DNA of 64,000 bases from Candidatus Roizmanbacteria bacterium (GTDB lineage: Bacteria; Patescibacteriota; Microgenomatia; UBA1406; GWC2-37-13), in contig JACRJL010000001.1 in NCBI GenBank assembly GCA_016215445.1, positions 124,001 to 188,000 of the forward strand. The letters are read 5' to 3'. Below are positions 1 to 64,000 of this stretch, piece after piece. A model generated the notes under the pieces. The model was given only the letters and a program-made list of their open reading frames with translations. It was not told where the DNA came from and searched no databases. Positions within the stretch are counted from its first letter, which is position 1; each line of letters begins with the position of its first letter. A program made the translations under genes and the position numbers.

Positions 1-482
1 TTATCTGCCCAGGGAAAATAAGCAGGCGTGATGGCGATTTGGATCGCCATTTTTAGATTGGCCGGCTGTTTTGACAGAAAGCCCAAAAGAGCAGAAAGCG
101 GATCAACGTCTTTGAAATCAAAGTAGGTTTTAGTTGGAAGATAAGTGTAGGAATTTAGCCCGACTTCGCCAAAGCTAAGCCGTTTAGATTTAAAAACCAG
201 ATCCATGGGGTCGCTTGTTGTTTTAGCAGTTGAGGTCGGAAACGAAGAGGAAACCAAGCTGCTGACAAAAGTTTCCGTGGTTTTCGGAACAGTAACATAA
301 AGATAGATAGTTTGGTTTAAAAGAAAGATTTCAAAGGCATAAGTTTTTGGTTTGACGAGCCATCTTTTCCAAAGTGGGACGTAAGGTTGGGGGAGAAGTG
401 AGGCAAAGATCTGTGTTGCCGCTTCAATCGGCGTTTCGTCGTCTTTTGGGTTACGAATTTGTAAGTGGGAAAGCTCGCTCAT
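1..482 (-). CDS. N-terminal part of type IV secretion-type (VirB4/HerA-like) ATPase, cut by window edge
   Basis: The minus strand is open from an ATG at 482-480 to the window edge, giving 160 residues with no stop, so the C-terminal part is outside. The start reads MSELSHLQIRNPKDDETP, followed by an alpha/beta region with YAFEIFLLNQTIYLYVTVP. This beginning resembles the N-terminal domain found before the DUF87/HerA ATPase domain in patescibacterial conjugation or secretion ATPases. The ATPase motifs themselves are not in the window, so the call rests on the N-terminus only. A TATAAT on the minus strand (498-493) lies about 10 bases before the ATG, so the mRNA is probably leaderless. The gene is divergent from the glycosyltransferase at 524. 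Confidence 0.55.
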   Translation of the reverse strand, partial: MSELSHLQIRNPKDDETPIEAATQIFASLLPQPYVPLWKRWLVKPKTYAFEIFLLNQTIYLYVTVPKTTETFVSSLVSSSFPTSTAKTTSDPMDLVFKSKRLSFGEVGLNSYTYLPTKTYFDFKDVDPLSALLGFLSKQPANLKMAIQIAITPAYFPWAD

Positions 483-523
483 ATATAAAATGATTATATC
501 AGAAGACTGCTATAATAATTTTA
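483..523. promoter_or_regulatory. Short divergent promoter region
   Basis: The 41 bases between two divergent ATGs carry a TATAAT on the plus strand (511-516) and a TATAAT on the minus strand (498-493). Each lies 7-11 bases from its gene's ATG. I see no Shine-Dalgarno site for either gene, which fits leaderless transcripts. The -35 boxes are weak. Confidence 0.5.
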
Positions 524-3500
524 ATGATAGGGAAGATATTTGACTTTTTTAAAAAAAGGCCGGGATTGGCCTTTCTTATTGCGATTTTGACAATAATTAC
601 CGCTGTCAGTCTTAAACCTGGTTTTTATCTATTGGGTTGGGATAATTATTCCTCTTACTTTAATCTAAAAACCAACATTTTCCGGACCTTTTTTTCCACC
701 TGGAGGGAATATAGAGGATTGGGAGTTCCCTCGGATGCCGAAGTAACCGACGTGTTTAGGCAAATATTTTATTGGATTACCAATTTATTCCTGCCTGAAC
801 AGTTACTTGACCAGGTTTATTATCTATTGTCATTGTGGGTAGGTATTTTGAGTGCTTATGCAGTTTCCGATTTGATTTTCAAAAACTTTTTTTCCAAGGA
901 CAGGGAAAAAACTGGTCAAGGAGCGGATCTATTTGCCGTTCTGGTATCTTTGTTTTATCTTTTCAACCTTAATACGCTTTCCATATTTGCGTCACCAATA
1001 ATACCCTTCACCAACAGATTTTATTCTATGCCTTTGACTATTTATCTTCTTTTTAAATTCCTTTATTCTGGCCGAAAAAAAAGAGATTTTTTATGGCTTG
1101 CTTTGGCTATCGTTGTTACATCGGGTAGTTATGTGACACCGACGGTTTTCATCACTTCGTTCGCCGCTTTTGGGTTACTTCTTTGGTTTATGACTGGTCT
1201 CAAAAAAACGATCATCTACTCGCTTATTTTTCTGTCGCTGAATGCATTTTGGCTCTTGCCATTTTTTAACTATACGGTAAAAAAATCACCTATCATACCG
1301 CTTGCCCGGACGTTCATAGAAATCAATGAGTCGACCTTAAACCAGCCAAAGTCCAACTTCAGTTTAGGCAAACAGGCAGCTCTATTCCCAAGCTTTTTTG
1401 ATATAAAGTTTCCTTCTCTTAACGGGGCCTCGCAGAATATTCATCCATTACTGGACGAGTACAACAAACCTTTCAATCAGAAAGTGTTTTTGATGTTTCC
1501 GATAATCTACACACTTGGCGGGATTCTTCTTATTAAGGACTGGAAGAAATACCGTAAGCTTTTGTGGATGCCGGTTTGGATTGTTTTGTTTCTATTTTTG
1601 TCGACCAAGCAGTATGGTCCTCTAGGTTTTCTTTACAGTTTTATGGATAAACACATACCGTTTTTTGGGATAATCTTTAGGATAGGGGACACGAAATTTC
1701 ATGCATACATCAACTTTGCCGGCAGCTTTCTTGCAGGGTATTTTATTTTAAGGCTATTGGAGTTTGTGAGGACAAAAAAGTCATATTTGATGCTTGTGTC
1801 CGTTATCTTTATTGCCTTTATTTATTATGTATTCTTATTCAGAAGCTATTTTACCGGCAACCTTATTAATTATGTTCTTTATGTAAAAATTCCGCAGGCA
1901 TATTACGACGTTGCCGAAAAAATAAATAAAGATCCCAATAAGTCCCGCGTTCTCCATTTGCCTTTCGACAGCTGGCACCATTATTGGAGATCTTATTCAT
2001 GGGGATATCTGGGGTCGGCTTTTTATAACTATTTCTTGGATAAGCCTTATATAGACAAGACTTTCGAACCCGGAAGCGTGGAAAATGTATACTTACACAG
2101 CAAAATAAATTCGTTAATATCGTCTTTCTACCGGGCATCAAACGAGAGTGAAAAATCAGTTTTGGCCGATCGGTTTTATAATCTGGCCTCCAAGGCCGGC
2201 ATAAAATATATTCTTCTTGATGAGTCGATTTCCTCATCTGTCTACCCGAAAAACATTAACTACACCGCCAAACAGTCATACGTTGCCTCGCAGGCTATGA
2301 TGTTATATTTATACGACAAGCAAATGGTCGTCCGCAATGACTATGACGTAAACTTCATCAATTTCTACAACGATTATACAAAGCTGTTTCCTTTGGATAA
2401 AATCGGACTACCTGCTGATCTCCCCAAGTCATTTAAACTTTATTTATTCGAAATCCCATCTGTAAGACCGGAGGTCTCTTTTATAGAAAATGCCAGGATA
2501 ATAGACGATAAAATTGATAACGCGCTGGAGACAGACCTTGATAGATTAAACGACAACGATTATATCCAGGATAAAAATATGCCCGGCGTCTTATATCCAT
2601 TTATGCAACAAAACCACACTGCTTCATTAAACGATGGAAACATGACCATAAAATACAAAAATGGAATAGGGGAACAGACAAGATATTCCGTACGGTCTTC
2701 CTTGACAAGCGAAGACACACGCATGTTTGATTTTTATGGAAAAGAAGTGGACGGTAAACTCGTTTTTGACATTTATCATCGTTACTTGCCGGATATTGAA
2801 GGAAATAAATATCAAAAATATGTTGGAAGCATTTCTCTTGATTCTCCTGAAGCGGTTCTTTCTTCAGAGTACAAATTTTCCGTGAACGGAAACGCCTCGG
2901 ATTTGCCGGAGGAAATTAATGAAGAGCCGACATATCTTGTCTCATTTCTTTTAACCGGTCCACAGATTGACGTTTCACTTTTGGCGAAAAAAGCCCACAT
3001 AGATATAAATCCAAGTGTATTCGAAAATAGAAGTTCGCTTTCGGATTGTCCATTGTTAAAAACCGGCAGTATTCTTGAATTGGGTCTGTGTAATAAGCCT
3101 TATTTCGTAGACTCGGTAATCAGTTTACCTAATCCGGAATCTGATAAACAATATTATGTAGAACCTACTTTATCAGTCAAAGGTGATGTTACCGGCGAGA
3201 ACCCTGACCAATTCGGAGTGAAACCTGTTCACGCATATGCTTGTTACAGCCAAAACGCCAATGGGGAATGTTTAAATTTTCATAGAAATTTTCTCGTTGA
3301 TGTCCATAAAGACACTAATTTATATTCCGAAGGCTTTTTTGTTTCCAACCAGGTGCCTCTTTCGATACTATTTGGTTCCATTCCCTTTGACGATTTTAAG
3401 CAGGCGATTATCTTCGAAAAACTGGATTTAGAAATATTCGAAATCGCGGATGAAAAATCAATAACATTTAGTCCAACAGAATATCGCGAGAATTTAGATC

Positions 3501-4414
3501 TGCAGCCCGGAGATTTAACTTTGGATTTTCCCAGAGCCTTATCCAATAACTCTTACTATTTTGTCGGTCAGATGGATTTCTACGACAAGACGATCGCACC
3601 TTGCGGCAGCGGAACAACAAAAAGGGTCGACAGAATCGTTGACGGAGTTCTTGTCAATAAAATGGAAGGATGTCTGGCGGCATTCGCGCAAATATTCAAT
3701 TACTCCTACAAAAATCCTTATTTGCTACTTTTTGATTACTGGGTCGGATCAGGTCAGCAGCCACTTTTTAGCCTCAAAAAGGAAAGCGACACTTATCTCA
3801 TAGAAAGGGCTTCGATCTATCAGGGTTATCCGAATATAAAAGGCATGAAGGGTGATAAGGTGGCGATGACGACCGCATCAAGAATAATCGAACCAAGGTA
3901 TCACAGTGACACTGGTTCCTCCAAGGTCGAAGTGAATTTTTTCCAGGACACGATCAATCAGGGTAATTTGGCATTAGGCGGTATCAATATGATCGAACTG
4001 CCGACTGACTGGTATTCATTGGCCATGGTTCCCGAAAACGGAGACTTATTCTATACCAAGCCTAAAAATGGTTTTGAGGAAAAATCAATACTACCGTCTC
4101 TTAAAATGATTACTATAAAAGGAGATAATACCCAGGATAATAGCACGGGTTTGCTTTACTTTAATGAAGGATATGACAATGATTGGGGGATTTACGACAG
4201 CGTATTGTCCCTTATGGTCGGGACGAGGTCAGGTAAAACCTTAAAATGCAGCGGCTATGCCAACTGTTTTGAAATAGAAAACGTTAACCTCAACAAACGT
4301 TACTATCTGTTTTACTGGCCGGAAAAGCTATACTTTTTCGGATGGTTCCTGACGATTCTAGTCATTATTTTATCTTTAAGGACTTTCAACAGAGAACCTT
4401 TGAAAACAGAGTAA
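524..4414 (+). CDS. Giant polytopic membrane glycosyltransferase (GT-C/AftD- or YfhO-like)
   Basis: This 1296-residue protein has a highly hydrophobic N-terminal part (about residues 14-440, roughly a dozen membrane segments). A large hydrophilic region of about 800 residues follows, then one last membrane segment near residues 1270-1290. The first extracytoplasmic loop holds LGWDNYSSYF with an acidic residue at 40, where GT-C enzymes carry their catalytic Asp or Glu. The layout (multi-TM, long beta-rich ectodomain, final TM) resembles alpha-(1-3)-arabinofuranosyltransferase or YfhO-type envelope glycosyltransferases that use lipid-linked sugars. The donor and acceptor cannot be told. It converges with a GT2 gene downstream, consistent with cell-surface glycan work. 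The ATG is 7 bases after a TATAAT. Confidence 0.65.
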   Translation: MIGKIFDFFKKRPGLAFLIAILTIITAVSLKPGFYLLGWDNYSSYFNLKTNIFRTFFSTWREYRGLGVPSDAEVTDVFRQIFYWITNLFLPEQLLDQVYYLLSLWVGILSAYAVSDLIFKNFFSKDREKTGQGADLFAVLVSLFYLFNLNTLSIFASPIIPFTNRFYSMPLTIYLLFKFLYSGRKKRDFLWLALAIVVTSGSYVTPTVFITSFAAFGLLLWFMTGLKKTIIYSLIFLSLNAFWLLPFFNYTVKKSPIIPLARTFIEINESTLNQPKSNFSLGKQAALFPSFFDIKFPSLNGASQNIHPLLDEYNKPFNQKVFLMFPIIYTLGGILLIKDWKKYRKLLWMPVWIVLFLFLSTKQYGPLGFLYSFMDKHIPFFGIIFRIGDTKFHAYINFAGSFLAGYFILRLLEFVRTKKSYLMLVSVIFIAFIYYVFLFRSYFTGNLINYVLYVKIPQAYYDVAEKINKDPNKSRVLHLPFDSWHHYWRSYSWGYLGSAFYNYFLDKPYIDKTFEPGSVENVYLHSKINSLISSFYRASNESEKSVLADRFYNLASKAGIKYILLDESISSSVYPKNINYTAKQSYVASQAMMLYLYDKQMVVRNDYDVNFINFYNDYTKLFPLDKIGLPADLPKSFKLYLFEIPSVRPEVSFIENARIIDDKIDNALETDLDRLNDNDYIQDKNMPGVLYPFMQQNHTASLNDGNMTIKYKNGIGEQTRYSVRSSLTSEDTRMFDFYGKEVDGKLVFDIYHRYLPDIEGNKYQKYVGSISLDSPEAVLSSEYKFSVNGNASDLPEEINEEPTYLVSFLLTGPQIDVSLLAKKAHIDINPSVFENRSSLSDCPLLKTGSILELGLCNKPYFVDSVISLPNPESDKQYYVEPTLSVKGDVTGENPDQFGVKPVHAYACYSQNANGECLNFHRNFLVDVHKDTNLYSEGFFVSNQVPLSILFGSIPFDDFKQAIIFEKLDLEIFEIADEKSITFSPTEYRENLDLQPGDLTLDFPRALSNNSYYFVGQMDFYDKTIAPCGSGTTKRVDRIVDGVLVNKMEGCLAAFAQIFNYSYKNPYLLLFDYWVGSGQQPLFSLKKESDTYLIERASIYQGYPNIKGMKGDKVAMTTASRIIEPRYHSDTGSSKVEVNFFQDTINQGNLALGGINMIELPTDWYSLAMVPENGDLFYTKPKNGFEEKSILPSLKMITIKGDNTQDNSTGLLYFNEGYDNDWGIYDSVLSLMVGTRSGKTLKCSGYANCFEIENVNLNKRYYLFYWPEKLYFFGWFLTILVIILSLRTFNREPLKTE

Positions 4415-5229
4415 TAATTTAATCCTTTTTTAAGGATTCGATATATTTTCCAATTGAAGTCGGCAGAAAAAACCATACCACATACAAACTGGAATATCCA
4501 GAAAGCCTGGATGTAAAGAGGGGCGGATTGGACATATTCATGAGCCCATCGGTGCATCCGATATGTACTCATGGTTAATTTTCTGAAATATTTCACCGAG
4601 GCAGCTCCTTGATGATAGCGAACTTCAACCAATGATTTTTGGATATTGGCTAATTTTCCGATTTTACCCATTCTGTACCAAAGATGAGTATCGTCTCCAG
4701 GCCAGAATTCCTGTTGATACATACCAGCTTTGATTACCGTATCTTTTCTATACATGACTGATGGGTCGGCAAAAGGACTGATAACAAGCCAGATTTTTTT
4801 GATCTGTTCGTCGGTCTTTAAGAATTTAACAATCTGAGTCTTTCCATTTTCTTCAAATAATCTGATCCAGCTGCCTACAGCAACTACCTCAGGATTTTTT
4901 TCAAAGAAATTAACTTGAGTTTTGATTCGGTCTTTTAACATTATGTCGTCTTGATTTATTCTACAAATATATTTACCTTTAGCTTTTTTTATGGCAAAGT
5001 TAAGGACGCGACCCAAACCTCGGTTTTTATTAAAAGAATAAAAATGAACGTTTTTATATTTTCTTGACAGATGCCGACAAAGAGTTTTACTGGCATCTTT
5101 TGATCCGTCATCGACCAAAATAACTTCAAAATTTTTATAACTGCTTCTCATTACAGAAATAACCGCCTCCTTAAGATATGAGGCTCCGTTAAATACTGGA
5201 ATTATTACTGTGACTTCTGGTTTCTTCAT
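4312..5229 (-). CDS. Family 2 glycosyltransferase (GT-A fold)
   Basis: This 305-residue protein opens with VTVIIPVFNGASYLKEAV, followed by VILVDDGSKDAS, the nucleotide-sugar binding part of GT2 enzymes. A later NQDD around residue 93 stands in the place of the metal-binding DxD, and YICRINQDDIML supports the same alignment. The C-terminus has a hydrophobic stretch (YIQAFWIFQFVCGMVF) that may hold it to the inner membrane. Transfer of one sugar to a lipid or protein acceptor is expected; the sugar is unknown. Its 3' end overlaps the end of the convergent giant glycosyltransferase by 103 bases, unusually long, so the last 34 residues may be an extension produced by loss of an earlier stop. Confidence 0.85.
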   Translation of the reverse strand: MKKPEVTVIIPVFNGASYLKEAVISVMRSSYKNFEVILVDDGSKDASKTLCRHLSRKYKNVHFYSFNKNRGLGRVLNFAIKKAKGKYICRINQDDIMLKDRIKTQVNFFEKNPEVVAVGSWIRLFEENGKTQIVKFLKTDEQIKKIWLVISPFADPSVMYRKDTVIKAGMYQQEFWPGDDTHLWYRMGKIGKLANIQKSLVEVRYHQGAASVKYFRKLTMSTYRMHRWAHEYVQSAPLYIQAFWIFQFVCGMVFSADFNWKIYRILKKGLNYYSVFKGSLLKVLKDKIMTRIVRNHPKKYSFSGQ

Positions 5230-5347
5230 AAGTTTATATCCTATAATATTATAACAATAATTATTTTTATTTCAACTTTTTCTTTCCCTCTAATCACCAA
5301 TTTTGATGAGTATAGGGAAAGAGATAGGGGGGATGTTTGAGACTTGG
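5230..5347. other. Intergenic stretch with one imperfect hairpin
   Basis: An inverted repeat CTTTCCCT / AGGGAAAG (about 5281-5322) encloses a shorter pairing ATCACC / GATGAG. There is no U-run in the expected place on either strand, so it is not a clear intrinsic terminator. It lies between the left end of the GC-rich island and the start of the GT2 gene. Confidence 0.4.
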
Positions 5348-5455
5348 TTAATTCAGCGGAGAGCTGAAGGTGCTGAAAAGCAACCAAATCCAAAACACTT
5401 GGAATACCCACACTATCTCTGGAGGTCCGCGATACATTTCAAGTATCGTATTCAT
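5348..5455 (-). CDS. Small hydrophobic protein, 35 residues
   Basis: A minus-strand mini-ORF begins at ATG 5455-5453 and ends at TAA 5350-5348. It has a strong Shine-Dalgarno (GGAGG, 8 bases before the ATG). It encodes MNTILEMYRGPPEIVWVFQ followed by an aromatic hydrophobic stretch rich in F, W and L that could span or lie in a membrane. It follows the lipoprotein gene by 29 bases in the same direction, so it would be the last cistron of the island unit. I recognise no family. The good ribosome-binding site is the main support; a chance ORF cannot be excluded. Confidence 0.4.
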   Translation of the reverse strand: MNTILEMYRGPPEIVWVFQVFWIWLLFSTFSSPLN

Positions 5456-5484
5456 GAGAATATCCTCCATTAGGGTTCAGGCAT

Positions 5485-6039
5485 CTAGTGCACTGCGGTG
5501 GCCCAAAACTTGCCGTTGCACCCAGTCCAGGTGTCATCGCTCCGAGCAGGAACATTCGGATCAAAGACATTCTGAATCCAGATGCGACCCGGTCCGGTGG
5601 GCAGATGATCAAAGACCATCGAAACGTCAGTCGGGGCGTCAACAGTTGTGGCATCAGAGCACCACACATACCAGGCTTGGTATGAATCGAGAGTCAGTTC
5701 TGACCCTTCGAAAACTGTTGCATTGGCGTTTGCGGCCATCTGTTGGGTGGAGACAACACAAGCTTCCATCTCTGCTTGAGTGACATTAAAGTCAGCCTCA
5801 GCGGTGCGTAAGCAGAGTGCCAACAGTTCGGATTGACCAGCAACGAGCGGATCGGAATTGCTTTCATCGTAGTTCAACGATGTGCTGGCGGGCGCGGCGG
5901 GCGGCTGGGTGGGCATGGGGGCCGAGACGGTCGGGATGACCGGGGCCAGAGGGGCGTTACGCGGAGTAACACTGCAGGCCAGGGAGGCGAGCAGAAGCGC
6001 GATTAGCCCGAGGGCGATGGTAAAACGGGTTTTGTTCAT
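5485..6039 (-). CDS. Small secreted lipoprotein in GC-rich island
   Basis: From the ATG at 6039 the product has 184 residues. This start is preceded by AGGAGAAAGAG, a strong ribosome-binding site; an upstream in-frame extension to 6165 overlaps the neighbouring gene and has no such site. The N-terminus (MNKTRFTIALGLIALLLA then SLAC) is a lipoprotein signal with Cys near residue 22. A Pro/Ala/Thr-rich linker follows, then a domain with four cysteines (LALCLRTAE, MEACVV, WYVWCSD, WTGCNG) that could form two disulfides. I recognise no named family. Style and base use recall Chloroflexi-type lipoproteins and differ from the AT-rich neighbours, suggesting transfer or a foreign segment. Confidence 0.65.
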   Translation of the reverse strand: MNKTRFTIALGLIALLLASLACSVTPRNAPLAPVIPTVSAPMPTQPPAAPASTSLNYDESNSDPLVAGQSELLALCLRTAEADFNVTQAEMEACVVSTQQMAANANATVFEGSELTLDSYQAWYVWCSDATTVDAPTDVSMVFDHLPTGPGRIWIQNVFDPNVPARSDDTWTGCNGKFWATAVH

Positions 6040-6049
6040 CTCTTTCTCC

Positions 6050-6280
6050 TTAGAAAGTGACTTGATAATTCGCGAGGAACAAAGCGGCCGCGGCGGTGAG
6101 CGCGCAGGTAACCAGCACGAGGCCAGCGACGACCACGATGATCCAGCGAACAACTTTCTGTTCACGAGTCAGTGGGGGCTTGGTGTGTCCCGCGACGACT
6201 TGAACAGTCAGTTTGACAGGCAGGTGCGTTTCAGGCAGCACTGCATCAACGGTTACGTTTTCTTCAACTAACGGTTTCAT
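6050..6280 (-). CDS. Small single-pass membrane protein in GC-rich island
   Basis: The product has 76 residues from the ATG at 6280, which has AAGGAG ten bases upstream; a start 14 codons earlier (6322) with AGGAGA only a few bases away is the alternative. The N-terminal half is hydrophilic (MKPLVEENVTVDAVLPETH), then comes PPLTREQKVVRW and one membrane helix rich in V, A and L near the C-terminus, so it is probably tail-anchored. It lies 10 bases before the lipoprotein gene in the same direction and is surely co-transcribed with it. No family is recognised. GC content is higher than in the flanking chromosome. Confidence 0.55.
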   Translation of the reverse strand: MKPLVEENVTVDAVLPETHLPVKLTVQVVAGHTKPPLTREQKVVRWIIVVVAGLVLVTCALTAAAALFLANYQVTF

Positions 6281-6344
6281 GATCTTTGTACTCCTTGTAC
6301 ATTTTGGTGGTTTGATTTTCATTTCTCCTGGTCTACGATGACCT

Positions 6345-6923
6345 TAACCCAAAGGGGGGGCGTAGGATACGCCTTATGAAATCCATCTCCTTTATGGACT
6401 CGTTCTAAGGACGAAATAATTCATCCGTAAAGTGAGTCCATCTACAAGTTTATTTTTTTAAATAAACCGTAGAAGGGAGATTGGTTTTCAGGTCGTGTTC
6501 AATTGAGCCATGTTTTGCCCATAAATTGCCCTTAAGCCCATAAATATAAATAACCTGATGCCGACTAAGTCGGCAATAGACACGCTTAAACCTTTCCAGG
6601 CTCAAGCTATTTGAGCCCTTCCGGACTTTTAAGATGTCTATACCCATTTTGTAAATGTGCGAAGAGAAGTTTTGCTTTGCTTTGTAGCAAGCTTCTTCTC
6701 GACACTTTTGTCCTCTCCCCATTTTCTAAAACCCATGGGGGCGGGGACTAGTTTAATGTCCCGCCACTAGGCGGGACGCTAGTCCCCGCCTGGGACGAAA
6801 CAGTTTGCTTGGGCAAAAAAAATGCCCAAGAATTAGAGAGCCACTTAGTGGCTCCCAGATTCCTGGGTATTTAAGATATAATACTCTCTCCTTGGTTGTA
6901 TGTTTCGTCCCTTAAACATATGC
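6345..6923 (-). ncRNA. Candidate large structured noncoding RNA (about 580 nt)
   Basis: Read on the minus strand downstream of a strong promoter, this stretch holds a dense set of perfect or near-perfect stems. They are GGGACGAAACA pairing with TGTTTCGTCCC as a closing stem; GAGCCACTAAGTGGCTC; TTGGGCA/TGCCCAA; GGCGGGGACTAG/CTAGTCCCCGCC enclosing GTCCCGCC/GGCGGGAC; CCCCAT/ATGGGG; GAGAAG/CTTCTC with GCTTGCT/AGCAAAGC; ATAGACA/TGTCTAT enclosing CTTAAA/TTTAAG and GGCTCAA/TTGAGCC; GCCGAC/GTCGGC; CAGGT/ACCTG; GTTTATTT/AAATAAAC; ATGGACTC/GAGTCCAT enclosing GGATGAA/TTCGTCC; and GGCGTA/TACGCC. This is far more than a random leader would show. I could not match it to RNase P RNA, tmRNA, SRP RNA or 6S RNA. 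It could be a giant 5' leader of the membrane protein-lipoprotein unit or a separate RNA. Confidence 0.6.
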
Positions 6924-6928
6924 CCTAT

Positions 6929-6957
6929 AGTATAGCAAATGAACAGTCAAAAGTCAA
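6929..6957 (-). promoter_or_regulatory. Strong sigma70-type promoter for the structured RNA
   Basis: On the minus strand TTGACT (6957-6952), exactly 17 bases, then TATACT (6934-6929). The predicted RNA start is near 6922, just before GGGCATATG and the first stem of the structured RNA. A second TTGACT lies seven bases closer to the -10 box, in a spacing that does not fit. Confidence 0.75.
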
Positions 6958-7173
6958 CTATAGTGATGATTGTATAGAGTTATTTTTGTTTATACACAGA
7001 GTATGAACATGGGCCGGAATAGGAAGGCTATGAGATTAAAATTTACCTAATTAACCTAATTTCTAATTGATCTAAATAATGACCAATAACCCAATTATTA
7101 TCAATTGGGATTTAGACATTGGGGATTGATTAGGTCAATTAGAACAATTAGAATAATTAGAAATTGAAAGATA
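6958..7173. repeat. AT-rich intergenic stretch with degenerate long inverted repeat
   Basis: No gene is visible. From about 7047 to 7168 the sequence is a low-complexity inverted repeat built from CTAATT and its complement. The left arm carries CCTAATTAACCTAATTTC, the right arm GATTAGGTCAATTAGAAC, and CCAATTATTATCAATTGG is a short palindrome in the middle. The stretch lies between the RNA promoter and the 3' end of the surface-protein gene. Confidence 0.5.
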
Positions 7174-7827
7174 TTAAGAGCTTTTCTTAAGTTTAAGGCC
7201 GATTCCGGCGCCTAAAATATTGCCGGCCAATAAGAGTAGGCCGAATTCCGGTCCGGCAGAAGGAACAGTTTTACCAGGAGTGACCTGTTTTTCAATACAA
7301 AGCTGTGATGTATCGTCGTCATAGGCATTGCTTGAGTTGGCTTTGACAAAGTTGCTGACACAGAAAAGACCCTTATCAGCAGGCAAATTAGTTTGGGCTA
7401 ATACCTTCATTTTGAGATAAAAGACCTTTTCCTGGTCGACTTCAAAGTCTCCAGCATTCCAGGTGATTTCTCTAGTGGTTGAGTTAAAGCTTCCAGGTCC
7501 CTCCATCGGATCTAAATAAGAGGGAACAGTGTCTTTGACTTCCATTCCGACCAATTTTGTGGTTGAAGTGTTTTTTACCTTTATTTTAAAGAATACGACC
7601 TGGTCCGGTTTGAAACGGGGGTCAGAAACAGAAAGATTATCAACATATTCATAAACCGTGGCATCGTTTGATGTTCCAGGTTTTCCAACCATTTTATCAA
7701 CGACAATAGCATATGAAGGGCAAGGTTGTCCGTACTGACCATACTGGCCGACACAATCGGCAGAAACAGAAGGAACAAAAATCAATAATGAAAAAACAGT
7801 AGCGAGAAAAACAAATATTTTTTTCAT
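7174..7827 (-). CDS. DUF11-type surface protein with C-terminal anchor
   Basis: From ATG 7827 the product has 217 residues. It has a signal peptide (MKKIFVFLATVFSLLIF, cleavage near VSA-D), a Gly/Gln/Tyr stretch, then one beta domain of DUF11 character: KIKVKNTSTTKLVGMEV and KDTVPSYLDPMEG, with two cysteines late in the domain. The C-terminus is PSAGPEFG, a hydrophobic helix and KLKKSS, the usual sorting or anchor tail of CPR surface proteins. A perfect promoter (TTGACA, 17 bases, TATAAT) places the transcript start at or one base from this ATG. This rejects the longer upstream start and makes the mRNA leaderless. The ligand or role is unknown. Confidence 0.75.
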   Translation of the reverse strand: MKKIFVFLATVFSLLIFVPSVSADCVGQYGQYGQPCPSYAIVVDKMVGKPGTSNDATVYEYVDNLSVSDPRFKPDQVVFFKIKVKNTSTTKLVGMEVKDTVPSYLDPMEGPGSFNSTTREITWNAGDFEVDQEKVFYLKMKVLAQTNLPADKGLFCVSNFVKANSSNAYDDDTSQLCIEKQVTPGKTVPSAGPEFGLLLLAGNILGAGIGLKLKKSS

Positions 7828-7834
7828 AGTTGGT

Positions 7835-7863
7835 ATTATACTATAAGATTGTAACGTTGTCAA
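7835..7863 (-). promoter_or_regulatory. Perfect consensus promoter of a leaderless gene
   Basis: TTGACA (7863-7858), 17 bases, TATAAT (7840-7835) on the minus strand. The expected start point is at about 7828, one base before the ATG of the DUF11 protein. Confidence 0.85.
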
Positions 7864-7901
7864 CTATAGGATGTCGAAAAGGAAAAGAGAATATGGGAGT
7901 G

Positions 7902-7974
7902 GAAGCGGGTTAGGAAAGTAGAATTTAGAATTTGGATTTTCTAACTTCAATTTTCAAACTTCTTAACCCGTTTC
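7902..7974. repeat. Palindromic intergenic element
   Basis: GAAGCGGGTTA (7902-7912) and TAACCCGTTTC (7964-7974) form the ends of an imperfect palindrome. Further partial pairing inside involves GGAAAGTAGAA and the TTCTAACTTC-like strings. It lies between the divergent promoters of the DUF11 protein and the SpoU methyltransferase. Confidence 0.5.
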
Positions 7975-8012
7975 TAAACCTAATTTCTAACTTCCTATGC
8001 TATCATATTGCT

Positions 8013-8630
8013 ATGAAACTAAACGCCAAGCAGTTACGCGATGTTAGTGAAGAAGAAGTCGCGGTAAAACTCAAAAACATTAAGCGTCGTCCCATCTACT
8101 TCATTCTTGAGAATATATATGATACCTATAATATCGGAGGGTTGTTCCGCCTCGCCGACGCCCTGGCGATTGAAAAGATGTATATCTGCGGAGAGAGTGA
8201 AATACCGCCCAATTCTAGAATAAAGAAAGCCTCAATCGGAACTTATAAGGTTGTGCCTTGGGAATATTGTAAGTCGGCGAAACAAGCTATAGAGTCGTTT
8301 AGATCCGAGACGGAAAAATTTTTATCTCGAGTGAACTCCTCGTCGGAAGAATCCTCCTCGTCAAACATCCACTCTCGAAAAAATTTTCCCGTCTCTTCTC
8401 CAAGAGTAATCGCCGTAGAACAACATGTTACTTCAATTCTTTACACAAAAGCCGACTATAGTTTTCCAATCGCTTTAATATTTGGTAATGAAACATTCGG
8501 TATCACCGAAGAAACCCTCAAATTGGCCGACCAGATTGTCGAAATACCCATGTGGGGAATTAATAAGAGTCTTAATGTAATTGTGTCTGCAGCAGTTGTC
8601 AGTTATTGGTTAGTTTCAGTTAATCTATGA
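8013..8630 (+). CDS. SpoU/TrmH family RNA 2'-O-ribose methyltransferase with in-frame palindromic insert
   Basis: The product of 205 residues shows the three SPOUT motifs: NIGGLFRLADA (about 40-50), IFGNETFGITEE (about 157-167) and IPMWGINKSLNV (about 179-189). It would methylate a ribose in tRNA or rRNA using S-adenosylmethionine as a trefoil-knot dimer. The start MKLNAKQL is chosen because the upstream extension runs through the intergenic palindrome. Between residues about 98 and 127 there is a Ser/Glu-rich insert (SRVNSSSEESSSS) encoded by a long DNA palindrome, placed before the RVIAVEQ strand, where family members normally continue directly. The gene overlaps the next one by ATGA. Confidence 0.85.
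   Translation: MKLNAKQLRDVSEEEVAVKLKNIKRRPIYFILENIYDTYNIGGLFRLADALAIEKMYICGESEIPPNSRIKKASIGTYKVVPWEYCKSAKQAIESFRSETEKFLSRVNSSSEESSSSNIHSRKNFPVSSPRVIAVEQHVTSILYTKADYSFPIALIFGNETFGITEETLKLADQIVEIPMWGINKSLNVIVSAAVVSYWLVSVNL
8307..8395. repeat. Palindromic element inside the SpoU methyltransferase gene
   Basis: The left arm GAGACGGAAAAATTTTTATC with CTCGAGTG is complementary to CACTCTCGAAAAAATTTTCC with CGTCTC. The arms are about 27 bases each, around a core of repeated TCCTCGTC units. The element keeps the reading frame and adds about 30 residues. Its architecture (complex arms with AAATTTTT, GC-rich tip) resembles the intergenic palindromes elsewhere in the window. Confidence 0.75.
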
Positions 8631-9460
8631 TAGAGATACAGGTTCAAGCTGAAACTCCAAAGAAAACTTTAAATCCAAACTTTAAGATTTTTTTTCATCA
8701 GGCATTTGCCGATATCCTACCTCAAGAAAGGGCGAAATTTCTTGTCCATGATTTTAATACCTTAATTACTCCAATAGGACTCGGCGTCGACCTAGCGATC
8801 GAAGGCTTAAAACTGAGTAGGGCGGCTGAAATTAGGCAAGAGACTCACAAAATTCGCTCTAAAGCTAATAGGGGAGATTTGTCGAATCTGACTGAATATT
8901 TAAGAAGTATCGACAAAATTATAGACCTGACAAAAAATATAGATAGCCACGGTGATGAGTTTGTTGAAAAGTATATAAAGCACGTTCCATGGGATAGACG
9001 AGTTGTAAGTAGTTTTATTGATGTGATAAGGTTTTTAAAAAATCCAGGAGATATATTATGGAGTAAGGTACAAGAAGGAAGGGCGACTGTGAAGACAGTT
9101 TTACAGAACGAATTCCCGAAAAACCAGGCAAATATTAATTTAGATAGTGCTCAAGCGGTAGTACTACATAATGTATTCTCGAAGTTTTCTGATTACTTTA
9201 AAGATGTAGAAGTTAAGATCGATGAAGGCGGAGGTATAGTTATTAAAGGTGTATCTAAATTCCCGACCAAGCCATTATATTTTGAACGATACACAAAACT
9301 TCAGAAAGATCGTACAGTTCCAACTAAAGAAGACATTTTAAATAACAATGGCATAAATTTTAGTAATGGTTTATTTATGGCTGAACTTTTATGCCTGGCA
9401 TCAAATAGGGAAATATCGATCTCCTATAATGGAGATTTGGCAGTCCTTCAAATAAAGTAA
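8627..9460 (+). CDS. Hypothetical protein, possible degenerate GHKL (HATPase-like) fold
   Basis: A 277-residue soluble protein translationally coupled (ATGA overlap) to the SpoU methyltransferase. The N-terminal 170 residues look helical. The C-terminal 100 residues have an order that loosely matches a histidine-kinase ATPase domain: a helix SAQAVVLHNVFSKFS in the N-box position, EVKIDEGGGIVIKG like the strand and D-box region, and a late SNGLFMAELLCLASN followed by SYNGDLAVLQIK, like the G2 box and last strand. Key Asn, Asp and Gly residues are only partly present, so ATP binding is doubtful. No family is recognised with confidence, and the fold suggestion is inference. Confidence 0.5.
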   Translation: MIEIQVQAETPKKTLNPNFKIFFHQAFADILPQERAKFLVHDFNTLITPIGLGVDLAIEGLKLSRAAEIRQETHKIRSKANRGDLSNLTEYLRSIDKIIDLTKNIDSHGDEFVEKYIKHVPWDRRVVSSFIDVIRFLKNPGDILWSKVQEGRATVKTVLQNEFPKNQANINLDSAQAVVLHNVFSKFSDYFKDVEVKIDEGGGIVIKGVSKFPTKPLYFERYTKLQKDRTVPTKEDILNNNGINFSNGLFMAELLCLASNREISISYNGDLAVLQIK

Positions 9461-9483
9461 TTGAGGCAAAATAAATAAATCTT

Positions 9484-9602
9484 CATAGGTTTTTATATAG
9501 GTCAATATTATTAGCTTCAAAATACCCCTTGACAAAGTAAAAAATATCCTTTATTGTTTAATTATAGGATAGTTATTAAAAGTTTAAAATAAAAACCTAT
9601 GA
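9484..9602. repeat. 13-bp inverted repeats bracketing a promoter
   Basis: CATAGGTTTTTAT (9484-9496) and its exact complement ATAAAAACCTATG (9590-9602) flank the promoter at 9529-9557. They could be an operator pair or the ends of a small element. Confidence 0.5.
9529..9557 (+). promoter_or_regulatory. Promoter of a small intergenic transcript
   Basis: TTGACA (9529-9534), 17 bases, TATTGT (9552-9557). The expected start is near 9564. No long ORF follows before the terminator at 9726. Confidence 0.6.
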
Positions 9603-9769
9603 GAGAAAAAATAACGCTTCATTTTGAAGAAGAAAACTTTTCTCAAGGAATGTGGTCTGGTTAAATGAGGCAAATAAACTTAGATGTTAGAGTAAAGCAG
9701 ATTTTCTAACATTTAACCCATACGCCGCCGAGTCCAACGAACTTATCCGAGGACCCGGCGCGTTTTTTT
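9564..9769 (+). ncRNA. Candidate small RNA of about 200 nt (with possible 21-codon ORF)
   Basis: Between a good promoter and a strong intrinsic terminator lie about 200 bases with no standard gene. They contain an ATG ORF at 9600-9665 (MREKITLHFEEENFSQGMWS then G and stop) without a Shine-Dalgarno, and a hairpin TGTTAGA/TCTAACA near 9683-9711. Either a small regulatory RNA or a short peptide gene is possible. The hydrolase gene downstream starts 150 bases after the terminator, so this is probably a separate unit. Confidence 0.4.
9726..9769 (+). terminator. Intrinsic terminator
   Basis: CGCCG.GTCC pairs with GGAC.CGGCG (one A-C mismatch) around an unpaired loop, followed by CG and seven T. 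It ends the small transcript. Confidence 0.75.
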
Positions 9770-9921
9770 GTCTCGGGACAAAACCGAAGGTTTTTTCCCG
9801 ACGATTTTCCTTAATTGTATCGCGGCTATTCACTTGCATAGTCACGCCGCGATAATTATATTTCTTTTTTAATCGAGATAAGACAGAGGTACGTTTTCGA
9901 TTATTTGTATATCATTAGCTT
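9770..9921. repeat. Two palindromes between terminator and hydrolase gene
   Basis: TCGGGA-AAAACC/GGTTTT-CCCGA (about 9773-9802) and ATCGCGGC-AT/AT-GCCGCGAT (about 9819-9853) are compact hairpins of repeat-like type. The remaining bases up to the hydrolase ATG hold only a weak TATATC/TATCAT -10 candidate. Confidence 0.5.
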
Positions 9922-10737
9922 ATGGGTAAGACTTTAAAAAGCTTTGACGGCACGAAAATTTATTACGAAACAATGGGTGATCATTATAAGGCCAGATCGT
10001 TAATCTTTTTGCACGGTTTGGGAGGCGATTTGACGGCTTGGAATGAGGAAAGGCTCAATCTCTATAAACATGGTTATTCTTCAGTCGCGGTTGACTTGAG
10101 AGCCCATGGGCTATCAGACAGACCGGGAAAAAGGGAAAGCTATTCTCTTCAGAATTTTGCCCAAGACATAAAAGAACTTATAAACAAAGAAAAAATTATA
10201 AAGCCAATTATAGTTGGTCACTGTTTCGGTGGCATGGTGGCAATGACACTTGTTGGACAGTACCCTGAAATAGCCAAAGCTATGATTTTGGTTGATACGA
10301 ACTATAAATCTCCATTTTTGAGTCATCTTTTCCTCGTTAATTACCCATTGCATCACATTTTTTATCTAGCTGAGAAAATAGTCCCGGGTTTCCATTTGTC
10401 AGGCCATAGGGATTTCAGGAAATATAAAAATAACGGTGACTATAATCTTATAAGGATTGCTACTGATATCGCTGGTGTATCTTTAAAAAACTACATGATG
10501 GTATTTGAAAAATTTATGGATTTCAATGCTTCAGACTGGCTTGGAAAGATAACTATTCCGACATTGGTAATCGAAGGCAATAACGACTCTGTTTTCCCAC
10601 CAGAGGTTGCCAGAGCGCTCCACAAGAGAATAATAAAATCCCGGATCCATTTCATAAAAAACGCCAATCATATTCTTCTTACCAATAATCCAAAGGAGTT
10701 GAGCCAGGCGATCTTGAACTTTATTAGAATGGTTTAA
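9922..10737 (+). CDS. Alpha/beta-fold hydrolase with cysteine nucleophile
   Basis: The 271-residue protein has the oxyanion-hole motif FLHGLGGDLTAW (29-40), the nucleophile elbow VGHCFGGMVAM with Cys at 101, an acid candidate in VIEGNNDSVFPPE (about 221) and a catalytic His in NANHILLTNN (about 250). Most relatives use Ser in GHSFGG; a Cys is known in dienelactone hydrolase-type members of this fold. The substrate cannot be read from the sequence. It is not obviously in an operon and converges with the hydrogenase-like gene, overlapping it by four bases. Confidence 0.85.
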   Translation: MGKTLKSFDGTKIYYETMGDHYKARSLIFLHGLGGDLTAWNEERLNLYKHGYSSVAVDLRAHGLSDRPGKRESYSLQNFAQDIKELINKEKIIKPIIVGHCFGGMVAMTLVGQYPEIAKAMILVDTNYKSPFLSHLFLVNYPLHHIFYLAEKIVPGFHLSGHRDFRKYKNNGDYNLIRIATDIAGVSLKNYMMVFEKFMDFNASDWLGKITIPTLVIEGNNDSVFPPEVARALHKRIIKSRIHFIKNANHILLTNNPKELSQAILNFIRMV

Positions 10738-11516
10738 GAGTGGGCGTAGGCAGTGATTTTATCCTTACGTTCCTGGATTTTTAGATTACTCGCTATACCA
10801 GGACCCATAATGCAACCGCCTTCGCAGAAAAGAACGTCAAGGAGGCGGATTTTTTTATTCTGTTCAAATTCTGTGAGCGCTGCTTCCATGTTTTTTACTC
10901 CGGAAACAACTCTGATCTCATCTTCCTTAAGGAGGTTTCGGGCTCCAGAAGAGTCTGTAAGTCCACCATCGATTGGATAGATTCGGGTCGATGACTCTGA
11001 TAGGTCAAAGGACGAATAAGTTTCATAAGTCTTATTAGACTCATTGGAAAAATGGCTAAAAACCTGATCGAGCTCTCTGTAAGTCAGTACTAATATATTC
11101 AAGTCTGGTCGATCTTGGGAAGATTCGAGTTTTTTCAAAAGACAGGGGCCGATAAAAACAGGTTGGTGTTCAGGCCACTTTTTTTTGACAATTCCAGCTG
11201 TCGCCACCATCGGTGAGTCAACCTCAAAGGCGACATAATGCAGTAAATCAGGGTGTTTTGTCCTCATATATCTGACAAAACTGGAGCAGGGACTGGTTAT
11301 AAAGCGAGTATGAGGGTTGTTTTTTAGGATGGAAACCGCTTGACGGTTGGTCTCTTTGGCGCCGACGGCGACTTCAACGACATAGGTAAAACCGATTGAT
11401 TTTAATTTGGAGACAATTGTTTTCGGGTCGTACATAATGGGGAAGGAGGGAGCGATCATAGCCACCAATTTTGCTTTTTGTTTAAGGAGAGTAATTAACT
11501 TGTCAGAATCGGACAT
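10734..11516 (-). CDS. [FeFe]-hydrogenase large-subunit-like domain protein, truncated form
   Basis: The 260 residues correspond only to the H-cluster domain of iron hydrogenases. Matching motifs are TSPCSSFVRYM (Cys 77), FIGPCLLKK (Cys 125), DGGLTDSSGARNLL, where HydA has GGVMEAALR, and FCEGGCIMGPG (Cys 231 and 235). These give the four cysteines that hold the 4Fe-4S part of the H-cluster. The N-terminal ferredoxin domains and the small-subunit tail are absent, and no HydE, HydF or HydG is in the window. ATG 11516 is preferred over a TTG seven codons earlier inside a palindromic repeat. Catalysis of H2 chemistry, a sensory role or another FeS function are all open. Confidence 0.7.
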   Translation of the reverse strand: MSDSDKLITLLKQKAKLVAMIAPSFPIMYDPKTIVSKLKSIGFTYVVEVAVGAKETNRQAVSILKNNPHTRFITSPCSSFVRYMRTKHPDLLHYVAFEVDSPMVATAGIVKKKWPEHQPVFIGPCLLKKLESSQDRPDLNILVLTYRELDQVFSHFSNESNKTYETYSSFDLSESSTRIYPIDGGLTDSSGARNLLKEDEIRVVSGVKNMEAALTEFEQNKKIRLLDVLFCEGGCIMGPGIASNLKIQERKDKITAYAHS

Positions 11517-11520
11517 ATTA

Positions 11521-11650
11521 TTAAAGCTCGATAGCAAAATCTTTTAATTATGTTGCGGGGCCTGTCTCGGGTTCATTCCCGCCTGTGCTCGCTTCGAAAA
11601 AGACCCCTCGACTGCGCGCCGTCGGGACCCCTTTCCCCTCGACACCCGCA
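11521..11650. repeat. Palindromic repeat element upstream of the hydrogenase-like gene
   Basis: It begins AAAGCTCGATAGCAAAAT, like the left end of the 80-bp palindrome family. It continues with TTGCGGG and ends CCCGCAATATTAATG, so the arms pair. The core contains GTGCTCGCTTCG (shared with the element at 31856) and several short GC hairpins. It fills the gap between two minus-strand genes. Confidence 0.6.
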
Positions 11651-11653
11651 ATA

Positions 11654-12157
11654 TTAATGATTTTTAATAAGTTTGTTTATTCCCAAAAACAAAATTCCTC
11701 CGAAAATTGCGGTAAAGAACTGAAACAGTCCCATGGCAGTTAAGAATATCTGTGGAACAATCGATAGTTTAAAAAAAACAAATGCAAAAATAAATAGGAA
11801 CAATGATTTCAAAAGGGCACTAAGTATCATCCCGACGAAGGTCGGATTCTTTTTATATGTAGAGATAAGAATAAAATTTCCGATCCAGATAAAAGGGAGA
11901 AAATAGGCTAAAAAAGGGGTAAACTTTCCGAAAACCAATCCGTTTAGGAGAGCGGCAATACTCGGTAAAAAAATAACAGCCGATGAAGTACGTTTAGATG
12001 AATAAGCCGCTGATAGAAACAGAAAACAGTTGACAAGGCTGCCTGTCAAAATCTGAGGTCCGGAGACGAAAAAGGGGATTATAAAAGCTAAAACAGGCAA
12101 CACGAGATTTAATGAGGAAAGAGCTGTTTTATCAATAGTAACTGTTTCGGTTTTCAT
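11654..12157 (-). CDS. Polytopic membrane protein (ECF S-component-like)
   Basis: 167 residues with five or six membrane helices (PVLAFIIPFFVSG, NCFLFLSAAYSS, AVIFLPSIAALLNG, FLAYFLPFIWIGNFILI, LLKSLFLFIFAFVFF and a last helix from FFTAIFGGILFLGI). Length and the pattern of short helical hairpins resemble the substrate-binding S subunit of ECF transporters, but no ligand-specific motif is seen. It lies upstream of the hydrogenase-like gene in the same direction, separated by a palindromic element, so the two may form one unit. Confidence 0.5.
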   Translation of the reverse strand: MKTETVTIDKTALSSLNLVLPVLAFIIPFFVSGPQILTGSLVNCFLFLSAAYSSKRTSSAVIFLPSIAALLNGLVFGKFTPFLAYFLPFIWIGNFILISTYKKNPTFVGMILSALLKSLFLFIFAFVFFKLSIVPQIFLTAMGLFQFFTAIFGGILFLGINKLIKNH

Positions 12158-12271
12158 GTTAATTTCATTATATCAACTTTATTCTTACTTTTTTCTTACC
12201 GGTTTTTTATTTTGTTCTTAATCTAGTTTTTTATTTTATTGATTATTAAAAATTATAATTCGAGAATTTCT

Positions 12272-12421
12272 ATGTTTATAAAACCAGTATCTTTCAAAGC
12301 AAACGTTTCTCTTGGATATAAATATAAATTTAACCTAAAACAAAAGCGCCCCATCACGATCCTGCAAAAACTAGCCCGGATGGAAAATATCCGCAAAGCG
12401 CAGGCGGAAAGGTGGGGTTAA
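12272..12421 (+). CDS. Small basic protein, 49 residues
   Basis: Starts at ATG 12272 (MFIKPVSFKANVSLGYKYKF), 12 bases after a TATAAT (12254-12259). An upstream TTG would precede the promoter start point and is rejected. It is rich in Lys and Arg, with a helical end (ILQKLARMENIRKAQAERWG). The next gene follows after 17 bases with a strong Shine-Dalgarno that begins right after this stop, implying co-transcription. No family is recognised; nucleic-acid or ribosome contact is only a guess from charge. Confidence 0.5.
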   Translation: MFIKPVSFKANVSLGYKYKFNLKQKRPITILQKLARMENIRKAQAERWG

Positions 12422-12438
12422 GGAAGGGAGGTGAAAAA

Positions 12439-12747
12439 ATGAAGGCAAACGTCAAAAATAAAGAAGAAGGATTTTTTAGAATCGTCGTCAGGCCAAAAAA
12501 TGATTTTATAACCTTTCGTATGGATGATGTTGGAGAAAAAGGCCATATTGAGAGGTTGGCTGGAAAAAGAGATAGTGGCAGTTGGGATACACATGCCTGG
12601 TTGATAAATAAAAACGATGCTCACGTAAAAGATCATACTTTGGTACCTGATACCGAACACGCCCGCCATATTCTCAAGAACCTTGGATCAAGACCTCAAT
12701 GGATAAAAGAAGATATTTTTAAAGCCAGACCGGAAAAACATCCTTGA
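12439..12747 (+). CDS. Conserved-looking hypothetical protein, 102 residues
   Basis: The start at 12439 is set by GGGAGGTGA eight bases upstream, one of the few strong ribosome-binding sites in this window. The protein is soluble and compact, with a beta-rich first half (GFFRIVVRPKNDFITFRMDD), a centre RDSGSWDTHAWLINKNDAHV and a helical end with DTEHARHILKNLG. It has no cysteines or signal peptide. I do not recognise it; pairing with the upstream small basic protein suggests a shared job. Confidence 0.6.
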   Translation: MKANVKNKEEGFFRIVVRPKNDFITFRMDDVGEKGHIERLAGKRDSGSWDTHAWLINKNDAHVKDHTLVPDTEHARHILKNLGSRPQWIKEDIFKARPEKHP

Positions 12748-12833
12748 TAATTAACTATCTACATAATTTGAACAGTTTGGTTTTAAACACTATAGGATCC
12801 GTATAGAAGTTTCACCAAGCCCCAAAATCAATG

Positions 12834-12906
12834 GGTGACTGACGGGACTTGAACCCGCAACATTCGCCTCCACAGGGCGACGCTCTGCCATTGAGCTACA
12901 GTCACC
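12834..12906 (-). tRNA. tRNA-His (GTG)
   Basis: Read on the minus strand: acceptor GTGACTG/CAGTCAC, D arm GCTC/GAGC, anticodon stem TCGCC/GGCGA with loop CTGTGGA (anticodon GTG), and T arm GCGGG/CCCGT with TTCAAGT. The extra G at -1, opposite C73, is the histidine identity element and is encoded. CCA is not encoded. Confidence 0.95.
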
Positions 12907-12961
12907 AATGCTCTAATTATACCTAATTAATAAATTATTTTTTTGTATAATTTGAAATGTT

Positions 12962-13033
12962 GCCCTGATAGTTTAGTGGTAAAACAAACCCTTGGTAAGG
13001 GTTAGACTGTGAGTTCGATTCTCACTCAGGGCT
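12962..13033 (+). tRNA. tRNA-Thr (GGT)
   Basis: Acceptor GCCCTGA/TCAGGGC, D arm GTTT/AAAC, anticodon stem AACCC/GGGTT with loop TTGGTAA (anticodon GGT), T arm GTGAG/CTCAC with TTCGATT. Discriminator T, no encoded CCA. A TATAAT at 12946-12951 lies just upstream. Confidence 0.95.
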
Positions 13034-13052
13034 CAGGTGATATAATACTTTC

Positions 13053-13952
13053 ATGCCAGCAGCAGGGGAAGCAGGTAGACTACTTAATGAGCCGTCCGGT
13101 TTATACAAGGAGACCTTACAAAAATTAGGAAGTAATCTGACTTTTGAAATTTTTCCTCTTGAAGATTCAGCCCCGATTCTCGCTAGTTTTCCTTCCGGGT
13201 CAAAATTGGCTGTTTCCAGTTGGCATAGAATTGGTCCCTCGAGGATGCTAAAAGCTTCAAGACAAGCCTTAGAGATGGGCATAGATGTTACCCCAAATGT
13301 TGCCGCCCGCTCAATTACTAATAAGGGTGTTTTGCGTGAAATCGGGGCTTTGCTGGAAAGGACAAAAAAAGCCTTGATTGTGGGCGGAGACAATGCTGAA
13401 TCGGCTGGGGCATGGGGATCTTCCCAGAAACTTTTAGTGAAGTTGAAAAAACTTAAACTTCTACCTGAGGAAATCTTTGTCGCCGGCCATCCTGAAGGTT
13501 TGAAAAAGGAATTGAATATTTCAGACGACCAACTAATCGAAGAGTTAAAGCTAAAACAAAGATTCGCCGAAAAAAATAAAATTGGAATGACAATTATTAC
13601 TCAGATGTGTTTGAGCGCGGAAAAGACGATTGCTTGGATAAAAAAAATCAGGCAGGAAGGAATCAAGGCTCCGATAATAATCGGATTACCCGGAACTACC
13701 AAACTGTCAAGAATAATGAGATTTTTTAGCGAGATAGGATTCGCTGACTCTTTAGAAATTTTGGGATCACAATCTGAATTGGCAATGGAAATGGCAGCTA
13801 AGTCCATACTGGGATTCAGTCCAGAAGTGTTAGTAGAGAAGATAGTAAAACAGTTGGTTGAAGAAAAAACTGATCTAGGTGTGATTGGTTTTCGAATCTT
13901 TACTTTCAACGACCTGGAAGATTCATTAAATCTTCAGAATTTTTTTAATTGA
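13053..13952 (+). CDS. Methylenetetrahydrofolate reductase-like TIM-barrel protein
   Basis: A protein of 299 residues with the MTHFR-like sequence order: FEIFPLEDSAP near the N-terminus (strand 1), ALIVGGDNAESAGAW around 108-122, IFVAGHPEG about 141-149, GMTIITQMCLSAEKTIAW about 179-196, and APIIIGLPG about 207-215. MTHFR reduces methylene-THF to methyl-THF with FAD; the His-Pro-Glu-Gly and QMC...A positions match flavin and folate contacts of that family. The N-terminal catalytic Glu region is altered, so a relative with another substrate is possible. A TATAAT nine bases before the ATG points to a leaderless transcript starting just after tRNA-Thr. Confidence 0.65.
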   Translation: MPAAGEAGRLLNEPSGLYKETLQKLGSNLTFEIFPLEDSAPILASFPSGSKLAVSSWHRIGPSRMLKASRQALEMGIDVTPNVAARSITNKGVLREIGALLERTKKALIVGGDNAESAGAWGSSQKLLVKLKKLKLLPEEIFVAGHPEGLKKELNISDDQLIEELKLKQRFAEKNKIGMTIITQMCLSAEKTIAWIKKIRQEGIKAPIIIGLPGTTKLSRIMRFFSEIGFADSLEILGSQSELAMEMAAKSILGFSPEVLVEKIVKQLVEEKTDLGVIGFRIFTFNDLEDSLNLQNFFN

Positions 13953-13977
13953 TATTGACAGAAAAATTTGCTATTCT
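13949..13977 (+). promoter_or_regulatory. Promoter of the metallo-hydrolase gene
   Basis: TTGATA (13949-13954), 17 bases, TATTCT (13972-13977), with the ATG at 13989, so the 5' leader would be only about five bases long. Confidence 0.55.
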
Positions 13978-13988
13978 AAGGAACACTT

Positions 13989-14651
13989 ATGGAGATAAAA
14001 TATTTAGGGCATGCTTCATTTCTAATTAAAACCAAAACTGCTAAAGTTGTTACTGATCCCTACGACTCCGAGATGGTTGGCATGAAGTTTCCCAAAGTTG
14101 AGGCCGATATAGTTACTGTTTCTCATCATCATCATGACCACGATCAGACTGATCTGATTCCTTTGCCTCCAACAGGCGCGCCGCCTTTGATCATTGATAT
14201 GGCGGGTGAATTTGAAAAGATGGGAGTGAGAGTCTTTGGCTATAAAAGTTTTCACGACGATAAGAAAGGTGAAGAAAGAGGTGAGAATATCTTGTATAAA
14301 TTTGAAGCCGAAGGAATTTCCGTTCTTCATTGCGGAGACCTGGGTTTTGTTCCTGATGACAGTTTTCTTGACAGCATTGGTGACGTTGATATACTGCTCG
14401 TACCAACTGGTGGTTTTTTTACAGTTGATTCGTCACAGGCGGCCGAACTGGTTAAAAAAATCGAACCTTCAATCGTAATCCCAATGCATTTCAACCAGCC
14501 TAAATTGAATCAAAAAAATTTCGGGCAACTCGAAAAAGTAGAAGAATTTACCAAAAAATTCGGCCTGGAAAAACCAGTCCCTCTCCCCAAACTAGTTTAT
14601 AAAAAAGAGGAAATTGAAGAGGAGATGAAAGTAGTAGTTTTGGAAATATAA
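13989..14651 (+). CDS. Metallo-beta-lactamase-fold hydrolase (UlaG-like)
   Basis: 220 residues with the MBL-fold metal sites: VSHHHHDHDQTD (about 44-55), the HCGDLG strand (about 117-122) and IPMHFN (about 162-167). N-terminal IKYLGHASFLIKT is typical of the UlaG or YfiR-like class of predicted Zn-dependent hydrolases, which act on phosphodiester or lactone bonds. The exact substrate is unknown. The gene is 2 bases upstream of dnaB and in the same direction, so both are likely on one transcript. Confidence 0.85.
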   Translation: MEIKYLGHASFLIKTKTAKVVTDPYDSEMVGMKFPKVEADIVTVSHHHHDHDQTDLIPLPPTGAPPLIIDMAGEFEKMGVRVFGYKSFHDDKKGEERGENILYKFEAEGISVLHCGDLGFVPDDSFLDSIGDVDILLVPTGGFFTVDSSQAAELVKKIEPSIVIPMHFNQPKLNQKNFGQLEKVEEFTKKFGLEKPVPLPKLVYKKEEIEEEMKVVVLEI

Positions 14652-14653
14652 TT

Positions 14654-15988
14654 ATGGCTTCTTCATCAGATGCATTTAAAGTTCCTCCGCATGATCTTGA
14701 GGCAGAACGGTCTGTATTGGGAGCAATTCTCATTGATTCGGGAGCCGTTAATCTTGTAACTGAGTTTTTAAAATCAGAGCATTTTTATACATTAGAGCAT
14801 CAGCTAATTTTTTCAGCCATGCTGACGCTTTATGAAAAACAGCAACCGATCGACGTTGTCACTATTCAAGACGAGCTGAAAAACACAGACTCATTGAAAA
14901 AAATCGGCGGCAAAAGCTATCTGTCGGATTTGATCAATACAGTTCCCACTTCAGCCTATGTAGAAAATTACGCTTTGATCGTTAAAAATCATTATGTAAA
15001 GCGGAAGTTGATAGATCTTTCTTCTCGAATGGTTGAAAAAGCTTTTGATGAAAAAGGCGACGTCAAAAAATTAATCGACGAGGCGGAATCGGAGATATTT
15101 TCGCTTGCCCAACAGCATCTGCATCGTGATTTCATCGAGTTAAAAGAAATTCTGGCAGAAAGTTTTGAGAGGTTGGAGGAGTTTGTGAAAAAGGGGAGCC
15201 ATCTCCGCGGCGTTCCAACTGGTTTTAAGGACTTGGACACTAAATTGGCAGGAATGCAGGATTCAAATCTTTTGATTTTGGCGGCACGTCCTGGAATCGG
15301 AAAAACCACCTTTGCTTTGAATATGGCTTTGTCGGTTGCCACAAAAGACAAACTTCCAGTCGGATTTTTCTCGCTTGAGATGAGCAAGGAAGAGTTGGTT
15401 GACAGGTTACTCGTCGGACAGGCTGATATTGACGCCTGGAGGCTCAAAACTGGAAAACTGTCAGACGACGACTACAAGAAACTGACCGAGGCGATGGGAG
15501 AGCTTTCCGACGCTCCGATATATATTGACGATACTCCGGGTGCCTCGATCCTGGAAATGAGGACGAAAGCAAGGAAGTTGAAAGTGGAAAAAGACATCAA
15601 GTTATTGGTAGTTGACTATCTACAGCTGGCTAATGCCGGCCGCTACTATGATTCGCGCGTCAATGAAGTTTCGGCAATTTCACAAGGCTTGAAAAACCTC
15701 GCCCGTGAGCTGAAAATACCTGTTTTGGCAATTTCCCAGCTTTCACGAGCTGTGGAACAGAGAGGTACAAGAAAGCCCCAATTGGCTGATTTACGGGAAA
15801 GTGGTGCTATCGAACAGGATGCCGACGTTGTCATGTTTTTGTATCTGGAAGAGGAGTCGGAAGACATTCTTGATCAGAATAAAAAACTCGTAAAACTCTA
15901 TATTGCCAAACACAGAAACGGCCCGACCGGAGATATGGATTTAATGTTCCGCGGCGATAGAGTAAAATTCTACGGAGTGGAAAAGTAA
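14654..15988 (+). CDS. dnaB: Replicative DNA helicase DnaB
   Basis: The 444-residue protein is the hexameric fork helicase. An N-terminal primase-interacting domain (PPHDLEAERSVLGAIL, 11-26) is followed by a linker and the RecA-type motor: Walker A ARPGIGKTT (211-219), SLEMSKEEL, Walker B KLLVVDYLQLA (about 318-328), ISQLSR and the arginine-finger region GTRKPQLADLRESGAIEQD, then VKLYIAKHRNGPTG. All catalytic motifs look intact and the length is standard; no intein is present. Confidence 0.97.
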   Translation: MASSSDAFKVPPHDLEAERSVLGAILIDSGAVNLVTEFLKSEHFYTLEHQLIFSAMLTLYEKQQPIDVVTIQDELKNTDSLKKIGGKSYLSDLINTVPTSAYVENYALIVKNHYVKRKLIDLSSRMVEKAFDEKGDVKKLIDEAESEIFSLAQQHLHRDFIELKEILAESFERLEEFVKKGSHLRGVPTGFKDLDTKLAGMQDSNLLILAARPGIGKTTFALNMALSVATKDKLPVGFFSLEMSKEELVDRLLVGQADIDAWRLKTGKLSDDDYKKLTEAMGELSDAPIYIDDTPGASILEMRTKARKLKVEKDIKLLVVDYLQLANAGRYYDSRVNEVSAISQGLKNLARELKIPVLAISQLSRAVEQRGTRKPQLADLRESGAIEQDADVVMFLYLEEESEDILDQNKKLVKLYIAKHRNGPTGDMDLMFRGDRVKFYGVEK

Positions 15989-15998
15989 ACCTTCGGAC

Positions 15999-16026
15999 TT
16001 GATTTATTGAAAAAAAGTCCTATAAT
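15999..16026 (+). promoter_or_regulatory. Promoter of the Tat-type lipoprotein gene
   Basis: TTGATT (15999-16004), 16 bases, TATAAT (16021-16026). The ATG at 16036 lies nine bases after the -10 box, so the leader is at most a few bases long. Confidence 0.65.
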
Positions 16027-16035
16027 ATTACAAAT

Positions 16036-18291
16036 ATGTCAAAAAGTCCTAAATATTTATCGAGAAGAGATTTTTTGAAACTTGCAGCTGTGGGATTGGC
16101 AGCTGCTAGAGTAGCAACTGCATGCAGTCCTGGTTTCGAACCCCCAGGAGAACTATATTCAAAGGACTTTGATCCTGAACAGGTAATTTTTAATGGAAAG
16201 ACAGTTTCATTAAACGAACTTAATATGACTGCTTTGGGACAGGTTTTATCTGTCAAAGATAAGTTAAGGGAGATCAATCAAGGAACTTTTTCAAAGATCT
16301 ATCCTCGAGGATATCTGGGTGCTTCTTTTCCCGAAGGTTGGGAGCCAGACGTTGATAAAAAATCAGCAATCATTTTAAATGAAACAGAAACAGGCGACTA
16401 TATCGCTCAAGCTATAATTGGCAGAAAAAGAACAGACGGGGTTGCTTTAACCGACGATGGCTCTGGTAGCCAAGGATTTGTTAATAGCCTTGCTTCTGCT
16501 TCTCGTTATGCCGATCATAGTCTGCTGGTAGTTGGCCCCAGGGGTAACACATTATGGTTTGACAATATAGAGTCAGAAAATGAAAACGGCAAGACAAGGA
16601 TTGCTGTTGACGGTCGTCAGGGGAAAGTCTTTCAAATAAACACAAATAAGCCTAATTTATTTGATAGCTGGTTTAAGAAAGAAGAAGTAGTTATGAAAAT
16701 AGGCGAAATAGATGTTTTGGATCGAGAAACGAGATTTTCTACTACTCAAACGCCATTTTCCAGAAATTTTCTGACCTTTCTTAGATATTTTGTAACTCGG
16801 CTTCCAACTGACTTAGACAAGGACCAGAAGGTGGAATATATTAAATTATTATTCAACGGATCGAGAATGGACGGATATAAGAGAGATAGTTTGAAACAAT
16901 TATTAGGTGAAGGCGCAGATTTAGAAAAGATAATTGAAGTTATAAAAAGATATCGGGTGGATCTGCCATTCAATAGTGAAGAAATGGCTTTTATAAATAG
17001 TGTTTTATCACAAAGAATTGAAGAATTGATGAGAGGAAATCTTCTGGATGATTGGGAGGAAGAGATAAAAGGAGTGATTCCCGATCACGACGATAGAAAC
17101 AGAGATGAAGTAATGCAGATAATAAATGAAAGAACCAGTTTGCCTATAGCAGTTCCGGAATTATATTTTATCCAGGTTCAGGATGGAAACGGTAATCTGA
17201 AATGGTTTTTGACAGGACGAAGTTCAGTCTGGGAAAATGATGTTGATAGAACAGCTTGGACAACAGATCCAAATGCCTTTTCAATAGGGCAAAATTGGTT
17301 TACATACGGTGAGGTTGACCCTAATATTGTTGATAATGAGATTTTAAGAGAACAGGAAACAATCATAAATAACCTACCTTTTGACGATATTATATGGGCA
17401 GATAGCAATTCAAATAAACCGTTAATGGGTGATTTCTGGGGTAATTATCAGATAGTTGAGTCAAGAAAAGTCAACAATGAAGCAGTTGTATTTGGTTGGG
17501 ATCCTTCAGAGGGAGATTCAAAGCACAGCATCAATCCTGGGTTAGTAATTATGGATAATGAAGGGAACGAAAGATATTTGAAACTTAAACTACAAGGATT
17601 TGCAAACGACAATATTGATAATCTACCTTTTTTCAGTAATCGATGGTTACCAATAATTGGCACTCCATTTTCACCCCGAATAATAAAAGATGTCACAGAG
17701 CAAGCCACTGACTTGATTCAGCAAGGGTTTGAAACGACTTCTCCTTTTGGCTTACACCAAATGGCTGACTACTCCCTTATGGCAAATTTAGTCGAACCAG
17801 GAGGCTATACTGACTATTCGTTTATACAAGCAAATGTATCTCCTTTGGCATTTGCTGATTTAGTCGAACCAGGACAGTTTTTCGTTGGAGGCGATGACAA
17901 TGCGATGCTAATTTTCGCCGAAAACGAACAAAAGGAACCAGTGAAAATCTACAGATATAATGAACAAGGAAAAAAGGTTGGAGAGATTAATGTCGATCAT
18001 CCTGTTGTTTTATCTCCTAAAAAAATAGGAGAGTTTAGAGATAGGGAAGACTATGTAATTATAGCAGAAGATAAAGATAGTAAAGATACGTACGTTGTCC
18101 GTGAACAGGATATTTTTCAATTGGGAGCCAGATCAGCCCGAAAATTAGGAGTAATGTTGACAGGTGAGGCTTTAGCCCTTATTGGCTTAATTTACGGAGG
18201 TTATAGGCTGATTGGTAATTTACCCTTAGCCGGTAATTTTTCTCAAGGTACAGTGGCCGCATTGGCCGAAAAGATTGTAGCTACTTCATAA
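16036..18291 (+). CDS. Large exported protein with Tat-type lipoprotein signal
   Basis: A 751-residue protein beginning MSKSPKYLSRRDFLKLAAVG, a twin-arginine (SRRDFLK) signal, followed by VATACSPG, which offers a lipobox cysteine near residue 35. The body is hydrophilic and repetitive in acidic beta segments, with no catalytic motif that I recognise. Near the C-terminus LTGEALALIGLIYGGYRLIG is one membrane helix followed by a short tail. It is likely displayed on the cell surface. The gene stands alone with its own leaderless promoter. A Tat signal is noteworthy because many CPR genomes lack Tat translocases; a Sec-dependent export of the same signal is possible. Confidence 0.6.
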   Translation: MSKSPKYLSRRDFLKLAAVGLAAARVATACSPGFEPPGELYSKDFDPEQVIFNGKTVSLNELNMTALGQVLSVKDKLREINQGTFSKIYPRGYLGASFPEGWEPDVDKKSAIILNETETGDYIAQAIIGRKRTDGVALTDDGSGSQGFVNSLASASRYADHSLLVVGPRGNTLWFDNIESENENGKTRIAVDGRQGKVFQINTNKPNLFDSWFKKEEVVMKIGEIDVLDRETRFSTTQTPFSRNFLTFLRYFVTRLPTDLDKDQKVEYIKLLFNGSRMDGYKRDSLKQLLGEGADLEKIIEVIKRYRVDLPFNSEEMAFINSVLSQRIEELMRGNLLDDWEEEIKGVIPDHDDRNRDEVMQIINERTSLPIAVPELYFIQVQDGNGNLKWFLTGRSSVWENDVDRTAWTTDPNAFSIGQNWFTYGEVDPNIVDNEILREQETIINNLPFDDIIWADSNSNKPLMGDFWGNYQIVESRKVNNEAVVFGWDPSEGDSKHSINPGLVIMDNEGNERYLKLKLQGFANDNIDNLPFFSNRWLPIIGTPFSPRIIKDVTEQATDLIQQGFETTSPFGLHQMADYSLMANLVEPGGYTDYSFIQANVSPLAFADLVEPGQFFVGGDDNAMLIFAENEQKEPVKIYRYNEQGKKVGEINVDHPVVLSPKKIGEFRDREDYVIIAEDKDSKDTYVVREQDIFQLGARSARKLGVMLTGEALALIGLIYGGYRLIGNLPLAGNFSQGTVAALAEKIVATS

Positions 18292-18315
18292 AGATGGTTT
18301 AGATAATTTTTCCAC

Positions 18316-18344
18316 TTGACATTTTGTTTGACTTTATATATCCT
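18316..18344 (+). promoter_or_regulatory. Promoter of the copper operon
   Basis: TTGACA (18316-18321), 17 bases, TATCCT (18339-18344). The -10 box is also the left half of the operator. The ATG of csoR is at 18396. Confidence 0.8.
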
Positions 18345-18357
18345 GGGGGGGAGGATA
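18339..18357. promoter_or_regulatory. Probable CsoR operator
   Basis: TATCCT-GGGGGGG-AGGATA is a perfect inverted repeat with a central G-tract, the A-form-like design recognised by CsoR/RcnR proteins. It covers the -10 box, so apo-CsoR would block RNA polymerase and Cu(I) would release it. Confidence 0.8.
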
Positions 18358-18395
18358 GGAAAAATATTAAAAATTAAAAAAATAAATATCAAAAA

Positions 18396-18656
18396 ATGAG
18401 TGAGAATAAAAAAAAAGTTTTGCACAGAATGAAGATTGCCAGGGGACATTTGGATAAGGTTATTGAAATGGTGGAGAATGGAAAATACTGTTTGGATATC
18501 ATTCAACAGTCACAGGCGGTTGAGTCAGCCTTGGAAAAAGTTGACCAACTTATATTAGAAAACCACCTCAAGACCTGTGTCCGTCAGTCTATTGAAAGCG
18601 GTAAAGGTATAGACGATAAAGTGGCAGAAGTCATAGAAGTTTTTAGGCGAAAATAA
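18396..18656 (+). CDS. csoR: CsoR-family copper-sensing repressor
   Basis: 86 residues of the all-helical DUF156 fold. The copper ligands are in place: Cys32 in YCLDII, His57 and Cys61 in ENHLKTC, the x-Cys-His-Cys fingerprint of CsoR rather than RcnR or FrmR. It heads an operon of copper-handling genes and sits directly downstream of a perfect G-tract operator, so autoregulation and copper-induced derepression are expected. It ends two bases before the next start. Confidence 0.92.
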   Translation: MSENKKKVLHRMKIARGHLDKVIEMVENGKYCLDIIQQSQAVESALEKVDQLILENHLKTCVRQSIESGKGIDDKVAEVIEVFRRK

Positions 18657-18657
18657 T

Positions 18658-19155
18658 ATGTCAAAAGGATTGATTGTCGGGATAATTATTTTTTCGATTA
18701 TCGTTATCGGCGGTTCATATTTTTTGGTCTCCGGAGATCAAAAGTCCGCCTCGGCCATTGCTTCTTATTCTGTTTCGGATAAAGCAAGACCGAAGGCAGA
18801 GGTAAAAACTACCTATTATGTTTTGGGAAAAATGAAAGTTTCCGATGAAAAATCAACTGAGTTTACGATCAAAAACAGCGGTCAAAAACCTTTGCAGTTG
18901 AGTGGAATTTCCTCGAGTTGTAACTGTACTTTCGCTCAGGTAATAATTGAGGGAAAAGAGTCGGATCTTTTTGGGATGCATAATGTCTCGGAGTTTGCCG
19001 GAGAAATCCTTCCTGGCAAGTCCGGGAAGATAAAAGTAATCTATCGACCTTATATCATGCCGGTTTACGGACCGATTGAAAGAGAGGTTTATGTAACGAC
19101 CAATGATCCGGAAAACGAGAAATTAGTATTTAAGGTTAAAGCAATAGTTAACTAA
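18658..19155 (+). CDS. Membrane-anchored DUF1573 protein
   Basis: 165 residues: an N-terminal membrane helix (LIVGIIIFSIIVIGGSYFL) and an exported Ig-like domain with the DUF1573 pattern, here TEFTIKNSGQKPLQLSGI, then SSCNCTFAQV, GKSGKIKVIYRP and VYVTTNDPENEKLVFKVKA. The CNC pair in the SSCNCT motif could bind Cu(I) or form a disulfide. Such proteins are often beside copper or thiol-redox genes; here it sits between csoR and a CcdA-like transporter, so an extracytoplasmic copper-binding or redox partner role is inferred. Confidence 0.75.
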   Translation: MSKGLIVGIIIFSIIVIGGSYFLVSGDQKSASAIASYSVSDKARPKAEVKTTYYVLGKMKVSDEKSTEFTIKNSGQKPLQLSGISSSCNCTFAQVIIEGKESDLFGMHNVSEFAGEILPGKSGKIKVIYRPYIMPVYGPIEREVYVTTNDPENEKLVFKVKAIVN

Positions 19156-19234
19156 AAACTCGGTACCGAAATTTTTTGGCACAGTGGGGCCCCTACCCCA
19201 AAAGTGCAAAAAATTTGATGCCATCGTTTTTTAA
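19154..19234. repeat. 80-bp palindrome family, copy A (between DUF1573 and ccdA-like genes)
   Basis: Left arm AAAAACTCGGTACCGAAATT, core CACAGTGGGGCCCCTACCCC, right arm GTGCAAAAAATTTGATG then CCATCGTTTTTT. The arms pair around a nested hairpin in which GGGG faces CCCC. The element nearly fills the gap between two operon genes. Confidence 0.9.
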
Positions 19235-19236
19235 AT

Positions 19237-20046
19237 ATGCCTAACAATTTTTTCTTCGGAATTTCTTTGACTGCTTCTTTCTTAGCAGGAGCTCTTGCTT
19301 TGTTTGCTCCATGCTGTATTACTTTTCTTTTTCCTTCCTATCTGGGGACAATTTTCAAAAGCAAAAGCAAAGTAATGTGGTATACAATAGTTTTCGCTCT
19401 TGGTTTGTCGTCGATCTTGATACCGGTGGCATTGGGATTCAGGGCCTTTATATTTTTTTTCGATCAGTATCACAAAGGTATATATTATTTGGGCGGTTTG
19501 TTCTTGATATTTATGGGAGTAATGACGATTAAGCCATTATTTCAAATCCCCCAACTGTTTCATACTAAACCGGATTTGAATAAAAAAATTGACGCTTTTT
19601 CTGTGTTTGGACTGGGTTTGATGTCTGGGTTATCATCGTCGTGCTGCGCCCCGGTTTTATTTGCCGCCGTGACCCTGACGAGTTTAGCACCCACTTTATT
19701 TCAGGCTGTAATAGTTTCCTCGGCCTATGTTTTAGGGATCGTTTTTCCGCTTTTTATCATGTCATTGTTTTACGAAAAACTAACCGGAAAAATTTCCGGA
19801 CAGAGAAGGCAGAAGATTTATGGAGTATTCAAATTTTTGGGGGCGGGAATTTTTATTCTTTCCGGAATAGGAATTACTATCGCCAATTTTTATAACAAGA
19901 TCCAGATGTATCAGATGGAAGGCTACACTAGGCCTCTCCGCCTTTTGGTTTTTCAAATCAGTAAATATTTTCAAAATGTATTCGTCGACTTGGCCATTTT
20001 CAGTTTGATCGTTTTTATCTTTTATAAATTAATTAAAAGAAAATGA
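19237..20046 (+). CDS. CcdA/DsbD-family membrane thiol-redox (or copper) transporter
   Basis: 269 residues, six or more membrane helices. The first helix has LFAPCCITFLFPSYLG and the fourth has SGLSSSCCAPVLFAAVTL, the paired CcdA halves with Cys-Pro motifs; here each carries a double Cys. CcdA passes electrons from cytoplasmic thioredoxin to extracytoplasmic thiol proteins. In this copper operon it may keep the exported cysteine-bearing copper proteins reduced or help load copper. It overlaps the next gene by four bases (ATGA). Confidence 0.8.
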   Translation: MPNNFFFGISLTASFLAGALALFAPCCITFLFPSYLGTIFKSKSKVMWYTIVFALGLSSILIPVALGFRAFIFFFDQYHKGIYYLGGLFLIFMGVMTIKPLFQIPQLFHTKPDLNKKIDAFSVFGLGLMSGLSSSCCAPVLFAAVTLTSLAPTLFQAVIVSSAYVLGIVFPLFIMSLFYEKLTGKISGQRRQKIYGVFKFLGAGIFILSGIGITIANFYNKIQMYQMEGYTRPLRLLVFQISKYFQNVFVDLAIFSLIVFIFYKLIKRK

Positions 20047-20972
20047 TAAAAATAAAGCTTAGGTTAAAAAATATCTTGCCGTATGTCTTGGGGATAAGTT
20101 TAATCGTTAACTTTCTGTTACTGTTATATGTTCTCAAACCGCAAATTAATAAGTTGGTTTTAAAAGGAAAAGAAATAGCTACGAGGAAAGAAACGGCCAA
20201 TCTATTTAACGAAATCAACCCTGAAAAAGGCTATGAAATAAATGCTAAATATGGCGATTTAGGGCCAAAAATGATTGAATCTGGGGTTATTGATTTGGAA
20301 AAGCTTAAACAGGTTTATAAGCAAAGCGGACAGCCTTTGACCAAAGATCAATTGAACATTCTGACTAAAGGCTCGAATAAAAAAATTAAGATTACTAGAG
20401 ACAATTCCTATTTCCTTCTCAATTTTTTCTGGGCAGCTGGCCTAGCCAATAAATCAAAGGTATTGACAGAAGGTGACATAGTCAAATACGGTGAAGGCCA
20501 GGTGGGTAATTTTGCCTCAACCGGCGGTTGGTCTTTGGCCAAAAGCGCTCCGATGGACTATTTCGCTAAGAGCGAATTGATACCCATGACGCCTATCCAG
20601 GAAAGTTTAGTGCAAAAGGTAGCGGAGAATATTTATCGGCCTTGTTGTGATAACTCGACGGCTTTTCCTGACTGTAATCACGGTATGGCCTTACTTTCAG
20701 TATTGCAGTTACTATCTTCAAGTGGAGCAACCGAAAAACAGATGTTTGAAGCGGGAAAGTATTTCAACGCTTTCTGGTTCCCCGGCAACTACTATGATTT
20801 GGCATTATACTTTAAAAATAAGGAAGGAAAAAATTTCCGAGACGTCCCGGCAGAGATAGTTTTGGGGAAAAACTATTCGTCCGCATCCGGTTGGTCAAAA
20901 ACAAAAGAATGGTTGGCAAATAAAGGGATTATTGAACAGCCACCAAAACAAGGAGGTTCTTGCGGAGTTTAA
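20043..20972 (+). CDS. Membrane-anchored copper-operon protein with CC-x8-C-x-H motif
   Basis: A 309-residue protein with one N-terminal membrane helix (ILPYVLGISLIVNFLLLLYVL) and an exported helical domain. Near residues 200-214 it has RPCCDNSTAFPDCNHGMA, a cluster of three Cys and a His that looks like a metal site. The C-terminus ends GGSCGV, with one more Cys. I do not recognise a named family; the PCYCGC-type lipoproteins have a vaguely similar cysteine cluster. Position between ccdA-like and cupredoxin genes makes an exported copper-binding role likely. There is no Shine-Dalgarno, but the ATGA overlap indicates coupling. Confidence 0.6.
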   Translation: MIKIKLRLKNILPYVLGISLIVNFLLLLYVLKPQINKLVLKGKEIATRKETANLFNEINPEKGYEINAKYGDLGPKMIESGVIDLEKLKQVYKQSGQPLTKDQLNILTKGSNKKIKITRDNSYFLLNFFWAAGLANKSKVLTEGDIVKYGEGQVGNFASTGGWSLAKSAPMDYFAKSELIPMTPIQESLVQKVAENIYRPCCDNSTAFPDCNHGMALLSVLQLLSSSGATEKQMFEAGKYFNAFWFPGNYYDLALYFKNKEGKNFRDVPAEIVLGKNYSSASGWSKTKEWLANKGIIEQPPKQGGSCGV

Positions 20973-20983
20973 AATTATTAAAT

Positions 20984-21343
20984 ATGCCAATAGACAAAAT
21001 TCTGGTTTCGATTTTTGGATTATTATCAATTTTATTTACCTTTTGGTTCTTTTTTATGAAAAAAACTAATACAGTTCAGGCGGAAGGGTCAATTGACGTT
21101 TTAGTCGAAGGTGGTTATAAACCGGATAGAATTTCTATACCTTATGGTCAAACTACCAAACTGGTTTTCGAAAGAAAAGACTCTAATAGTTGTTTGGAAG
21201 ATGTGGTTTTAGCTGATTTTAAAATAAAAAAACCCTTGCCGATGAATGAAAAGGTAGCAATAGAAATTACACCAGATAAAAAAGGGGAGTTTGATTTTTC
21301 ATGCGGAATGGGAATGTTTCATGGAAAGTTAATTGTAATATGA
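20984..21343 (+). CDS. Membrane-anchored cupredoxin-like protein
   Basis: From ATG 20984, 119 residues: a membrane helix ([19 protein letters not shown]) then a cupredoxin-like domain, here [45 protein letters not shown]. The C-terminal CGMGMFHG loop supplies Cys, Met and His where cupredoxins bind copper, resembling the EfeO-type cupredoxin-like domain. A TTG eight codons earlier is rejected. The stop overlaps the start of the ATPase gene (ATGA). A C-terminal domain of the same type is fused to the transporter at 23600. Confidence 0.8.
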
Positions 21344-23580
21344 ACAAACAAACATTTGCGATAAAAGGAATGCACTGCGCATCCTGTGTTTATACTAATG
21401 AGAAAGCCTTAAAGGCTATCTCAGGAGTTAAAGACGCGGTGGTTAATTTGAATACGGGTAAAGTGACCATAACCGCTGCCTTGCCTATAGGGAATGACGT
21501 TATAAAAAAAGCAGTAGAAAGCGTAGGTTACGAGGCCATGGTTGAAGAAGATAATAAAAATGATTCACTTGACGAGAAGATAAAAAAAGAAAAAGCCAAA
21601 GAACTAAAAAACCTTCAAATAAAAACCACAGTCAGTCTGGTTTTGGCTGGTTTAGTCGTTTGGGGAAGTTTTCCGGGCTTGATGGAAATTGCACCAGCAA
21701 TTTTAAAAAACATTTTTAACCAGCTTATTTTAGCTTCAATTGTCCAGTTTTGGGCTGGTTATGATTTTTACAAAGCCGCGGTTTCCTCTTTAAAACACCG
21801 ATTGGCAAACATGGATACACTGGTTGTCATCGGAACAACCGTCGCCTATATTTATTCAGGCGCCTTGGTTTTCTACCCAAGTTTTTTCGAAAGATTTAAT
21901 ATTAAAGCCGAGCCCTATTTTGACGTTTCTTCAGTTATTATTGGTTTGATATTGTTAGGGCGCTTTTTTGAAGCCAGAGCTAAAGCCGGCACAGGGGAGG
22001 CGATTAAAAAGTTGATCGGCCTTCAGGCAAAAACCGCCAGGGTTATCCGTAATAAAAAAGAAATGGATATTCCTATAGAAGAAGTTGTTGCCGGTGATAT
22101 ATTACGGGTTCGACCGGGTGAAAAGATTCCGGTTGATGGAATGATTGTTGAAGGTGATTCGGCGATTGATGAATCAATGGTGACGGGTGAAAGCATTCCG
22201 GTAGACAAACATAAAGGAGACACGGTGATTGGTGCAACTATGAATAGATCAGGAAGTTTTCTTTATAAAGCGACAAAAGTAGGTAAAGACACAATGTTGG
22301 CACAGATCATCAAATTAGTCGAGGAAGCCCAGGGAAGTAAAGCTCCAATTCAAAGGCTGGCTGACGTGATTTCCTCCTATTTTGTTCCCATTGTTATAAT
22401 GCTGGCGATTGCCACTTTTGCCGGTTGGTATGTTTTTGGTTCTTCTCCGGTTTTTATTCATGCCATGCTCAATTCGATCGCCGTATTGATCATTGCCTGC
22501 CCCTGTGCGATGGGTTTGGCGACGCCGACGGCCATTATGGTGGGAACAGGAATCGGCGCCGAGCACGGGGTGCTAATCAAGGATGCCGAGAGTTTGGAAA
22601 CAGCTCATAGAGTAAAAACAATAGTTTTTGATAAGACTGGCACTTTAACAAAAGGCAAACCAGAGGTTACTGATACTATTATTGAAGCTCGACAACGAAA
22701 TTTTTTATCACAGTGGGGACCCCTGCACCCCAAAAGTGAAAAAAATTTGATATCTACGCTTCTACAAATTTCTGCGTCGATAGAAAAAAACTCCGAACAT
22801 CCTCTTGGTGAAGCGATTGTCAAAAAAGCAGAAAGCGAACAACTTCGATTAATCAAAGTCACCAAATTTAGATCTATTACTGGAAAAGGCGTTGAAGGAG
22901 TTATCAATGGAAAAAAGGTTTATGTCGGCAAATTATTGGGGTCTGATTCATACCCCGAAGGTGAAAAATTGAAAGAACAGGGGAAGACAGTCGTATATGT
23001 ATATATTGATAATAAGCTGACTGGTTTAATAGCCATTGCCGACACAATCAAAGATACTGCCGTTGAGGCGGTTAAATCTTTGAAAAAAGCCGGTATTGAG
23101 GTTTATATGATTACAGGTGATAACAAACAGACGGCAACGGCAATTGCCGGAAAACTCGGCATTAAGAAAGAGAATGTTTTGGCCGAGGTATTACCTGAGG
23201 ATAAGGAGAAAAAGGTCAAAGAATTGAAAAAAAATAATAACGTAGTTGCCTTTGTCGGTGATGGAATTAACGATGCTCCTGCTCTGGCCGCGGCCGACGT
23301 GGGTATTGCTATGGGAAGCGGAACCGACGTGGCGATCGAAGCCGCCGGAATTACTCTGGTCAATAAAAATCTTATGTCTGTGGTTTCGGCGATTAAACTT
23401 TCCAAACAAACCATGAAAACAATTAAACTTAATCTATTCTGGGCTTTCGCGTATAATGTGGTGTTGATACCTGTGGCGATGATCGGTCTTATAAGTCCGA
23501 TATTGGCATCAGGAGCTATGGCAATGTCTAGTATTTCAGTCGTTACTAATTCGCTTTTGTTAAAAAGACAAAATATTTAA
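21340..23580 (+). CDS. copA: Copper-translocating P1B-type ATPase with in-frame palindromic insert
   Basis: A 746-residue Cu+ export pump. Features in order: N-terminal HMA domain with GMHCASC (10-16), membrane helices, actuator TGES, the ion-site helix with [12 protein letters not shown] (about 384-395), phosphorylation site DKTGTLT (about 430), SEHPLG nucleotide-binding motif, and [11 protein letters not shown] (about 638-648). The start at 21340 is coupled by ATGA to the cupredoxin gene; a longer frame from 21301 is rejected. Between the phosphorylation site and SEHPLG, residues about 449-475 are encoded by a copy of the palindromic repeat ([13 protein letters not shown]), an insert in the loop leading into the N-domain that leaves all motifs intact. 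Confidence 0.95.
22685..22763. repeat. 80-bp palindrome family, copy B (in frame inside copA)
   Basis: Left arm AAGCTCGACAACGAAATTTT, core CACAGTGGGGACCCCTGCAC, right arm GTGAAAAAAATTTGATATC then TACGCTTCT. It has the same orientation and nearly the same sequence as the intergenic copies but is translated without breaking the frame. Confidence 0.9.
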
Positions 23581-23599
23581 GATTTAACAGTTTATTTAT

Positions 23600-24916
23600 A
23601 TGGCTAAACTTAAAAAGGCGACTCTCTATATCAACGGAATGCACTGTCCTTCGTGCGACGTTCTGATGAACGACAAATTTCGGGAGGAAGCAAACGTGAT
23701 TGACGTTAAGCCAGATTTTCAACATCAAAAAGTCGAGGTTTTCTACACCGGACACCTGGATAGAACAGTACTCAATAATAAGATAAAACAGTTTGGTTAC
23801 GAAATTGTTGAAGGAGAAGTCATAAAAGCCGAGGCTGAACCGTTTAGAAAAAGGTTTTTTGAAGCTTTAGGCATTACCGCCATTCTAGTTATTCTATATT
23901 TGATTGCTCAGGAACTAGGTATTGTCCCGAGTTTCAATTTCAGCGGTAATTTAAGTTTGCTGACTATTTTTGTAATTGGACTAGTGGCTTCTACTTCAAC
24001 TTGTATGGCAACTTCGGGTGCTCTATTTCTTTCGACAGTCGGCAAGAGTCGGGATAATTTTTCCCAGTCGCTTTTTTTTAACGCAGGAAGAATCGTTTCT
24101 TACGGTTTTTTCGGATTTTTGGCCGGATTGGTAGGTCAAGCTCTAATAACCAATCTCAAATTCGGGCCCTTTTTGACATTACTGGCAGCAGTTTTTATGA
24201 TTCTTCTGGGCTTAGATATGGCCAAAATACTATCTATTGGTTCGATCATCCCTTCGGGATTAAATAAATCCATTTTTGAAAATCTTGAGCATAAATTGAT
24301 GAAGTATCCGCGAAAGGCGCCGTTTTTCTTGGGAGCGATTACCTATTTTTTACCTTGCGGATTCACACAGGCAGTCCAAGTTTACGCTTTGGGCCTCGCT
24401 TCGCCGTTTTTAAGCGCCGCCACCATGATGGTTTTTGCCATTGGAACGACTCCGGCTTTGTTATTGGTAGGTGGACTAAGTTCTTTGACGAAGAGCGGTT
24501 TTTACAGCTACTTTATGAAGACCATGGGAGTAATTGTTTTCATTATCGGTTTCTTCTACTTTTCCAATTTTCTTTCCCTCTATAACATTAATATTAACCC
24601 ACTTTTGACAAATGCTGGTAAAAATGGGATGTCTGCTTCCTTAGAAAACGGAGTGCAAACCATCAACATGAGAGTCGTCGCTTCGGGTTATGTTCCTAAC
24701 TATTTTACGGTTAAAAAGGGCATTCCGGTGAAATGGAAGATACAGGGAGAGAATGTTTTTGGTTGCCAAGCTTATTTTATTGTTCCGACTTTGGGAGTAC
24801 AAAAAACTATTGAACTGGGTGAGAATCTTATAGAATTTACTCCAACCGCTGCTGGCCCAATTAACTTTTCCTGTGGAATGGGGATGTATCGGGGGCGGAT
24901 TGAAGTTATTGATTAA
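23600..24916 (+). CDS. HMA - SafE/UreH-like membrane transporter - cupredoxin fusion
   Basis: 438 residues in three parts. Residues 1-75 are a heavy-metal-associated domain with INGMHCPSCDVLM (Cys 16 and 19). About 90-330 are six or so helices of the sulfite exporter TauE/SafE or UreH type with GLVASTSTCMATSGALFL and YFLPCGFTQAVQVYALG, each with a Cys. About 350-438 are a cupredoxin-like domain ending SCGMGMYRGRIEVID. Fusions of this design accompany copper ATPases and probably move or relay Cu(I). It is the last gene of the operon, 20 bases after copA, and converges with a minus-strand gene, overlapping by 11 bases. Confidence 0.85.
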   Translation: MAKLKKATLYINGMHCPSCDVLMNDKFREEANVIDVKPDFQHQKVEVFYTGHLDRTVLNNKIKQFGYEIVEGEVIKAEAEPFRKRFFEALGITAILVILYLIAQELGIVPSFNFSGNLSLLTIFVIGLVASTSTCMATSGALFLSTVGKSRDNFSQSLFFNAGRIVSYGFFGFLAGLVGQALITNLKFGPFLTLLAAVFMILLGLDMAKILSIGSIIPSGLNKSIFENLEHKLMKYPRKAPFFLGAITYFLPCGFTQAVQVYALGLASPFLSAATMMVFAIGTTPALLLVGGLSSLTKSGFYSYFMKTMGVIVFIIGFFYFSNFLSLYNININPLLTNAGKNGMSASLENGVQTINMRVVASGYVPNYFTVKKGIPVKWKIQGENVFGCQAYFIVPTLGVQKTIELGENLIEFTPTAAGPINFSCGMGMYRGRIEVID

Positions 24917-27686
24917 GATGGGGTAAAGGTCCGGTTTTTCCCGTTGGTCGATTTACCGCTTCAAAAAAAGCTACTAACATCTGGTGGGCCTCGTCTATTT
25001 TATTTGGATCGATGATACTCTTTGCGTCGTCTATCAAAACTTGATTCAATTTTGCTTGAAGTTCATTGAAGTTACCTATACCAAGTCTCTCTAAGTTAAC
25101 TTCTCCAAGATATTGTTTTTTCTTTAGAGTATTAAAAGTTCTTTTCAATAAAGAGTTATAGTCTTCAAAGAATAAGCTTTTTAAAGGGTTGCCATATTTA
25201 AAACCGACGTCATGAAATACTAATTTTTCCCAACCCGTTAAGACTTCATTTAAAACTTTTATTACTCTTTCTTGTCTTTTCGAATCAAGACGAAGTAGGG
25301 GATTTGTAGCAAAAGTTTCTCTAAAAGCAGTTTGAGCCTGATTCGGTGATTTTGTCACTGTATAAGTAGCTTTTTCTTCGACTGATGGTTTTACGCCTGG
25401 TATTATTTGAGCTTCACTGCCTATGACTCCAAGGTGTTTTTTAGCACGTCCAACATCTATTGTTGGCGTATAAACATCCGATTCGGCAGTTTTGAATTTA
25501 TATGAACCTGGCATAGGTGAAAACATGCCATTTGATTGATTCAATAATTTTACATTTTCGTAGATTGAGGTAGTTATTTTTGAGGCTAAATTTCTCATCG
25601 CTCCAAAAGGAGAAGCCAAGACTCCTGGTGTAGAAAACCCTCTTTTACCCCAGGTAATTGCGTTATTGACCATTTCAACATACTCCATAATTTTTTTCTT
25701 GTCGGTAGGGGTAATAGTCGGCATTGGTGCGCCAGTTTTCAAATGAGCTTTATAGTCAAATTCGAACTTTGTGATAATTGCTTTTATTGGTTCAACTGAA
25801 ATAACAACCGGTTGAACATTGTCGAAGCGAGGATCTGAATATGGATTGTTACCTTTAGCATTATAAAGGATATGCATCGAAGGTACATTATTAGCTAAAG
25901 CAAGATCTAAAGCCCTAATTACATTAGATTTAACTTCCTGGCTTTTTTTACCTGATCTAATAGCAATGGTTTTATATTGAGTATCAATTGTTGTTGAAAC
26001 TGTTGCTTCTGGAATTGGAAGTGAATCTTTACCAAGCTCTAACTCATGTTTTTTAGATTTTTCAATTATTTTCATTTCATCGACCATTATTGTGTCATTT
26101 TGTCTAGTAGCAAGCTGATACTGGATTTCATCATAGACTGTTGATAAAGCAACTCCATCAAAATTATGATGTGAGGCGGCAATTGAAAACTCTAAACCTT
26201 TGGGAGCGGCTAAATTTATATCAACTAATCCTTTATATGGGCCAACCGTATACATTGAGGTGACACCTTTGTTATCTTTTGAATTATCTTTTGAGCCTTT
26301 AGTAGTTAATCTAACAATAAAATCTCCATAACCTGATTCGGTTCCTTTAAAACCGTAAATTTCTTTAAAACGCTTTGACCTATTTTTTGGATTTTTAAAC
26401 GCATCGAGTCTCAAATTATATTTTTCTAACGGATTTAAATTTATTCCACTTGGACTTTGATTCAATTCCCAAAGTATTGCTTCATCTGTTGCGTCGGGTG
26501 GCAGTTGAATTTTAATATAATTTCGATCATTTATAATTACCATAAGTGAAGTCTGACCATTTTCTTTTAGAATAGTGTGGTTTGTTTGAATAAGTGCCCT
26601 AACTGTATCTAAGAGAAGTCTTTCTGGAAAACCACGATAGCCATCGATTGATTCATCAATGTGGCTTATCGAAAACGAAGATGCTTCGGAGTGCCTTAAT
26701 CTTTCATCAAATACGTGATTAGTCATTGATTTAAATTGGCGACGGGAAATACCCAGGTTTTTTAGGTCTTCATCAGTTGGGTTTCGACCAAGTTGAGTAC
26801 CCCAAAAAGTATAGGCGTTGATATGGGAGTTAACCAACCAGGGAATATTATCTCGTATATTTTTCCATGTTCTCGCGATGTTTTCGGCCGCCACAGTAAA
26901 AGCAGTTGGTTGTGTACCGCTTTCTTTACAAGCTCTTAAATATTTTAATCCTTCTTCGAAAGCAAACTTGAATTCTTCAGATCTTTTTAATGCATAGTTA
27001 TACTCTTTAGACTGGATTCCAAAAAACTGTCGAGCAATGTCTCTGTCTACCTTGTCTGATATAACTGGTGTTTTTCTGAATCTTTTGACAAACTCTTGCC
27101 TTTTCTGCAATAAAATATCATTATTTGTCCCTATTATTTCAACAGCTGTTTTATAATAACCATCGATATTATAAAAACCTTGAGAGGTAATTTCAGAAAA
27201 AATTGTATTAAATTTATTGGCTGGCGGAAGATCTTCAAAGTCATCTACATCTGATAAAGTGATGTTTGTTGAATCAGCAAATTCAGCAATTTTATCAATA
27301 CGACGAAATACTTGAGCCATGACTACTTTAGCTATTTGAGATTTAGAAAAGTGCTTTTTGCTTAATGTGTCAATAATTCTATTTGGATCCATATCCAAAA
27401 ATCCAAAATCGTGTCTAGTGATATAACTTAATTCCAAAGGTAGAGCGTCTTTTTTTGGATTTATTTTTGCTTTGCTAAAGATATCTTCAACAACTTCAGT
27501 CAAAGGTGCATCGTAAGAAGATTTGCTTACCTCTGAAAAACCAGGAAAATATTTTTCATAGAAACCCTTGACGTATTGTTGTGAAAGTCCAAGAAAGTCT
27601 TCAACTTTTTGTTGAGGTGCGGTTTTATATACGCCTTTTTGTATTTGCTCTCGTTGTAGTCGATCGTAACTAACTTCTCTTACCAT
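24906..27686 (-). CDS. Orphan 926-residue protein with HxxxDG acyltransferase-like motif
   Basis: A large soluble protein of mixed helices and strands, without signal peptide or membrane segments. The N-terminal 380 residues are helical (MVREVSYDRLQREQIQKG). In the middle, PYKGLVDINLAAPKG followed by LEFSIAASHHNFDGVALSTV recalls the strand and HxxxDG motif of the CAT/condensation/carnitine-acyltransferase superfamily, where the His is the base; the context YDEI after the motif also recalls carnitine acyltransferases. The C-terminal 250 residues are again helical. I do not recognise a family, and the acyltransferase idea rests on one motif. It overlaps the PAP2 gene end by 17 bases and is likely co-transcribed with it. 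Confidence 0.6.
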   Translation of the reverse strand: MVREVSYDRLQREQIQKGVYKTAPQQKVEDFLGLSQQYVKGFYEKYFPGFSEVSKSSYDAPLTEVVEDIFSKAKINPKKDALPLELSYITRHDFGFLDMDPNRIIDTLSKKHFSKSQIAKVVMAQVFRRIDKIAEFADSTNITLSDVDDFEDLPPANKFNTIFSEITSQGFYNIDGYYKTAVEIIGTNNDILLQKRQEFVKRFRKTPVISDKVDRDIARQFFGIQSKEYNYALKRSEEFKFAFEEGLKYLRACKESGTQPTAFTVAAENIARTWKNIRDNIPWLVNSHINAYTFWGTQLGRNPTDEDLKNLGISRRQFKSMTNHVFDERLRHSEASSFSISHIDESIDGYRGFPERLLLDTVRALIQTNHTILKENGQTSLMVIINDRNYIKIQLPPDATDEAILWELNQSPSGINLNPLEKYNLRLDAFKNPKNRSKRFKEIYGFKGTESGYGDFIVRLTTKGSKDNSKDNKGVTSMYTVGPYKGLVDINLAAPKGLEFSIAASHHNFDGVALSTVYDEIQYQLATRQNDTIMVDEMKIIEKSKKHELELGKDSLPIPEATVSTTIDTQYKTIAIRSGKKSQEVKSNVIRALDLALANNVPSMHILYNAKGNNPYSDPRFDNVQPVVISVEPIKAIITKFEFDYKAHLKTGAPMPTITPTDKKKIMEYVEMVNNAITWGKRGFSTPGVLASPFGAMRNLASKITTSIYENVKLLNQSNGMFSPMPGSYKFKTAESDVYTPTIDVGRAKKHLGVIGSEAQIIPGVKPSVEEKATYTVTKSPNQAQTAFRETFATNPLLRLDSKRQERVIKVLNEVLTGWEKLVFHDVGFKYGNPLKSLFFEDYNSLLKRTFNTLKKKQYLGEVNLERLGIGNFNELQAKLNQVLIDDAKSIIDPNKIDEAHQMLVAFFEAVNRPTGKTGPLPHLNQ

Positions 27687-28254
27687 AAAGTTTTAGCATT
27701 AATTTAATAAATATTTTACTTATTATAAACCCAAAAAACGCTCCGCCTAGTATATCAAAGAAATAATGACAACCAAGATAGATCCTTGAGTAGCTAATCA
27801 ATAGTGCAACAATATAGTAAAACCGGCGTCTTTTTTTATCAAAATATACGAGTACAGTTGCCGCGGCAAAAGCTGTGGCGGCGTGACCGGAAGGAAAGGA
27901 AAAATCTTTGGGGCAACCGTTTGTAACAAACGGCTGAAGTTTGAATTGGCTGTAATCGGCGCGGTAAAAAGGCCGCGGCCGGCGGAAAATATCCTTTAGG
28001 ACAAAGGTAGTCAGGAGAGCGGCAGTCAAAAAAGAAAAGAGGAAGACAACGATAAATTTTTTATCCCTCTCATTGATTCCGGGATGCTTTTTTTCTTCGA
28101 GGAAGACGACTACAGCGATAACTAAAATCCAAATGAAAATGGAGTTGCCTTTAAGGGAAAAAAAAGAAAAGACCAGGTTCAAAAGATCGTTTTTCGGTAC
28201 GATTATCCTTAAAAAAGCCGAGGCAAACAAATCAAATTTGAGTAAAGTCAGCAT
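27670..28254 (-). CDS. PAP2-family membrane phosphatase
   Basis: From ATG 28254 the protein has 194 residues and five or six helices. It has the phosphatidic-acid phosphatase triad: KDIFRRPRPF, PSGHAATAFAAA and SRIYLGCHYFFDILGG, with the usual catalytic His pair and Arg. Likely substrates are undecaprenyl pyrophosphate or lipid phosphates at the outer face of the membrane. Frames starting further upstream run antisense into the HAD gene and past the promoter, so the start at MLTLLKFDLF is preferred: it lies seven bases after the shared -10 element, giving a leaderless mRNA. Confidence 0.85.
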   Translation of the reverse strand: MLTLLKFDLFASAFLRIIVPKNDLLNLVFSFFSLKGNSIFIWILVIAVVVFLEEKKHPGINERDKKFIVVFLFSFLTAALLTTFVLKDIFRRPRPFYRADYSQFKLQPFVTNGCPKDFSFPSGHAATAFAAATVLVYFDKKRRRFYYIVALLISYSRIYLGCHYFFDILGGAFFGFIISKIFIKLMLKLYGKRS

Positions 28255-28260
28255 AATAAG

Positions 28261-28270
28261 TATTATAATA
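28261..28270. promoter_or_regulatory. Symmetric bidirectional -10 element
   Basis: TATTATAATA is its own reverse complement and contains TATAAT on both strands. The ATGs of the divergent PAP2 (28254) and HAD (28280) genes lie seven and ten bases away on either side. Both transcripts would be leaderless or nearly so. Confidence 0.65.
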
Positions 28271-28279
28271 GGAAAATCT

Positions 28280-28936
28280 ATGAAAAAGATAAAAACAATT
28301 ATTTTTGATTTCGACGGCATCATCGCCGACACTCTTCCTTTTACTTTCAAAAAAGTCATTCAAATAGCCAGGATACTCAAACCAAAGAATCTCAATGAGA
28401 AGCAGATTATCGAAGAGATCAGGTCCAAAGATTGGAAGGAGCTTTTAGGAAAAGGGGGATTTCCCCAGTTCTGGTTAAAGCTACCGGCTGTTCTGTCCGT
28501 TATTTTTAGAATGCAGGTTGAACTGGGCAAGGAAATAGAAACGATCAAACTGTTTCCAGGCATTAAAAAACTCCTGGTTGATTTGAAGAAAAAACATTAT
28601 CAACTCGGGATCCTTTCTTCAAATTTGAAAGAGAATATTGACAGGTTTATCAAGATTAATGGAATCGACTATTTTGATTTTATAGAAGCCGGAACCTATA
28701 CGATGCTTGGCAAGTCCGGAGAGATTGATAAATTTGCCAGAGAGTTGAAAATAGAGAAAGAACAGATGGTCTACGTCGGCGACGAGATCCGCGATATTAA
28801 TGCCAGCAAAAAAGCCGGGATAAAAATAATCTGTGTATCTTGGGGACTTCACCGTCCGGCTGTTCTCAAGGATCACGGAGCTGATTTTATCGTCAAAAAG
28901 CCCTCAGAAATCCTTAAAATCGTCGAAAATTGTTGA
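28280..28936 (+). CDS. HAD-superfamily phosphatase (phosphoglycolate phosphatase-like)
   Basis: 218 residues from ATG 28280. Motif I is FDFDGIIADTLPF (nucleophile Asp near 10, acid/base Asp at +2), motif II LGILSSN (about 108-114), motif III Lys in the MLGKSGEID region, and motif IV YVGDEIRDINASKKAG with the metal-binding acids. The helical cap between motifs I and II is of the C1 type as in Gph or PpaX. The substrate is a small phosphomonoester, not identifiable here. The upstream longer frame crosses the divergent promoter and is rejected. Confidence 0.88.
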   Translation: MKKIKTIIFDFDGIIADTLPFTFKKVIQIARILKPKNLNEKQIIEEIRSKDWKELLGKGGFPQFWLKLPAVLSVIFRMQVELGKEIETIKLFPGIKKLLVDLKKKHYQLGILSSNLKENIDRFIKINGIDYFDFIEAGTYTMLGKSGEIDKFARELKIEKEQMVYVGDEIRDINASKKAGIKIICVSWGLHRPAVLKDHGADFIVKKPSEILKIVENC

Positions 28937-28983
28937 ATTTCAAGATTTTCGTGATATAATATCCTATAATAGTTGTTAATGCT

Positions 28984-29517
28984 ATGAAAGAAAAGATCAC
29001 ACATAGGATCAGGAGATCATTGCAACCGGCTCGTGATTCTTTAGGACAGTTTAGTCATGATTTATCCCATATTAAAGAAGTTATTCCAGCAATGAAGAGT
29101 TTTTCAGCGCTGGTTAAAGAAGAATTTAGAGCTTATGGACAATCTGCATTATCTTCTACAAGAGAGTTTGTCAATAAAAAAGAAACACAGGCATTCTTGA
29201 AAGCTTTGGCTACAGAAAATTTGGGTTGGATGTTATTTGGGCTCACTCTTTTAGCCCCTATTGATAATTTAGCGGTGGTTAAACCAATATCGGAAGGATT
29301 AAAGGCGGGTATTCCATTTGACGAAACCATGAAAATATATTGGTCGTTCATTACTCAGACCGGAATTGCCGGACCTCTTTTTTTGGGTATAGCGAATTTA
29401 GGACTTTCAGTACCAATAATATCCGGAGCCCGTGGTATAGCAAAAAAATATAGAGAAAATTTGCAATCTGGCAAGAAAAAAAGCAAAAATAAGGCTGCAT
29501 CAAAAGTGAAGAAATAG
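28984..29517 (+). CDS. Small membrane protein of unknown function
   Basis: 177 residues. A basic amphipathic N-terminus (MKEKITHRIRRSLQPARDSL) and helical stretch are followed by two or three hydrophobic segments (NLGWMLFGLTLLAPIDNLAVV, FITQTGIAGPLFLGIANLGL) and a Lys-rich tail (KKKSKNKAASKVKK). An extended -10 (TGATATAAT) and a second TATAAT lie 20 and 10 bases before the ATG. I recognise no family. The next minus-strand small membrane protein shares the glycine-rich style, but no clear homology is visible. Confidence 0.6.
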   Translation: MKEKITHRIRRSLQPARDSLGQFSHDLSHIKEVIPAMKSFSALVKEEFRAYGQSALSSTREFVNKKETQAFLKALATENLGWMLFGLTLLAPIDNLAVVKPISEGLKAGIPFDETMKIYWSFITQTGIAGPLFLGIANLGLSVPIISGARGIAKKYRENLQSGKKKSKNKAASKVKK

Positions 29518-29628
29518 TTTATTTTCTCCTTAATGTATCAGGTCGAAATCCAACCTCCGGGGTTAATAATAGGTCTAATTTTTGGAAGCGGATTTATCGT
29601 TAAAAGACCTAAGGATATTTTAAAGATT

Positions 29629-29859
29629 TTACTTACTTTTTAATTTTCCAGTAGATACCATTTTTTGGCCGAGATTCCCCATTTCTGCAGCTTTATCTCC
29701 AAGTTTTTCTATTCCGTCGTTAAATTTTTTTCCACCTGGTAATTTTGATAAATACAAAGGTATTCCTATTAGTCCAGTGGCCATACCCGCAAGCACAATT
29801 CCTGCGACAGCACATCCTTCAAGACCTGTTCCTATTAGAGATGCCAATATTCCTTCCAT
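29629..29859 (-). CDS. Small glycine-rich membrane protein, 76 residues
   Basis: MEGILASLIGTGLEGCAVAG then IVLAGMATGLIGIPLYL form one long or two short hydrophobic helices. A polar C-terminal half with a repeated Gly/Lys pattern (KFNDGIEKLGDKAAEMG) could be amphipathic. A good promoter is present on the minus strand: TTGACA, 16 bases, TATACT, then 10 bases to the ATG. The strong promoter supports a real gene; no function is recognised. Confidence 0.55.
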   Translation of the reverse strand: MEGILASLIGTGLEGCAVAGIVLAGMATGLIGIPLYLSKLPGGKKFNDGIEKLGDKAAEMGNLGQKMVSTGKLKSK

Positions 29860-29913
29860 ATTTGTAAGAAGTATATCAGATTATTTTTTTTTGTCAATAA
29901 GCCCTAAATTTTA

Positions 29914-30456
29914 TCATTTGTAGATATAAATAGAATTTTTTCCTCTAATAATTCTTTCTTTATTTTTTAATGATTTCACCGGATACATGTAAGAAACAAC
30001 AGAAAATTTAGATATCTGTCTTCGGATGTTTTTTAGGGTTTTTTCCAAGTGCCAAGGAGAGATATACAAATAAACTGTTAACGAGTTAACGGGTTGACGA
30101 GTTAACGGGTTAAGATCCATTTTGAACATGTCATCTAGGACGATTATTATGTTTCTTTTGTTTGGGTGGAAAACGCGACGAAGATGTAGAATTAATATTA
30201 AGATAGGGTTGATTTCAACGGCAACAAATTGAGTATTTAGCTTATTTTGATAGGCTTTTTTTGCTGCTTCGAAGATTATAATGCCGTCGCCGGCACCCAG
30301 GTCAACGACTGTTTGATTATTTTTCAAATTCAAAGCCCTTATTATCTTAGGTAGATCAACTGGTTGAGAAGGAAAGTAAGGGATAGGTGAAAATGTTTTG
30401 GAGGAAAAAAGTAGAATTATTGCCGCAATAATTGTAAAAGTAATAAAAAATCCCAT
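29914..30456 (-). CDS. Membrane-anchored class I SAM methyltransferase-like protein
   Basis: 180 residues. An N-terminal hydrophobic helix (FFITFTIIAAIILLFSS) precedes a Rossmann-type domain with motif I VVDLGAGDGIIIFEAAKK (about 50-67) and FVAVEIN (motif II acidic end), so S-adenosylmethionine binding is likely. Motif IV is VIVL-DD. The domain is short and the substrate unknown; such proteins in CPR are often annotated only as methyltransferase-domain. Residues DLNPLTRQPVNSLTV are encoded by a tandem DNA repeat (see 30081-30111), an odd low-complexity insertion near the substrate side. Confidence 0.65.
   Translation of the reverse strand: MGFFITFTIIAAIILLFSSKTFSPIPYFPSQPVDLPKIIRALNLKNNQTVVDLGAGDGIIIFEAAKKAYQNKLNTQFVAVEINPILILILHLRRVFHPNKRNIIIVLDDMFKMDLNPLTRQPVNSLTVYLYISPWHLEKTLKNIRRQISKFSVVSYMYPVKSLKNKERIIRGKNSIYIYK
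30081..30111. repeat. Tandem repeat of 16-base period in methyltransferase gene
   Basis: ACGAGTTAACGGGTT occurs at 30081-30095 and again at 30097-30111. The unit contains the palindrome GTTAAC, and neighbouring bases extend the pattern on both sides. It is read in frame by the minus-strand methyltransferase. Confidence 0.7.
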
Positions 30457-30495
30457 TGACTAATTTTATCAAGTCTGTTTAAATAAGAGGGTTCA

Positions 30496-31851
30496 ATGAA
30501 AGATTACTCCGACGCAATCACCCCCTTGGATGGGAGGAACAGGTATAAATTAAACAATCTGGCAGATCATTATTCTGACTTTGTCTTAACTAGATATAGA
30601 GTTTTTCTCGAAATAGAACTTTTAACGAAGCTTTCTCAATATAAAGTTATAAGGAAGTTTACGAAACAAGAGTTAACTATATTATCTCAATGCGCTAAAA
30701 CATTTGAATTTGAAGAATATAAAAGGGTCAGGGAAATTGAGAAAAAAACTAACCACGAAGCCAAGGCAAGCGAAGAATATGTTCGCGAATATTTAGAGAA
30801 AAAAGGACTAAAAGACGTCGCCCAAATGATTCACTTCGGGGTTACTTCAGACGATATCAACAATCTGGCTTATGCAATGATCATAAAAGACGTCGTCAAA
30901 AAAGTTTTTTTTCCAGAACTCGAGGCAATCCTCAAATCATTAAAGCAAGCGGCAAATAAGTATAAAAGTTTATCCATGCTTTCACGTACTCACGGTCAAC
31001 CAGCAGCTCCAACCACTCTCGGAAAAGAATATTTAGTTTACTACAAAAGGCTAAAAGAGGAAGTGGAAATCCTAAGAAGCTTAAAAATCAAAGGCAAACT
31101 AACAGGGAATACGGGCAATTTTAATGCCCACCAGTTTATATTTCCAAGAGTTGATTGGTTAAAATTTTCCAAAGAGTTTGTTTTATCACTTGGTTTGGAA
31201 CCGGACTTGGTGACGACGCAGATTGAGCCTTATGATAGTTTAATTAGGTTATTTCAATGCTTATCCAGAATAAATAACATTCTTTTGGGATTGTCGGTTG
31301 ATTTTTGGTTTTACATAAGCTTGGGTTATTTTGAACAGAAGCTAATTAATAGGGAAGTTGGTTCAACCGCGATGCCCCATAAAATCAACCCGATCTATTT
31401 TGAGGGAGCCGAAGGCGGGTTCGGAATCGCCAACGCTCTTTTTGAATTTTACTGCCGCAAGCTTTCATATTCAAGGCTTCAAAGAGACCTATCTGATTCA
31501 ACAGTGAGAAGATCATTTGGTGTTGCTTTTGGTTACACGGTGCTCTCGTATCAAAGTATAAACGAGGCATTAAGTAGAATAGAAGCGCATGATGACAACA
31601 TAAAAAGAGATTTAAACAGTCATTTCGAAGTTATTTCCGAAGCAATTCAGAATTTTTTGAGGACGAAAAACTATGACGACGCTTATGACAAAACGAAGCT
31701 TTTTTTTCGAGGGAAAACAGTTAATAGAGAAAGTATAAAAAACTTCATCGAAAGTTTAAAGATAGATCAAAAAGACAAGGAGAAATTAACTGGTTTATTT
31801 CCGGAAAATTACACTGGATTGGCAAAAAAAATCGTTAATAAGTCATTATAA
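30496..31851 (+). CDS. purB: Adenylosuccinate lyase
   Basis: 451 residues of the fumarase/aspartase superfamily. The N-terminus MKDYSDAITPLDGRNRYKL and the TSDDINNLAY region match PurB. The lyase signature is GSTAMPHKINP (about 289-299), and SRTHGQPAAPTTLGKE carries the catalytic His. It splits adenylosuccinate to AMP and fumarate, and SAICAR if that pathway exists (no other pur de novo genes are seen here). It is the first gene of a purine-interconversion run, followed by purA after a palindromic element. The fumarate it releases is relevant to the fumarate-reductase-like genes at 44040. Confidence 0.93.
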   Translation: MKDYSDAITPLDGRNRYKLNNLADHYSDFVLTRYRVFLEIELLTKLSQYKVIRKFTKQELTILSQCAKTFEFEEYKRVREIEKKTNHEAKASEEYVREYLEKKGLKDVAQMIHFGVTSDDINNLAYAMIIKDVVKKVFFPELEAILKSLKQAANKYKSLSMLSRTHGQPAAPTTLGKEYLVYYKRLKEEVEILRSLKIKGKLTGNTGNFNAHQFIFPRVDWLKFSKEFVLSLGLEPDLVTTQIEPYDSLIRLFQCLSRINNILLGLSVDFWFYISLGYFEQKLINREVGSTAMPHKINPIYFEGAEGGFGIANALFEFYCRKLSYSRLQRDLSDSTVRRSFGVAFGYTVLSYQSINEALSRIEAHDDNIKRDLNSHFEVISEAIQNFLRTKNYDDAYDKTKLFFRGKTVNRESIKNFIESLKIDQKDKEKLTGLFPENYTGLAKKIVNKSL

Positions 31852-31855
31852 GTTT

Positions 31856-31948
31856 AAAAGCTCGATGTCGAAATTTTTTATCTCTGTGGGCGTGCTCGCT
31901 TCGCTGCGCACCTCCCAAGTCGTAAAAAATTTAACATCTCCGCTTTTA
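31856..31948. repeat. Palindromic element with family arms but different core (between purB and purA)
   Basis: Left arm AAAAGCTCGATGTCGAAATT and right arm AAAAAATTTAACATC then TCCGCTTTT are the arms of the 80-bp family. The core is different: GTGGG, then GTGCTCGCTTCGCTGCGCAC, then CTCCCA. The same arms carrying another hairpin suggest core exchange. Confidence 0.85.
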
Positions 31949-31960
31949 TTAATTTAAAAA

Positions 31961-33232
31961 TTGAAAATTAAGTTTCCTCTTATTATCGTTGGCTCCCAGT
32001 GGGGTGATGAAGGCAAAGGCAAAGTAGTCGATTTATTGTCCGATCGGGCCAGCCACGTTGTCCGCTACAACGGAGGCAATAATGCTGGTCACTCGGTTGT
32101 TTTAGCCGTCGAAAAATTCAAACTGTCGCTTCTTCCATCGGGAGTGCTTCGGAGAAAGAAACTTTTTCTATCTCATGGAGTAGTAATCGACCCGAAAATT
32201 TTACTTGACGAGATTGCTCTTTTTGAAAAAAGAAAAATAAAGGTCAACTTGATGATTGATCCCCGCGTGAACATAGTCATGCCTTATCACAAGGCACTCG
32301 ATGCCGCAACCGAGATCTGGAAGGGTAAAAAAGCCACCGGAAGCCTGCATCTGGGCATAGGTTATACTTACGAGGACAAGAATAATCGTTTCGGAGTTAG
32401 GTTTGAAGACTTGATTGCCCCAAACGCTCTAAAAGAAAGACTTGAATTGATTTTTCCTTTAAAAAAACTTCAGATCGAAAAAGTCTACGGCCAGAAATTT
32501 TCTTCAACTATTAAAGAAATATACAAAGAATATGTAAATTATGGAAAAAAGCTAAAAAAATATTTGGGCGATGTTTCTTTTACTTTGACAAAGGCGATTA
32601 AAAAAGAAAGAGTTCTTTTTGAAGGCGCCCACGGGACATTCCTGGACGGTATCTTCGGCACCTATCCTTATACAACAGCCGTTTATACGATTGCCGGTGG
32701 TGTTTTTCCTTATGTCGGGCTGCCGCCCCAAAAGATTTATTCACTCGGAGTCGTTAAAGCTTACACAACCCGGGTCGGCAACGGACCTTTTCCAACTGAA
32801 CTACTCGATAGTACAGGTGAAAAAATCAGACAGGTCGGTGGCGAATTCGGGACAGTTTCAAAAAGGCCGAGGAGGTGCGGTTGGCTCGATCTATGTTTAG
32901 TCAGGACGGCAATACGTTTGTCTGGTTTTGATTATTTGGCGATCACTAAGCTTGATGTTTTGTCAGGTCTTGATAGAATTAAGGTCTGTATCGGTTATAA
33001 AATCGGAAAGAAAACCATTCGGGAAGTTCCGGCCATGATGTCTGATTTCGGCAAATGCACGCCCATTTATAAAGAATTTAAGGGCTGGAAAGAGGATATT
33101 TCCAAGATTAAAAAGCTTGAAAAACTGTCCCTTGAAGCCAAGACTTATCTTAAATATATTGAAAAACAATTAGAAGTTCCAGTTAAGATCATTTCCGTTG
33201 CCGCGGAAAGAAGTTCCAATATTTTATTATGA
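31961..33232 (+). CDS. purA: Adenylosuccinate synthetase (TTG start)
   Basis: 423 residues. The GTP-binding P-loop GSQWGDEGKGK is at 11-21, and NGGNNAGHSVV follows with the IMP-contact residues. Later HGTFLDGIFGTYPYTT and KRPRRCGWLDL match PurA. It converts IMP and aspartate to adenylosuccinate with GTP. The distance of the P-loop from the N-terminus in the family fixes the start near here, and the only available codon is TTG at 31961. The start lies 13 bases after a palindromic element and shares the string AAAAATTGAAAAT with the region before carA. Its last codons overlap guaB by ATGA. Confidence 0.92.
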   Translation: MKIKFPLIIVGSQWGDEGKGKVVDLLSDRASHVVRYNGGNNAGHSVVLAVEKFKLSLLPSGVLRRKKLFLSHGVVIDPKILLDEIALFEKRKIKVNLMIDPRVNIVMPYHKALDAATEIWKGKKATGSLHLGIGYTYEDKNNRFGVRFEDLIAPNALKERLELIFPLKKLQIEKVYGQKFSSTIKEIYKEYVNYGKKLKKYLGDVSFTLTKAIKKERVLFEGAHGTFLDGIFGTYPYTTAVYTIAGGVFPYVGLPPQKIYSLGVVKAYTTRVGNGPFPTELLDSTGEKIRQVGGEFGTVSKRPRRCGWLDLCLVRTAIRLSGFDYLAITKLDVLSGLDRIKVCIGYKIGKKTIREVPAMMSDFGKCTPIYKEFKGWKEDISKIKKLEKLSLEAKTYLKYIEKQLEVPVKIISVAAERSSNILL

Positions 33233-34662
33233 AAATATTAGAAGGATTGACCTACGATGACGTTTTACTAATTCCTCAAAAGTCCTACATCGACCACAGA
33301 TCTGATGTCTCGACAAAAACACGTCTTACTCGTCACATCAGCCTAAATCTTCCTTTTGTCTCGGCCAATATGGATACGGTGACAGAAGCAGAGATGGCCA
33401 TTGCCTTGGCACGAGAAGGCGGGATCGGAATCATCCATCGGTTTATGACGGTTGAGGAACAGGTGGAACAAGTAAAAAAAGTTAAAAGAAACGAAGGCTT
33501 TATTTTGGGTAATCCATATACTGTAACTTCGGATACGCCTTTGATAAAGATCATCAATAAAGCCAAGAAAAACGGCGTTGACGGTTTTTTGGTCGTCGAT
33601 GAAAAAAACAGATTGGTTGGAATTTTGAGTAAGCGGGACTATTCTTTTGAAACCGATTTGGCCCAGAAGACAGCAGACTTAATGACGCCAATAAAGCGCC
33701 TTATAACAGGAAAAATGGGAATAAAAGCAGAAGCGGTAAAAAAAATTTTTAGCGGAAACAAAATAGAAAAATTGCCGTTAGTTGACAAGGACGGCGTTTT
33801 GAAAGGTCTTATAACGGCCCGGGCGATAAAAAATTACGAAAAATTTCCGACTTCGACAAAAGACAAGAATGGCAGGTATTTGGTTGGGGCCGCAGTTGGG
33901 GTTGTAAAAGATTATCTTGAAAGGGCAGAAGCCTTGATTAATGCCGGTTGTGACGTGATTGTCGTTGACGTCGCCCACGGACATAATAATGTAGCAATGC
34001 GCGCGATTGCTTCCTTAAGAAAAAAATTCAAGAATGTTGATTTGATAGGAGGAAATGTGGCAACGGCAGAAGGAGCCCGTGATCTTATAAAGATGGGGGT
34101 TGATGCAGTCAAGGTTGGGATCGGGCCAGGCGGACTTTGTACTACCAGGATGGTTGCCGGTGTCGGAGTTCCTCAGTTTACCGCTGTATCAGAGTGTAGT
34201 GCGGTTGCTAAAAGATATGGAGTACCTGTTATAGCCGATGGCGGGACAAACTATCCGGGCGATATGGCAAAAGCTTTGGCAGCCGGCGGTTCGACCTGCA
34301 TGTTGGCCGGATGGTTTGCCGGAACCGACGAGTCGCCGGGAGGAATAATTATGAGAAAAGGTATGAAGTTCAAAGTCCACCGAGGGAGCGCGTCTTTTTT
34401 GGCAACAGCTGATAGGAAGATGGAACTGGAAAATAATACAGAGCAGCAGCTCAATACAATTGTTCCCGAGGGAGTCGAAGCAATGGTTCCCTATAAAGGA
34501 AAGGTGTCAGATGTTGTCTACCAGCTGACAGGTGCTTTAAAAAGCGGTATGAGCTATTGCAATGCCAAGACGATTCCGGAGCTTTGGAAAAATGCCCGTT
34601 TTGTCAAAGTAACCGAAGCAGGGTTCAGGGAAAGCAAGAGCCATAATGTTGAAGAACTGTAA
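33229..34662 (+). CDS. guaB: IMP dehydrogenase/GMP reductase family protein with CBS pair
   Basis: 477 residues, the family's usual length. An N-terminal barrel piece ([20 protein letters not shown]), a CBS pair (about 90-205), then the second barrel part with IMP loop [20 protein letters not shown] (catalytic Cys about 304). The flap region reads [14 protein letters not shown], where IMP dehydrogenases have RGMGSLGAM, and I do not see the usual Arg-Tyr dyad. The paralogue at 34665 has the RGMGS motif but no CBS pair. One of the two may be a GMP reductase; which one makes XMP is undecided. Coupled to purA (ATGA). Confidence 0.8.
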
Positions 34663-34664
34663 TT

Positions 34665-35783
34665 ATGAATAAGCTAATAAAAAATAAAATTGTCGGCCAG
34701 GGAATTACTTTTGATGACGTCTTGCTCTTGCCGGATTACAGCAATTTCTCCAGAAACGAAATCGACCTGAAAACAAAACTGACAAGGAAAATCTCACTTG
34801 AAATTCCTTTTGTTTCCGCTCCAATGGATACTGTAACGGAGAGCGGATTGGCGATTGAACTGGCTAGACTTGGCGGGATTGGAATAATCCACCGTAATTT
34901 AACAATCAATTCACAGGCTGAAGAAGTAAAAAAGGTGTTAAACAAAAAATTAAAAGTCGGAGCAGCCGTCGGGGCCAATGAAGGTTATAAAGAAAGAGCT
35001 GAAGCGCTGATTAAATCTGAAGTGAGTGTTTTAATCATTGATTCAGCACATGGTCATGCTCAGAAAATTATAGACGCGGTTAAATATATAAAAAGAAAAT
35101 ATCCAAAAACACAGGTCGTCGCCGGGAATATTGCTACGGCAAAAGCGGCCGAGATTCTTATTAAGGCCGGCGCCGATGGGTTGAGAGTCGGTATGGGACC
35201 AGGCGCAATTTGTACGACAAGGATAATTTCCGGAATGGGAGTCCCTCAAGTAACTGCCTTGATTGAGACTTGTTCAGTAGCCCAAAAATATGATGTACCA
35301 ATAATTGCCGACGGCGGCATAAAATATTCGGGGGACATGGTAAAGGCGTTGGGTTTTGGCGCTTCAACTTTGATGATGGGAAGCTTTTTCGCTTCGGCAA
35401 AAGAATCTCCTGGAAAATTAGTCAAAATTAAAAAAGGCGGCAAAAGCCAACTTTATAAAGAATACAGGGGAATGGGTTCAATTGGAGCCATGAAAAAAGG
35501 AGCGAAAATAAAATCCGAAGATGAATTTCACGGAAAACATTACAAGGATAGGGTTTTAGTTTCAGAAGGAGTAGAGGGGTTAGTTCGGGTCAAGGGAACG
35601 ACAAAACAGTTAGTAGAACAGGCTATTGGAGGGATAAAATCGGGGATGTACTATGTTGGTTTAAAAAATATTAAGGAATTGCATGAAAAAGCCAAATTTC
35701 TGCAGATTACTCAAGCTTCACTTACAGAGAGTCATCCGCATAATTTACTAATCACCAATTCGGGAGAAAATTATAGTCATTGA
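34665..35783 (+). CDS. Second IMPDH-like protein lacking the CBS domains
   Basis: 372 residues. It starts with [20 protein letters not shown], lacks the roughly 120-residue CBS insertion, and has the loop [19 protein letters not shown] (Cys about 183) and flap [14 protein letters not shown]-terminal [20 protein letters not shown] is like IMPDH ends, with the potassium-site region. The dyad position reads SEDEF instead of SDRYF. It directly follows guaB (2-base gap). Either IMP dehydrogenase with a trimmed regulatory domain or GMP reductase is possible; the flap favours IMPDH. Confidence 0.75.
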
Positions 35784-35807
35784 CAAATAGGAAAAACCTG
35801 GGATAAT
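35780..35807 (+). promoter_or_regulatory. Promoter of the phosphoribosyltransferase-guaA unit
   Basis: TTGACA (35780-35785) overlapping the stop region of the upstream gene, 16 bases, GATAAT (35802-35807). Expected start about 35815, ten bases before a short leader ORF. Confidence 0.7.
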
Positions 35808-35824
35808 TTTTTTATTAAAAAATC

Positions 35825-35851
35825 ATGAAATTTGATTTTACAATTGATTAG
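35825..35851 (+). CDS. Eight-codon leader peptide (MKFDFTID) of purine attenuator
   Basis: ATG 35825 to TAG 35851 directly after the promoter, without a Shine-Dalgarno. The stop codon is seven bases before the terminator stem, so a terminating ribosome would cover part of the hairpin. The same layout precedes pyrB. Confidence 0.45.
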   Translation: MKFDFTID

Positions 35852-35886
35852 AAAATCTAATCGGCCCATTGCGGCCGATTTTTTTT
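35846..35886 (+). terminator. Attenuator: alternative hairpin and intrinsic terminator before the phosphoribosyltransferase gene
   Basis: Terminator stem AATCGGCC/GGCCGATT (35859-35880) with a six-base loop and a run of eight T (35879-35886) that ends exactly at the ATG of the next gene. An upstream hairpin GATTAGA/TCTAATC (35846-35862) shares four bases with the terminator stem, so the two compete. Confidence 0.75.
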
Positions 35887-36591
35887 ATGGTAGCCACGAC
35901 TGTGGAAGGTTTTAGAATCCAAGAATTAAATAGTATGAGATCAAGTTTAGCCAAATACATAGAATCTAAAGCGAAAGTAGTCAACGCCGAGATAGGATAT
36001 GTTTCCATAGAAGAAATTAACCACCGGGTTGACTCGAAGATACTAAAAAGTTCAGCCGAAATTACCAAAGGTTTATTTTTAGATCACCTTTCCCGAGACT
36101 TAAGTCCTGAAGTAGTAATAGGAGTTCCAAATAGAGGAAAAGAGTTTGCTACGGCGTTGGGACTTGAAACAGGATTACCGATTGGCATTTCCGATAGGTC
36201 AGAGATAAAGGAAGGTCAGAGTCTTGAATTCAGTGCAGATTATATAGAGAAAGATGATTCGATAATAATCAACGGTATTCCCTCGTTTACGCAAAAGGGA
36301 AAATTTTTTACCCATAAGATTCGCGGTTTAAAACCCGGATCAACTGTTTTGGTCGCGGACGATTTTTCAGCAACGGGTTCTGTCACAGAATATTATGTTA
36401 GAGCTTTTGAGCATTTAGGAATTACACCGGTATTTGTTTACTTGGTTGCCAAGGATTTCGATGGTTCTAATCCGCCTCAGCAAGGATATAGGAAAAATAA
36501 AGAAAAAGGTTTGCCTGTTTTTGCCGTAGTCAGATTGACAGAAATAGAAGATGGTCGTGTTAAGGTAACTTCAGATGATATAACAATATGA
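35887..36591 (+). CDS. Purine phosphoribosyltransferase (xanthine/adenine type)
   Basis: 234 residues from ATG 35887, which lies right behind the terminator U-run; the TTG-started longer frame runs through the terminator stem and is rejected. The PRPP motif is VLVADDFSATGS (about 155-166) and INHRVDS (about 42-48) resembles the NHQIDP region of xanthine phosphoribosyltransferase. It would salvage xanthine, hypoxanthine or a related base to the nucleotide with PRPP. The gene overlaps guaA by ATGA, consistent with XMP supply to GMP synthase. Expression is probably set by the attenuator. The C-terminal part (KNKEKGLPVFAVVRLTEIED) is unusual for Xpt, so the base specificity is uncertain. Confidence 0.75.
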   Translation: MVATTVEGFRIQELNSMRSSLAKYIESKAKVVNAEIGYVSIEEINHRVDSKILKSSAEITKGLFLDHLSRDLSPEVVIGVPNRGKEFATALGLETGLPIGISDRSEIKEGQSLEFSADYIEKDDSIIINGIPSFTQKGKFFTHKIRGLKPGSTVLVADDFSATGSVTEYYVRAFEHLGITPVFVYLVAKDFDGSNPPQQGYRKNKEKGLPVFAVVRLTEIEDGRVKVTSDDITI

Positions 36592-38114
36592 TTATCATCG
36601 TTGATTTTGGTTCCCAGACAACTCATTTGATCGGACGGAGGATTAGGGATTTGGGAGTAAGTGCGGAAATCGTTCTTCCTCAAGATGCGTTGACTTCGAT
36701 TAATCGAAGTCGGTCAAAAGGTATTATTTTATCCGGTGGGCCGGCCTCGGTTTACGGCGAAAAAGCACTCTTGGTTGATAAAAAAATCTTTGATTTGGGC
36801 ATTCCAATTTTAGGAATCTGTTATGGCTTGGAAGTAGTTGGACACGTTTTGGGAGGTAAGATAAAATCAGGAGTTAAGAAAGAGTATGGTCCTACTCACT
36901 TTTATTTAAAAAAAGATTGTCAGCTTTTTTCCGGTTGGAAAAATAATAAAAAAGATTTTACCGTCTGGATGAGTCATTTTGACCAAGTTATTGAACTCCC
37001 TAAGAGGATGACAAAGGTCGGTTCGACAGCGACGGTTAAATATGCTGCTTTTGTCAATGAAGCGAAGAAAATCTATGCCATTATGTTTCATCCTGAAGTT
37101 CACCATACTCAATACGGCAGGGAAATATTGAGTAACTTTGCTTTAAAAATCTGTCAAGAAAATCCTATGATAGATCAAAAAAAGATCGAAGAAATCAAAA
37201 AGTTTCTTAAGGAAAAAGTTAAAGACGGCAAAGTTGTTTGCGCTCTATCTGGCGGAATCGATTCGTCGGTTGCTGCTTATTTAACCTACGAGGTCATAGG
37301 GAAAAAACTTTCTTGTTTTTATCTTGATACCGGCCTGATGAGAGAAGGTGAAACAGAAGAAATAAAAAACACTTTTAGAAAAAAATTGAAACTACCTTTA
37401 GTTATCATCGATGCGAAAAAAGATTTCCTAAAAAACTTAAAAGGAGTGGTTGATCCGGAATTAAAGAGAAAAATAATTGGTGAAACTTTTATTAGGGTTT
37501 TTGAAAGGGAGGCCAAGAAAATCAAAGCAAAAATCCTTGTACAAGGCACTATTTACCCTGACGTTATTGAGAGCCAAGGTACAAAACATTCTCATAAAAT
37601 TAAGACTCATCATAATGTCGGAGGATTACCAAAGAAGCATGGTTTCAAAATCGTCGAGCCATTAAGACAGTTTTATAAAGACGAAGTTAGAAAAATCGCT
37701 AAAGAGTTGAAATTTCCTAATTCAATAATCCATCGCCACGTTTTTCCCGGTCCGGGATTGGCCGTTCGCATCATCGGAGAAGTGACGGAAAAGAAGCTGG
37801 AAATTCTCAAAAAAGCTGACAGAATTGTTGTTGAGGAGATAAAAAAAGCCGGATTATACGATAAAATCTGGATGGCATTTGCCGTCTTTGCCGGAGTCAA
37901 ATCGACCGGCGTTATTGGAGATGAGAGGAAGTATGGAGAAACAATAGCAATTCGTTCTATCGAATCAAAAGATACGATGACGGCTGATTGGTCGAGGTTG
38001 CCTTATGGTGTTCTTGCCAGAATTTCCGAAAGAATTACTAACGAAGTCTTTGACGTTATTCGTGTCGTCTATGACATTACTACCAAACCTCCGGCGACTA
38101 TGGAATGGGAGTAG
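36588..38114 (+). CDS. guaA: GMP synthase (glutamine-hydrolysing)
   Basis: 508 residues. N-terminal class I amidotransferase domain: GICYGLE with Cys at about 79 and MFHPEVHHTQ with the His-Glu of the triad. Then the ATP pyrophosphatase domain with ALSGGIDSSVAAYL (about 219-232) and the C-terminal dimerisation domain ending KPPATMEWE. It aminates XMP to GMP. All motifs look intact. It is coupled to the phosphoribosyltransferase by ATGA and overlaps a small convergent ORF by 17 bases. Confidence 0.95.
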   Translation: MIIIVDFGSQTTHLIGRRIRDLGVSAEIVLPQDALTSINRSRSKGIILSGGPASVYGEKALLVDKKIFDLGIPILGICYGLEVVGHVLGGKIKSGVKKEYGPTHFYLKKDCQLFSGWKNNKKDFTVWMSHFDQVIELPKRMTKVGSTATVKYAAFVNEAKKIYAIMFHPEVHHTQYGREILSNFALKICQENPMIDQKKIEEIKKFLKEKVKDGKVVCALSGGIDSSVAAYLTYEVIGKKLSCFYLDTGLMREGETEEIKNTFRKKLKLPLVIIDAKKDFLKNLKGVVDPELKRKIIGETFIRVFEREAKKIKAKILVQGTIYPDVIESQGTKHSHKIKTHHNVGGLPKKHGFKIVEPLRQFYKDEVRKIAKELKFPNSIIHRHVFPGPGLAVRIIGEVTEKKLEILKKADRIVVEEIKKAGLYDKIWMAFAVFAGVKSTGVIGDERKYGETIAIRSIESKDTMTADWSRLPYGVLARISERITNEVFDVIRVVYDITTKPPATMEWE

Positions 38115-38340
38115 GTAAGGGTTTTCTTTTTTGAGCTTTTATAAGAGCTTTTAAATCTTTCGCAACCATAATTTCTGTATTTAATTTTCCAGGCTGTTCA
38201 GAATCTTCGTAATGAACAGTCACGGTACCTTTTTCTGGTCCTGGAGTAACTGTCATAATTTCCCCTCCTGTACTATGGAATATAGGCATTCCTGAAAGAG
38301 GACCATGCGAGATGAGTTTTCTCACGGACCTTTCTACCAT
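38098..38340 (-). CDS. Small hypothetical protein downstream of tRNA-Leu
   Basis: 80 residues, starting five bases after the 3' end of tRNA-Leu on the same strand, so it would be read from the tRNA promoter. Sequence MVERSVRKLISHGPLSGMPI has no known motif; a beta-like centre KGTVTVHYEDSEQPG and a Lys-rich end follow. There is no Shine-Dalgarno and it overlaps the end of guaA. It may be real, with the later Met codons as alternative starts, or a chance frame. Confidence 0.35.
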   Translation of the reverse strand: MVERSVRKLISHGPLSGMPIFHSTGGEIMTVTPGPEKGTVTVHYEDSEQPGKLNTEIMVAKDLKALIKAQKRKPLPTPIP

Positions 38341-38344
38341 AGAG

Positions 38345-38427
38345 TGGGTGAGGAGGGAGTCGAACCCTCACGGCCTTGCGACCATTAGTTTTTGAGACTA
38401 ACCTGTATGCCATTCCAGCACTCACCC
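38345..38427 (-). tRNA. tRNA-Leu (CAA)
   Basis: Minus strand: acceptor GGGTGAG/CTCACCC with A73, D arm with GGAATGG, anticodon stem TTAGT/ACTAA with loop CTCAAAA (anticodon CAA), a long variable arm (TGGTCGCAAGGCC) as in class II tRNAs, and T arm GAGGG/CCCTC with TTCGACT. CCA is not encoded. Confidence 0.95.
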
Positions 38428-38456
38428 TGGTTGTAATCCCTATTATAAAAAACCCA

Positions 38457-38485
38457 TTGACAAAAAGAAACTAAATCTTTAAAAT
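38457..38485 (+). promoter_or_regulatory. Promoter of the pyrimidine operon
   Basis: TTGACA (38457-38462), 17 bases, TAAAAT (38480-38485). The expected start is about 38492, ten bases before the leader ORF. Confidence 0.75.
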
Positions 38486-38501
38486 TCATTAGTTTAAAAT
38501 T

Positions 38502-38528
38502 ATGATTATCAACCTTTTTGAAAAATAG
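38502..38528 (+). CDS. Eight-codon leader peptide (MIINLFEK) of pyr attenuator
   Basis: ATG 38502 to TAG 38528, no Shine-Dalgarno. It contains the U-tract CTTTTTG, where polymerase could pause at low UTP. The stop codon lies six bases before the terminator stem, the spacing needed for a trailing ribosome to block the hairpin. Confidence 0.5.
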   Translation: MIINLFEK

Positions 38529-38534
38529 ATCTAA

Positions 38535-38559
38535 CCCCGCTAATGGCGGGGATTTTTTT
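38535..38559 (+). terminator. Intrinsic terminator (attenuator) before pyrB
   Basis: CCCCGC/GCGGGG with a five-base loop, then A and seven T. It is 19 bases before the pyrB ATG and downstream of the operon promoter, so it can only act as an attenuator or the end of a short leader RNA. Confidence 0.85.
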
Positions 38560-38578
38560 AATTGTTGATTAAGATTAT

Positions 38579-39541
38579 ATGCTTAGACCAATAAAAAATA
38601 ACTTCAAAGGAAAAGACGTTGTTTCCCTGGACCAGTTTGACAGTCAATCAATCATAAGGTTGTATAAGGAAACCGCCAGTATAAAAAAAATGTTTGAAAA
38701 AGGGCGATTTAAAAATCGCCCCTACAAAATACTCGACGGCAGGATCGCCGGGCTGATGTTTTATGAACCTTCGACACGGACATTTTCCTCAAACTCGGCG
38801 GCTTTCAAAAGGCTGGGTGGCCAGACAGTTGAACATCAAAATCCCTTGGTGACTTCATCCGCCGTCAAAGGTGAAACGATGGAGGACACGACGATGATGA
38901 TGGAGCAGTATTGTGACATTTTAGTCATCCGCCATCCTGTAAAAGGAACATTGGCAAAAGTGGCCCAAGTCGCCAGTATTCCGGTAATCAATGCCGGCGA
39001 CGGGATCGGGGAGCATCCCACCCAGGCTTTGCTTGACATGTTTACGATTTACGAAAAATTTGGTAAATTGACCGGATTGAAAGGATTGATGGCCGGTGAC
39101 ATGCTGAACGGTCGGACGGTTCATTCTTTAATCAGAGGTTTGTCAATCTTTCCCGGAAACACCGTCTATCTTTTGTCGCCGAAATCTCTCCGATTATCGA
39201 GAGATGAGTTCAAACTTTATTCACAAATGGGAGTAAAGTTAGTCGAGATTAATTCACTAAAACAAATTCCCGTAGACTGCCATTTTTGGTACTGGACTCG
39301 AGTACAAAAAGAGCGGTTTAGTGATAAAAAAGTCTATGAAAAGCTGAAGTTGAGTTTTATACTGACTAAAAAATTAGTAAGTGAAAAAGCTGGAAAAAAA
39401 ACATTGCTCATGCATCCTTTACCGAGAGTTGGCGAGATTGAAATAGCTGTTGACGGTGACCCGAGAGCGGTTTACTTAACAACCGAGGCTAAAAACGGAA
39501 TGTATGTTCGAATGGCTCTTTTTAAGTTAATTCTAAGATGA
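38579..39541 (+). CDS. pyrB: Aspartate carbamoyltransferase, catalytic chain
   Basis: 320 residues. The carbamoyl-phosphate site is YEPSTRTFSS (about 62-71), with HPVKGTL..., GEHPTQALLDM (about 145-155) and MHPLPRVGEI typical of ATCase. It forms N-carbamoyl-aspartate. No regulatory PyrI is seen. Residues around KKMFEKGRFKNRPYKIL are encoded by a mini-palindrome (38702-38725), a small extra piece before the first conserved motif. It is the first structural gene of the pyr operon, behind an attenuator. Confidence 0.95.
   Translation: MLRPIKNNFKGKDVVSLDQFDSQSIIRLYKETASIKKMFEKGRFKNRPYKILDGRIAGLMFYEPSTRTFSSNSAAFKRLGGQTVEHQNPLVTSSAVKGETMEDTTMMMEQYCDILVIRHPVKGTLAKVAQVASIPVINAGDGIGEHPTQALLDMFTIYEKFGKLTGLKGLMAGDMLNGRTVHSLIRGLSIFPGNTVYLLSPKSLRLSRDEFKLYSQMGVKLVEINSLKQIPVDCHFWYWTRVQKERFSDKKVYEKLKLSFILTKKLVSEKAGKKTLLMHPLPRVGEIEIAVDGDPRAVYLTTEAKNGMYVRMALFKLILR
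38702..38725. repeat. Mini-palindrome in pyrB (ends CCTAC)
   Basis: GGGCGATTT and AAATCGCCC face each other, followed by CCTAC. The same design (palindrome plus CCTAC) occurs in carB at 42243. It is read in frame. Confidence 0.65.
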
Positions 39542-39544
39542 TAG

Positions 39545-39623
39545 AAAGCTTCGATAACGAAATTTTTTGACACAGTGGGGCCCCTACCACAAAAGTGCAA
39601 AAAATTTGTTATCTTCGCTTTTA
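39545..39623. repeat. 80-bp palindrome family, copy C (between pyrB and carA)
   Basis: Left arm AAAGCTTCGATAACGAAATT, core CACAGTGGGGCCCCTACCAC, right arm GTGCAAAAAATTTGTTATC then TTCGCTTTT. It could fold in the mRNA as a long hairpin between cistrons. Confidence 0.9.
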
Positions 39624-39635
39624 AAAATTGAAAAT

Positions 39636-40667
39636 ATGCAAGGAAAATTAATTCTTAAAGACGGTTCTACATTTATCGGGACAAGTTTTGGTTACGAGGA
39701 AGCTAAAGCAGGAGAGTTGGTTTTTGCAACAGGAATGATAGGCTATCCGGAATCTTTGACAGATCCTTCCTACGAGGGACAGATTCTTGTAGCCACCTAT
39801 CCGATTTTAGGCAACTATGGTGTTCCTGATAAGAATTTTTGGGAGTCTTCCAGAATCCACGTTTCCGGTCTGGTTGTTTCCCAATACATCGATACCCCTT
39901 CTCACTTTGAAAGTAAGATGACTCTTTCTCAATGGTTGAAAAACGAAAAAGTTCCTGCGCTTATTGTTGATGATACAAGGTTTTTGACTCAACTTTTAAG
40001 GGATAAAGGAGCTAAATTGGCGAAGATAATTTTTGATAAAAATATAGAATTCTACGATCCTAATAAGGTGAACTTAGTGAATATAGTCTCTGTAAAAAAA
40101 GTCATCGTTGAAGGTAAGGGAGATAATACAGTTATTTTAATAGACTGCGGAGCAAAGGAAAATATTAGACGGAGCTTACTACACCGTAACATTAGATTGA
40201 TAACAGTGCCGTGGGATTATGACATTTTTAGTTTGAAGGAAAAGATCGACGGAGTGATAGTTTCGAATGGCCCGGGCGATCCGAAAATGGTTGAAAAAAC
40301 AATTGAAATCACAAAAGCGGTTATGGCCAAAAAAATTCCCCTTTTAGGGATTTGTTTAGGTAATCAAATCCTCGCCCTTGCCGCCGGAGGCGACACTTAC
40401 AAAATGAAGTTCGGACACCGCGGTCAAAACCAGCCGTGTGTCGAACAGGGCTCAAAGCGTTGTTATATCACGACCCAAAATCACGGATTTGCCATCGGAA
40501 AGATTCCAGTTGGTTTTAAACCCTGGTTTGTCAATGCTAATGACAAAACAAACGAGGGAATTGTTCACAAAAATTTGCCATTTATGTCGGTTCAGTTTCA
40601 CCCGGAAGCCAGTCCTGGGCCGATGGATACGGGATGGATATTCGATAAATTTTTAAATTATCTATGA
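39636..40667 (+). CDS. carA: Carbamoyl-phosphate synthase, small (glutaminase) subunit
   Basis: 343 residues from ATG 39636 (MQGKLILKDGSTFIG). A longer frame from 39567 is only translation of the palindromic repeat and is rejected. The N-terminal domain has GELVFATGMIGYPESLTDPS; the amidotransferase domain has GICLGNQILALAAGG with Cys at about 240 and VQFHPEASPGPMDT with His and Glu. It feeds ammonia to CarB. A pair of palindromes separates it from carB. Confidence 0.95.
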   Translation: MQGKLILKDGSTFIGTSFGYEEAKAGELVFATGMIGYPESLTDPSYEGQILVATYPILGNYGVPDKNFWESSRIHVSGLVVSQYIDTPSHFESKMTLSQWLKNEKVPALIVDDTRFLTQLLRDKGAKLAKIIFDKNIEFYDPNKVNLVNIVSVKKVIVEGKGDNTVILIDCGAKENIRRSLLHRNIRLITVPWDYDIFSLKEKIDGVIVSNGPGDPKMVEKTIEITKAVMAKKIPLLGICLGNQILALAAGGDTYKMKFGHRGQNQPCVEQGSKRCYITTQNHGFAIGKIPVGFKPWFVNANDKTNEGIVHKNLPFMSVQFHPEASPGPMDTGWIFDKFLNYL

Positions 40668-40669
40668 TT

Positions 40670-40748
40670 AAAAGCTCGATACCGAAATTTTTTGGCACAG
40701 TGGGGCCCCTAACCCAAAAAGTGCAAAAAATTTGTTATCTTCGCTTTT
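40670..40748. repeat. 80-bp palindrome family, copy D (carA-carB gap)
   Basis: Left arm AAAAGCTCGATACCGAAATT, core CACAGTGGGGCCCCTAACCC, right arm GTGCAAAAAATTTGTTATC then TTCGCTTTT. Almost identical to copy C, 1.1 kb away. Confidence 0.9.
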
Positions 40749-40750
40749 CA

Positions 40751-40839
40751 AAGACGAAGCAAATGCAATTTTTTCACTTTCGAGGGGACCACGAAGTGGT
40801 GAAACTCTCGTGTGATAAAAATTGCGTTGCTGAGTCTTA
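40751..40839. repeat. Second palindromic element in the carA-carB gap
   Basis: AAAGACGAAGCAA and TTGCTGAGTCTT form the base, GCAATTTTTTCAC and GTGTGATAAAAATTGC the middle, ACCACGAAGTGGT the tip. Same three-tier architecture as the main family with a different sequence, directly next to copy D. Confidence 0.8.
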
Positions 40840-40845
40840 ATATCT

Positions 40846-43800
40846 ATGAAAAAAATTTTACTATTAGGTTCTGGGGCTCTAAAAATCGGCCAGGCCGGTG
40901 AGTTTGATTATTCAGGTTCTCAAGCCATTAAGGCTTTTAAGGAAGAGGGGATAGAAACTATTTTAATAAATCCCAATATTGCAACTATTCAGACCTCAAA
41001 GGAGCTCGCGGACAAAGTTTATTTCCTTCCTGTTACCTCAGAGTTTGTCAGGCGGGTGATTGAAAAGGAGAAGCCAGACGGCATTGCTTTATCTTTTGGA
41101 GGTCAAACGGCTCTTAATTGCGGAATGGAGTTATACAAAAAAGGAGACTTGAGAAAAAATAACGTCAAAGTTTTGGGAACTCCAGTGCCATCTATCATCA
41201 CTTCCGAAGACAGGCAAAAATTTGCCGACCATTTGAAGAAAATCAATGTTTCTACTCCAGCCAGTCACGCCGTTTTGACAGTCGGAGAAGGCCTTAAAAT
41301 TGCCAAAAAACTTGGTTATCCAGTGATGGTTAGAGCCGGGTTTGCCTTAGGCGGACAGAAATCAGGTGTAGCCCACAATGAAAAAGAATTCAAGGAGATC
41401 GCCGAAGCGGCTTTGGCTTTTTCGCCGCAGATCCTGGTGGAAAAATATCTTCACCATTTCAAGGAAATCGAATATGAAGTTGTCCGTGACCAGTTTGATA
41501 ACTGTGTTACTGTCTGTAACATGGAAAACTTTGACCCTCTTGGGATTCATACAGGCGAGTCGATTGTGGTAGCCCCGAGTCAGACATTAAACAACTATCA
41601 ATACCACCTGTTGAGAAAAATCTCTATAAAAATTATCAGAAGCTTGGGAATTATAGGAGAGTGTAATGTTCAATTTGCTTTGGATCCTAAATCAAATGAC
41701 TATTATGTTATTGAAGTTAATGCTCGCTTATCGCGCTCTTCTGCTTTGGCTTCCAAGGCGACCGGTTACCCTTTGGCTTATGTAGCGGCTAAGTTGATAC
41801 TAGGAAAGTCAATGACGGAAATAATAAATCAGATAACAAAAATTACCCAAGCTGCTTTTGAACCGGCATTGGACTATATAGTCGTCAAAATTCCCAGATG
41901 GGATATGGAAAAATTTAGGGGTGCCGAGGAAACGATTGGAAGCTCGATGAAATCAGTCGGTGAAGTGATGGCGATCGGACGGACATTCGAAGAAGCAGTT
42001 CAAAAGGCCGTCAGGATGCTCGATATAGGAGCTTGGGGAGTAATAGAAAACAGGTTCATCGATGAAAAAGAAATCTGGCACTATATAAGGATACCGACGC
42101 CGAGAAGACTTTTTGCTTTAGCTGCTGGGATGAAAAAAGGATTTTCAATTGATAGAATTTACCAAGAAACAGGAATAGATAGATGGTTTCTATCTCGGAT
42201 TAAAAATATTGTTGATGCGGAAAAGGAATTGTTAAAGGTAGAGGTTTTGCGTGCAAAACCCCTACACCATTTACAATTATTGAATCTAAAAAAATTAGGT
42301 TTTTCAGACCGGAGAATTGGAGAAGCATTGGGTATTGATGAGTTAGAAATAAGAAGTTTGAGAAAAAAATTACGAATTGTTCCGTCGGTTTTTTCCATCG
42401 ATACTCTGGCCGGTGAGTTTCCAGCCAAAACCAACTATTTATATACTACTTATTGGGGGTCACACCACGATGTAAAACCATTGGGAAGCGATGGCGTAAT
42501 GGTGCTCGGATCCGGACCCTATCGGATCGGTTCGTCTGTCGAGTTTGACTGGAGTTGTGTTAATGTCGCTTTTAACTTGAAAAAATATCACAAAAAATCC
42601 ATCATAGTTAATTGCAATCCGGAAACAGTCTCGACTGACTATGACATGAGTAACAGACTTTATTTTGAAGAACTGACGTTTGAAAGAGTAGCTGATATCT
42701 ATGAATTTGAAAAGTCTTCTTCTCTTATACTGTCGGTTGGTGGTCAGACGCCAAATAATTTAAGTATGAGACTTGATAGTTATGGGGCTAGAGTTTTAGG
42801 GACGAAAGCTAAAGACATTGACCAGGCGGAAAACAGAAACAAATTTTCCGACCTTTTGGATAAACTTAAAATCCTCCAGCCGGTTTGGAAAAATTTTTCC
42901 AATATGAAGTCGGCTCTAAAATTTGCCAAAGAAGTTAGTTATCCTGTTTTAATTAGACCTTCATACGTACTTTCTGGACTGGCGATGAATCTTTGTTATG
43001 ACGAAGCAGAACTTAAGTATTTTATGAAAAGGGCAGTGGATATAAACAAAAAACACCCTGTAACTATTTCGAAATTCATTCCCAATGCCCGTGAAGTGGA
43101 ATTTGACGGCGTTGCCCAAGCGGGAAAACTCAAAGTTTACGCTATTGCCAACCACATAGAACATGCCGGAGTCCATTCAGGTGATGCAACCATCGTCTAT
43201 CCGGCCGAGCGGGTCAGGTATTTTAGCGGCGTCAGGATGGTTGAGATCGCGACAGAACTAGCAGCTGCTTTAAAAATAAATGGTCCTTTTAATATCCAGT
43301 TTATGGTAAAGAATAACCAAGTTTATGTAATAGAGTTGAATTTAAGGGCGTCACGGACTTTTCCTTTTATTTCCAAAGTAACTGGCGTCAACTTTGCCGA
43401 AGTGACAGTAGATGCTTTTTTCAACAAGGCAAAAGATTATCAAATCAATTACCCGAATTACGTCGCAGTCAAATCGCCCCAGTTTTCATTCGCCAGATTG
43501 GAGGGTGCCGACCCGGTACTTCGTGTCGAGATGGCGTCAACTGGTGAGGTTGCCTGTTTTGGAGAGACAGCCGAGGAGGCCTATCTAAAATCTTTAATAT
43601 CAACTGGTTTGTCCTTTGAAAAAAAGACTGCCTTAGTGACAATTGGAGGAGATGAAAACAAACTGCATTTTGCGGAATCAATCTGGAAGTTGAAAAATCT
43701 AGGGTATAAACTTTATGCCACCAAACACACCCACAAATTTTTGAAAAGCAAAGGCGTGAGAACTAAGTTAGTGAGCAAAGTCTATGAAGGCAAAAGGCCA

Positions 43801-44043
43801 AACGTCGTTGATATAATTGAAAATAAAAAAGTTTCCTTGGTTATTAATTTGAGTGAAAAAGGAGACGGCAATCAGTTGGCCTCGGAAAATAAAACCGACG
43901 GTTACCTGATAAGAAGGGCGACTATTGACCATAATATATCCCTTTTCACCGACCTCAACGCCGCCAGGCTCTTTGTTAATGCTTTGAATATGTATAATGT
44001 AAAAGAATTAAAGATAAAAAGTTGGGATGAATATTTGAAATGA
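40846..44043 (+). CDS. carB: Carbamoyl-phosphate synthase, large subunit
   Basis: 1065 residues, close to the usual length. Two homologous ATP-grasp halves: the first starts ILLLGSGALKIGQAGEFDYS, the second VMVLGSGPYRIGSSVEFDWS (about 549-568). They activate bicarbonate and phosphorylate carbamate. An oligomerisation domain lies between them and an allosteric MGS-like domain is at the C-terminus (ALVTIGGDENKLHFAESIW). Residues LRAKPLHHL are encoded by a mini-palindrome (42243-42265). The gene overlaps the FrdA-like gene by ATGA. Confidence 0.95.
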   Translation: MKKILLLGSGALKIGQAGEFDYSGSQAIKAFKEEGIETILINPNIATIQTSKELADKVYFLPVTSEFVRRVIEKEKPDGIALSFGGQTALNCGMELYKKGDLRKNNVKVLGTPVPSIITSEDRQKFADHLKKINVSTPASHAVLTVGEGLKIAKKLGYPVMVRAGFALGGQKSGVAHNEKEFKEIAEAALAFSPQILVEKYLHHFKEIEYEVVRDQFDNCVTVCNMENFDPLGIHTGESIVVAPSQTLNNYQYHLLRKISIKIIRSLGIIGECNVQFALDPKSNDYYVIEVNARLSRSSALASKATGYPLAYVAAKLILGKSMTEIINQITKITQAAFEPALDYIVVKIPRWDMEKFRGAEETIGSSMKSVGEVMAIGRTFEEAVQKAVRMLDIGAWGVIENRFIDEKEIWHYIRIPTPRRLFALAAGMKKGFSIDRIYQETGIDRWFLSRIKNIVDAEKELLKVEVLRAKPLHHLQLLNLKKLGFSDRRIGEALGIDELEIRSLRKKLRIVPSVFSIDTLAGEFPAKTNYLYTTYWGSHHDVKPLGSDGVMVLGSGPYRIGSSVEFDWSCVNVAFNLKKYHKKSIIVNCNPETVSTDYDMSNRLYFEELTFERVADIYEFEKSSSLILSVGGQTPNNLSMRLDSYGARVLGTKAKDIDQAENRNKFSDLLDKLKILQPVWKNFSNMKSALKFAKEVSYPVLIRPSYVLSGLAMNLCYDEAELKYFMKRAVDINKKHPVTISKFIPNAREVEFDGVAQAGKLKVYAIANHIEHAGVHSGDATIVYPAERVRYFSGVRMVEIATELAAALKINGPFNIQFMVKNNQVYVIELNLRASRTFPFISKVTGVNFAEVTVDAFFNKAKDYQINYPNYVAVKSPQFSFARLEGADPVLRVEMASTGEVACFGETAEEAYLKSLISTGLSFEKKTALVTIGGDENKLHFAESIWKLKNLGYKLYATKHTHKFLKSKGVRTKLVSKVYEGKRPNVVDIIENKKVSLVINLSEKGDGNQLASENKTDGYLIRRATIDHNISLFTDLNAARLFVNALNMYNVKELKIKSWDEYLK
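42243..42265. repeat. Mini-palindrome in carB (ends CCTAC)
   Basis: GGTTTTGC-GT-GCAAAACC followed by CCCTAC, in frame in the linker between the two halves of carB. It has the same layout as the pyrB mini-palindrome. Confidence 0.65.
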
Positions 44044-45698
44044 AATACAAAACAATAAAAACGGATATTTTGGTAATCGGCGCGGGAGGCGCCGGAATAA
44101 GGGCGGCGATAGAAGCAAAAATAAGCGGATTGAACACAATTCTTTTAGGAAAAGAAGTTTTAGGATGTGCCCATACTGGTATGGCCATGGGTGGAATGAA
44201 TGCGGCTATGGTCCGCCCGGCGACGCCGGAATTTCATGCTCAAATCACGATTGAAGGTGGATACTTCATCAACAACTACAAAATGGTCAGAGTTTTTGCC
44301 GAAGAAATGCCAGCCCGTATTCATGACTTGGAAAGTTACGGCGTAATTTTTGACAGGCTTGATAATGGTGAATTTTATACTTGGGCTGGTCCAAAACAGA
44401 AATTTCCACTCAATGTCTGTGTCGGTGATTATACTGGACGGGAAATGATGCAAGGTTTAGTTGACGAAGCCCGAAAACTAAAAATAAAATATACAGATGA
44501 ATTTTTTGTCAGTAAATTACTGACAGTTAAGGAAAGGGTAGTTGGCGCAATTGGTATTAATATCAGGAATGCGGAAACCGTGGTTTTTCAGGCAAAATCA
44601 GTAGTCTTAGCGTCAGGAGGAGCTGGGAGAATGTATCGAGTGACAACAAACGCTGCTTCAAATACAGGTGATGGTTATGCAATGGCACTTGGAGCTGGAG
44701 CAGAATTAATTGATATGGAAATGGTCCAATTTCACCCGACCGGAATGGCCAATACTCCTTCTACTTTGGGTGTTTTAGTGACAGAAAAAACCCGCGCCCA
44801 TGGAGGAATCCTAAGAAATCGTAAAGGAGAGAGGTTCATGAGCAAATACTATCCAAAAGAAATGGAGTTGGCAAAAAGAGATGAGGTTAGTCGGTCAATC
44901 TATACTGAAGTGGCCTTAGGTCTTGGAACGAAAAACAACGCCGTCTATCTTCATGTTGATCATTGGTCTAAAGAAAAAATATTGGAAATAATTCCTGATG
45001 TTTATGAGCAGTATAAAAATACAGGTGTTGATATTTCAAAAGAACCAATGGAAATCTATCCGTCGATGCACCATATGATGGGAGGAATCAAGATTAACGA
45101 ATGGGGTGAAACAATTGTTCCCGGACTGTATGCGACAGGAGAGGTCGCCGGAGGCGTTCATGGTGCTAATCGATTGGGTGGAAATTCAATTGCTGAGGGA
45201 CAAGTGTTTGGTAGGAGAGCTGGGATTGCTGCTGCAAAATTTGCCAAAAAAAATAAATTCATAACCCTACCAAAAGACAAAATAAAAAAAGAACAACAAA
45301 GAATTTTTTCTTTTGTCTATAGAAAATTCGGTGTTGTTCCTCATACAGTTGAAGATAAATTGAAAAAAGTAATGTGGGATAAAGTTGGTATCTTCAGAGA
45401 TGAAAAAAAATTGCAGCAGGCAAAAAAAGAAGTTGCCAAACTAAAAAAAGAAGCAAGAAAAATGAAAACTAGGACAACCTTGAAAGAAAGAAATCGAGAC
45501 CTACAAGATTGTTTAGAAATAGAAAATATGCTTGTGACGGCCGAATCAGTAATTGAGGCGGCTATTTTGCGTAAGGAAAGCCGCGGTGCGCACAGTCGGA
45601 CAGACTTTCCGAAAACTTTGGAAGAGTGGCGTAAAAATATCGTCGTTAAAAATGATAATAATAAAATTGTCATAGAAGCTATTTCTGTAATCGAATAA
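44040..45698 (+). CDS. FrdA/SdhA-like flavoprotein in pyr operon
   Basis: 552 residues. FAD-binding GAGGAGIRAA (14-23) and His45 in CAHTGMAMGG at the place of covalent FAD attachment. Active-site residues of succinate dehydrogenase or fumarate reductase are kept: MVQFHPTG (His232), RDEVSR (Arg285), MHHMMGGI (His344/345), GANRLGG (Arg378). L-aspartate oxidase is a close relative. It is locked between carB and pyrC by coupled starts and followed by a FrdB-like gene, but there are no membrane subunits. The operon has no PyrD, so a role in oxidising dihydroorotate, directly or by coupling to fumarate, is an attractive inference; plain fumarate reduction is the conservative reading. Confidence 0.85.
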   Translation: MKYKTIKTDILVIGAGGAGIRAAIEAKISGLNTILLGKEVLGCAHTGMAMGGMNAAMVRPATPEFHAQITIEGGYFINNYKMVRVFAEEMPARIHDLESYGVIFDRLDNGEFYTWAGPKQKFPLNVCVGDYTGREMMQGLVDEARKLKIKYTDEFFVSKLLTVKERVVGAIGINIRNAETVVFQAKSVVLASGGAGRMYRVTTNAASNTGDGYAMALGAGAELIDMEMVQFHPTGMANTPSTLGVLVTEKTRAHGGILRNRKGERFMSKYYPKEMELAKRDEVSRSIYTEVALGLGTKNNAVYLHVDHWSKEKILEIIPDVYEQYKNTGVDISKEPMEIYPSMHHMMGGIKINEWGETIVPGLYATGEVAGGVHGANRLGGNSIAEGQVFGRRAGIAAAKFAKKNKFITLPKDKIKKEQQRIFSFVYRKFGVVPHTVEDKLKKVMWDKVGIFRDEKKLQQAKKEVAKLKKEARKMKTRTTLKERNRDLQDCLEIENMLVTAESVIEAAILRKESRGAHSRTDFPKTLEEWRKNIVVKNDNNKIVIEAISVIE

Positions 45699-45702
45699 GA
45701 GT

Positions 45703-46365
45703 ATGAAAATAAGATTTTTAATATATAGGTTTAACTCTCAAAAAAAAGGTAAGTTGAAATATAATTTATATAATGTACCTTATAAAAAAGGAATGACTGT
45801 TCTTGATGTTGTTGCTTTTGTTTATAAAAATCTCGATCCGACCTTAGCCTTTCGTTATGAATGTCGTCAGGGGATATGTGGGACTTGTGGAGTCATGCTC
45901 AATAAAAAACCCGTATTGTCATGTTCGACACAGGTTGATTCATCAATAAAAACTCAGATGATTGAACCATTGGCCAATTTTCCTGTAGAAAAAGATTTAA
46001 TTGTCAATCTTGAACCGGTTCTGAAAAGATATCAAAAAATAAAACCATATTTGGATAGGATTCATAAGGTTATCATCACTAAGAAGAAATCAAATGAGTC
46101 AAAAGTTTTCCGAAAGTGTATAGAATGCGGTTGTTGCATTGCCGGTTCGCCTGATTTATCAAAAAAGATTTTTTCAGACTTGGATCCTATGTCTTTGGTT
46201 AAAATCGCCCGTTATGTGACTGATCCTCGTGACGGGTTGGATAGAAAGTCAATGGCCAAAAAATCCGGAATTAGTAGATATACGGAAGAATTAGGTAAAA
46301 AATTAACTTTAGTTTGTCCAAGAGGAATTCCCATTGACGAAGCGATTGCATTACTTAAAAAATAA
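45703..46365 (+). CDS. FrdB/SdhB-like iron-sulfur subunit lacking the 3Fe-4S site
   Basis: 220 residues. The N-terminal ferredoxin domain keeps the 2Fe-2S cysteines 54, 59, 62 and 74 (YECRQGICGTCG, then LSC). The C-terminal domain keeps CIECGCC (139, 142, 145) and CP (205) for the 4Fe-4S cluster. The cysteine that should follow three residues after the CxxCxxC set is Ser149 (AGSP), and the later Cys pair near the C-terminus is missing, so the 3Fe-4S cluster that hands electrons to quinone is gone. Together with the lack of anchor subunits this indicates a soluble electron path. It starts five bases after the flavoprotein gene. Confidence 0.85.
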   Translation: MKIRFLIYRFNSQKKGKLKYNLYNVPYKKGMTVLDVVAFVYKNLDPTLAFRYECRQGICGTCGVMLNKKPVLSCSTQVDSSIKTQMIEPLANFPVEKDLIVNLEPVLKRYQKIKPYLDRIHKVIITKKKSNESKVFRKCIECGCCIAGSPDLSKKIFSDLDPMSLVKIARYVTDPRDGLDRKSMAKKSGISRYTEELGKKLTLVCPRGIPIDEAIALLKK

Positions 46366-46367
46366 TT

Positions 46368-47720
46368 ATGAAAAAACTGATTAAAAATGGAAAGATTGTC
46401 ACTCCGGAAAAAATTATTGAGGGAGACATTTTAGTCGAAGAAGGAAAAATAAAAAAAATTGGCAGCATTAACATTATTGTAAATAACATTATTGATGCAA
46501 AGGGGAAATATATTTTACCTGGATTAATCGAAGTCCATGGCCATCTTCGTGAACCTGGTTTTGAAAACAAGGAAGACATTCCTCATGGAACAAGAGCAGC
46601 TGCTGCGGGCGGATTCACTTCAATAATTGATATGCCCAATACCAAACCACCTACTGTTACCGTTAATTTATTAAAAGACAAAATAAATAAAATTTATCCG
46701 GAGAGGAGTTTCATCGACTATGCTTTTTTTATAGGAACGGCTTCTGATAAATTAGACGAACTAAAGAAAGTCAATCCAAGTGATATTGCTGGTGTCAAAG
46801 TTTTTATGGCCGGTCACGAGACAACGCCAACGACGATTCCCGATGATAGAACATTGGCAAAAATAATTTCAATTTGCGCCGATAGAAATTTGTTACTCGC
46901 TGTTCACGCCGAGGATCAATGGTTAATTAATTACTATAATTCTGAATTTAAGAAAGCAAAGAGATCAGACGCTGCTTTATGGAGTGAAATCAGACCGACA
47001 TCAGTAGTTACTTCGGCGGCTGCCAGAACGATTGCCTTGATTTCTTCTCATAAAAACTTCCGGTTATATATTTTGCATATGTCAACACCTGAAGAATTCG
47101 CTTTGGTTGCTGCAGCTAAAGATCGAGGAATGAATGTTTTTGGAGAACTAGTTAGTTATCAACTTTCTTTTAATATTAACGATTACAAAAAATACGGTAA
47201 CAAAATAAAAGTTGCTCCCGCCTTAAGATCTCCAGGAGATCAAAAGATGCTTTGGCAGTTACTTCACGATGGGAATTTAGATGTGTTATGTTCAGAACAT
47301 ACACCCCATGAATGGGAAACCAAAAACCAACCTGATATGTGGAAGGCACAAGCAGGTACACCTGATATCCAGGAAGCTATGCCTTCAGTTATCACTGGTT
47401 GGTCTAAAAGATTTGGGAAAGATTCTTTAGAGTTAGGTTTACAGAGGATTGCCGAGCACGCTTCTAAAAAACCAGCTGAGATTTTTGGGTTAAAAGGAAA
47501 AGGTGAAATGAAAATCGGCAACGATGCGGATTTTTCCATAATTGATACAAAAAATTATTGGAAAGTAAAAAAGTCTGACTTATTCAGTAAATGCGGTTGG
47601 TCTGCTTATGAGGGAATGAAACTTCTTGGCAGGCCGTTTATGACATTTTTGCGGGGAGAATTGGTCTATAATAATGGGAAAATAGTCAGTAAAGCTAAAG
47701 GCAAATGGATTAATCATTAA
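46368..47720 (+). CDS. pyrC: Dihydroorotase
   Basis: 450 residues of the amidohydrolase type I (AllB/PyrC long) class. Zinc ligands are in LIEVHGHLREPGF (about 54-66), where HxH binds the first metal. AGVKVFMAGHE in the region where this class carries the bridging Lys, VHAEDQ and the later HMSTPEE, and CSEHTPHEW complete the site. It closes carbamoyl-aspartate to dihydroorotate, the substrate that would need the missing PyrD step. The gene follows the FrdB-like gene by two bases. Confidence 0.93.
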   Translation: MKKLIKNGKIVTPEKIIEGDILVEEGKIKKIGSINIIVNNIIDAKGKYILPGLIEVHGHLREPGFENKEDIPHGTRAAAAGGFTSIIDMPNTKPPTVTVNLLKDKINKIYPERSFIDYAFFIGTASDKLDELKKVNPSDIAGVKVFMAGHETTPTTIPDDRTLAKIISICADRNLLLAVHAEDQWLINYYNSEFKKAKRSDAALWSEIRPTSVVTSAAARTIALISSHKNFRLYILHMSTPEEFALVAAAKDRGMNVFGELVSYQLSFNINDYKKYGNKIKVAPALRSPGDQKMLWQLLHDGNLDVLCSEHTPHEWETKNQPDMWKAQAGTPDIQEAMPSVITGWSKRFGKDSLELGLQRIAEHASKKPAEIFGLKGKGEMKIGNDADFSIIDTKNYWKVKKSDLFSKCGWSAYEGMKLLGRPFMTFLRGELVYNNGKIVSKAKGKWINH

Positions 47721-47728
47721 AAATATTT

Positions 47729-49021
47729 ATGAACAAAAAAATTCTATACGGTCCACAGACAAAGGCGGCCATAGAAAACTTTCCTTTTTCCTATCCTTTA
47801 GCTCATTTGGAGTTCGTCATGGCTATGGTTGAAATTAAAAAGGCCGCTGCGGTTGCCAATTTGAAAGCAGGAAAGTTAACGAGTGACAGGTCAAAAAGAA
47901 TTATTTTTGCCTGTAATGAAATTCTTAAGGGTAGATACAATGAACAGTTTGTTATAAAAGGTTTGCATGGGGGAGCAGGGACTTCCGTCAATATGAATGT
48001 CAATGAAGTGGTCGCTAGTCTTGCCGGAGTTCATCCAAATGACGACGTTAACGCTAGTCAGTCGACCAACGACGTCAATCCATCAGCTTTGAAAATTGCT
48101 TCAATCAAATTGACCAGACAACTTTTAGACGGCTTGCTTTATTTAATTAAAGTCTTTGAAAAAAGAGCTGCTGAGTTTAAAGATATAAAAAAATTGGGGA
48201 GGACTCATATGCAGGATGCTGTGCCAACAACACTGGGCGCGGAGTTTCAGTCCTATACTGATATTTTGAAAAGGGATATGAAAAGAATCGAAGAAGCGGA
48301 GAAATATCTTTTTGAATTAAATTTGGGAGGAACAGCAATCGGAAATAGTATTAATGCCTCTAAAAACTACATTGACAATGTATATAAAGAACTTCGAAAC
48401 AATACAAAAATTAAAGAATTAAAACCCATGAAAAATCTGATGTCAGGTACTTCAAGCGATACTGATTTTTGCCATCTTTCCTCATCAGTCAATATGCTTT
48501 GTCTTGATATGAGCAAAATTGCTACTGATCTGAGATTCATGACAAGTGGACCAAGAGGAGGAATAGGGGAGATTTCATTTATTGAGATGCAACAAGGTTC
48601 GTCTATCATGCCAGGTAAGGTCAATCCGATCATTTGTGAGACTATGAACCAGATTTATTTTCAGGTTGACGGTAGGAATACCACGGTTCACCACGCCGCC
48701 GAAAATTCTCATTTGGAACTCGGGGTGATGTTACCTGCTATTGCCGACTCGCTTATTACCATGCTAAAAATTGTCGAAGCCGGACTCCGCCTTTTTGCAG
48801 ACCGGGGGATTAGTAAAATTGTTGTCAATGAAAAGCGTTGTCTTGAACTTTTGGAAAGATCAATGGCTTACGGGACGCTTTTAACTCCCCGTCTTGGTTA
48901 CGATACTGTGTCCAAAATCGTCAAAGAAGCTGTTGCCACAGGAAAAACATTAAGAGAAATAATCTTGGATAAAAAAATACTATCCAAAACAGAGTTGAAT
49001 AAATTATTAGTTCTAAAATAA
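47729..49021 (+). CDS. Aspartase/fumarase-superfamily lyase (probably aspartate ammonia-lyase)
   Basis: 430 residues. The superfamily signature is SSIMPGKVNP (about 291-300, catalytic Ser on the flexible loop), with GGAGTSVNMNVNEVVA (about 81-96) and ASQSTNDVNPSA. The TSVNMNVNE string favours aspartase or class II fumarase over argininosuccinate or adenylosuccinate lyase. Aspartase makes fumarate and ammonia from aspartate; fumarase would hydrate fumarate. The position inside the pyr operon, right after pyrC and near the FrdAB-like genes, links it to fumarate supply. The N-terminus lacks the usual E-x-D segment of long aspartases, so the two options stay open. Confidence 0.75.
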   Translation: MNKKILYGPQTKAAIENFPFSYPLAHLEFVMAMVEIKKAAAVANLKAGKLTSDRSKRIIFACNEILKGRYNEQFVIKGLHGGAGTSVNMNVNEVVASLAGVHPNDDVNASQSTNDVNPSALKIASIKLTRQLLDGLLYLIKVFEKRAAEFKDIKKLGRTHMQDAVPTTLGAEFQSYTDILKRDMKRIEEAEKYLFELNLGGTAIGNSINASKNYIDNVYKELRNNTKIKELKPMKNLMSGTSSDTDFCHLSSSVNMLCLDMSKIATDLRFMTSGPRGGIGEISFIEMQQGSSIMPGKVNPIICETMNQIYFQVDGRNTTVHHAAENSHLELGVMLPAIADSLITMLKIVEAGLRLFADRGISKIVVNEKRCLELLERSMAYGTLLTPRLGYDTVSKIVKEAVATGKTLREIILDKKILSKTELNKLLVLK

Positions 49022-49022
49022 A

Positions 49023-49649
49023 ATGAAAACTATCTATCAAAACCTTCCTTCAAAAGAACGGTTGGTTTTGGAATTGTTTCGCATCAAAGCAATCGAGTTT
49101 GGCAGGTTTAAATTAAAATCCGGAGCGATTTCTCCATATTATTTAGATCTTCGTTTATTAGTTTCTTATCCTTATTTATTAGAAGTCGTCGCTGATGTTT
49201 TTTGGGAAGAATTAAGGCTAATGCAGTTTGATCTGTTGGTCGGAGTTCCTTACGCTGCCATTCCACTGGCAACAATAATTTCCTACAAATACAACCGACC
49301 GATGGTCTTTGTCCGTAAAGAACAAAAACAATATGGAAAAAAGAAACAGATCGAGGGGGTTTTTCGTCAAGGGCAAACAGCCGTTTTGATCGATGATGTT
49401 ATATCCGATGGAAAAAGCAAGGAAGAAACGCTTTCAGTACTCAAGGATGACGGTTTAAAGGTGGGCGACGTTTTAGTTTTACTAGATAGGCGCAAGCAAA
49501 CATCCCAACAAGAAAAGATATACGGATGTAAACTAACAGCAATCTATAATATGTCCGATGTTTTAGAGATTTTAGCAAAGCACGGCTGTATTACGGCGTT
49601 TCAAGAAAAGGAAGCAAGGCGATTTATGAAAACAGGTAATTTGAAGTAG
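49023..49649 (+). CDS. pyrE: Orotate phosphoribosyltransferase-like protein, copy 1
   Basis: 208 residues. FKLKSGAISPYYLDLR (about 29-44) is the OPRT PRPP/orotate region, FVRKEQKQYGKKKQIEG holds the catalytic Lys hood, and VLIDDVISDGKS (about 121-132) is the PRPP loop. It converts orotate to OMP with PRPP. It starts one base after the lyase gene and is followed by two paralogues; this copy and the next keep all catalytic motifs. Confidence 0.88.
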   Translation: MKTIYQNLPSKERLVLELFRIKAIEFGRFKLKSGAISPYYLDLRLLVSYPYLLEVVADVFWEELRLMQFDLLVGVPYAAIPLATIISYKYNRPMVFVRKEQKQYGKKKQIEGVFRQGQTAVLIDDVISDGKSKEETLSVLKDDGLKVGDVLVLLDRRKQTSQQEKIYGCKLTAIYNMSDVLEILAKHGCITAFQEKEARRFMKTGNLK

Positions 49650-49654
49650 CCTAC

Positions 49655-49683
49655 TTGAAAATGAGAAAATATAGTGCTAAAAT
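49655..49683 (+). promoter_or_regulatory. Internal promoter before the second pyrE copy
   Basis: TTGAAA (49655-49660), 17 bases, TAAAAT (49678-49683), with the ATG 16 bases downstream. It would allow pyrE2, pyrE3 and pyrF to be transcribed apart from the attenuated operon promoter. Confidence 0.6.
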
Positions 49684-49698
49684 ACGCTAACTCAAAAT

Positions 49699-50370
49699 AT
49701 GAACGTCTTTGATTCAAAGATGAAAGAAAAGATGATCCTTGATCTTCATGAAGTACGTATTATTGATTTCGGTCAATTTAAACTCAAATCAGGAATTATG
49801 AGTCCTTATTATATTGATCTTCGTCTTCTTGTGACTTTTCCCCATTTACTAGAACTTGTCAGTGATGTGCTTTGGGAAAAAATCAGATTAAAACCGTTTG
49901 ATCTCATTGCCGGTATCCCTTACGCAGCTCTTCCAATGTCGACGGCAATTTCTCTGCGTTATAATCGGCCAATGATTTTTTTACGTAAAGAACAAAAAGC
50001 CTATGGAAAGGGAAAAATGATTGAGGGAATTTATCATAAAGGCCAACACGTCGTCATCATTGACGACGTTATCTCAGACGGCGCCAGCAAGTTTGAAACC
50101 ATAAAACCGATCGAAGAAGTGGGACTGGAAATTAGTCAAGTAGTCGTGCTTCTTGATCGGGGTCAAGGGGGACCGCAAACAGTCAGAGATAAAGGCTATG
50201 ACTGTGTTGCCATAACTAATATGGAGGAAGTTTTGGAGGTTTTATATAAGCACGGAAGAATCAATTATGAACAGTTAGCAGAATGTCAGAAATTTATAAT
50301 CAACACATCGTCAAAAATAGAAGTTAAAAACGTTAAAAACTCTAAAAAGCGGAGGCACGCCGTAAAATAA
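49699..50370 (+). CDS. pyrE: Orotate phosphoribosyltransferase-like protein, copy 2
   Basis: 223 residues, clearly a tandem duplicate of the preceding gene: FKLKSGIMSPYYIDLRLLVTF, FLRKEQKAYGKGKMIEG and VVIIDDVISDGASKFETI (about 117-135). The C-terminus has an extra basic tail (KNVKNSKKRRHAVK). Motifs are complete, so it should be active. It has its own promoter just upstream, suggesting independent expression from copy 1. Confidence 0.88.
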   Translation: MNVFDSKMKEKMILDLHEVRIIDFGQFKLKSGIMSPYYIDLRLLVTFPHLLELVSDVLWEKIRLKPFDLIAGIPYAALPMSTAISLRYNRPMIFLRKEQKAYGKGKMIEGIYHKGQHVVIIDDVISDGASKFETIKPIEEVGLEISQVVVLLDRGQGGPQTVRDKGYDCVAITNMEEVLEVLYKHGRINYEQLAECQKFIINTSSKIEVKNVKNSKKRRHAVK

Positions 50371-50375
50371 TCACT

Positions 50376-50990
50376 ATGTTAGATCTCAGATCCAAACAAA
50401 AACTAATTGATTTGCTCTATAAATCCGGGGCAATAAGTTTTCCGAAAGCTAAAAATCCGGAAAGTCTTCCTTATGAGATAAGACTTCAATATTTGACCTC
50501 GCAACCCAAAATTTTGCATTTTACAGCCAAACTTCTCTGGTCGGCCATTAAGAAAGAGACTTTCGATTTGGTAGCCGGACCTTATACAGATATTCCGCTG
50601 GCTACAACAATCTCTCTCGAGTATAACTGGCCGATGATCTTTATAAGAGGAGAGAGAAAAGATCATGGCATGGGTAAGTTGATAGAGGGAAACTATAGTA
50701 CAGATCAAAAAGTGGTTGTCGTTGACGAAGAAATAAGAGACCCGGCTGATACTTTACAGCTTTTAGGGAGATTGGAAGGCAGCGGGTTGACAATCGTTGC
50801 TATGTATGTTTTGATTGACCGCGGTCTGGGATCGATTAAGCTAATTCGAGATAAAGGTTTTAAGTGTGAAGCCTTGATAAATTTGAATGACATTTTTGTC
50901 CGACTTTTTGAGACGGGAAAAATTTCGCCCTCCCAACTTACGCAGGCCAAGCTGTATTTCGAAAGAAAAAGAACTCCTTCTTATATATAA
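50376..50990 (+). CDS. Degenerate third pyrE-like protein
   Basis: 204 residues, homologous along its length to the two preceding OPRTs (FIRGERKDHGMGKLIEG; SLEYNWPMIFIRG). The PRPP loop reads VVVVDEEIRDPADT instead of DDVISDGAS, with Pro for the key Gly, and the KSGxxSPYYIDLR motif has become NPESLPYEIRLQ. PRPP binding is therefore doubtful. It may be a structural or regulatory partner that forms mixed dimers with an active copy (OPRT is a dimer with shared active sites), or a decaying duplicate; the frame is intact. Five bases after copy 2, eight bases before pyrF. Confidence 0.75.
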   Translation: MLDLRSKQKLIDLLYKSGAISFPKAKNPESLPYEIRLQYLTSQPKILHFTAKLLWSAIKKETFDLVAGPYTDIPLATTISLEYNWPMIFIRGERKDHGMGKLIEGNYSTDQKVVVVDEEIRDPADTLQLLGRLEGSGLTIVAMYVLIDRGLGSIKLIRDKGFKCEALINLNDIFVRLFETGKISPSQLTQAKLYFERKRTPSYI

Positions 50991-50998
50991 TTTAATCT

Positions 50999-51793
50999 AT
51001 GACCTTTCAGGAAAAACTTGATAGGATAGTCAAAAAAAACAGTTCTCTTGTGTGTGTTGGATTGGATAGTAACGTGGAAAAAATTCCTGGAAAAAATTCC
51101 CAGTTTTTGTTCAATAAGTCTATCATTGAAGCCACTAACGACCTGGTTTGTTCTTATAAGTTGAACACTGCCTTCTATGAGTCTATAGGATATGATGGAA
51201 TTAAGTTTTTAAAAATGACTTGTGACTATTTGAGGACTAAATATCCGGAAATACCGATCATCATCGATGCCAAGCGGGGTGATGTCGGCAGTACAAATCA
51301 AGGATATGTTCAATTTGTTTTTACATACCTTGGATCGGATGCCGTCACTGTCAATCCCTACTTAGGTGAAGAGGCTATAAGACCATTTTTAAAAGAGAAA
51401 GATAAAGGGATTATTATTTTATGTCGTACTTCCAATAAAGGTGCAGGTGAGTTTCAGGATCTCAAAGTAGGGAAGACGCCAATTTATAAAATCGTCGCCG
51501 AAAACGTCTCAAGAAAATGGAATAAGAACAAAAACTGTTTACTTGTAATTGGGGCTACCTACCATGATGAACTAAAGGAAGTAAGGAAGATTGTCGGTAG
51601 TGACATGACCTTTTTAGTTCCTGGCATTGGCGCCCAAGGAGGCGATCTCAGAGCCACGCTCAAGGCTGGATTGAATAAAAAGGGAAGCGGATTAATAATC
51701 AACTCTTCGCGCGGAATCATATTCGCCCAAAATCCGAGAAACGAAGCAGAAAAGCTCAGGGAACAAATAAACAGATTTAGAATCTCAAAGTAA
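50999..51793 (+). CDS. pyrF: Orotidine 5'-phosphate decarboxylase (type 2)
   Basis: 264 residues. SLVCVGLDSNVEKIPG near the N-terminus and the catalytic IIIDAKRGDVGST (about 87-99) with the Lys-Asp pair; FLVPGIGAQGGD (about 203-214) is the phosphate-binding loop. It makes UMP and is the last gene of the pyr operon. Type 2 PyrF proteins occur as PyrE partners in several lineages. Confidence 0.93.
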   Translation: MTFQEKLDRIVKKNSSLVCVGLDSNVEKIPGKNSQFLFNKSIIEATNDLVCSYKLNTAFYESIGYDGIKFLKMTCDYLRTKYPEIPIIIDAKRGDVGSTNQGYVQFVFTYLGSDAVTVNPYLGEEAIRPFLKEKDKGIIILCRTSNKGAGEFQDLKVGKTPIYKIVAENVSRKWNKNKNCLLVIGATYHDELKEVRKIVGSDMTFLVPGIGAQGGDLRATLKAGLNKKGSGLIINSSRGIIFAQNPRNEAEKLREQINRFRISK

Positions 51794-51800
51794 CTACTTA

Positions 51801-52064
51801 TTATTTTAAGGCCAAAATATTTGTCGGCAGAAAAAAAGGCATTTTGGGAAAAATATTGAATCTAACGTCTAACCAAGGTCTGGTTTTAATGAAGTAATCT
51901 GCATTATCACTATCTATATTAAATAGTTTTCCTTCTGTTCCTTCTCTTATCGTGATAATCCCCAGATATCGGATTCTTTTTCTAGTTATCACCTTAGCCC
52001 ATTTGTTTCGACTTTCGGTCTCAGGGTTTGCTCCACAACCAACGCTTGTTCTTTGTTCAACCAT
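51801..52064 (-). CDS. Small hypothetical protein, 87 residues
   Basis: MVEQRTSVGCGANPETESRN, then a basic stretch ITRKRIRYLGIITIREG and a mixed C-terminus. It converges with pyrF and is divergent from the phosphoribosyltransferase-like gene at 52128. A GATATCAT-like -10 lies upstream of the ATG. No family, no Shine-Dalgarno; it could be a chance frame. Confidence 0.35.
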   Translation of the reverse strand: MVEQRTSVGCGANPETESRNKWAKVITRKRIRYLGIITIREGTEGKLFNIDSDNADYFIKTRPWLDVRFNIFPKMPFFLPTNILALK

Positions 52065-52100
52065 ATTTCAACGATAATGATATCAAATTAGTGGAATATA

Positions 52101-52129
52101 TTGACAGAAAAGGTAAAATAATATAGAAT
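52101..52129 (+). promoter_or_regulatory. Promoter overlapping the annotated start of the next gene
   Basis: TTGACA (52101-52106), 17 bases, TAGAAT (52124-52129). The -10 box runs into the ATG at 52128, so the transcript would begin near 52136 and the functional start is more likely the Met codon at 52143. Confidence 0.55.
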
Positions 52130-53315
52130 GGCGAAATTATATATGCTTACTGAAGCAGCCAAAAAAGGTAGAGAATTTGTAAAGACTCTTAAAGAAACCT
52201 CCTTTCATATTAATAAGCTTTCCATAAAAGGAGACGGTAAAAAAATTCTTTGGGTTAATTTTTTTGCCGACGGAAAAGAAGTCTCCGAAAGCGGACAGTT
52301 CTTTATAAAATTGCCTGAAGTCGTAGCTCATACTTTGCCTGGGAGCTACATATCGCCGGAAAGCTTCATTAACAGATTTCAAACCAGGGAGCTTCAGAAA
52401 AGTGAAATAAGAAGGTTGCTGGGAAACCATATGGGTCGGGAAGGAGATCTGGCTTTTACAGCGCAAGAGGACAACTTCAGTTTGAGAGTTTTTCACGGTT
52501 CAACCAATCAATACGCCTTGAAAATGTCCGAACATGCTGCCTCCGGATCTGATAATCCGCAAAAAAGGATGTTTTATCAGGATAATTTATCTCATATTGT
52601 TGAACCGATTGTTAAGTCGCCAACCGATGCACCTTTGAGGATCGTCGAGGACTGTTTGGCTTCGGGCGATACTTTACCCGGAGTCATCAGCACTTTGGCG
52701 GAAAAAACCAAACTTGAAAAAAACCTCGGCAAAGTAACTATTGACGTAGCTGTGGCAACGGCCCAGGGGATTTTCCTACTTAAAAAATTTGCCCAGGACA
52801 ACGGTATAAATATTGAATTGAATGTTGGCTATCTGGCTTTTGGTCTTTCCCAGGGAGTAAAAAGGGAGATTGGTTATGAACACGCCAATTATATTACCTA
52901 TCCGGATGAATTTATTGCCGAATTAACAAGACTTTTTCCAAATAGGGCGGAGGAATTTTTGAAACTGAAGGGAAAACAGGTGGTCGGCGATATGGGAGAG
53001 TTTGGTAAATTGATTCCTGAAAGAACGGCCGCCAACGTCATGATTGTCGCTTCTTGGAATCGTTACAGGTCTGATAACCACGGCGATCAAAATAGCAACG
53101 ATTTCCCTCAACCAGCTTATAATGAATCGGATAATCAACATCTACTGTATTTAAGCAACGGCGGCTACCTGATGAGGGCTTATTATAATTATTTTAATAA
53201 TAGGGATGGGTCAAGAGATATATCTGAGATAGTTTTCTCAGCCAAAAGGCGTTGGACAAGAGAGTTCGGCTACGGCGTTCTTCTTAAAGACTTGCAAAAA
53301 GAAATAGTGCTATAA
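52128..53315 (+). CDS. Phosphoribosyltransferase-fold protein of unknown function
   Basis: 395 residues (390 if the Met at 52143 is used, which the promoter favours). The centre has RIVEDCLASGDTLPGVISTL (about 171-190), which fits the PRPP-binding pattern of four hydrophobic residues, Glu-Asp, then SGDT. The N-terminal 120 residues and the C-terminal half (NVMIVASWNRYRSD, NGGYLMRAYYNYFNN) do not match a PRTase family I know. It may act on a nucleotide or be a binding pseudoenzyme. It lies ten bases before the aminopeptidase gene on the same strand. Confidence 0.55.
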   Translation: MAKLYMLTEAAKKGREFVKTLKETSFHINKLSIKGDGKKILWVNFFADGKEVSESGQFFIKLPEVVAHTLPGSYISPESFINRFQTRELQKSEIRRLLGNHMGREGDLAFTAQEDNFSLRVFHGSTNQYALKMSEHAASGSDNPQKRMFYQDNLSHIVEPIVKSPTDAPLRIVEDCLASGDTLPGVISTLAEKTKLEKNLGKVTIDVAVATAQGIFLLKKFAQDNGINIELNVGYLAFGLSQGVKREIGYEHANYITYPDEFIAELTRLFPNRAEEFLKLKGKQVVGDMGEFGKLIPERTAANVMIVASWNRYRSDNHGDQNSNDFPQPAYNESDNQHLLYLSNGGYLMRAYYNYFNNRDGSRDISEIVFSAKRRWTREFGYGVLLKDLQKEIVL

Positions 53316-53325
53316 TTTATTTCCT

Positions 53326-54525
53326 ATGTATACTCCTCCAAAAAAAGTACTAGACAACTATGCTAAAGTGATGATTGATTTTGCTTTGGGTCGTGGAGAG
53401 GGGATTAAGAAAGGAGAGGTTGTTTATCTTCAATATGATTCGGAGGCGTTGCCGTTGGCTTTGGCAGTTTTCAAAAGGGTTTTGGAAAAAGGTGGCCATC
53501 CGATGGTAAGAGGAATTGAAGAACAGTTCCAAAAAGTCATGTTTGACTCTGCCTCAAACGACCAGCTTAAATTTTTTCCCAAAAAATATACTAAATCATT
53601 AGTGGATACGATTGATCACAGAGTCTACCTTATCGCTCCGACAGACCCGTTTTTATTAAAAGACGTCGATCCGAAAAAGATAATTACGGCAAATTCAGAA
53701 AAACAGATGCTCCGCAAGTGGCTTTTTGAAAAGGAAGACAAGGGTAAACTTACCTGGACGCTTTGTTTATATGGAACCGAAGGGATGGCCCACGAGTCAG
53801 ATTTGTCATTGGAAAAATTCTGGGAACAGATAACCAAGGCTTGTTATTTAGACCAATCAGATCCTATAAAAATCTGGCAGTCCACCTTCAATGAGATTAA
53901 TGAGTTGAGGAGAAAGCTCAATGCTCTACCGGTTGATCGATTTCATATGGTTTCAGAAAAGACCGATCTTTATATAAAATTGGGTGATAAAAGACTCTGG
54001 CAGGGTGGAAGAGGAGCTAATATCCCGTCGTTTGAAATTTTTACTTCGCCTGATTGGCGCGGAGTCAACGGAAAAATATTTTTCAACTTTCCTCTCTATC
54101 GTTATGGAAACATTATCAAAAATATTCAGCTTGAATTTAAAGACGGAATAGTAGTTAAAGCCAGCGCCGACAAAAATGAAAAACTGCTCAAAGAGATTAT
54201 TTCTCAAAAAAACGCCGACAAGATCGGAGAATTTTCTCTTACAGACAAAAGATTTTCCAAAATAAGTAAATTCATGGCTAATACCTTGTACGACGAGAAC
54301 TTTGGAGGAAAAAATGGCAACTCACATTTAGCTGTGGGAACTTCTTACCATGATTGTTATTCCGGTGATGTAAAATCTATGAAAGAGACCGACTGGGAAA
54401 GAATGGGATTCAACGAATCTATAGAACATTGCGATATTATCAACACGAACGAAAAAACAGTCGAAGCCATCATGAAAGACGGAACTAAAAAACTTATCTA
54501 TAGAAATGGAATTTTTATGTTATAA
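53326..54525 (+). CDS. M29-type metallo-aminopeptidase
   Basis: 399 residues with the pattern of thermophilic aminopeptidases (AmpS/T, family M29): N-terminal VMIDFALGRGEGIKKGEVVYL, then NIPSFEIFTSPDWRGVNG (metal-binding Glu, about 231-248), GEFSLTDKRFSKI with the second Glu, and LYDENFGGKNGNSHLAVGTSYHD with His and Asp ligands. It removes N-terminal residues from peptides in the cytoplasm. The ATG lies ten bases after a TATAAT, so the gene may have its own leaderless promoter. Confidence 0.85.
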   Translation: MYTPPKKVLDNYAKVMIDFALGRGEGIKKGEVVYLQYDSEALPLALAVFKRVLEKGGHPMVRGIEEQFQKVMFDSASNDQLKFFPKKYTKSLVDTIDHRVYLIAPTDPFLLKDVDPKKIITANSEKQMLRKWLFEKEDKGKLTWTLCLYGTEGMAHESDLSLEKFWEQITKACYLDQSDPIKIWQSTFNEINELRRKLNALPVDRFHMVSEKTDLYIKLGDKRLWQGGRGANIPSFEIFTSPDWRGVNGKIFFNFPLYRYGNIIKNIQLEFKDGIVVKASADKNEKLLKEIISQKNADKIGEFSLTDKRFSKISKFMANTLYDENFGGKNGNSHLAVGTSYHDCYSGDVKSMKETDWERMGFNESIEHCDIINTNEKTVEAIMKDGTKKLIYRNGIFML

Positions 54526-54532
54526 CTAACTT

Positions 54533-55390
54533 ATGAGGCTTTTGAATATTCTCAAGGAAACAAACATCATCAAAGTCTCACCAGATAGCAGTCTTTCTTC
54601 TGTATTAAGCAAATTGTCTACCTCCCATGATGCCGGTTTTGTTTTCGATGATAAGGAAAAGTTTTTAGGGTTGATAAGTCCTTATTATTCGGCAATCAAA
54701 TCTTCCCATCCTGGCAATGCAAAAGTCATAAATTGTTTGACGCACCCACCGAAAATATATCTAAACTATCCAATCGCCAAGGTCTGTGAGCTTTTTATCC
54801 AATCGAAGATTCACTATCTGCCTGTATTCAATCAGGAAGAAAATTTTCTTGGAATTATTTCCGTGAGAAGAGTCTTGTCTCATTTCAAAAATCTCCCTAT
54901 TTTTAAAACAAAAATTGAAGAGATAGTTAAAAACCGTTGGCGACCTTTAGTGACGATCAGGCAGGATGCCAACATAAACGATGCTCTCCACCTTTTTAAA
55001 ACTAGGAAATTCTCAAAATTAGTCGTCGTTGACTATCAAGGCAAATTAAAAGGCGTATTGAGTTACTATGACATAGTCAATTTTATTATCGGTCCCAAAT
55101 CCAAAGAGGGTAGAGGCGAAAGAGTCGGTAATAAGGAACGTTTTTATAACCTTCAGGTAAAGACTTTTGCGAAAAGTTATGTTTTGACATTGGGTAAAGA
55201 AAGGCTATTGACTGACGCTATTGATACTATCATAAGCAAAAAAATCGGCAGTGTTATTGTTGTGGATAAGGATAGATTACCGATAGATATTGTCACAAGT
55301 CGAGACCTCCTCCAATTCTATATAAACAAAGAAAAAGGCGGTTTTTTCAAACAAGTGTCTTCAAGTATAGGTAAACTTCTTTCAAGGTGA
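54533..55390 (+). CDS. Protein with four CBS domains
   Basis: 285 residues made of two CBS pairs: SSLSSVLSKLSTSHDAGFVF, ICELFIQSKIHYLPV-like second repeat, DANINDALHLFKTRKFSKLVVV (third) and RLLTDAIDTIISKKIGSVIVV (fourth). It has no catalytic domain. CBS pairs bind adenosyl ligands (AMP, ATP, SAM), so a regulatory role in energy or nucleotide sensing is likely. The 3' end overlaps the convergent HAD gene by 44 bases. Confidence 0.85.
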   Translation: MRLLNILKETNIIKVSPDSSLSSVLSKLSTSHDAGFVFDDKEKFLGLISPYYSAIKSSHPGNAKVINCLTHPPKIYLNYPIAKVCELFIQSKIHYLPVFNQEENFLGIISVRRVLSHFKNLPIFKTKIEEIVKNRWRPLVTIRQDANINDALHLFKTRKFSKLVVVDYQGKLKGVLSYYDIVNFIIGPKSKEGRGERVGNKERFYNLQVKTFAKSYVLTLGKERLLTDAIDTIISKKIGSVIVVDKDRLPIDIVTSRDLLQFYINKEKGGFFKQVSSSIGKLLSR

Positions 55391-55931
55391 AAAACTTAAA
55401 TTGATAAGGGATATTTTTGTCCATTATATTGGTCAACCAGAGGATTTTTGTCCGCCAGCCGGCGGATTGATGGTTAAGTTTTTCTATAATGTCAAAGTTG
55501 TCTTCGACATAGATGTCCAATTTTAACTTTTTAATCATGTTTTCTTTAAATACGTTGGGTTGGAGATTTTTTGAATTATAAAAACATTGAGTGAATATTT
55601 TTTTGGCGTCGATTTTTTTTAACCACTGAAAATAATCATTAGCTAAAAAATCATAACGGCCAGTGATAAGGTAAAATTTTATTTTTCGATTCTTTGCCAA
55701 TTTTCTCAAATCTTCAAGTCCTTTATTGGGTTTAAAACTTGTCCAATGAATTATCTTCCATAACAACTTCTCAAAGTTCGACTGCGGAAGGTAAAACAGC
55801 GATTTTTCCTGGTGAAAAAAAGCTGCTTTTATCGGCTTTAAAAAGTTTTTCGCAAACGGTCTAAGAATCCTGATCGGATTATAAAGAATAACTCCGTCCA
55901 AATCAAAGCCCACTCTGAGAGTTTTTGCCAT
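55347..55931 (-). CDS. HAD-like hydrolase (5'-nucleotidase NT5C-like)
   Basis: 194 residues. Motif I is VGFDLDGVILYNP (nucleophile Asp near 10), motif II FYLITGRYDF, and motif IV DIYVEDNFDIIEKL. The small cap is of C1 type. A close fit is the NT5C/YqfW class of deoxyribonucleotidase-like HAD enzymes. Near the C-terminus NHQSAGWRTKILW is encoded by a mini-palindrome (55451-55466). It faces the CBS protein tail to tail. Confidence 0.75.
   Translation of the reverse strand: MAKTLRVGFDLDGVILYNPIRILRPFAKNFLKPIKAAFFHQEKSLFYLPQSNFEKLLWKIIHWTSFKPNKGLEDLRKLAKNRKIKFYLITGRYDFLANDYFQWLKKIDAKKIFTQCFYNSKNLQPNVFKENMIKKLKLDIYVEDNFDIIEKLNHQSAGWRTKILWLTNIMDKNIPYQFKFFTLKEVYLYLKTLV
55451..55466. repeat. Mini-palindrome in HAD gene
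   Basis: TCCGCC-AGCC-GGCGGA, read in frame. GC-rich palindromes of this type are scattered in the window. Confidence 0.55.
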
Positions 55932-55960
55932 AAATATTTGTATAATTATACATAAGTTAA

Positions 55961-56037
55961 GATTCGGCAGTAGTATTTTTTGTCACAGTGGGGCCCCTCT
56001 GCCCCAAAAGTGAAAAAAATCCTCCCGCCTCATCTTC
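55961..56037. repeat. 80-bp palindrome family, copy E (before epimerase gene)
   Basis: The core CACAGTGGGGCCCCTCTGCC and inner arms TTTTTTGTCAC / GTGAAAAAAAT are conserved, while the outer arms (GATTCGGCAG / GCCTCATC) have diverged. The promoter TATAAT of the HAD gene or its neighbour lies just upstream. Confidence 0.85.
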
Positions 56038-56044
56038 TATGATT

Positions 56045-57082
56045 ATGAAAATCTTAATAACTGGCGGAGCTGGATTCTTAGGTTTACATTTGGCTAAATT
56101 TTTTTCAGCAAAAAAATTTGAGGTTTTTCTTCTTGATATTGCTCATTTTGATAGAAAAGAATATCCAAAAAATTGCCATTTTTTTAAAGTTGACATTCGT
56201 GATTCGAAATCAGTTAATTCGTTAATGAATAAATATCAAATTGATTATGTGATTCATGCTGCCGCTGCTCTTCCTTTATGGAAAGAAAAAGATATCCGTG
56301 ACATTAATGTCGAAGGCACAAAAAATATTTTAGGAGCGTCTTTTAAAAATAAAGTGAAAAGATTTGTTTATATTTCTTCGACCGCGGTTTATGGAGTGCC
56401 AAAGAAACACCCGATTGAGGAAGATGATCCATTGGTTGGTGTCGGTCCATACGGTCAATCTAAGATCGACGCGGAAAAGCTTTGCTTCCAATATATAAAA
56501 AAAGGAATGTCTGTAACTATTATTCGACCGAAAACTTTTTTAGGGACTCACAGGTTAGGAGTTTTTGAAATTCTTTTTGACTGGATCCATGACAGTAAAA
56601 AAATTCCCGTTATAGGATCTGGAAACAATCGGTATCAGCTTTTGGACGTTGATGATTTGGTCGAAGCGATCTATTTATTTTTGAAAAAAGATTCAAAAAA
56701 ATATAATGGCGCATTCAATATCGGTGCAGAAAAATTTGCAACAGTAAAAGAAGATTTTCAAATATTTTTCAGATCGATAAATTCAAAATCGAGAGTTTTT
56801 CCGACACAGGCTTATTTTGTTAAAAAAGCCCTTTGGGTTTTTGAAAAATTAAAACTGTCTCCACTTTATCAATGGGTTTACGATACGGCAGATAAGGACT
56901 CTTTTGCTTCCATCGTCAAAATCGTAAAGACGCTATCATGGCATCCTCGTTATTCTAATTCCGATGCTTTGATTAAGGCTTATCGTTGGTATTTTAAAAA
57001 TTATAGAAAAATAAAGTCCCGTGGTTCAGGGATCACTCACACTGTTGGTTGGAAACAAGGAATACTGGCTTTGGTTAAGAAA

Positions 57083-57091
<9 letters not shown>
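56045..57091 (+). CDS. NAD-dependent sugar epimerase/dehydratase (extended SDR)
   Basis: 348 residues from ATG 56045; the longer frame from 55988 only translates the palindrome. NAD motif GGAGFLG (7-13), then DIRD..., VIHAAA, STAVYG and the catalytic YGQSK (Tyr about 136, Lys 140), all as in extended short-chain dehydrogenases acting on nucleotide sugars. The downstream glycosyltransferase suggests supply of a modified sugar for the envelope. Overlaps the convergent GT gene by 9 bases. Confidence 0.85.
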
Positions 57092-58633
<1,542 letters not shown>

Positions 58634-58655
58634 AATGTTATATTATAGAGTAATT
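58634..58655. promoter_or_regulatory. Shared divergent promoter region
   Basis: The 22 bases between two start codons contain TATAAT on the minus strand and TATATTAT on the plus strand in overlapping positions. Both ATGs lie about 8-9 bases from it. A second case of the shared -10 design seen at 28261. Confidence 0.5.
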
Positions 58656-59474
58656 ATGTTGCCTGTTCTTTTAGATCTTAAATTCATAAAAATTTATACT
58701 GATGGAGTCTTTTTAGTTTTGGGTTTTTTTTGGTCGGTTTTTATCCTTTGGCGAAATATCAGATTGACATCTTATAAAGAAGAGGAAGTTTTTGACGGTC
58801 TTTTTTTGTCATTGGCTTCCGGTCTTTTTTTCGGTCGACTAGTTTACGTCCTTTTGAATTTTGAAAAATTCGGTTTTAGTTTTTTTAAATTTATTCTCGT
58901 CAACGGCTATCCAGGATTTTCAGTTTGGGGAATTTTATTAGGTTTTTTTCTCAGTTTGTTTATATACTTCTCATCTAAAAAAATAAATTTCTTTACCATA
59001 ATTGACTATTTTATGACGCCGCTTTTTATTGCAGTCGTTTTTGGCAAACTAGGAAGTTTTTTTTCAGGTTCTGAGGTCGGGGAAAAGACCAACTTTTTTT
59101 TAAAAACAAAATATTTGGGTTATGAAGGATTCCGTCATCTAACTCCATTTTATGAGGCTTTGGCTTTTATCTTCGCTGCACTTTTAGTGCAGAAGATTTT
59201 GTTGGAGATAAGAAAAGAAAAGTACTTCCAAGGCTTTCTATTTTATTTTTCCTTTTGGTTTTTTTCCCTTGATTATTTTGTGTTTGACAATCTTAAGGCC
59301 AATCATCTATACTTTCAAGGTTACAGTTTTAATAGGGCGGTATCAGCCGGACTGCTCTTGACAATCACTGTTTACTTTATTTATTATTTTAAGAACAGTA
59401 TTTTAAGTTTCATAAAAGAATATGGACAAAAGATTACCAAAAAAGTTCATTTTAGAGCAAAAGGAAAAACTTGA
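58656..59474 (+). CDS. lgt: Prolipoprotein diacylglyceryl transferase-like protein
   Basis: From ATG 58656, 272 residues with seven helices. Family marks: FGRLVYVLLNF, GFSVWGILLGF (the HGG-like region is altered), FGKLGSFFSGSEVG, and RHLTPFYEAL, matching the R-x-P-x-x-x-E segment of Lgt. It would add diacylglycerol to the Cys of lipoproteins such as the exported proteins at 6039 and 16036. Divergence from bacterial Lgt is considerable. The 26-codon upstream extension runs into the divergent promoter and is rejected. Overlaps the DksA-like gene by 53 bases. Confidence 0.7.
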   Translation: MLPVLLDLKFIKIYTDGVFLVLGFFWSVFILWRNIRLTSYKEEEVFDGLFLSLASGLFFGRLVYVLLNFEKFGFSFFKFILVNGYPGFSVWGILLGFFLSLFIYFSSKKINFFTIIDYFMTPLFIAVVFGKLGSFFSGSEVGEKTNFFLKTKYLGYEGFRHLTPFYEALAFIFAALLVQKILLEIRKEKYFQGFLFYFSFWFFSLDYFVFDNLKANHLYFQGYSFNRAVSAGLLLTITVYFIYYFKNSILSFIKEYGQKITKKVHFRAKGKT

Positions 59475-59787
59475 AAAGGAAAGAAAGAGGAGTTTAGATC
59501 AAGTTGAGAGTTTAAAAAAGGACGATCCTTTCACAGATCCGGATCACGCTTCCGATAACGCTGCGATTGATACTGATGTTCGTGAACAGGTTGGTCATGA
59601 TACTATCGAGGCAGAAATAAAAGATCTGGAAAGAAGAATTATGGATATTGATATTGCCTTAAGAAAAATTTCCAGGGGCCAATATGGAATATGCGAGCGT
59701 TGCAAAAAAACTATCCCTCAAGCTAGACTTAAACTTATTCCCGAAGCTGCCTTTGATATAGACTGCGAGAAGAAGTTGAGAAAATAA
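59422..59787 (+). CDS. DksA/TraR-type zinc-finger protein
   Basis: 121 residues. A coiled-coil N-terminal half (FILEQKEKLEKERKRSLDQ) with acidic tip DDPFTDPDHASDNAAIDTD, then the zinc knuckle GICERCKKTI (Cys 91 and 94) and a C-terminal IDCEKKLRK. The fourth finger Cys is absent (one Cys in the last motif where DksA has CxxC). DksA-like factors bind the RNA polymerase secondary channel and modulate the response to nucleotides. The ATG is within the end of the Lgt-like gene. Confidence 0.8.
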   Translation: MDKRLPKKFILEQKEKLEKERKRSLDQVESLKKDDPFTDPDHASDNAAIDTDVREQVGHDTIEAEIKDLERRIMDIDIALRKISRGQYGICERCKKTIPQARLKLIPEAAFDIDCEKKLRK

Positions 59788-59804
59788 ACCAAACTGCTTA
59801 TACT
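59776..59804 (+). promoter_or_regulatory. Promoter of the antiporter gene
   Basis: TTGAGA (59776-59781), 17 bases, TATACT (59799-59804), ATG at 59813. The leader is at most a few bases long. Confidence 0.65.
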
Positions 59805-59812
59805 GAATTATT

Positions 59813-61543
59813 ATGGGTGAAATTCCAATATCGTTAGTTTTTGACTTCCTTATTTTTTTGGGTTTACCTTTTATTTTCGCCGCCCTATTAAAAAAAATCA
59901 GACTTCCGCCATTGGTCGGCTACACAATTGGAGGTTTGGTATTTGGCAATATGGTTAACAGCCTTCCGGCGCAAGAAGCGATCAAGAACATCGCTTTTTT
60001 TGGTATATTACTGTTACTTTTCACTGTTGGACTCGAAACGAACTTTTCCAGGATTTTAACCTTAAAAAGGATTATTTTAATCGGCGGTTCTTTGCAAATT
60101 ATTCTTTCGATAGTTTTAGTTTTTTTTATAACTTTATTTTTTCACTTTTCGTTTCTGACGTCATTTTTAATTGCCATAGCTTTGTCTTCTTCCAGTACTA
60201 CTTTAGTTGCCAAGATAATCCAGGATAGGGGAGAGGAGTCGTCGTTTGTAGGGGAAGTAGCGATGGGTATACTTCTTTTCCAGGATATTGCTTTTATTCC
60301 ATTTTTGATAATTTTTACTTCAATTACAAGTGGTGGAGAAACTTCGAGCTTAAAATTAATAGGTGAGATTCTTTGGAGTTTGGTCAAATCGACTATTATT
60401 ATTGCCAGTCTTTTTTATCTTGGGCAAAAAATTATTCCTTATATTTTTAACAGAATAGCTCGTTCTTCAAGAGAGCTTTTTAACTTATTCATTATCCTTT
60501 TTATTTTTTTTGTCACCACTCTTTCTTTATTTTTGAAAATACCAACCCTGATCGGTGTTTTTATGGCTGGTATTCTACTTGCTCAGACCATAGAACACCA
60601 CCATATTTTTACCGAAGTAAGACCGTTGCGCGATCTTTTAGCGGTGATTTTTTTTGTCTATATAGGTACCAACATCAAACTAAGTATGATTGCCGGGGTG
60701 TTGCCTCAGATTATCTTATTTACCTTACTTGTAATCTTGGCTAAAGCAGTTATTATTCTGATGATCTTCCTTTGGTTGAAGTTTCATACTAGGACTAGTT
60801 TCAATCTTTCCCTTTACCTCTTTCAAATAGACGAAGACGCCTTTATTTTGATGTCGACAGCTTTAGTCAACAAGTTAATCTCTGTAAATGACTACCTTTT
60901 TGTCATAACTGGCGTCTTAATAACATTAATAATAACCCCAATACTTATTAAAAATAAAGACTATCTTTACAAAGGAATTCGTTCTTTTACAAAAAAGTAT
61001 CTGCCGTTTTTGGAAAGCTTTATTTCTTATCGGCTCGACAGCAATCAATCTCCCATTGACCAACTCCAGATAAAAAACCATGTTGTTATCTGTGGATATG
61101 GTAGGATAGGTAGCTACATAGGTCGGTCTTTGATGATGGCTAATATTCCTTATATCGCAGTTGACTATAACCTCTATATAGTGGAAAAAGCCAAAAAGCA
61201 AGGTGTCAATATCATTTATGGTGATCCTTCAGACTTGGATATTTTAGATTATGCTCAGGTGGAGGAGGCGATGATTTTGGTTTTGGCCATGCCGGAGAGA
61301 TATACACAAGAAGCTGTTGTACTCAATGCAAAAAAACTCAACAAGAACATTTTTATTATTAGTCGAGTTCATCGGGAGGTAGATCAAACAAGAATGAAGG
61401 ACTTGGGCGTTAATATAGTGGTTCAGCCGGAATTTGAAGCCTCTCTTTCCATAATCAAAAAAATTTATCTTTGGCATCGGATGGAAAAAGTAGATATAGT
61501 TAATAAAATTCGCCGTTTAAAAATAGAGCATGGTATTGCCTAA
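59813..61543 (+). CDS. CPA2-type monovalent cation:proton antiporter with TrkA-N domain
   Basis: 576 residues. About 12 helices (1-390) of the KefB/CPA2 type with the ALSSSSTTLVAKI, GVFMAGILLAQ and related core helices. Then a soluble Rossmann domain HVVICGYGRIGSYIG (about 423-437) that binds NAD(H) or a nucleotide and gates transport. It moves K+ or Na+ against H+ and helps pH or salt balance. The last codons overlap the next gene. Confidence 0.88.
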   Translation: MGEIPISLVFDFLIFLGLPFIFAALLKKIRLPPLVGYTIGGLVFGNMVNSLPAQEAIKNIAFFGILLLLFTVGLETNFSRILTLKRIILIGGSLQIILSIVLVFFITLFFHFSFLTSFLIAIALSSSSTTLVAKIIQDRGEESSFVGEVAMGILLFQDIAFIPFLIIFTSITSGGETSSLKLIGEILWSLVKSTIIIASLFYLGQKIIPYIFNRIARSSRELFNLFIILFIFFVTTLSLFLKIPTLIGVFMAGILLAQTIEHHHIFTEVRPLRDLLAVIFFVYIGTNIKLSMIAGVLPQIILFTLLVILAKAVIILMIFLWLKFHTRTSFNLSLYLFQIDEDAFILMSTALVNKLISVNDYLFVITGVLITLIITPILIKNKDYLYKGIRSFTKKYLPFLESFISYRLDSNQSPIDQLQIKNHVVICGYGRIGSYIGRSLMMANIPYIAVDYNLYIVEKAKKQGVNIIYGDPSDLDILDYAQVEEAMILVLAMPERYTQEAVVLNAKKLNKNIFIISRVHREVDQTRMKDLGVNIVVQPEFEASLSIIKKIYLWHRMEKVDIVNKIRRLKIEHGIA

Positions 61544-62384
61544 AAAAAAACTTCAACCTCCAATTTTTCTGGTAATTCTTGGAATATTTATTATTTATTT
61601 TTTAATTAAAAACATATCCGGATCAGTATTTTTAAAAAATAAAGATAGGATCAATATAGTTTTTTACTCCGAGAACTCTAGTTTTTTCTCTCTCTCCAAG
61701 CACGACGTTAACTATTTGATTAATTTTCCGTCTTCAATTGAAGTTTTGGTACCGGGCGGTTATGGTAAGTATAAGGTTGGTGCAATTGGAAAACTAATTT
61801 CATTAGAAAACAAATATGACCTTTTTAATAAAGTTTTCTCCGGGGCGACCTCCTCGTTTGTCGATCTATATTTCTACCCTGGAAAAACCGAAATCTACTA
61901 TGAAAACTTAAACAACTCAAGTCTGCCAAAAATAGATGAGATTCTACTGTCAAAATCTAACGCTAACTTTGTCGATAGGCTTTTTTTGCTGAGTAAATTA
62001 GTCGATAGAAATCAATCAAACTATAAAATTATTTCTTTAGACAAGGCTCTATTTGATCAAGATCAGTTTAATAAAGACTTCCAGGGAAGTTTTTATAAAA
62101 AGTCCTATAGAAAAATAGGTTCTAATGTTCAAATTATATATACAAAAAGCTATTCTACCGCCTATTTTATTAGCCAAATTATTAACGGGGAGGGAATTAG
62201 GGTGGTTGATTTAAGTCAAAGCAATGAGAATGCTCATGGATGTCAAATAATTACAAAAAAAATTGACCTTGTCGGACAGGCGCTAAAGGATTTCTTCGGA
62301 TGTTCGATCAAAGTGGGCGAGACACCTGTCTCTGATATAATATTAAAATTAGGAAGTTTGGAAAAAGACTGGGCAGTAAAGTAA
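61530..62384 (+). CDS. LCP/LytR-C-like exported protein, divergent
   Basis: 284 residues with one N-terminal membrane helix (IFLVILGIFIIYFLI). SSIEVLVPGGYGKYKVGAI resembles the R-D-T-x-V-x-I-P-G-x-G-x-x-K segment of LytR-CpsA-Psr enzymes, though the catalytic Arg is not evident. The end (GIRVVDLSQSNENAHGC...FGCSIKVGETP) looks like a LytR_C domain. It might attach or organise envelope polymers; enzymatic activity is doubtful. Overlaps the antiporter gene by 14 bases. Confidence 0.5.
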   Translation: MVLPKKKLQPPIFLVILGIFIIYFLIKNISGSVFLKNKDRINIVFYSENSSFFSLSKHDVNYLINFPSSIEVLVPGGYGKYKVGAIGKLISLENKYDLFNKVFSGATSSFVDLYFYPGKTEIYYENLNNSSLPKIDEILLSKSNANFVDRLFLLSKLVDRNQSNYKIISLDKALFDQDQFNKDFQGSFYKKSYRKIGSNVQIIYTKSYSTAYFISQIINGEGIRVVDLSQSNENAHGCQIITKKIDLVGQALKDFFGCSIKVGETPVSDIILKLGSLEKDWAVK

Positions 62385-62385
62385 T

Positions 62386-62574
62386 ATGTTTTATTCCTTA
62401 GTTTTAATTTTCATATTGGCTTTGATTCTGGCAGTCAGGTCGATGAAGGATTTTGGGATTCCTAAAGAAATAAGAGAGCTTTTAATATCGAGAAAAATAA
62501 AAGGAACAATCGTATTTCTTAAAGGGAAGATTAAACACTATTCGTCGCCTTCGTCTTTTTCCTCAGGTTCGTAA
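62386..62574 (+). CDS. Small membrane protein, 62 residues
   Basis: One membrane helix (YSLVLIFILALILAV) and a basic cytoplasmic tail (SRKIKGTIVFLKGKIKHY). It follows the LCP-like gene by one base and its last 37 bases overlap the convergent TPR gene. The layout is of the YneF/TatA-like small-protein kind, but I recognise no family. Confidence 0.55.
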   Translation: MFYSLVLIFILALILAVRSMKDFGIPKEIRELLISRKIKGTIVFLKGKIKHYSSPSSFSSGS

Positions 62575-63323
62575 GGAAGATACTCTTTATCATCGGAAGA
62601 CAGGGTTTCTGCCAATCTTTCCAAGTCATTATCCGATATCTCTTCAGTGTCGTCATCCTTGCCTTCTTCGTCACTTAAATTGATGTTGGCTAGGTTACCC
62701 TGGGTATTGATTGGAAAAGAAGCATAACGGGCAACTCTTTTACCCCTTTTTTCTTCCTTGAGGAAGACTGAGACGGTTTTCAAACTGGCTTCTTTTATAA
62801 AACAGGTAAACTGACTGCCGGCTTTAATAAAGATGTTTAAACGTTTTGAAATGTCATCAGGCAGGCAACCTATGTATTCTTTGTTTTTTGTTCTGATTTC
62901 GACGCGTCTTTTTTTGGGAAGTAACAAGACTTCCTGACCAATGGATAGTCCGGCCAGGACGATTTTTTGTCCGTTATTTACCAACGTAACTGTTTTGGTT
63001 TTTCCAGGAATTTCAATAAAGGCATAAGGGTTGAGGTTGGTAGGGGAAAGGCGAGAAATTTTTTTAGATTCGAGAATCTTGATTCTTTCAAGATTTTCGG
63101 AAATCAAATAATTGCCTGGTTGGAGTTTTTGAGCTTTACGGTAGCTTTCTTTGGCTTTTTTAATTTTTCCTCTTTGAAGATAGGCAAATCCCAATCTAAG
63201 ATGGGCGTCGACATTTTTTTTATCGTGAGTGAGAATTTTTTCGTTTGATTTTATAGCCAGATCCCAGTCTGAAGTGATCGCAGAATTTATAGCTATCTGT
63301 TCAAGGTTTTGAATATTTTCCAT
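62538..63323 (-). CDS. TPR-repeat protein with acidic C-terminus
   Basis: 261 residues. Three TPR-like helix pairs fill the N-terminal 100 residues (NVDAHLRLGFAYLQRGKIKK; AKESYRKAQKLQPGNYLIS). A beta-rich domain (KTVTLVNNGQKIVLAG; VEIRTKNKEYIGCLPDDISKR) follows and the tail is very acidic (EEGKDDDTEEISDN, EPEEKDEGDE). Likely a protein-binding adaptor. It is divergent from yebC. Confidence 0.75.
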   Translation of the reverse strand: MENIQNLEQIAINSAITSDWDLAIKSNEKILTHDKKNVDAHLRLGFAYLQRGKIKKAKESYRKAQKLQPGNYLISENLERIKILESKKISRLSPTNLNPYAFIEIPGKTKTVTLVNNGQKIVLAGLSIGQEVLLLPKKRRVEIRTKNKEYIGCLPDDISKRLNIFIKAGSQFTCFIKEASLKTVSVFLKEEKRGKRVARYASFPINTQGNLANINLSDEEGKDDDTEEISDNDLERLAETLSSDDKEYLPYEPEEKDEGDE

Positions 63324-63382
63324 AAAGGATTAAGGTTTAGTATATTTCAAATTATTTATTTGTCAAGTATAATTAACTCAAT

Positions 63383-64000
63383 ATGTCGGGTCACTCCAAA
63401 TGGGCTAATATCAAAAGGCAGAAAATGGCCAATGATAAAATCAAGGGTAATGTTTTTTCCAAACTCTCTCGGTTAATTACAATGGCTGTAGTTGAAGGCG
63501 GAGGAATAGTCGACCCAGAAAACAACGTTAAATTAAGACTTGCTATTGAAAAGGCTCATGTTTCGAATATGCCTAAAGATAATATTAAAAGAGCAATTGA
63601 TAAAGGAGTTGGACCTGACCAAAATCACATAAAGGAGATTATCTACGAAGCTTTTGTTCCTTATGGCGTTTCCATGATTATCCATGGTGCCACAGACAAT
63701 CCAAATCGGACTATGAGCGAAATCAGAAATATCATAGAGAAACACCAAGGCAAACTTGGGAGCAAAGGATCAGTCGCCTATCTTTTCACAAAATGCGGCT
63801 TAATAACTTTTGAGAAGTCTCAAATCGACCAGGATAAGTTGTTGACAATCGGAGACCAATTGGGGGCTTTCGATATTGCCGATGATCATGAAAAGTTTTA
63901 CGTTTATTTTCCTTATGAACAGTTAGGTCATATAAAAAATATCTTGAAAGATTTGAAATATGATTCAGCCGAGATTGATTTTAAGCCTCAAACCACAATA
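63383..64000 (+). CDS. YebC/PmpR-family protein, cut by window edge
   Basis: The first 206 residues are present: MSGHSKWANIKRQKMANDKI, AIEKAHVSNMPKDNIKRAID, IIYEAFVPYGVSMIIHG and GSVAYLFTKCG are all family marks. YebC-type proteins are DNA- or ribosome-associated factors; recent work links them to relief of proline-rich stalling. The TATAAT lies ten bases before the ATG, pointing to a leaderless mRNA. The C-terminal end, some tens of residues, is outside the window. Confidence 0.93.
   Translation, partial: MSGHSKWANIKRQKMANDKIKGNVFSKLSRLITMAVVEGGGIVDPENNVKLRLAIEKAHVSNMPKDNIKRAIDKGVGPDQNHIKEIIYEAFVPYGVSMIIHGATDNPNRTMSEIRNIIEKHQGKLGSKGSVAYLFTKCGLITFEKSQIDQDKLLTIGDQLGAFDIADDHEKFYVYFPYEQLGHIKNILKDLKYDSAEIDFKPQTTI

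Follow-up and report, generated by a model that had tools for sequence, protein, structure and literature searches.

A stretch of about 570 nt on the minus strand of a Candidatus Roizmanbacteria genome is a new, large, conserved structured RNA. In our reading, which we hold with moderate confidence, it is a structured leader that resembles those of ribosomal RNA (rrn) operons, is controlled by Nus factors and precedes an operon for one or more small membrane proteins and a secreted or lipoprotein-like protein. The RNA lies in a window of 64,000 nt (C2:124001-188000), the whole stretch of DNA that was analysed, in a 940-kb genome of three contigs. Roizmanbacteria are tiny, probably symbiotic bacteria. 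They belong to the Patescibacteria, a group that is thought to live on other cells and most of whose genes have no known function. Few large structured RNAs are known from bacteria; the present one is a further class with covariation support, linked both to the Nus/boxA system familiar from rRNA and to exchangeable secreted proteins that could act at host contact. As far as the literature was searched it is previously undescribed, and its function is one that we infer.

Table 1. Features of the RNA locus, in window coordinates.
Feature	Position	Strand	Basis
Gene for a DUF11-domain protein; separate from the RNA, syntenic anchor upstream of it	7174..7863	-	homologue comparison
sigma-70-type promoter TTGACT-17-TATACT	6929..6957	-	hexamer match; -10 and following CATATG kept in homologues
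5' structured RNA domain, ~570 nt	6359..6925	-	z -12, sliding z, homologues
Possible 24-codon leader ORF, from a few nt past the presumed start site to a stop in the T1 apex	6845..6919	-	suggestive only
P1 (long-range closing stem), 5' strand GGGACGAAACA	6901..6911	-	fold; invariant, without covariation
P1 (long-range closing stem), 3' strand TGTTTCGTCCC	6792..6802	-	near-invariant
T1, two-part hairpin then U8 tract	6815..6867	-	covariation; T-run in homologues
P3 hairpin CTTGGG/CCCAAG	6808..6830	-	alignment; shares CTTGGG with T1
P4/P5 GC-rich double hairpin; covariance model R1 was built on it and P3	6740..6790	-	compensatory changes
boxA (GCACATTTACAA, AAT, GGGT)	6642..6660	-	16/16 homologues; motif shared with rrn leaders
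P6 helix, covarying top hairpin 6598-6618	6576..6641	-	P6 top covariation
P7 hairpin GCCGAC/GTCGGC	6560..6574	-	42/42 cells paired, 5 two-sided positions
P10, last large hairpin ahead of the Shine-Dalgarno	6395..6440	-	70/74 cells paired, 9 two-sided positions
ORF A, small protein, one membrane segment, SD CCAGGAGAA	6050..6322	-	no family match
ORF B, 184-aa secreted/lipoprotein-like protein	5485..6039	-	GC3; homologous in L021, L076, L087
3' structured RNA domain	5282..5481	-	z -6.3 at +1500; covarying outer stem
ORF C, 35 codons, SD, overlaps 3' RNA domain; coding status uncertain	5348..5455	-	ORF scan
CTATACTCAT, complementary to ATGGGTATAG just after boxA (6638-6647)	5306..5315	-	pairing search

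Promoter and Folding of the 5' RNA

The promoter consists of TTGACT (6957-6952), a 17-nt spacer and TATACT (6934-6929). It matches the consensus at 10 of 12 positions, with a TG before the second hexamer, which bears out the strong minus-strand promoter proposed in an earlier, sequence-only reading of this DNA. Transcription is predicted to start near 6925-6922 (GGGC). The minus strand of 6320-6930 (611 nt) folded at -240.5 kcal/mol, compared to a mean of -164.5 (sd 6.3) for dinucleotide shuffles (z = -12.0). In a sliding scan in which 150 nt were folded at a time, z was about 0 just before the start site, -5.5 and below from +0, between -3 and -8 over +0 to about +570, and about 0 again at the first ORF and across the ORFs, with a second structured block at +1500. 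The 3' boundary of the 5' RNA falls near 6359, and its minimum-energy fold contains more than ten hairpins, including GGGACGAAACA (6911-6901) with TGTTTCGTCCC (6802-6792); the earlier claim of about 580 nt of densely folded RNA with more than ten stems thus held up. Folding z values were -6.7 to -19.2 in twelve members of the family of RNAs, window included, while six window stretches of 600 nt taken as controls lay between -3.1 and +0.8. A protein-coding reading of the 90-codon ORF at 6450-6722 was rejected. Six homologues were checked, and in each the frame is interrupted no more than 19 codons past the boxA-proximal ATG; the region is therefore non-coding.

Compensatory base changes in homologues, the test that the sequence-only reading had named, were found in T1, P5, the top of P6, P7, P10 and the outer stem of the 3' domain, and not in P1. 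Because the helices for the strand-by-strand counts were picked by hand in the sequences, their permutation figures should be read as indicative only. The base of T1 was paired in 94 of 95 cells, with six two-sided positions, and its top in 74 of 87, with nine; P5 was paired in 81/87 cells (5 two-sided positions). For P6 the evidence is the top hairpin only, P6 itself being left out (43/48 cells paired, two-sided change at 8 positions). P7 occurs in six distinct versions in relatives, every one perfectly paired. Alignment A1 held 12 cells with two-sided change, compared to 5.6 in shuffles and 0-5 in slid versions. P8 (TCAGGT/ACCTGA) had no two-sided change among homologues, and this helix is not claimed. 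P1 was paired in 131 of 138 cells (95%) among 13 relatives, equal to the permutation mean, with no two-sided changes; because both strands hardly vary, P1 is neither backed nor refuted by covariation. The long-range closing stem of the earlier reading is therefore present in the fold but has no covariation support, its strands being near-invariant in the 13 relatives, and P1 was dropped as proof of structure, conservation of both strands being uninformative.

Comparison with Known RNA Families

Scanned against Rfam 15 at gathering score, the window gave three tRNAs only, and 19 homologous loci (101,644 bases) gave tRNAs only. Neither set held a match at this score to an ordinary RNA such as RNase P RNA, which the sequence-only reading had weighed, or to OLE, ROOL or GOLLD; the latter three had no match in the window stretch even at E<10. 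That reading had left a choice between a diverged member of these families, which is not upheld, and a new large RNA class, which agrees with the conserved structure, the compensatory changes and the lack of an Rfam relative at gathering score. The best sub-threshold match was whalefall-1 at 6710-6779 on the minus strand (26.1 bits vs. a gathering score of 37). This identity was rejected, as the match lies below the gathering score and the similarity rests on one GC-rich hairpin. Among open-licence PMC papers, we found no earlier report of the RNA and no large structured RNA reported for Patescibacteria (Candidate Phyla Radiation).

By description, OLE RNA is alike in its length of about 600 nt, its ornate structure and its place beside small membrane proteins; it differs in lineage and gave no match in the Rfam scan, and the Roizmanbacteria RNA has a boxA and a 3' domain. 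ROOL and GOLLD are likewise large and ornate, with variable insert regions. They are found in phages and prophages, frequently close to tRNA islands (PMC12286853), whereas the Roizmanbacteria RNA, besides having no Rfam match to them, is chromosomal and syntenic, with one core motif that has no viral-contig match.

Distribution and Synteny

Relatives were found by blastn in 20 of 144 related genomes, several as short matches of which the weakest are probably chance, and the downstream flanks of the DUF11 anchor added the diverged members L076, L081, L084 and L087. Covariance model R1 (the P3-P4-P5 module) matched 13 of 72 genomes of the family and none outside it among 373 genomes drawn from the class. 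Over 84,980 genomes, the RNA-core pattern matched 13 stretches, ten of them from Candidatus Roizmanbacteria or Microgenomates. The other three came from an unclassified bacterium (its contig shared with a genome of the same genus, G005), the Microgenomates group and an Acidobacteriaceae contig, the last taken to be a chance match.

Homologues are present in some genomes of one Candidatus Roizmanbacteria family and occupy the same position behind the DUF11 gene. The RNA is single-copy, and the same DUF11 gene stands upstream in every homologue with a known left flank. This gene is single-copy in 88 of the 144 related genomes and seems to encode an old conserved surface protein of the class. In three loci of the same genus (L070, L073, L075), DUF11 is present but no RNA follows it. 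The RNA is thus lineage-restricted, single-copy and syntenic, yet patchy. The "foreign-looking island" of the earlier reading did not survive this comparison: the RNA part looks native, single-copy and syntenic behind DUF11, and only the downstream ORFs are GC-rich. A phage or plasmid origin was rejected, since relatives sought on phages, plasmids and viral contigs gave no matches; in viral contigs the RNA-core search covered one core motif. Unrelated Thr/Pro-rich lipoproteins were observed downstream of DUF11 in L070 and L073, without the RNA, and in L081, ahead of it.

T1 and the Leader ORF

T1 looks like an intrinsic terminator or attenuator inside the leader. A run of at least six T occurs at +84 to +118 in about 10 of 16 homologues; a terminator scan of the window gave a signal not above shuffles. 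Of 22 loci, 18 have an ATG 7-15 nt past the -10, and roughly half of these 18 have the stop within the T1 apex, which suggests translation-dependent attenuation at T1. P3 and T1 are mutually exclusive in the window because CTTGGG is common to both. An alternative is a purely regulatory leader, in which attenuation at T1 through leader-ORF translation, a ligand or a protein sets surface-protein expression and boxA is incidental; the terminator form of T1, its covariation, the strand it shares with P3 and the closely placed ATG with its stop speak for such a leader. We nevertheless consider this unlikely, as the leader peptide is conserved only as MFKGR, the terminator scan did not exceed shuffles, some 450 nt of structure past T1 exceed what an attenuator needs, and boxA and the 3' domain are left unexplained.

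boxA and Nus Factors

The sequence GC[AT]C[ACT]TT[TAG]A[ACT][AT][AT], followed by 3 nt and GGGT, lies between P5 and P6 in all 16 complete homologues. It occurred in none of 200 shuffles of each homologue, although the pattern was composed after the sequences had been seen and only L178 is a prospective match. That locus (genome G066), found via secreted-protein homology only, carries GCTCTTTAACAAAATGGGTTTAGG about 1 kb upstream of the secreted-protein gene. The window version, GCACATTTACAA, is among the most diverged. The 16S leader of the same genome carries GCTCTTTGAAAA 102 nt before the 16S start, and rrn leaders of the family carry GC(A/T)CTTT(G/A)A(A/C/T)AA at -63 to -133 in 10 of 11 examined, own genome included. 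The motif is the boxA of the E. coli and Bacillus rrn operons (TGCTCTTTAACAA and TGTTCTTTGAAAAC). The RNA leader thus carries a boxA like that of the organism's rrn leader, as a leader for NusB/S10 antitermination would, and NusB is encoded in the genome (81.5 bits). A search of the genome for the exact boxA consensus gave a single match, within a P-type ATPase gene, which was discarded as chance.

Like an rRNA operon leader, the 5' RNA has a strong promoter, a boxA sequence equal to that of the organism's own rrn leader and, beside boxA, a strand for which RNA downstream of the cargo is a probable pairing partner in several lineages. It differs in that the cargo is protein-coding, the 5' domain is far larger and folded, and a terminator-like hairpin stands before boxA. 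boxA also occurs upstream of non-rRNA genes and regulates a few protein genes (PMC5725501). The boxA mRNA leaders of suhB and C. koseri CKO_00699 likewise place boxA ahead of protein-coding genes, but they are described as 5' UTR boxA sites (PMC5725501), whereas the Roizmanbacteria RNA is a large conserved structure with a 3' partner domain. Processive antitermination RNAs (lambda nut/N, LoaP targets) share the principle of an RNA element and Nus-type factors acting on polymerase, a likeness by description rather than sequence comparison; unlike them, the Roizmanbacteria RNA has no dedicated protein partner identified.

Downstream Genes and the 3' Domain

The first genes after the RNA have strong Shine-Dalgarno sites and encode small membrane proteins. 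They are followed by the gene of a secreted-type protein, which has a Thr/Pro-rich linker and, at its N terminus, a membrane segment or lipobox. Domain and family searches with these downstream proteins yielded no match above the cut-off. ORF B has a GC3 of 0.62, compared to 0.364 ± 0.050 (maximum 0.453) for 48 other ORFs of the window. The C-terminal domain of the secreted protein is homologous in the window, L021, L076 and L087, with unrelated domains elsewhere. Eight genomes of the family encode this protein. In at least six it stands in RNA context or, in G066, behind a boxA leader; of the others, G006 has its copy on another contig and G026 lacks the RNA. Judged from these sequences, the RNA is kept and its cargo exchanged, and the site behind DUF11 is a hot spot for surface-protein exchange. 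As a separate observation, the first ORF beside the RNA in L022 (2887-3147) and L024 encodes a small protein with a zinc ribbon and a membrane segment (CPHC..H....CLEC).

The 3' domain of the window, which is absent from the sequence-only reading, has an outer stem GAGATAG/CTATCTC (5413-5419 with 5321-5327) and then a second hairpin closed by TTTCCC/GGGAAA. A second structured block was also seen at +1725 in L021 and L024, and a long hairpin follows the secreted-protein ORF in 7/7 loci examined. The sequence of its outer stem differs and always pairs. The seven versions include GAGATAG/CTATCTC, GACATAG/CTATGTC, AGACATGA/TCATGTCT, AAGATATG/CATATCTT and AGAAAGCTTGG/CCAAGCTTTCT, often trailed by a second stem with the closure TTTCC/GGAAA. 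The order RNA, ORFs, 3' domain is constant.

This arrangement bears on whether the 5' RNA could be a stand-alone non-coding RNA that forms its own particle, as OLE does, with the small membrane proteins as partners and boxA serving only to get untranslated RNA transcribed. Its size, helix density and strong promoter would suit such an RNA, as would the adjoining small membrane proteins and the fact that the RNA is better conserved than the ORFs. We regard this as rather unlikely: the small membrane proteins do not form a single family, homologues whose contig continues have equally oriented ORFs behind the RNA, a second structured domain lies past these ORFs, and no terminator-like site was found in the window between the RNA and the first SD-bearing ORF. 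Since no terminator was found before the ORFs and boxA is present, the 5' RNA is probably not stand-alone.

To look for pairing between the two domains, the 20 nt that follow boxA were compared, in 12 loci, with the 420 nt downstream of the secreted-protein ORF. Pairs from one and the same locus averaged -15.2 kcal/mol and mismatched pairs -12.8 (permutation p = 0.0002). The pairing is strong in L030 and L032 (AAAAAGGGTAAGG with CCTTACCCTTTTT, 13 bp), L076 (TTGGGTTTAGGT with ACCTAAACCCAA, 12 bp) and L033 (CAGGGTTCAGG with CCTGAAACCCTG, 12 bp, one bulge). It is weaker in L087 and in the window and L024 (ATGGGTATAG with CTATACTCAT, 10 bp, one G-U), the window version being weak alone and overlapping a P6 strand, and it was not found in L021, L022, L027 and L028. 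Pairing of the boxA strand with the 3' domain is thus probable in some lineages and not proven for the window. In rrn operons, own boxA contexts did not pair better with their own 16S 3' flanks than with flanks of other genomes (10.8 vs. 9.7 bp), so the analogy to a processing stem rests on published rrn work.

Two RNA domains flanking exchangeable GC-rich ORFs, with long-range complementarity in several lineages and genes inserted between RNA modules in L028, L030 and L033, might also be expected of one large ORF-containing RNA element, intron-like or a domesticated mobile element, in which both domains fold as one and the genes are carried along as cargo. We consider this very improbable, as there is one copy per genome at one syntenic place, the element lacks reverse transcriptase, endonuclease and transposase, and no Rfam intron family matched.

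Proposed Mechanism

Under the preferred reading, a Nus-controlled leader of the secreted-protein operon, the strong promoter would start the leader, and the early hairpin T1 could stop transcription, a possible decision point ahead of boxA. As boxA lies downstream of T1 in the leader, it cannot be the suppressor of T1. boxA would recruit NusB/NusE(S10) to the elongating polymerase, which could then escape termination by Rho over about 340 nt of folded RNA that is not translated. The Nus complex would hold the boxA-proximal strand until it pairs with the 3' domain, which is transcribed later than the ORFs; the coding part would then lie in a closed loop, whose two ends may be processed or protected. 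In this scheme we infer a single transcription unit, the binding of Nus factors, antitermination, processing and a regulatory role of T1. This reading predicts that NusB/S10 binds the mRNA and that transcripts are protected or processed at two places. The surface operon may thereby be expressed with ribosomal-RNA-type machinery. A bolder version, to which we give tentative and limited credence, is that Roizmanbacteria turned the whole rRNA transcription and maturation system (boxA, Nus factors, leader-trailer stem) to a surface operon, with the entire 1.6-3 kb transcript as one folded ribonucleoprotein and exchangeable secreted-protein genes looped between two conserved RNA domains.

Additional Elements in Diverged Loci

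After the 3' domain, L030 and L032 carry a boxA-like TTTTGCACTTTGAAAATTGGG at +2715 and +2535 from the promoter, respectively. Past it lies more folded RNA with the shared motif CCGCCTG..CTTACCG.TC.CCTT, which may be a further RNA module. In L028, L030, L033 and L084, antisense genes lie as insertions between the P1 strands, directly after a second boxA-like sequence (GCACTTTAATAATCAGGG and variants); they encode KDDL-repeat proteins or a small membrane protein. L028 also has a second P3-P4-P5 copy (G067:C53:9838-9922) about 1 kb downstream of the first, which scored 47 bits with R1.
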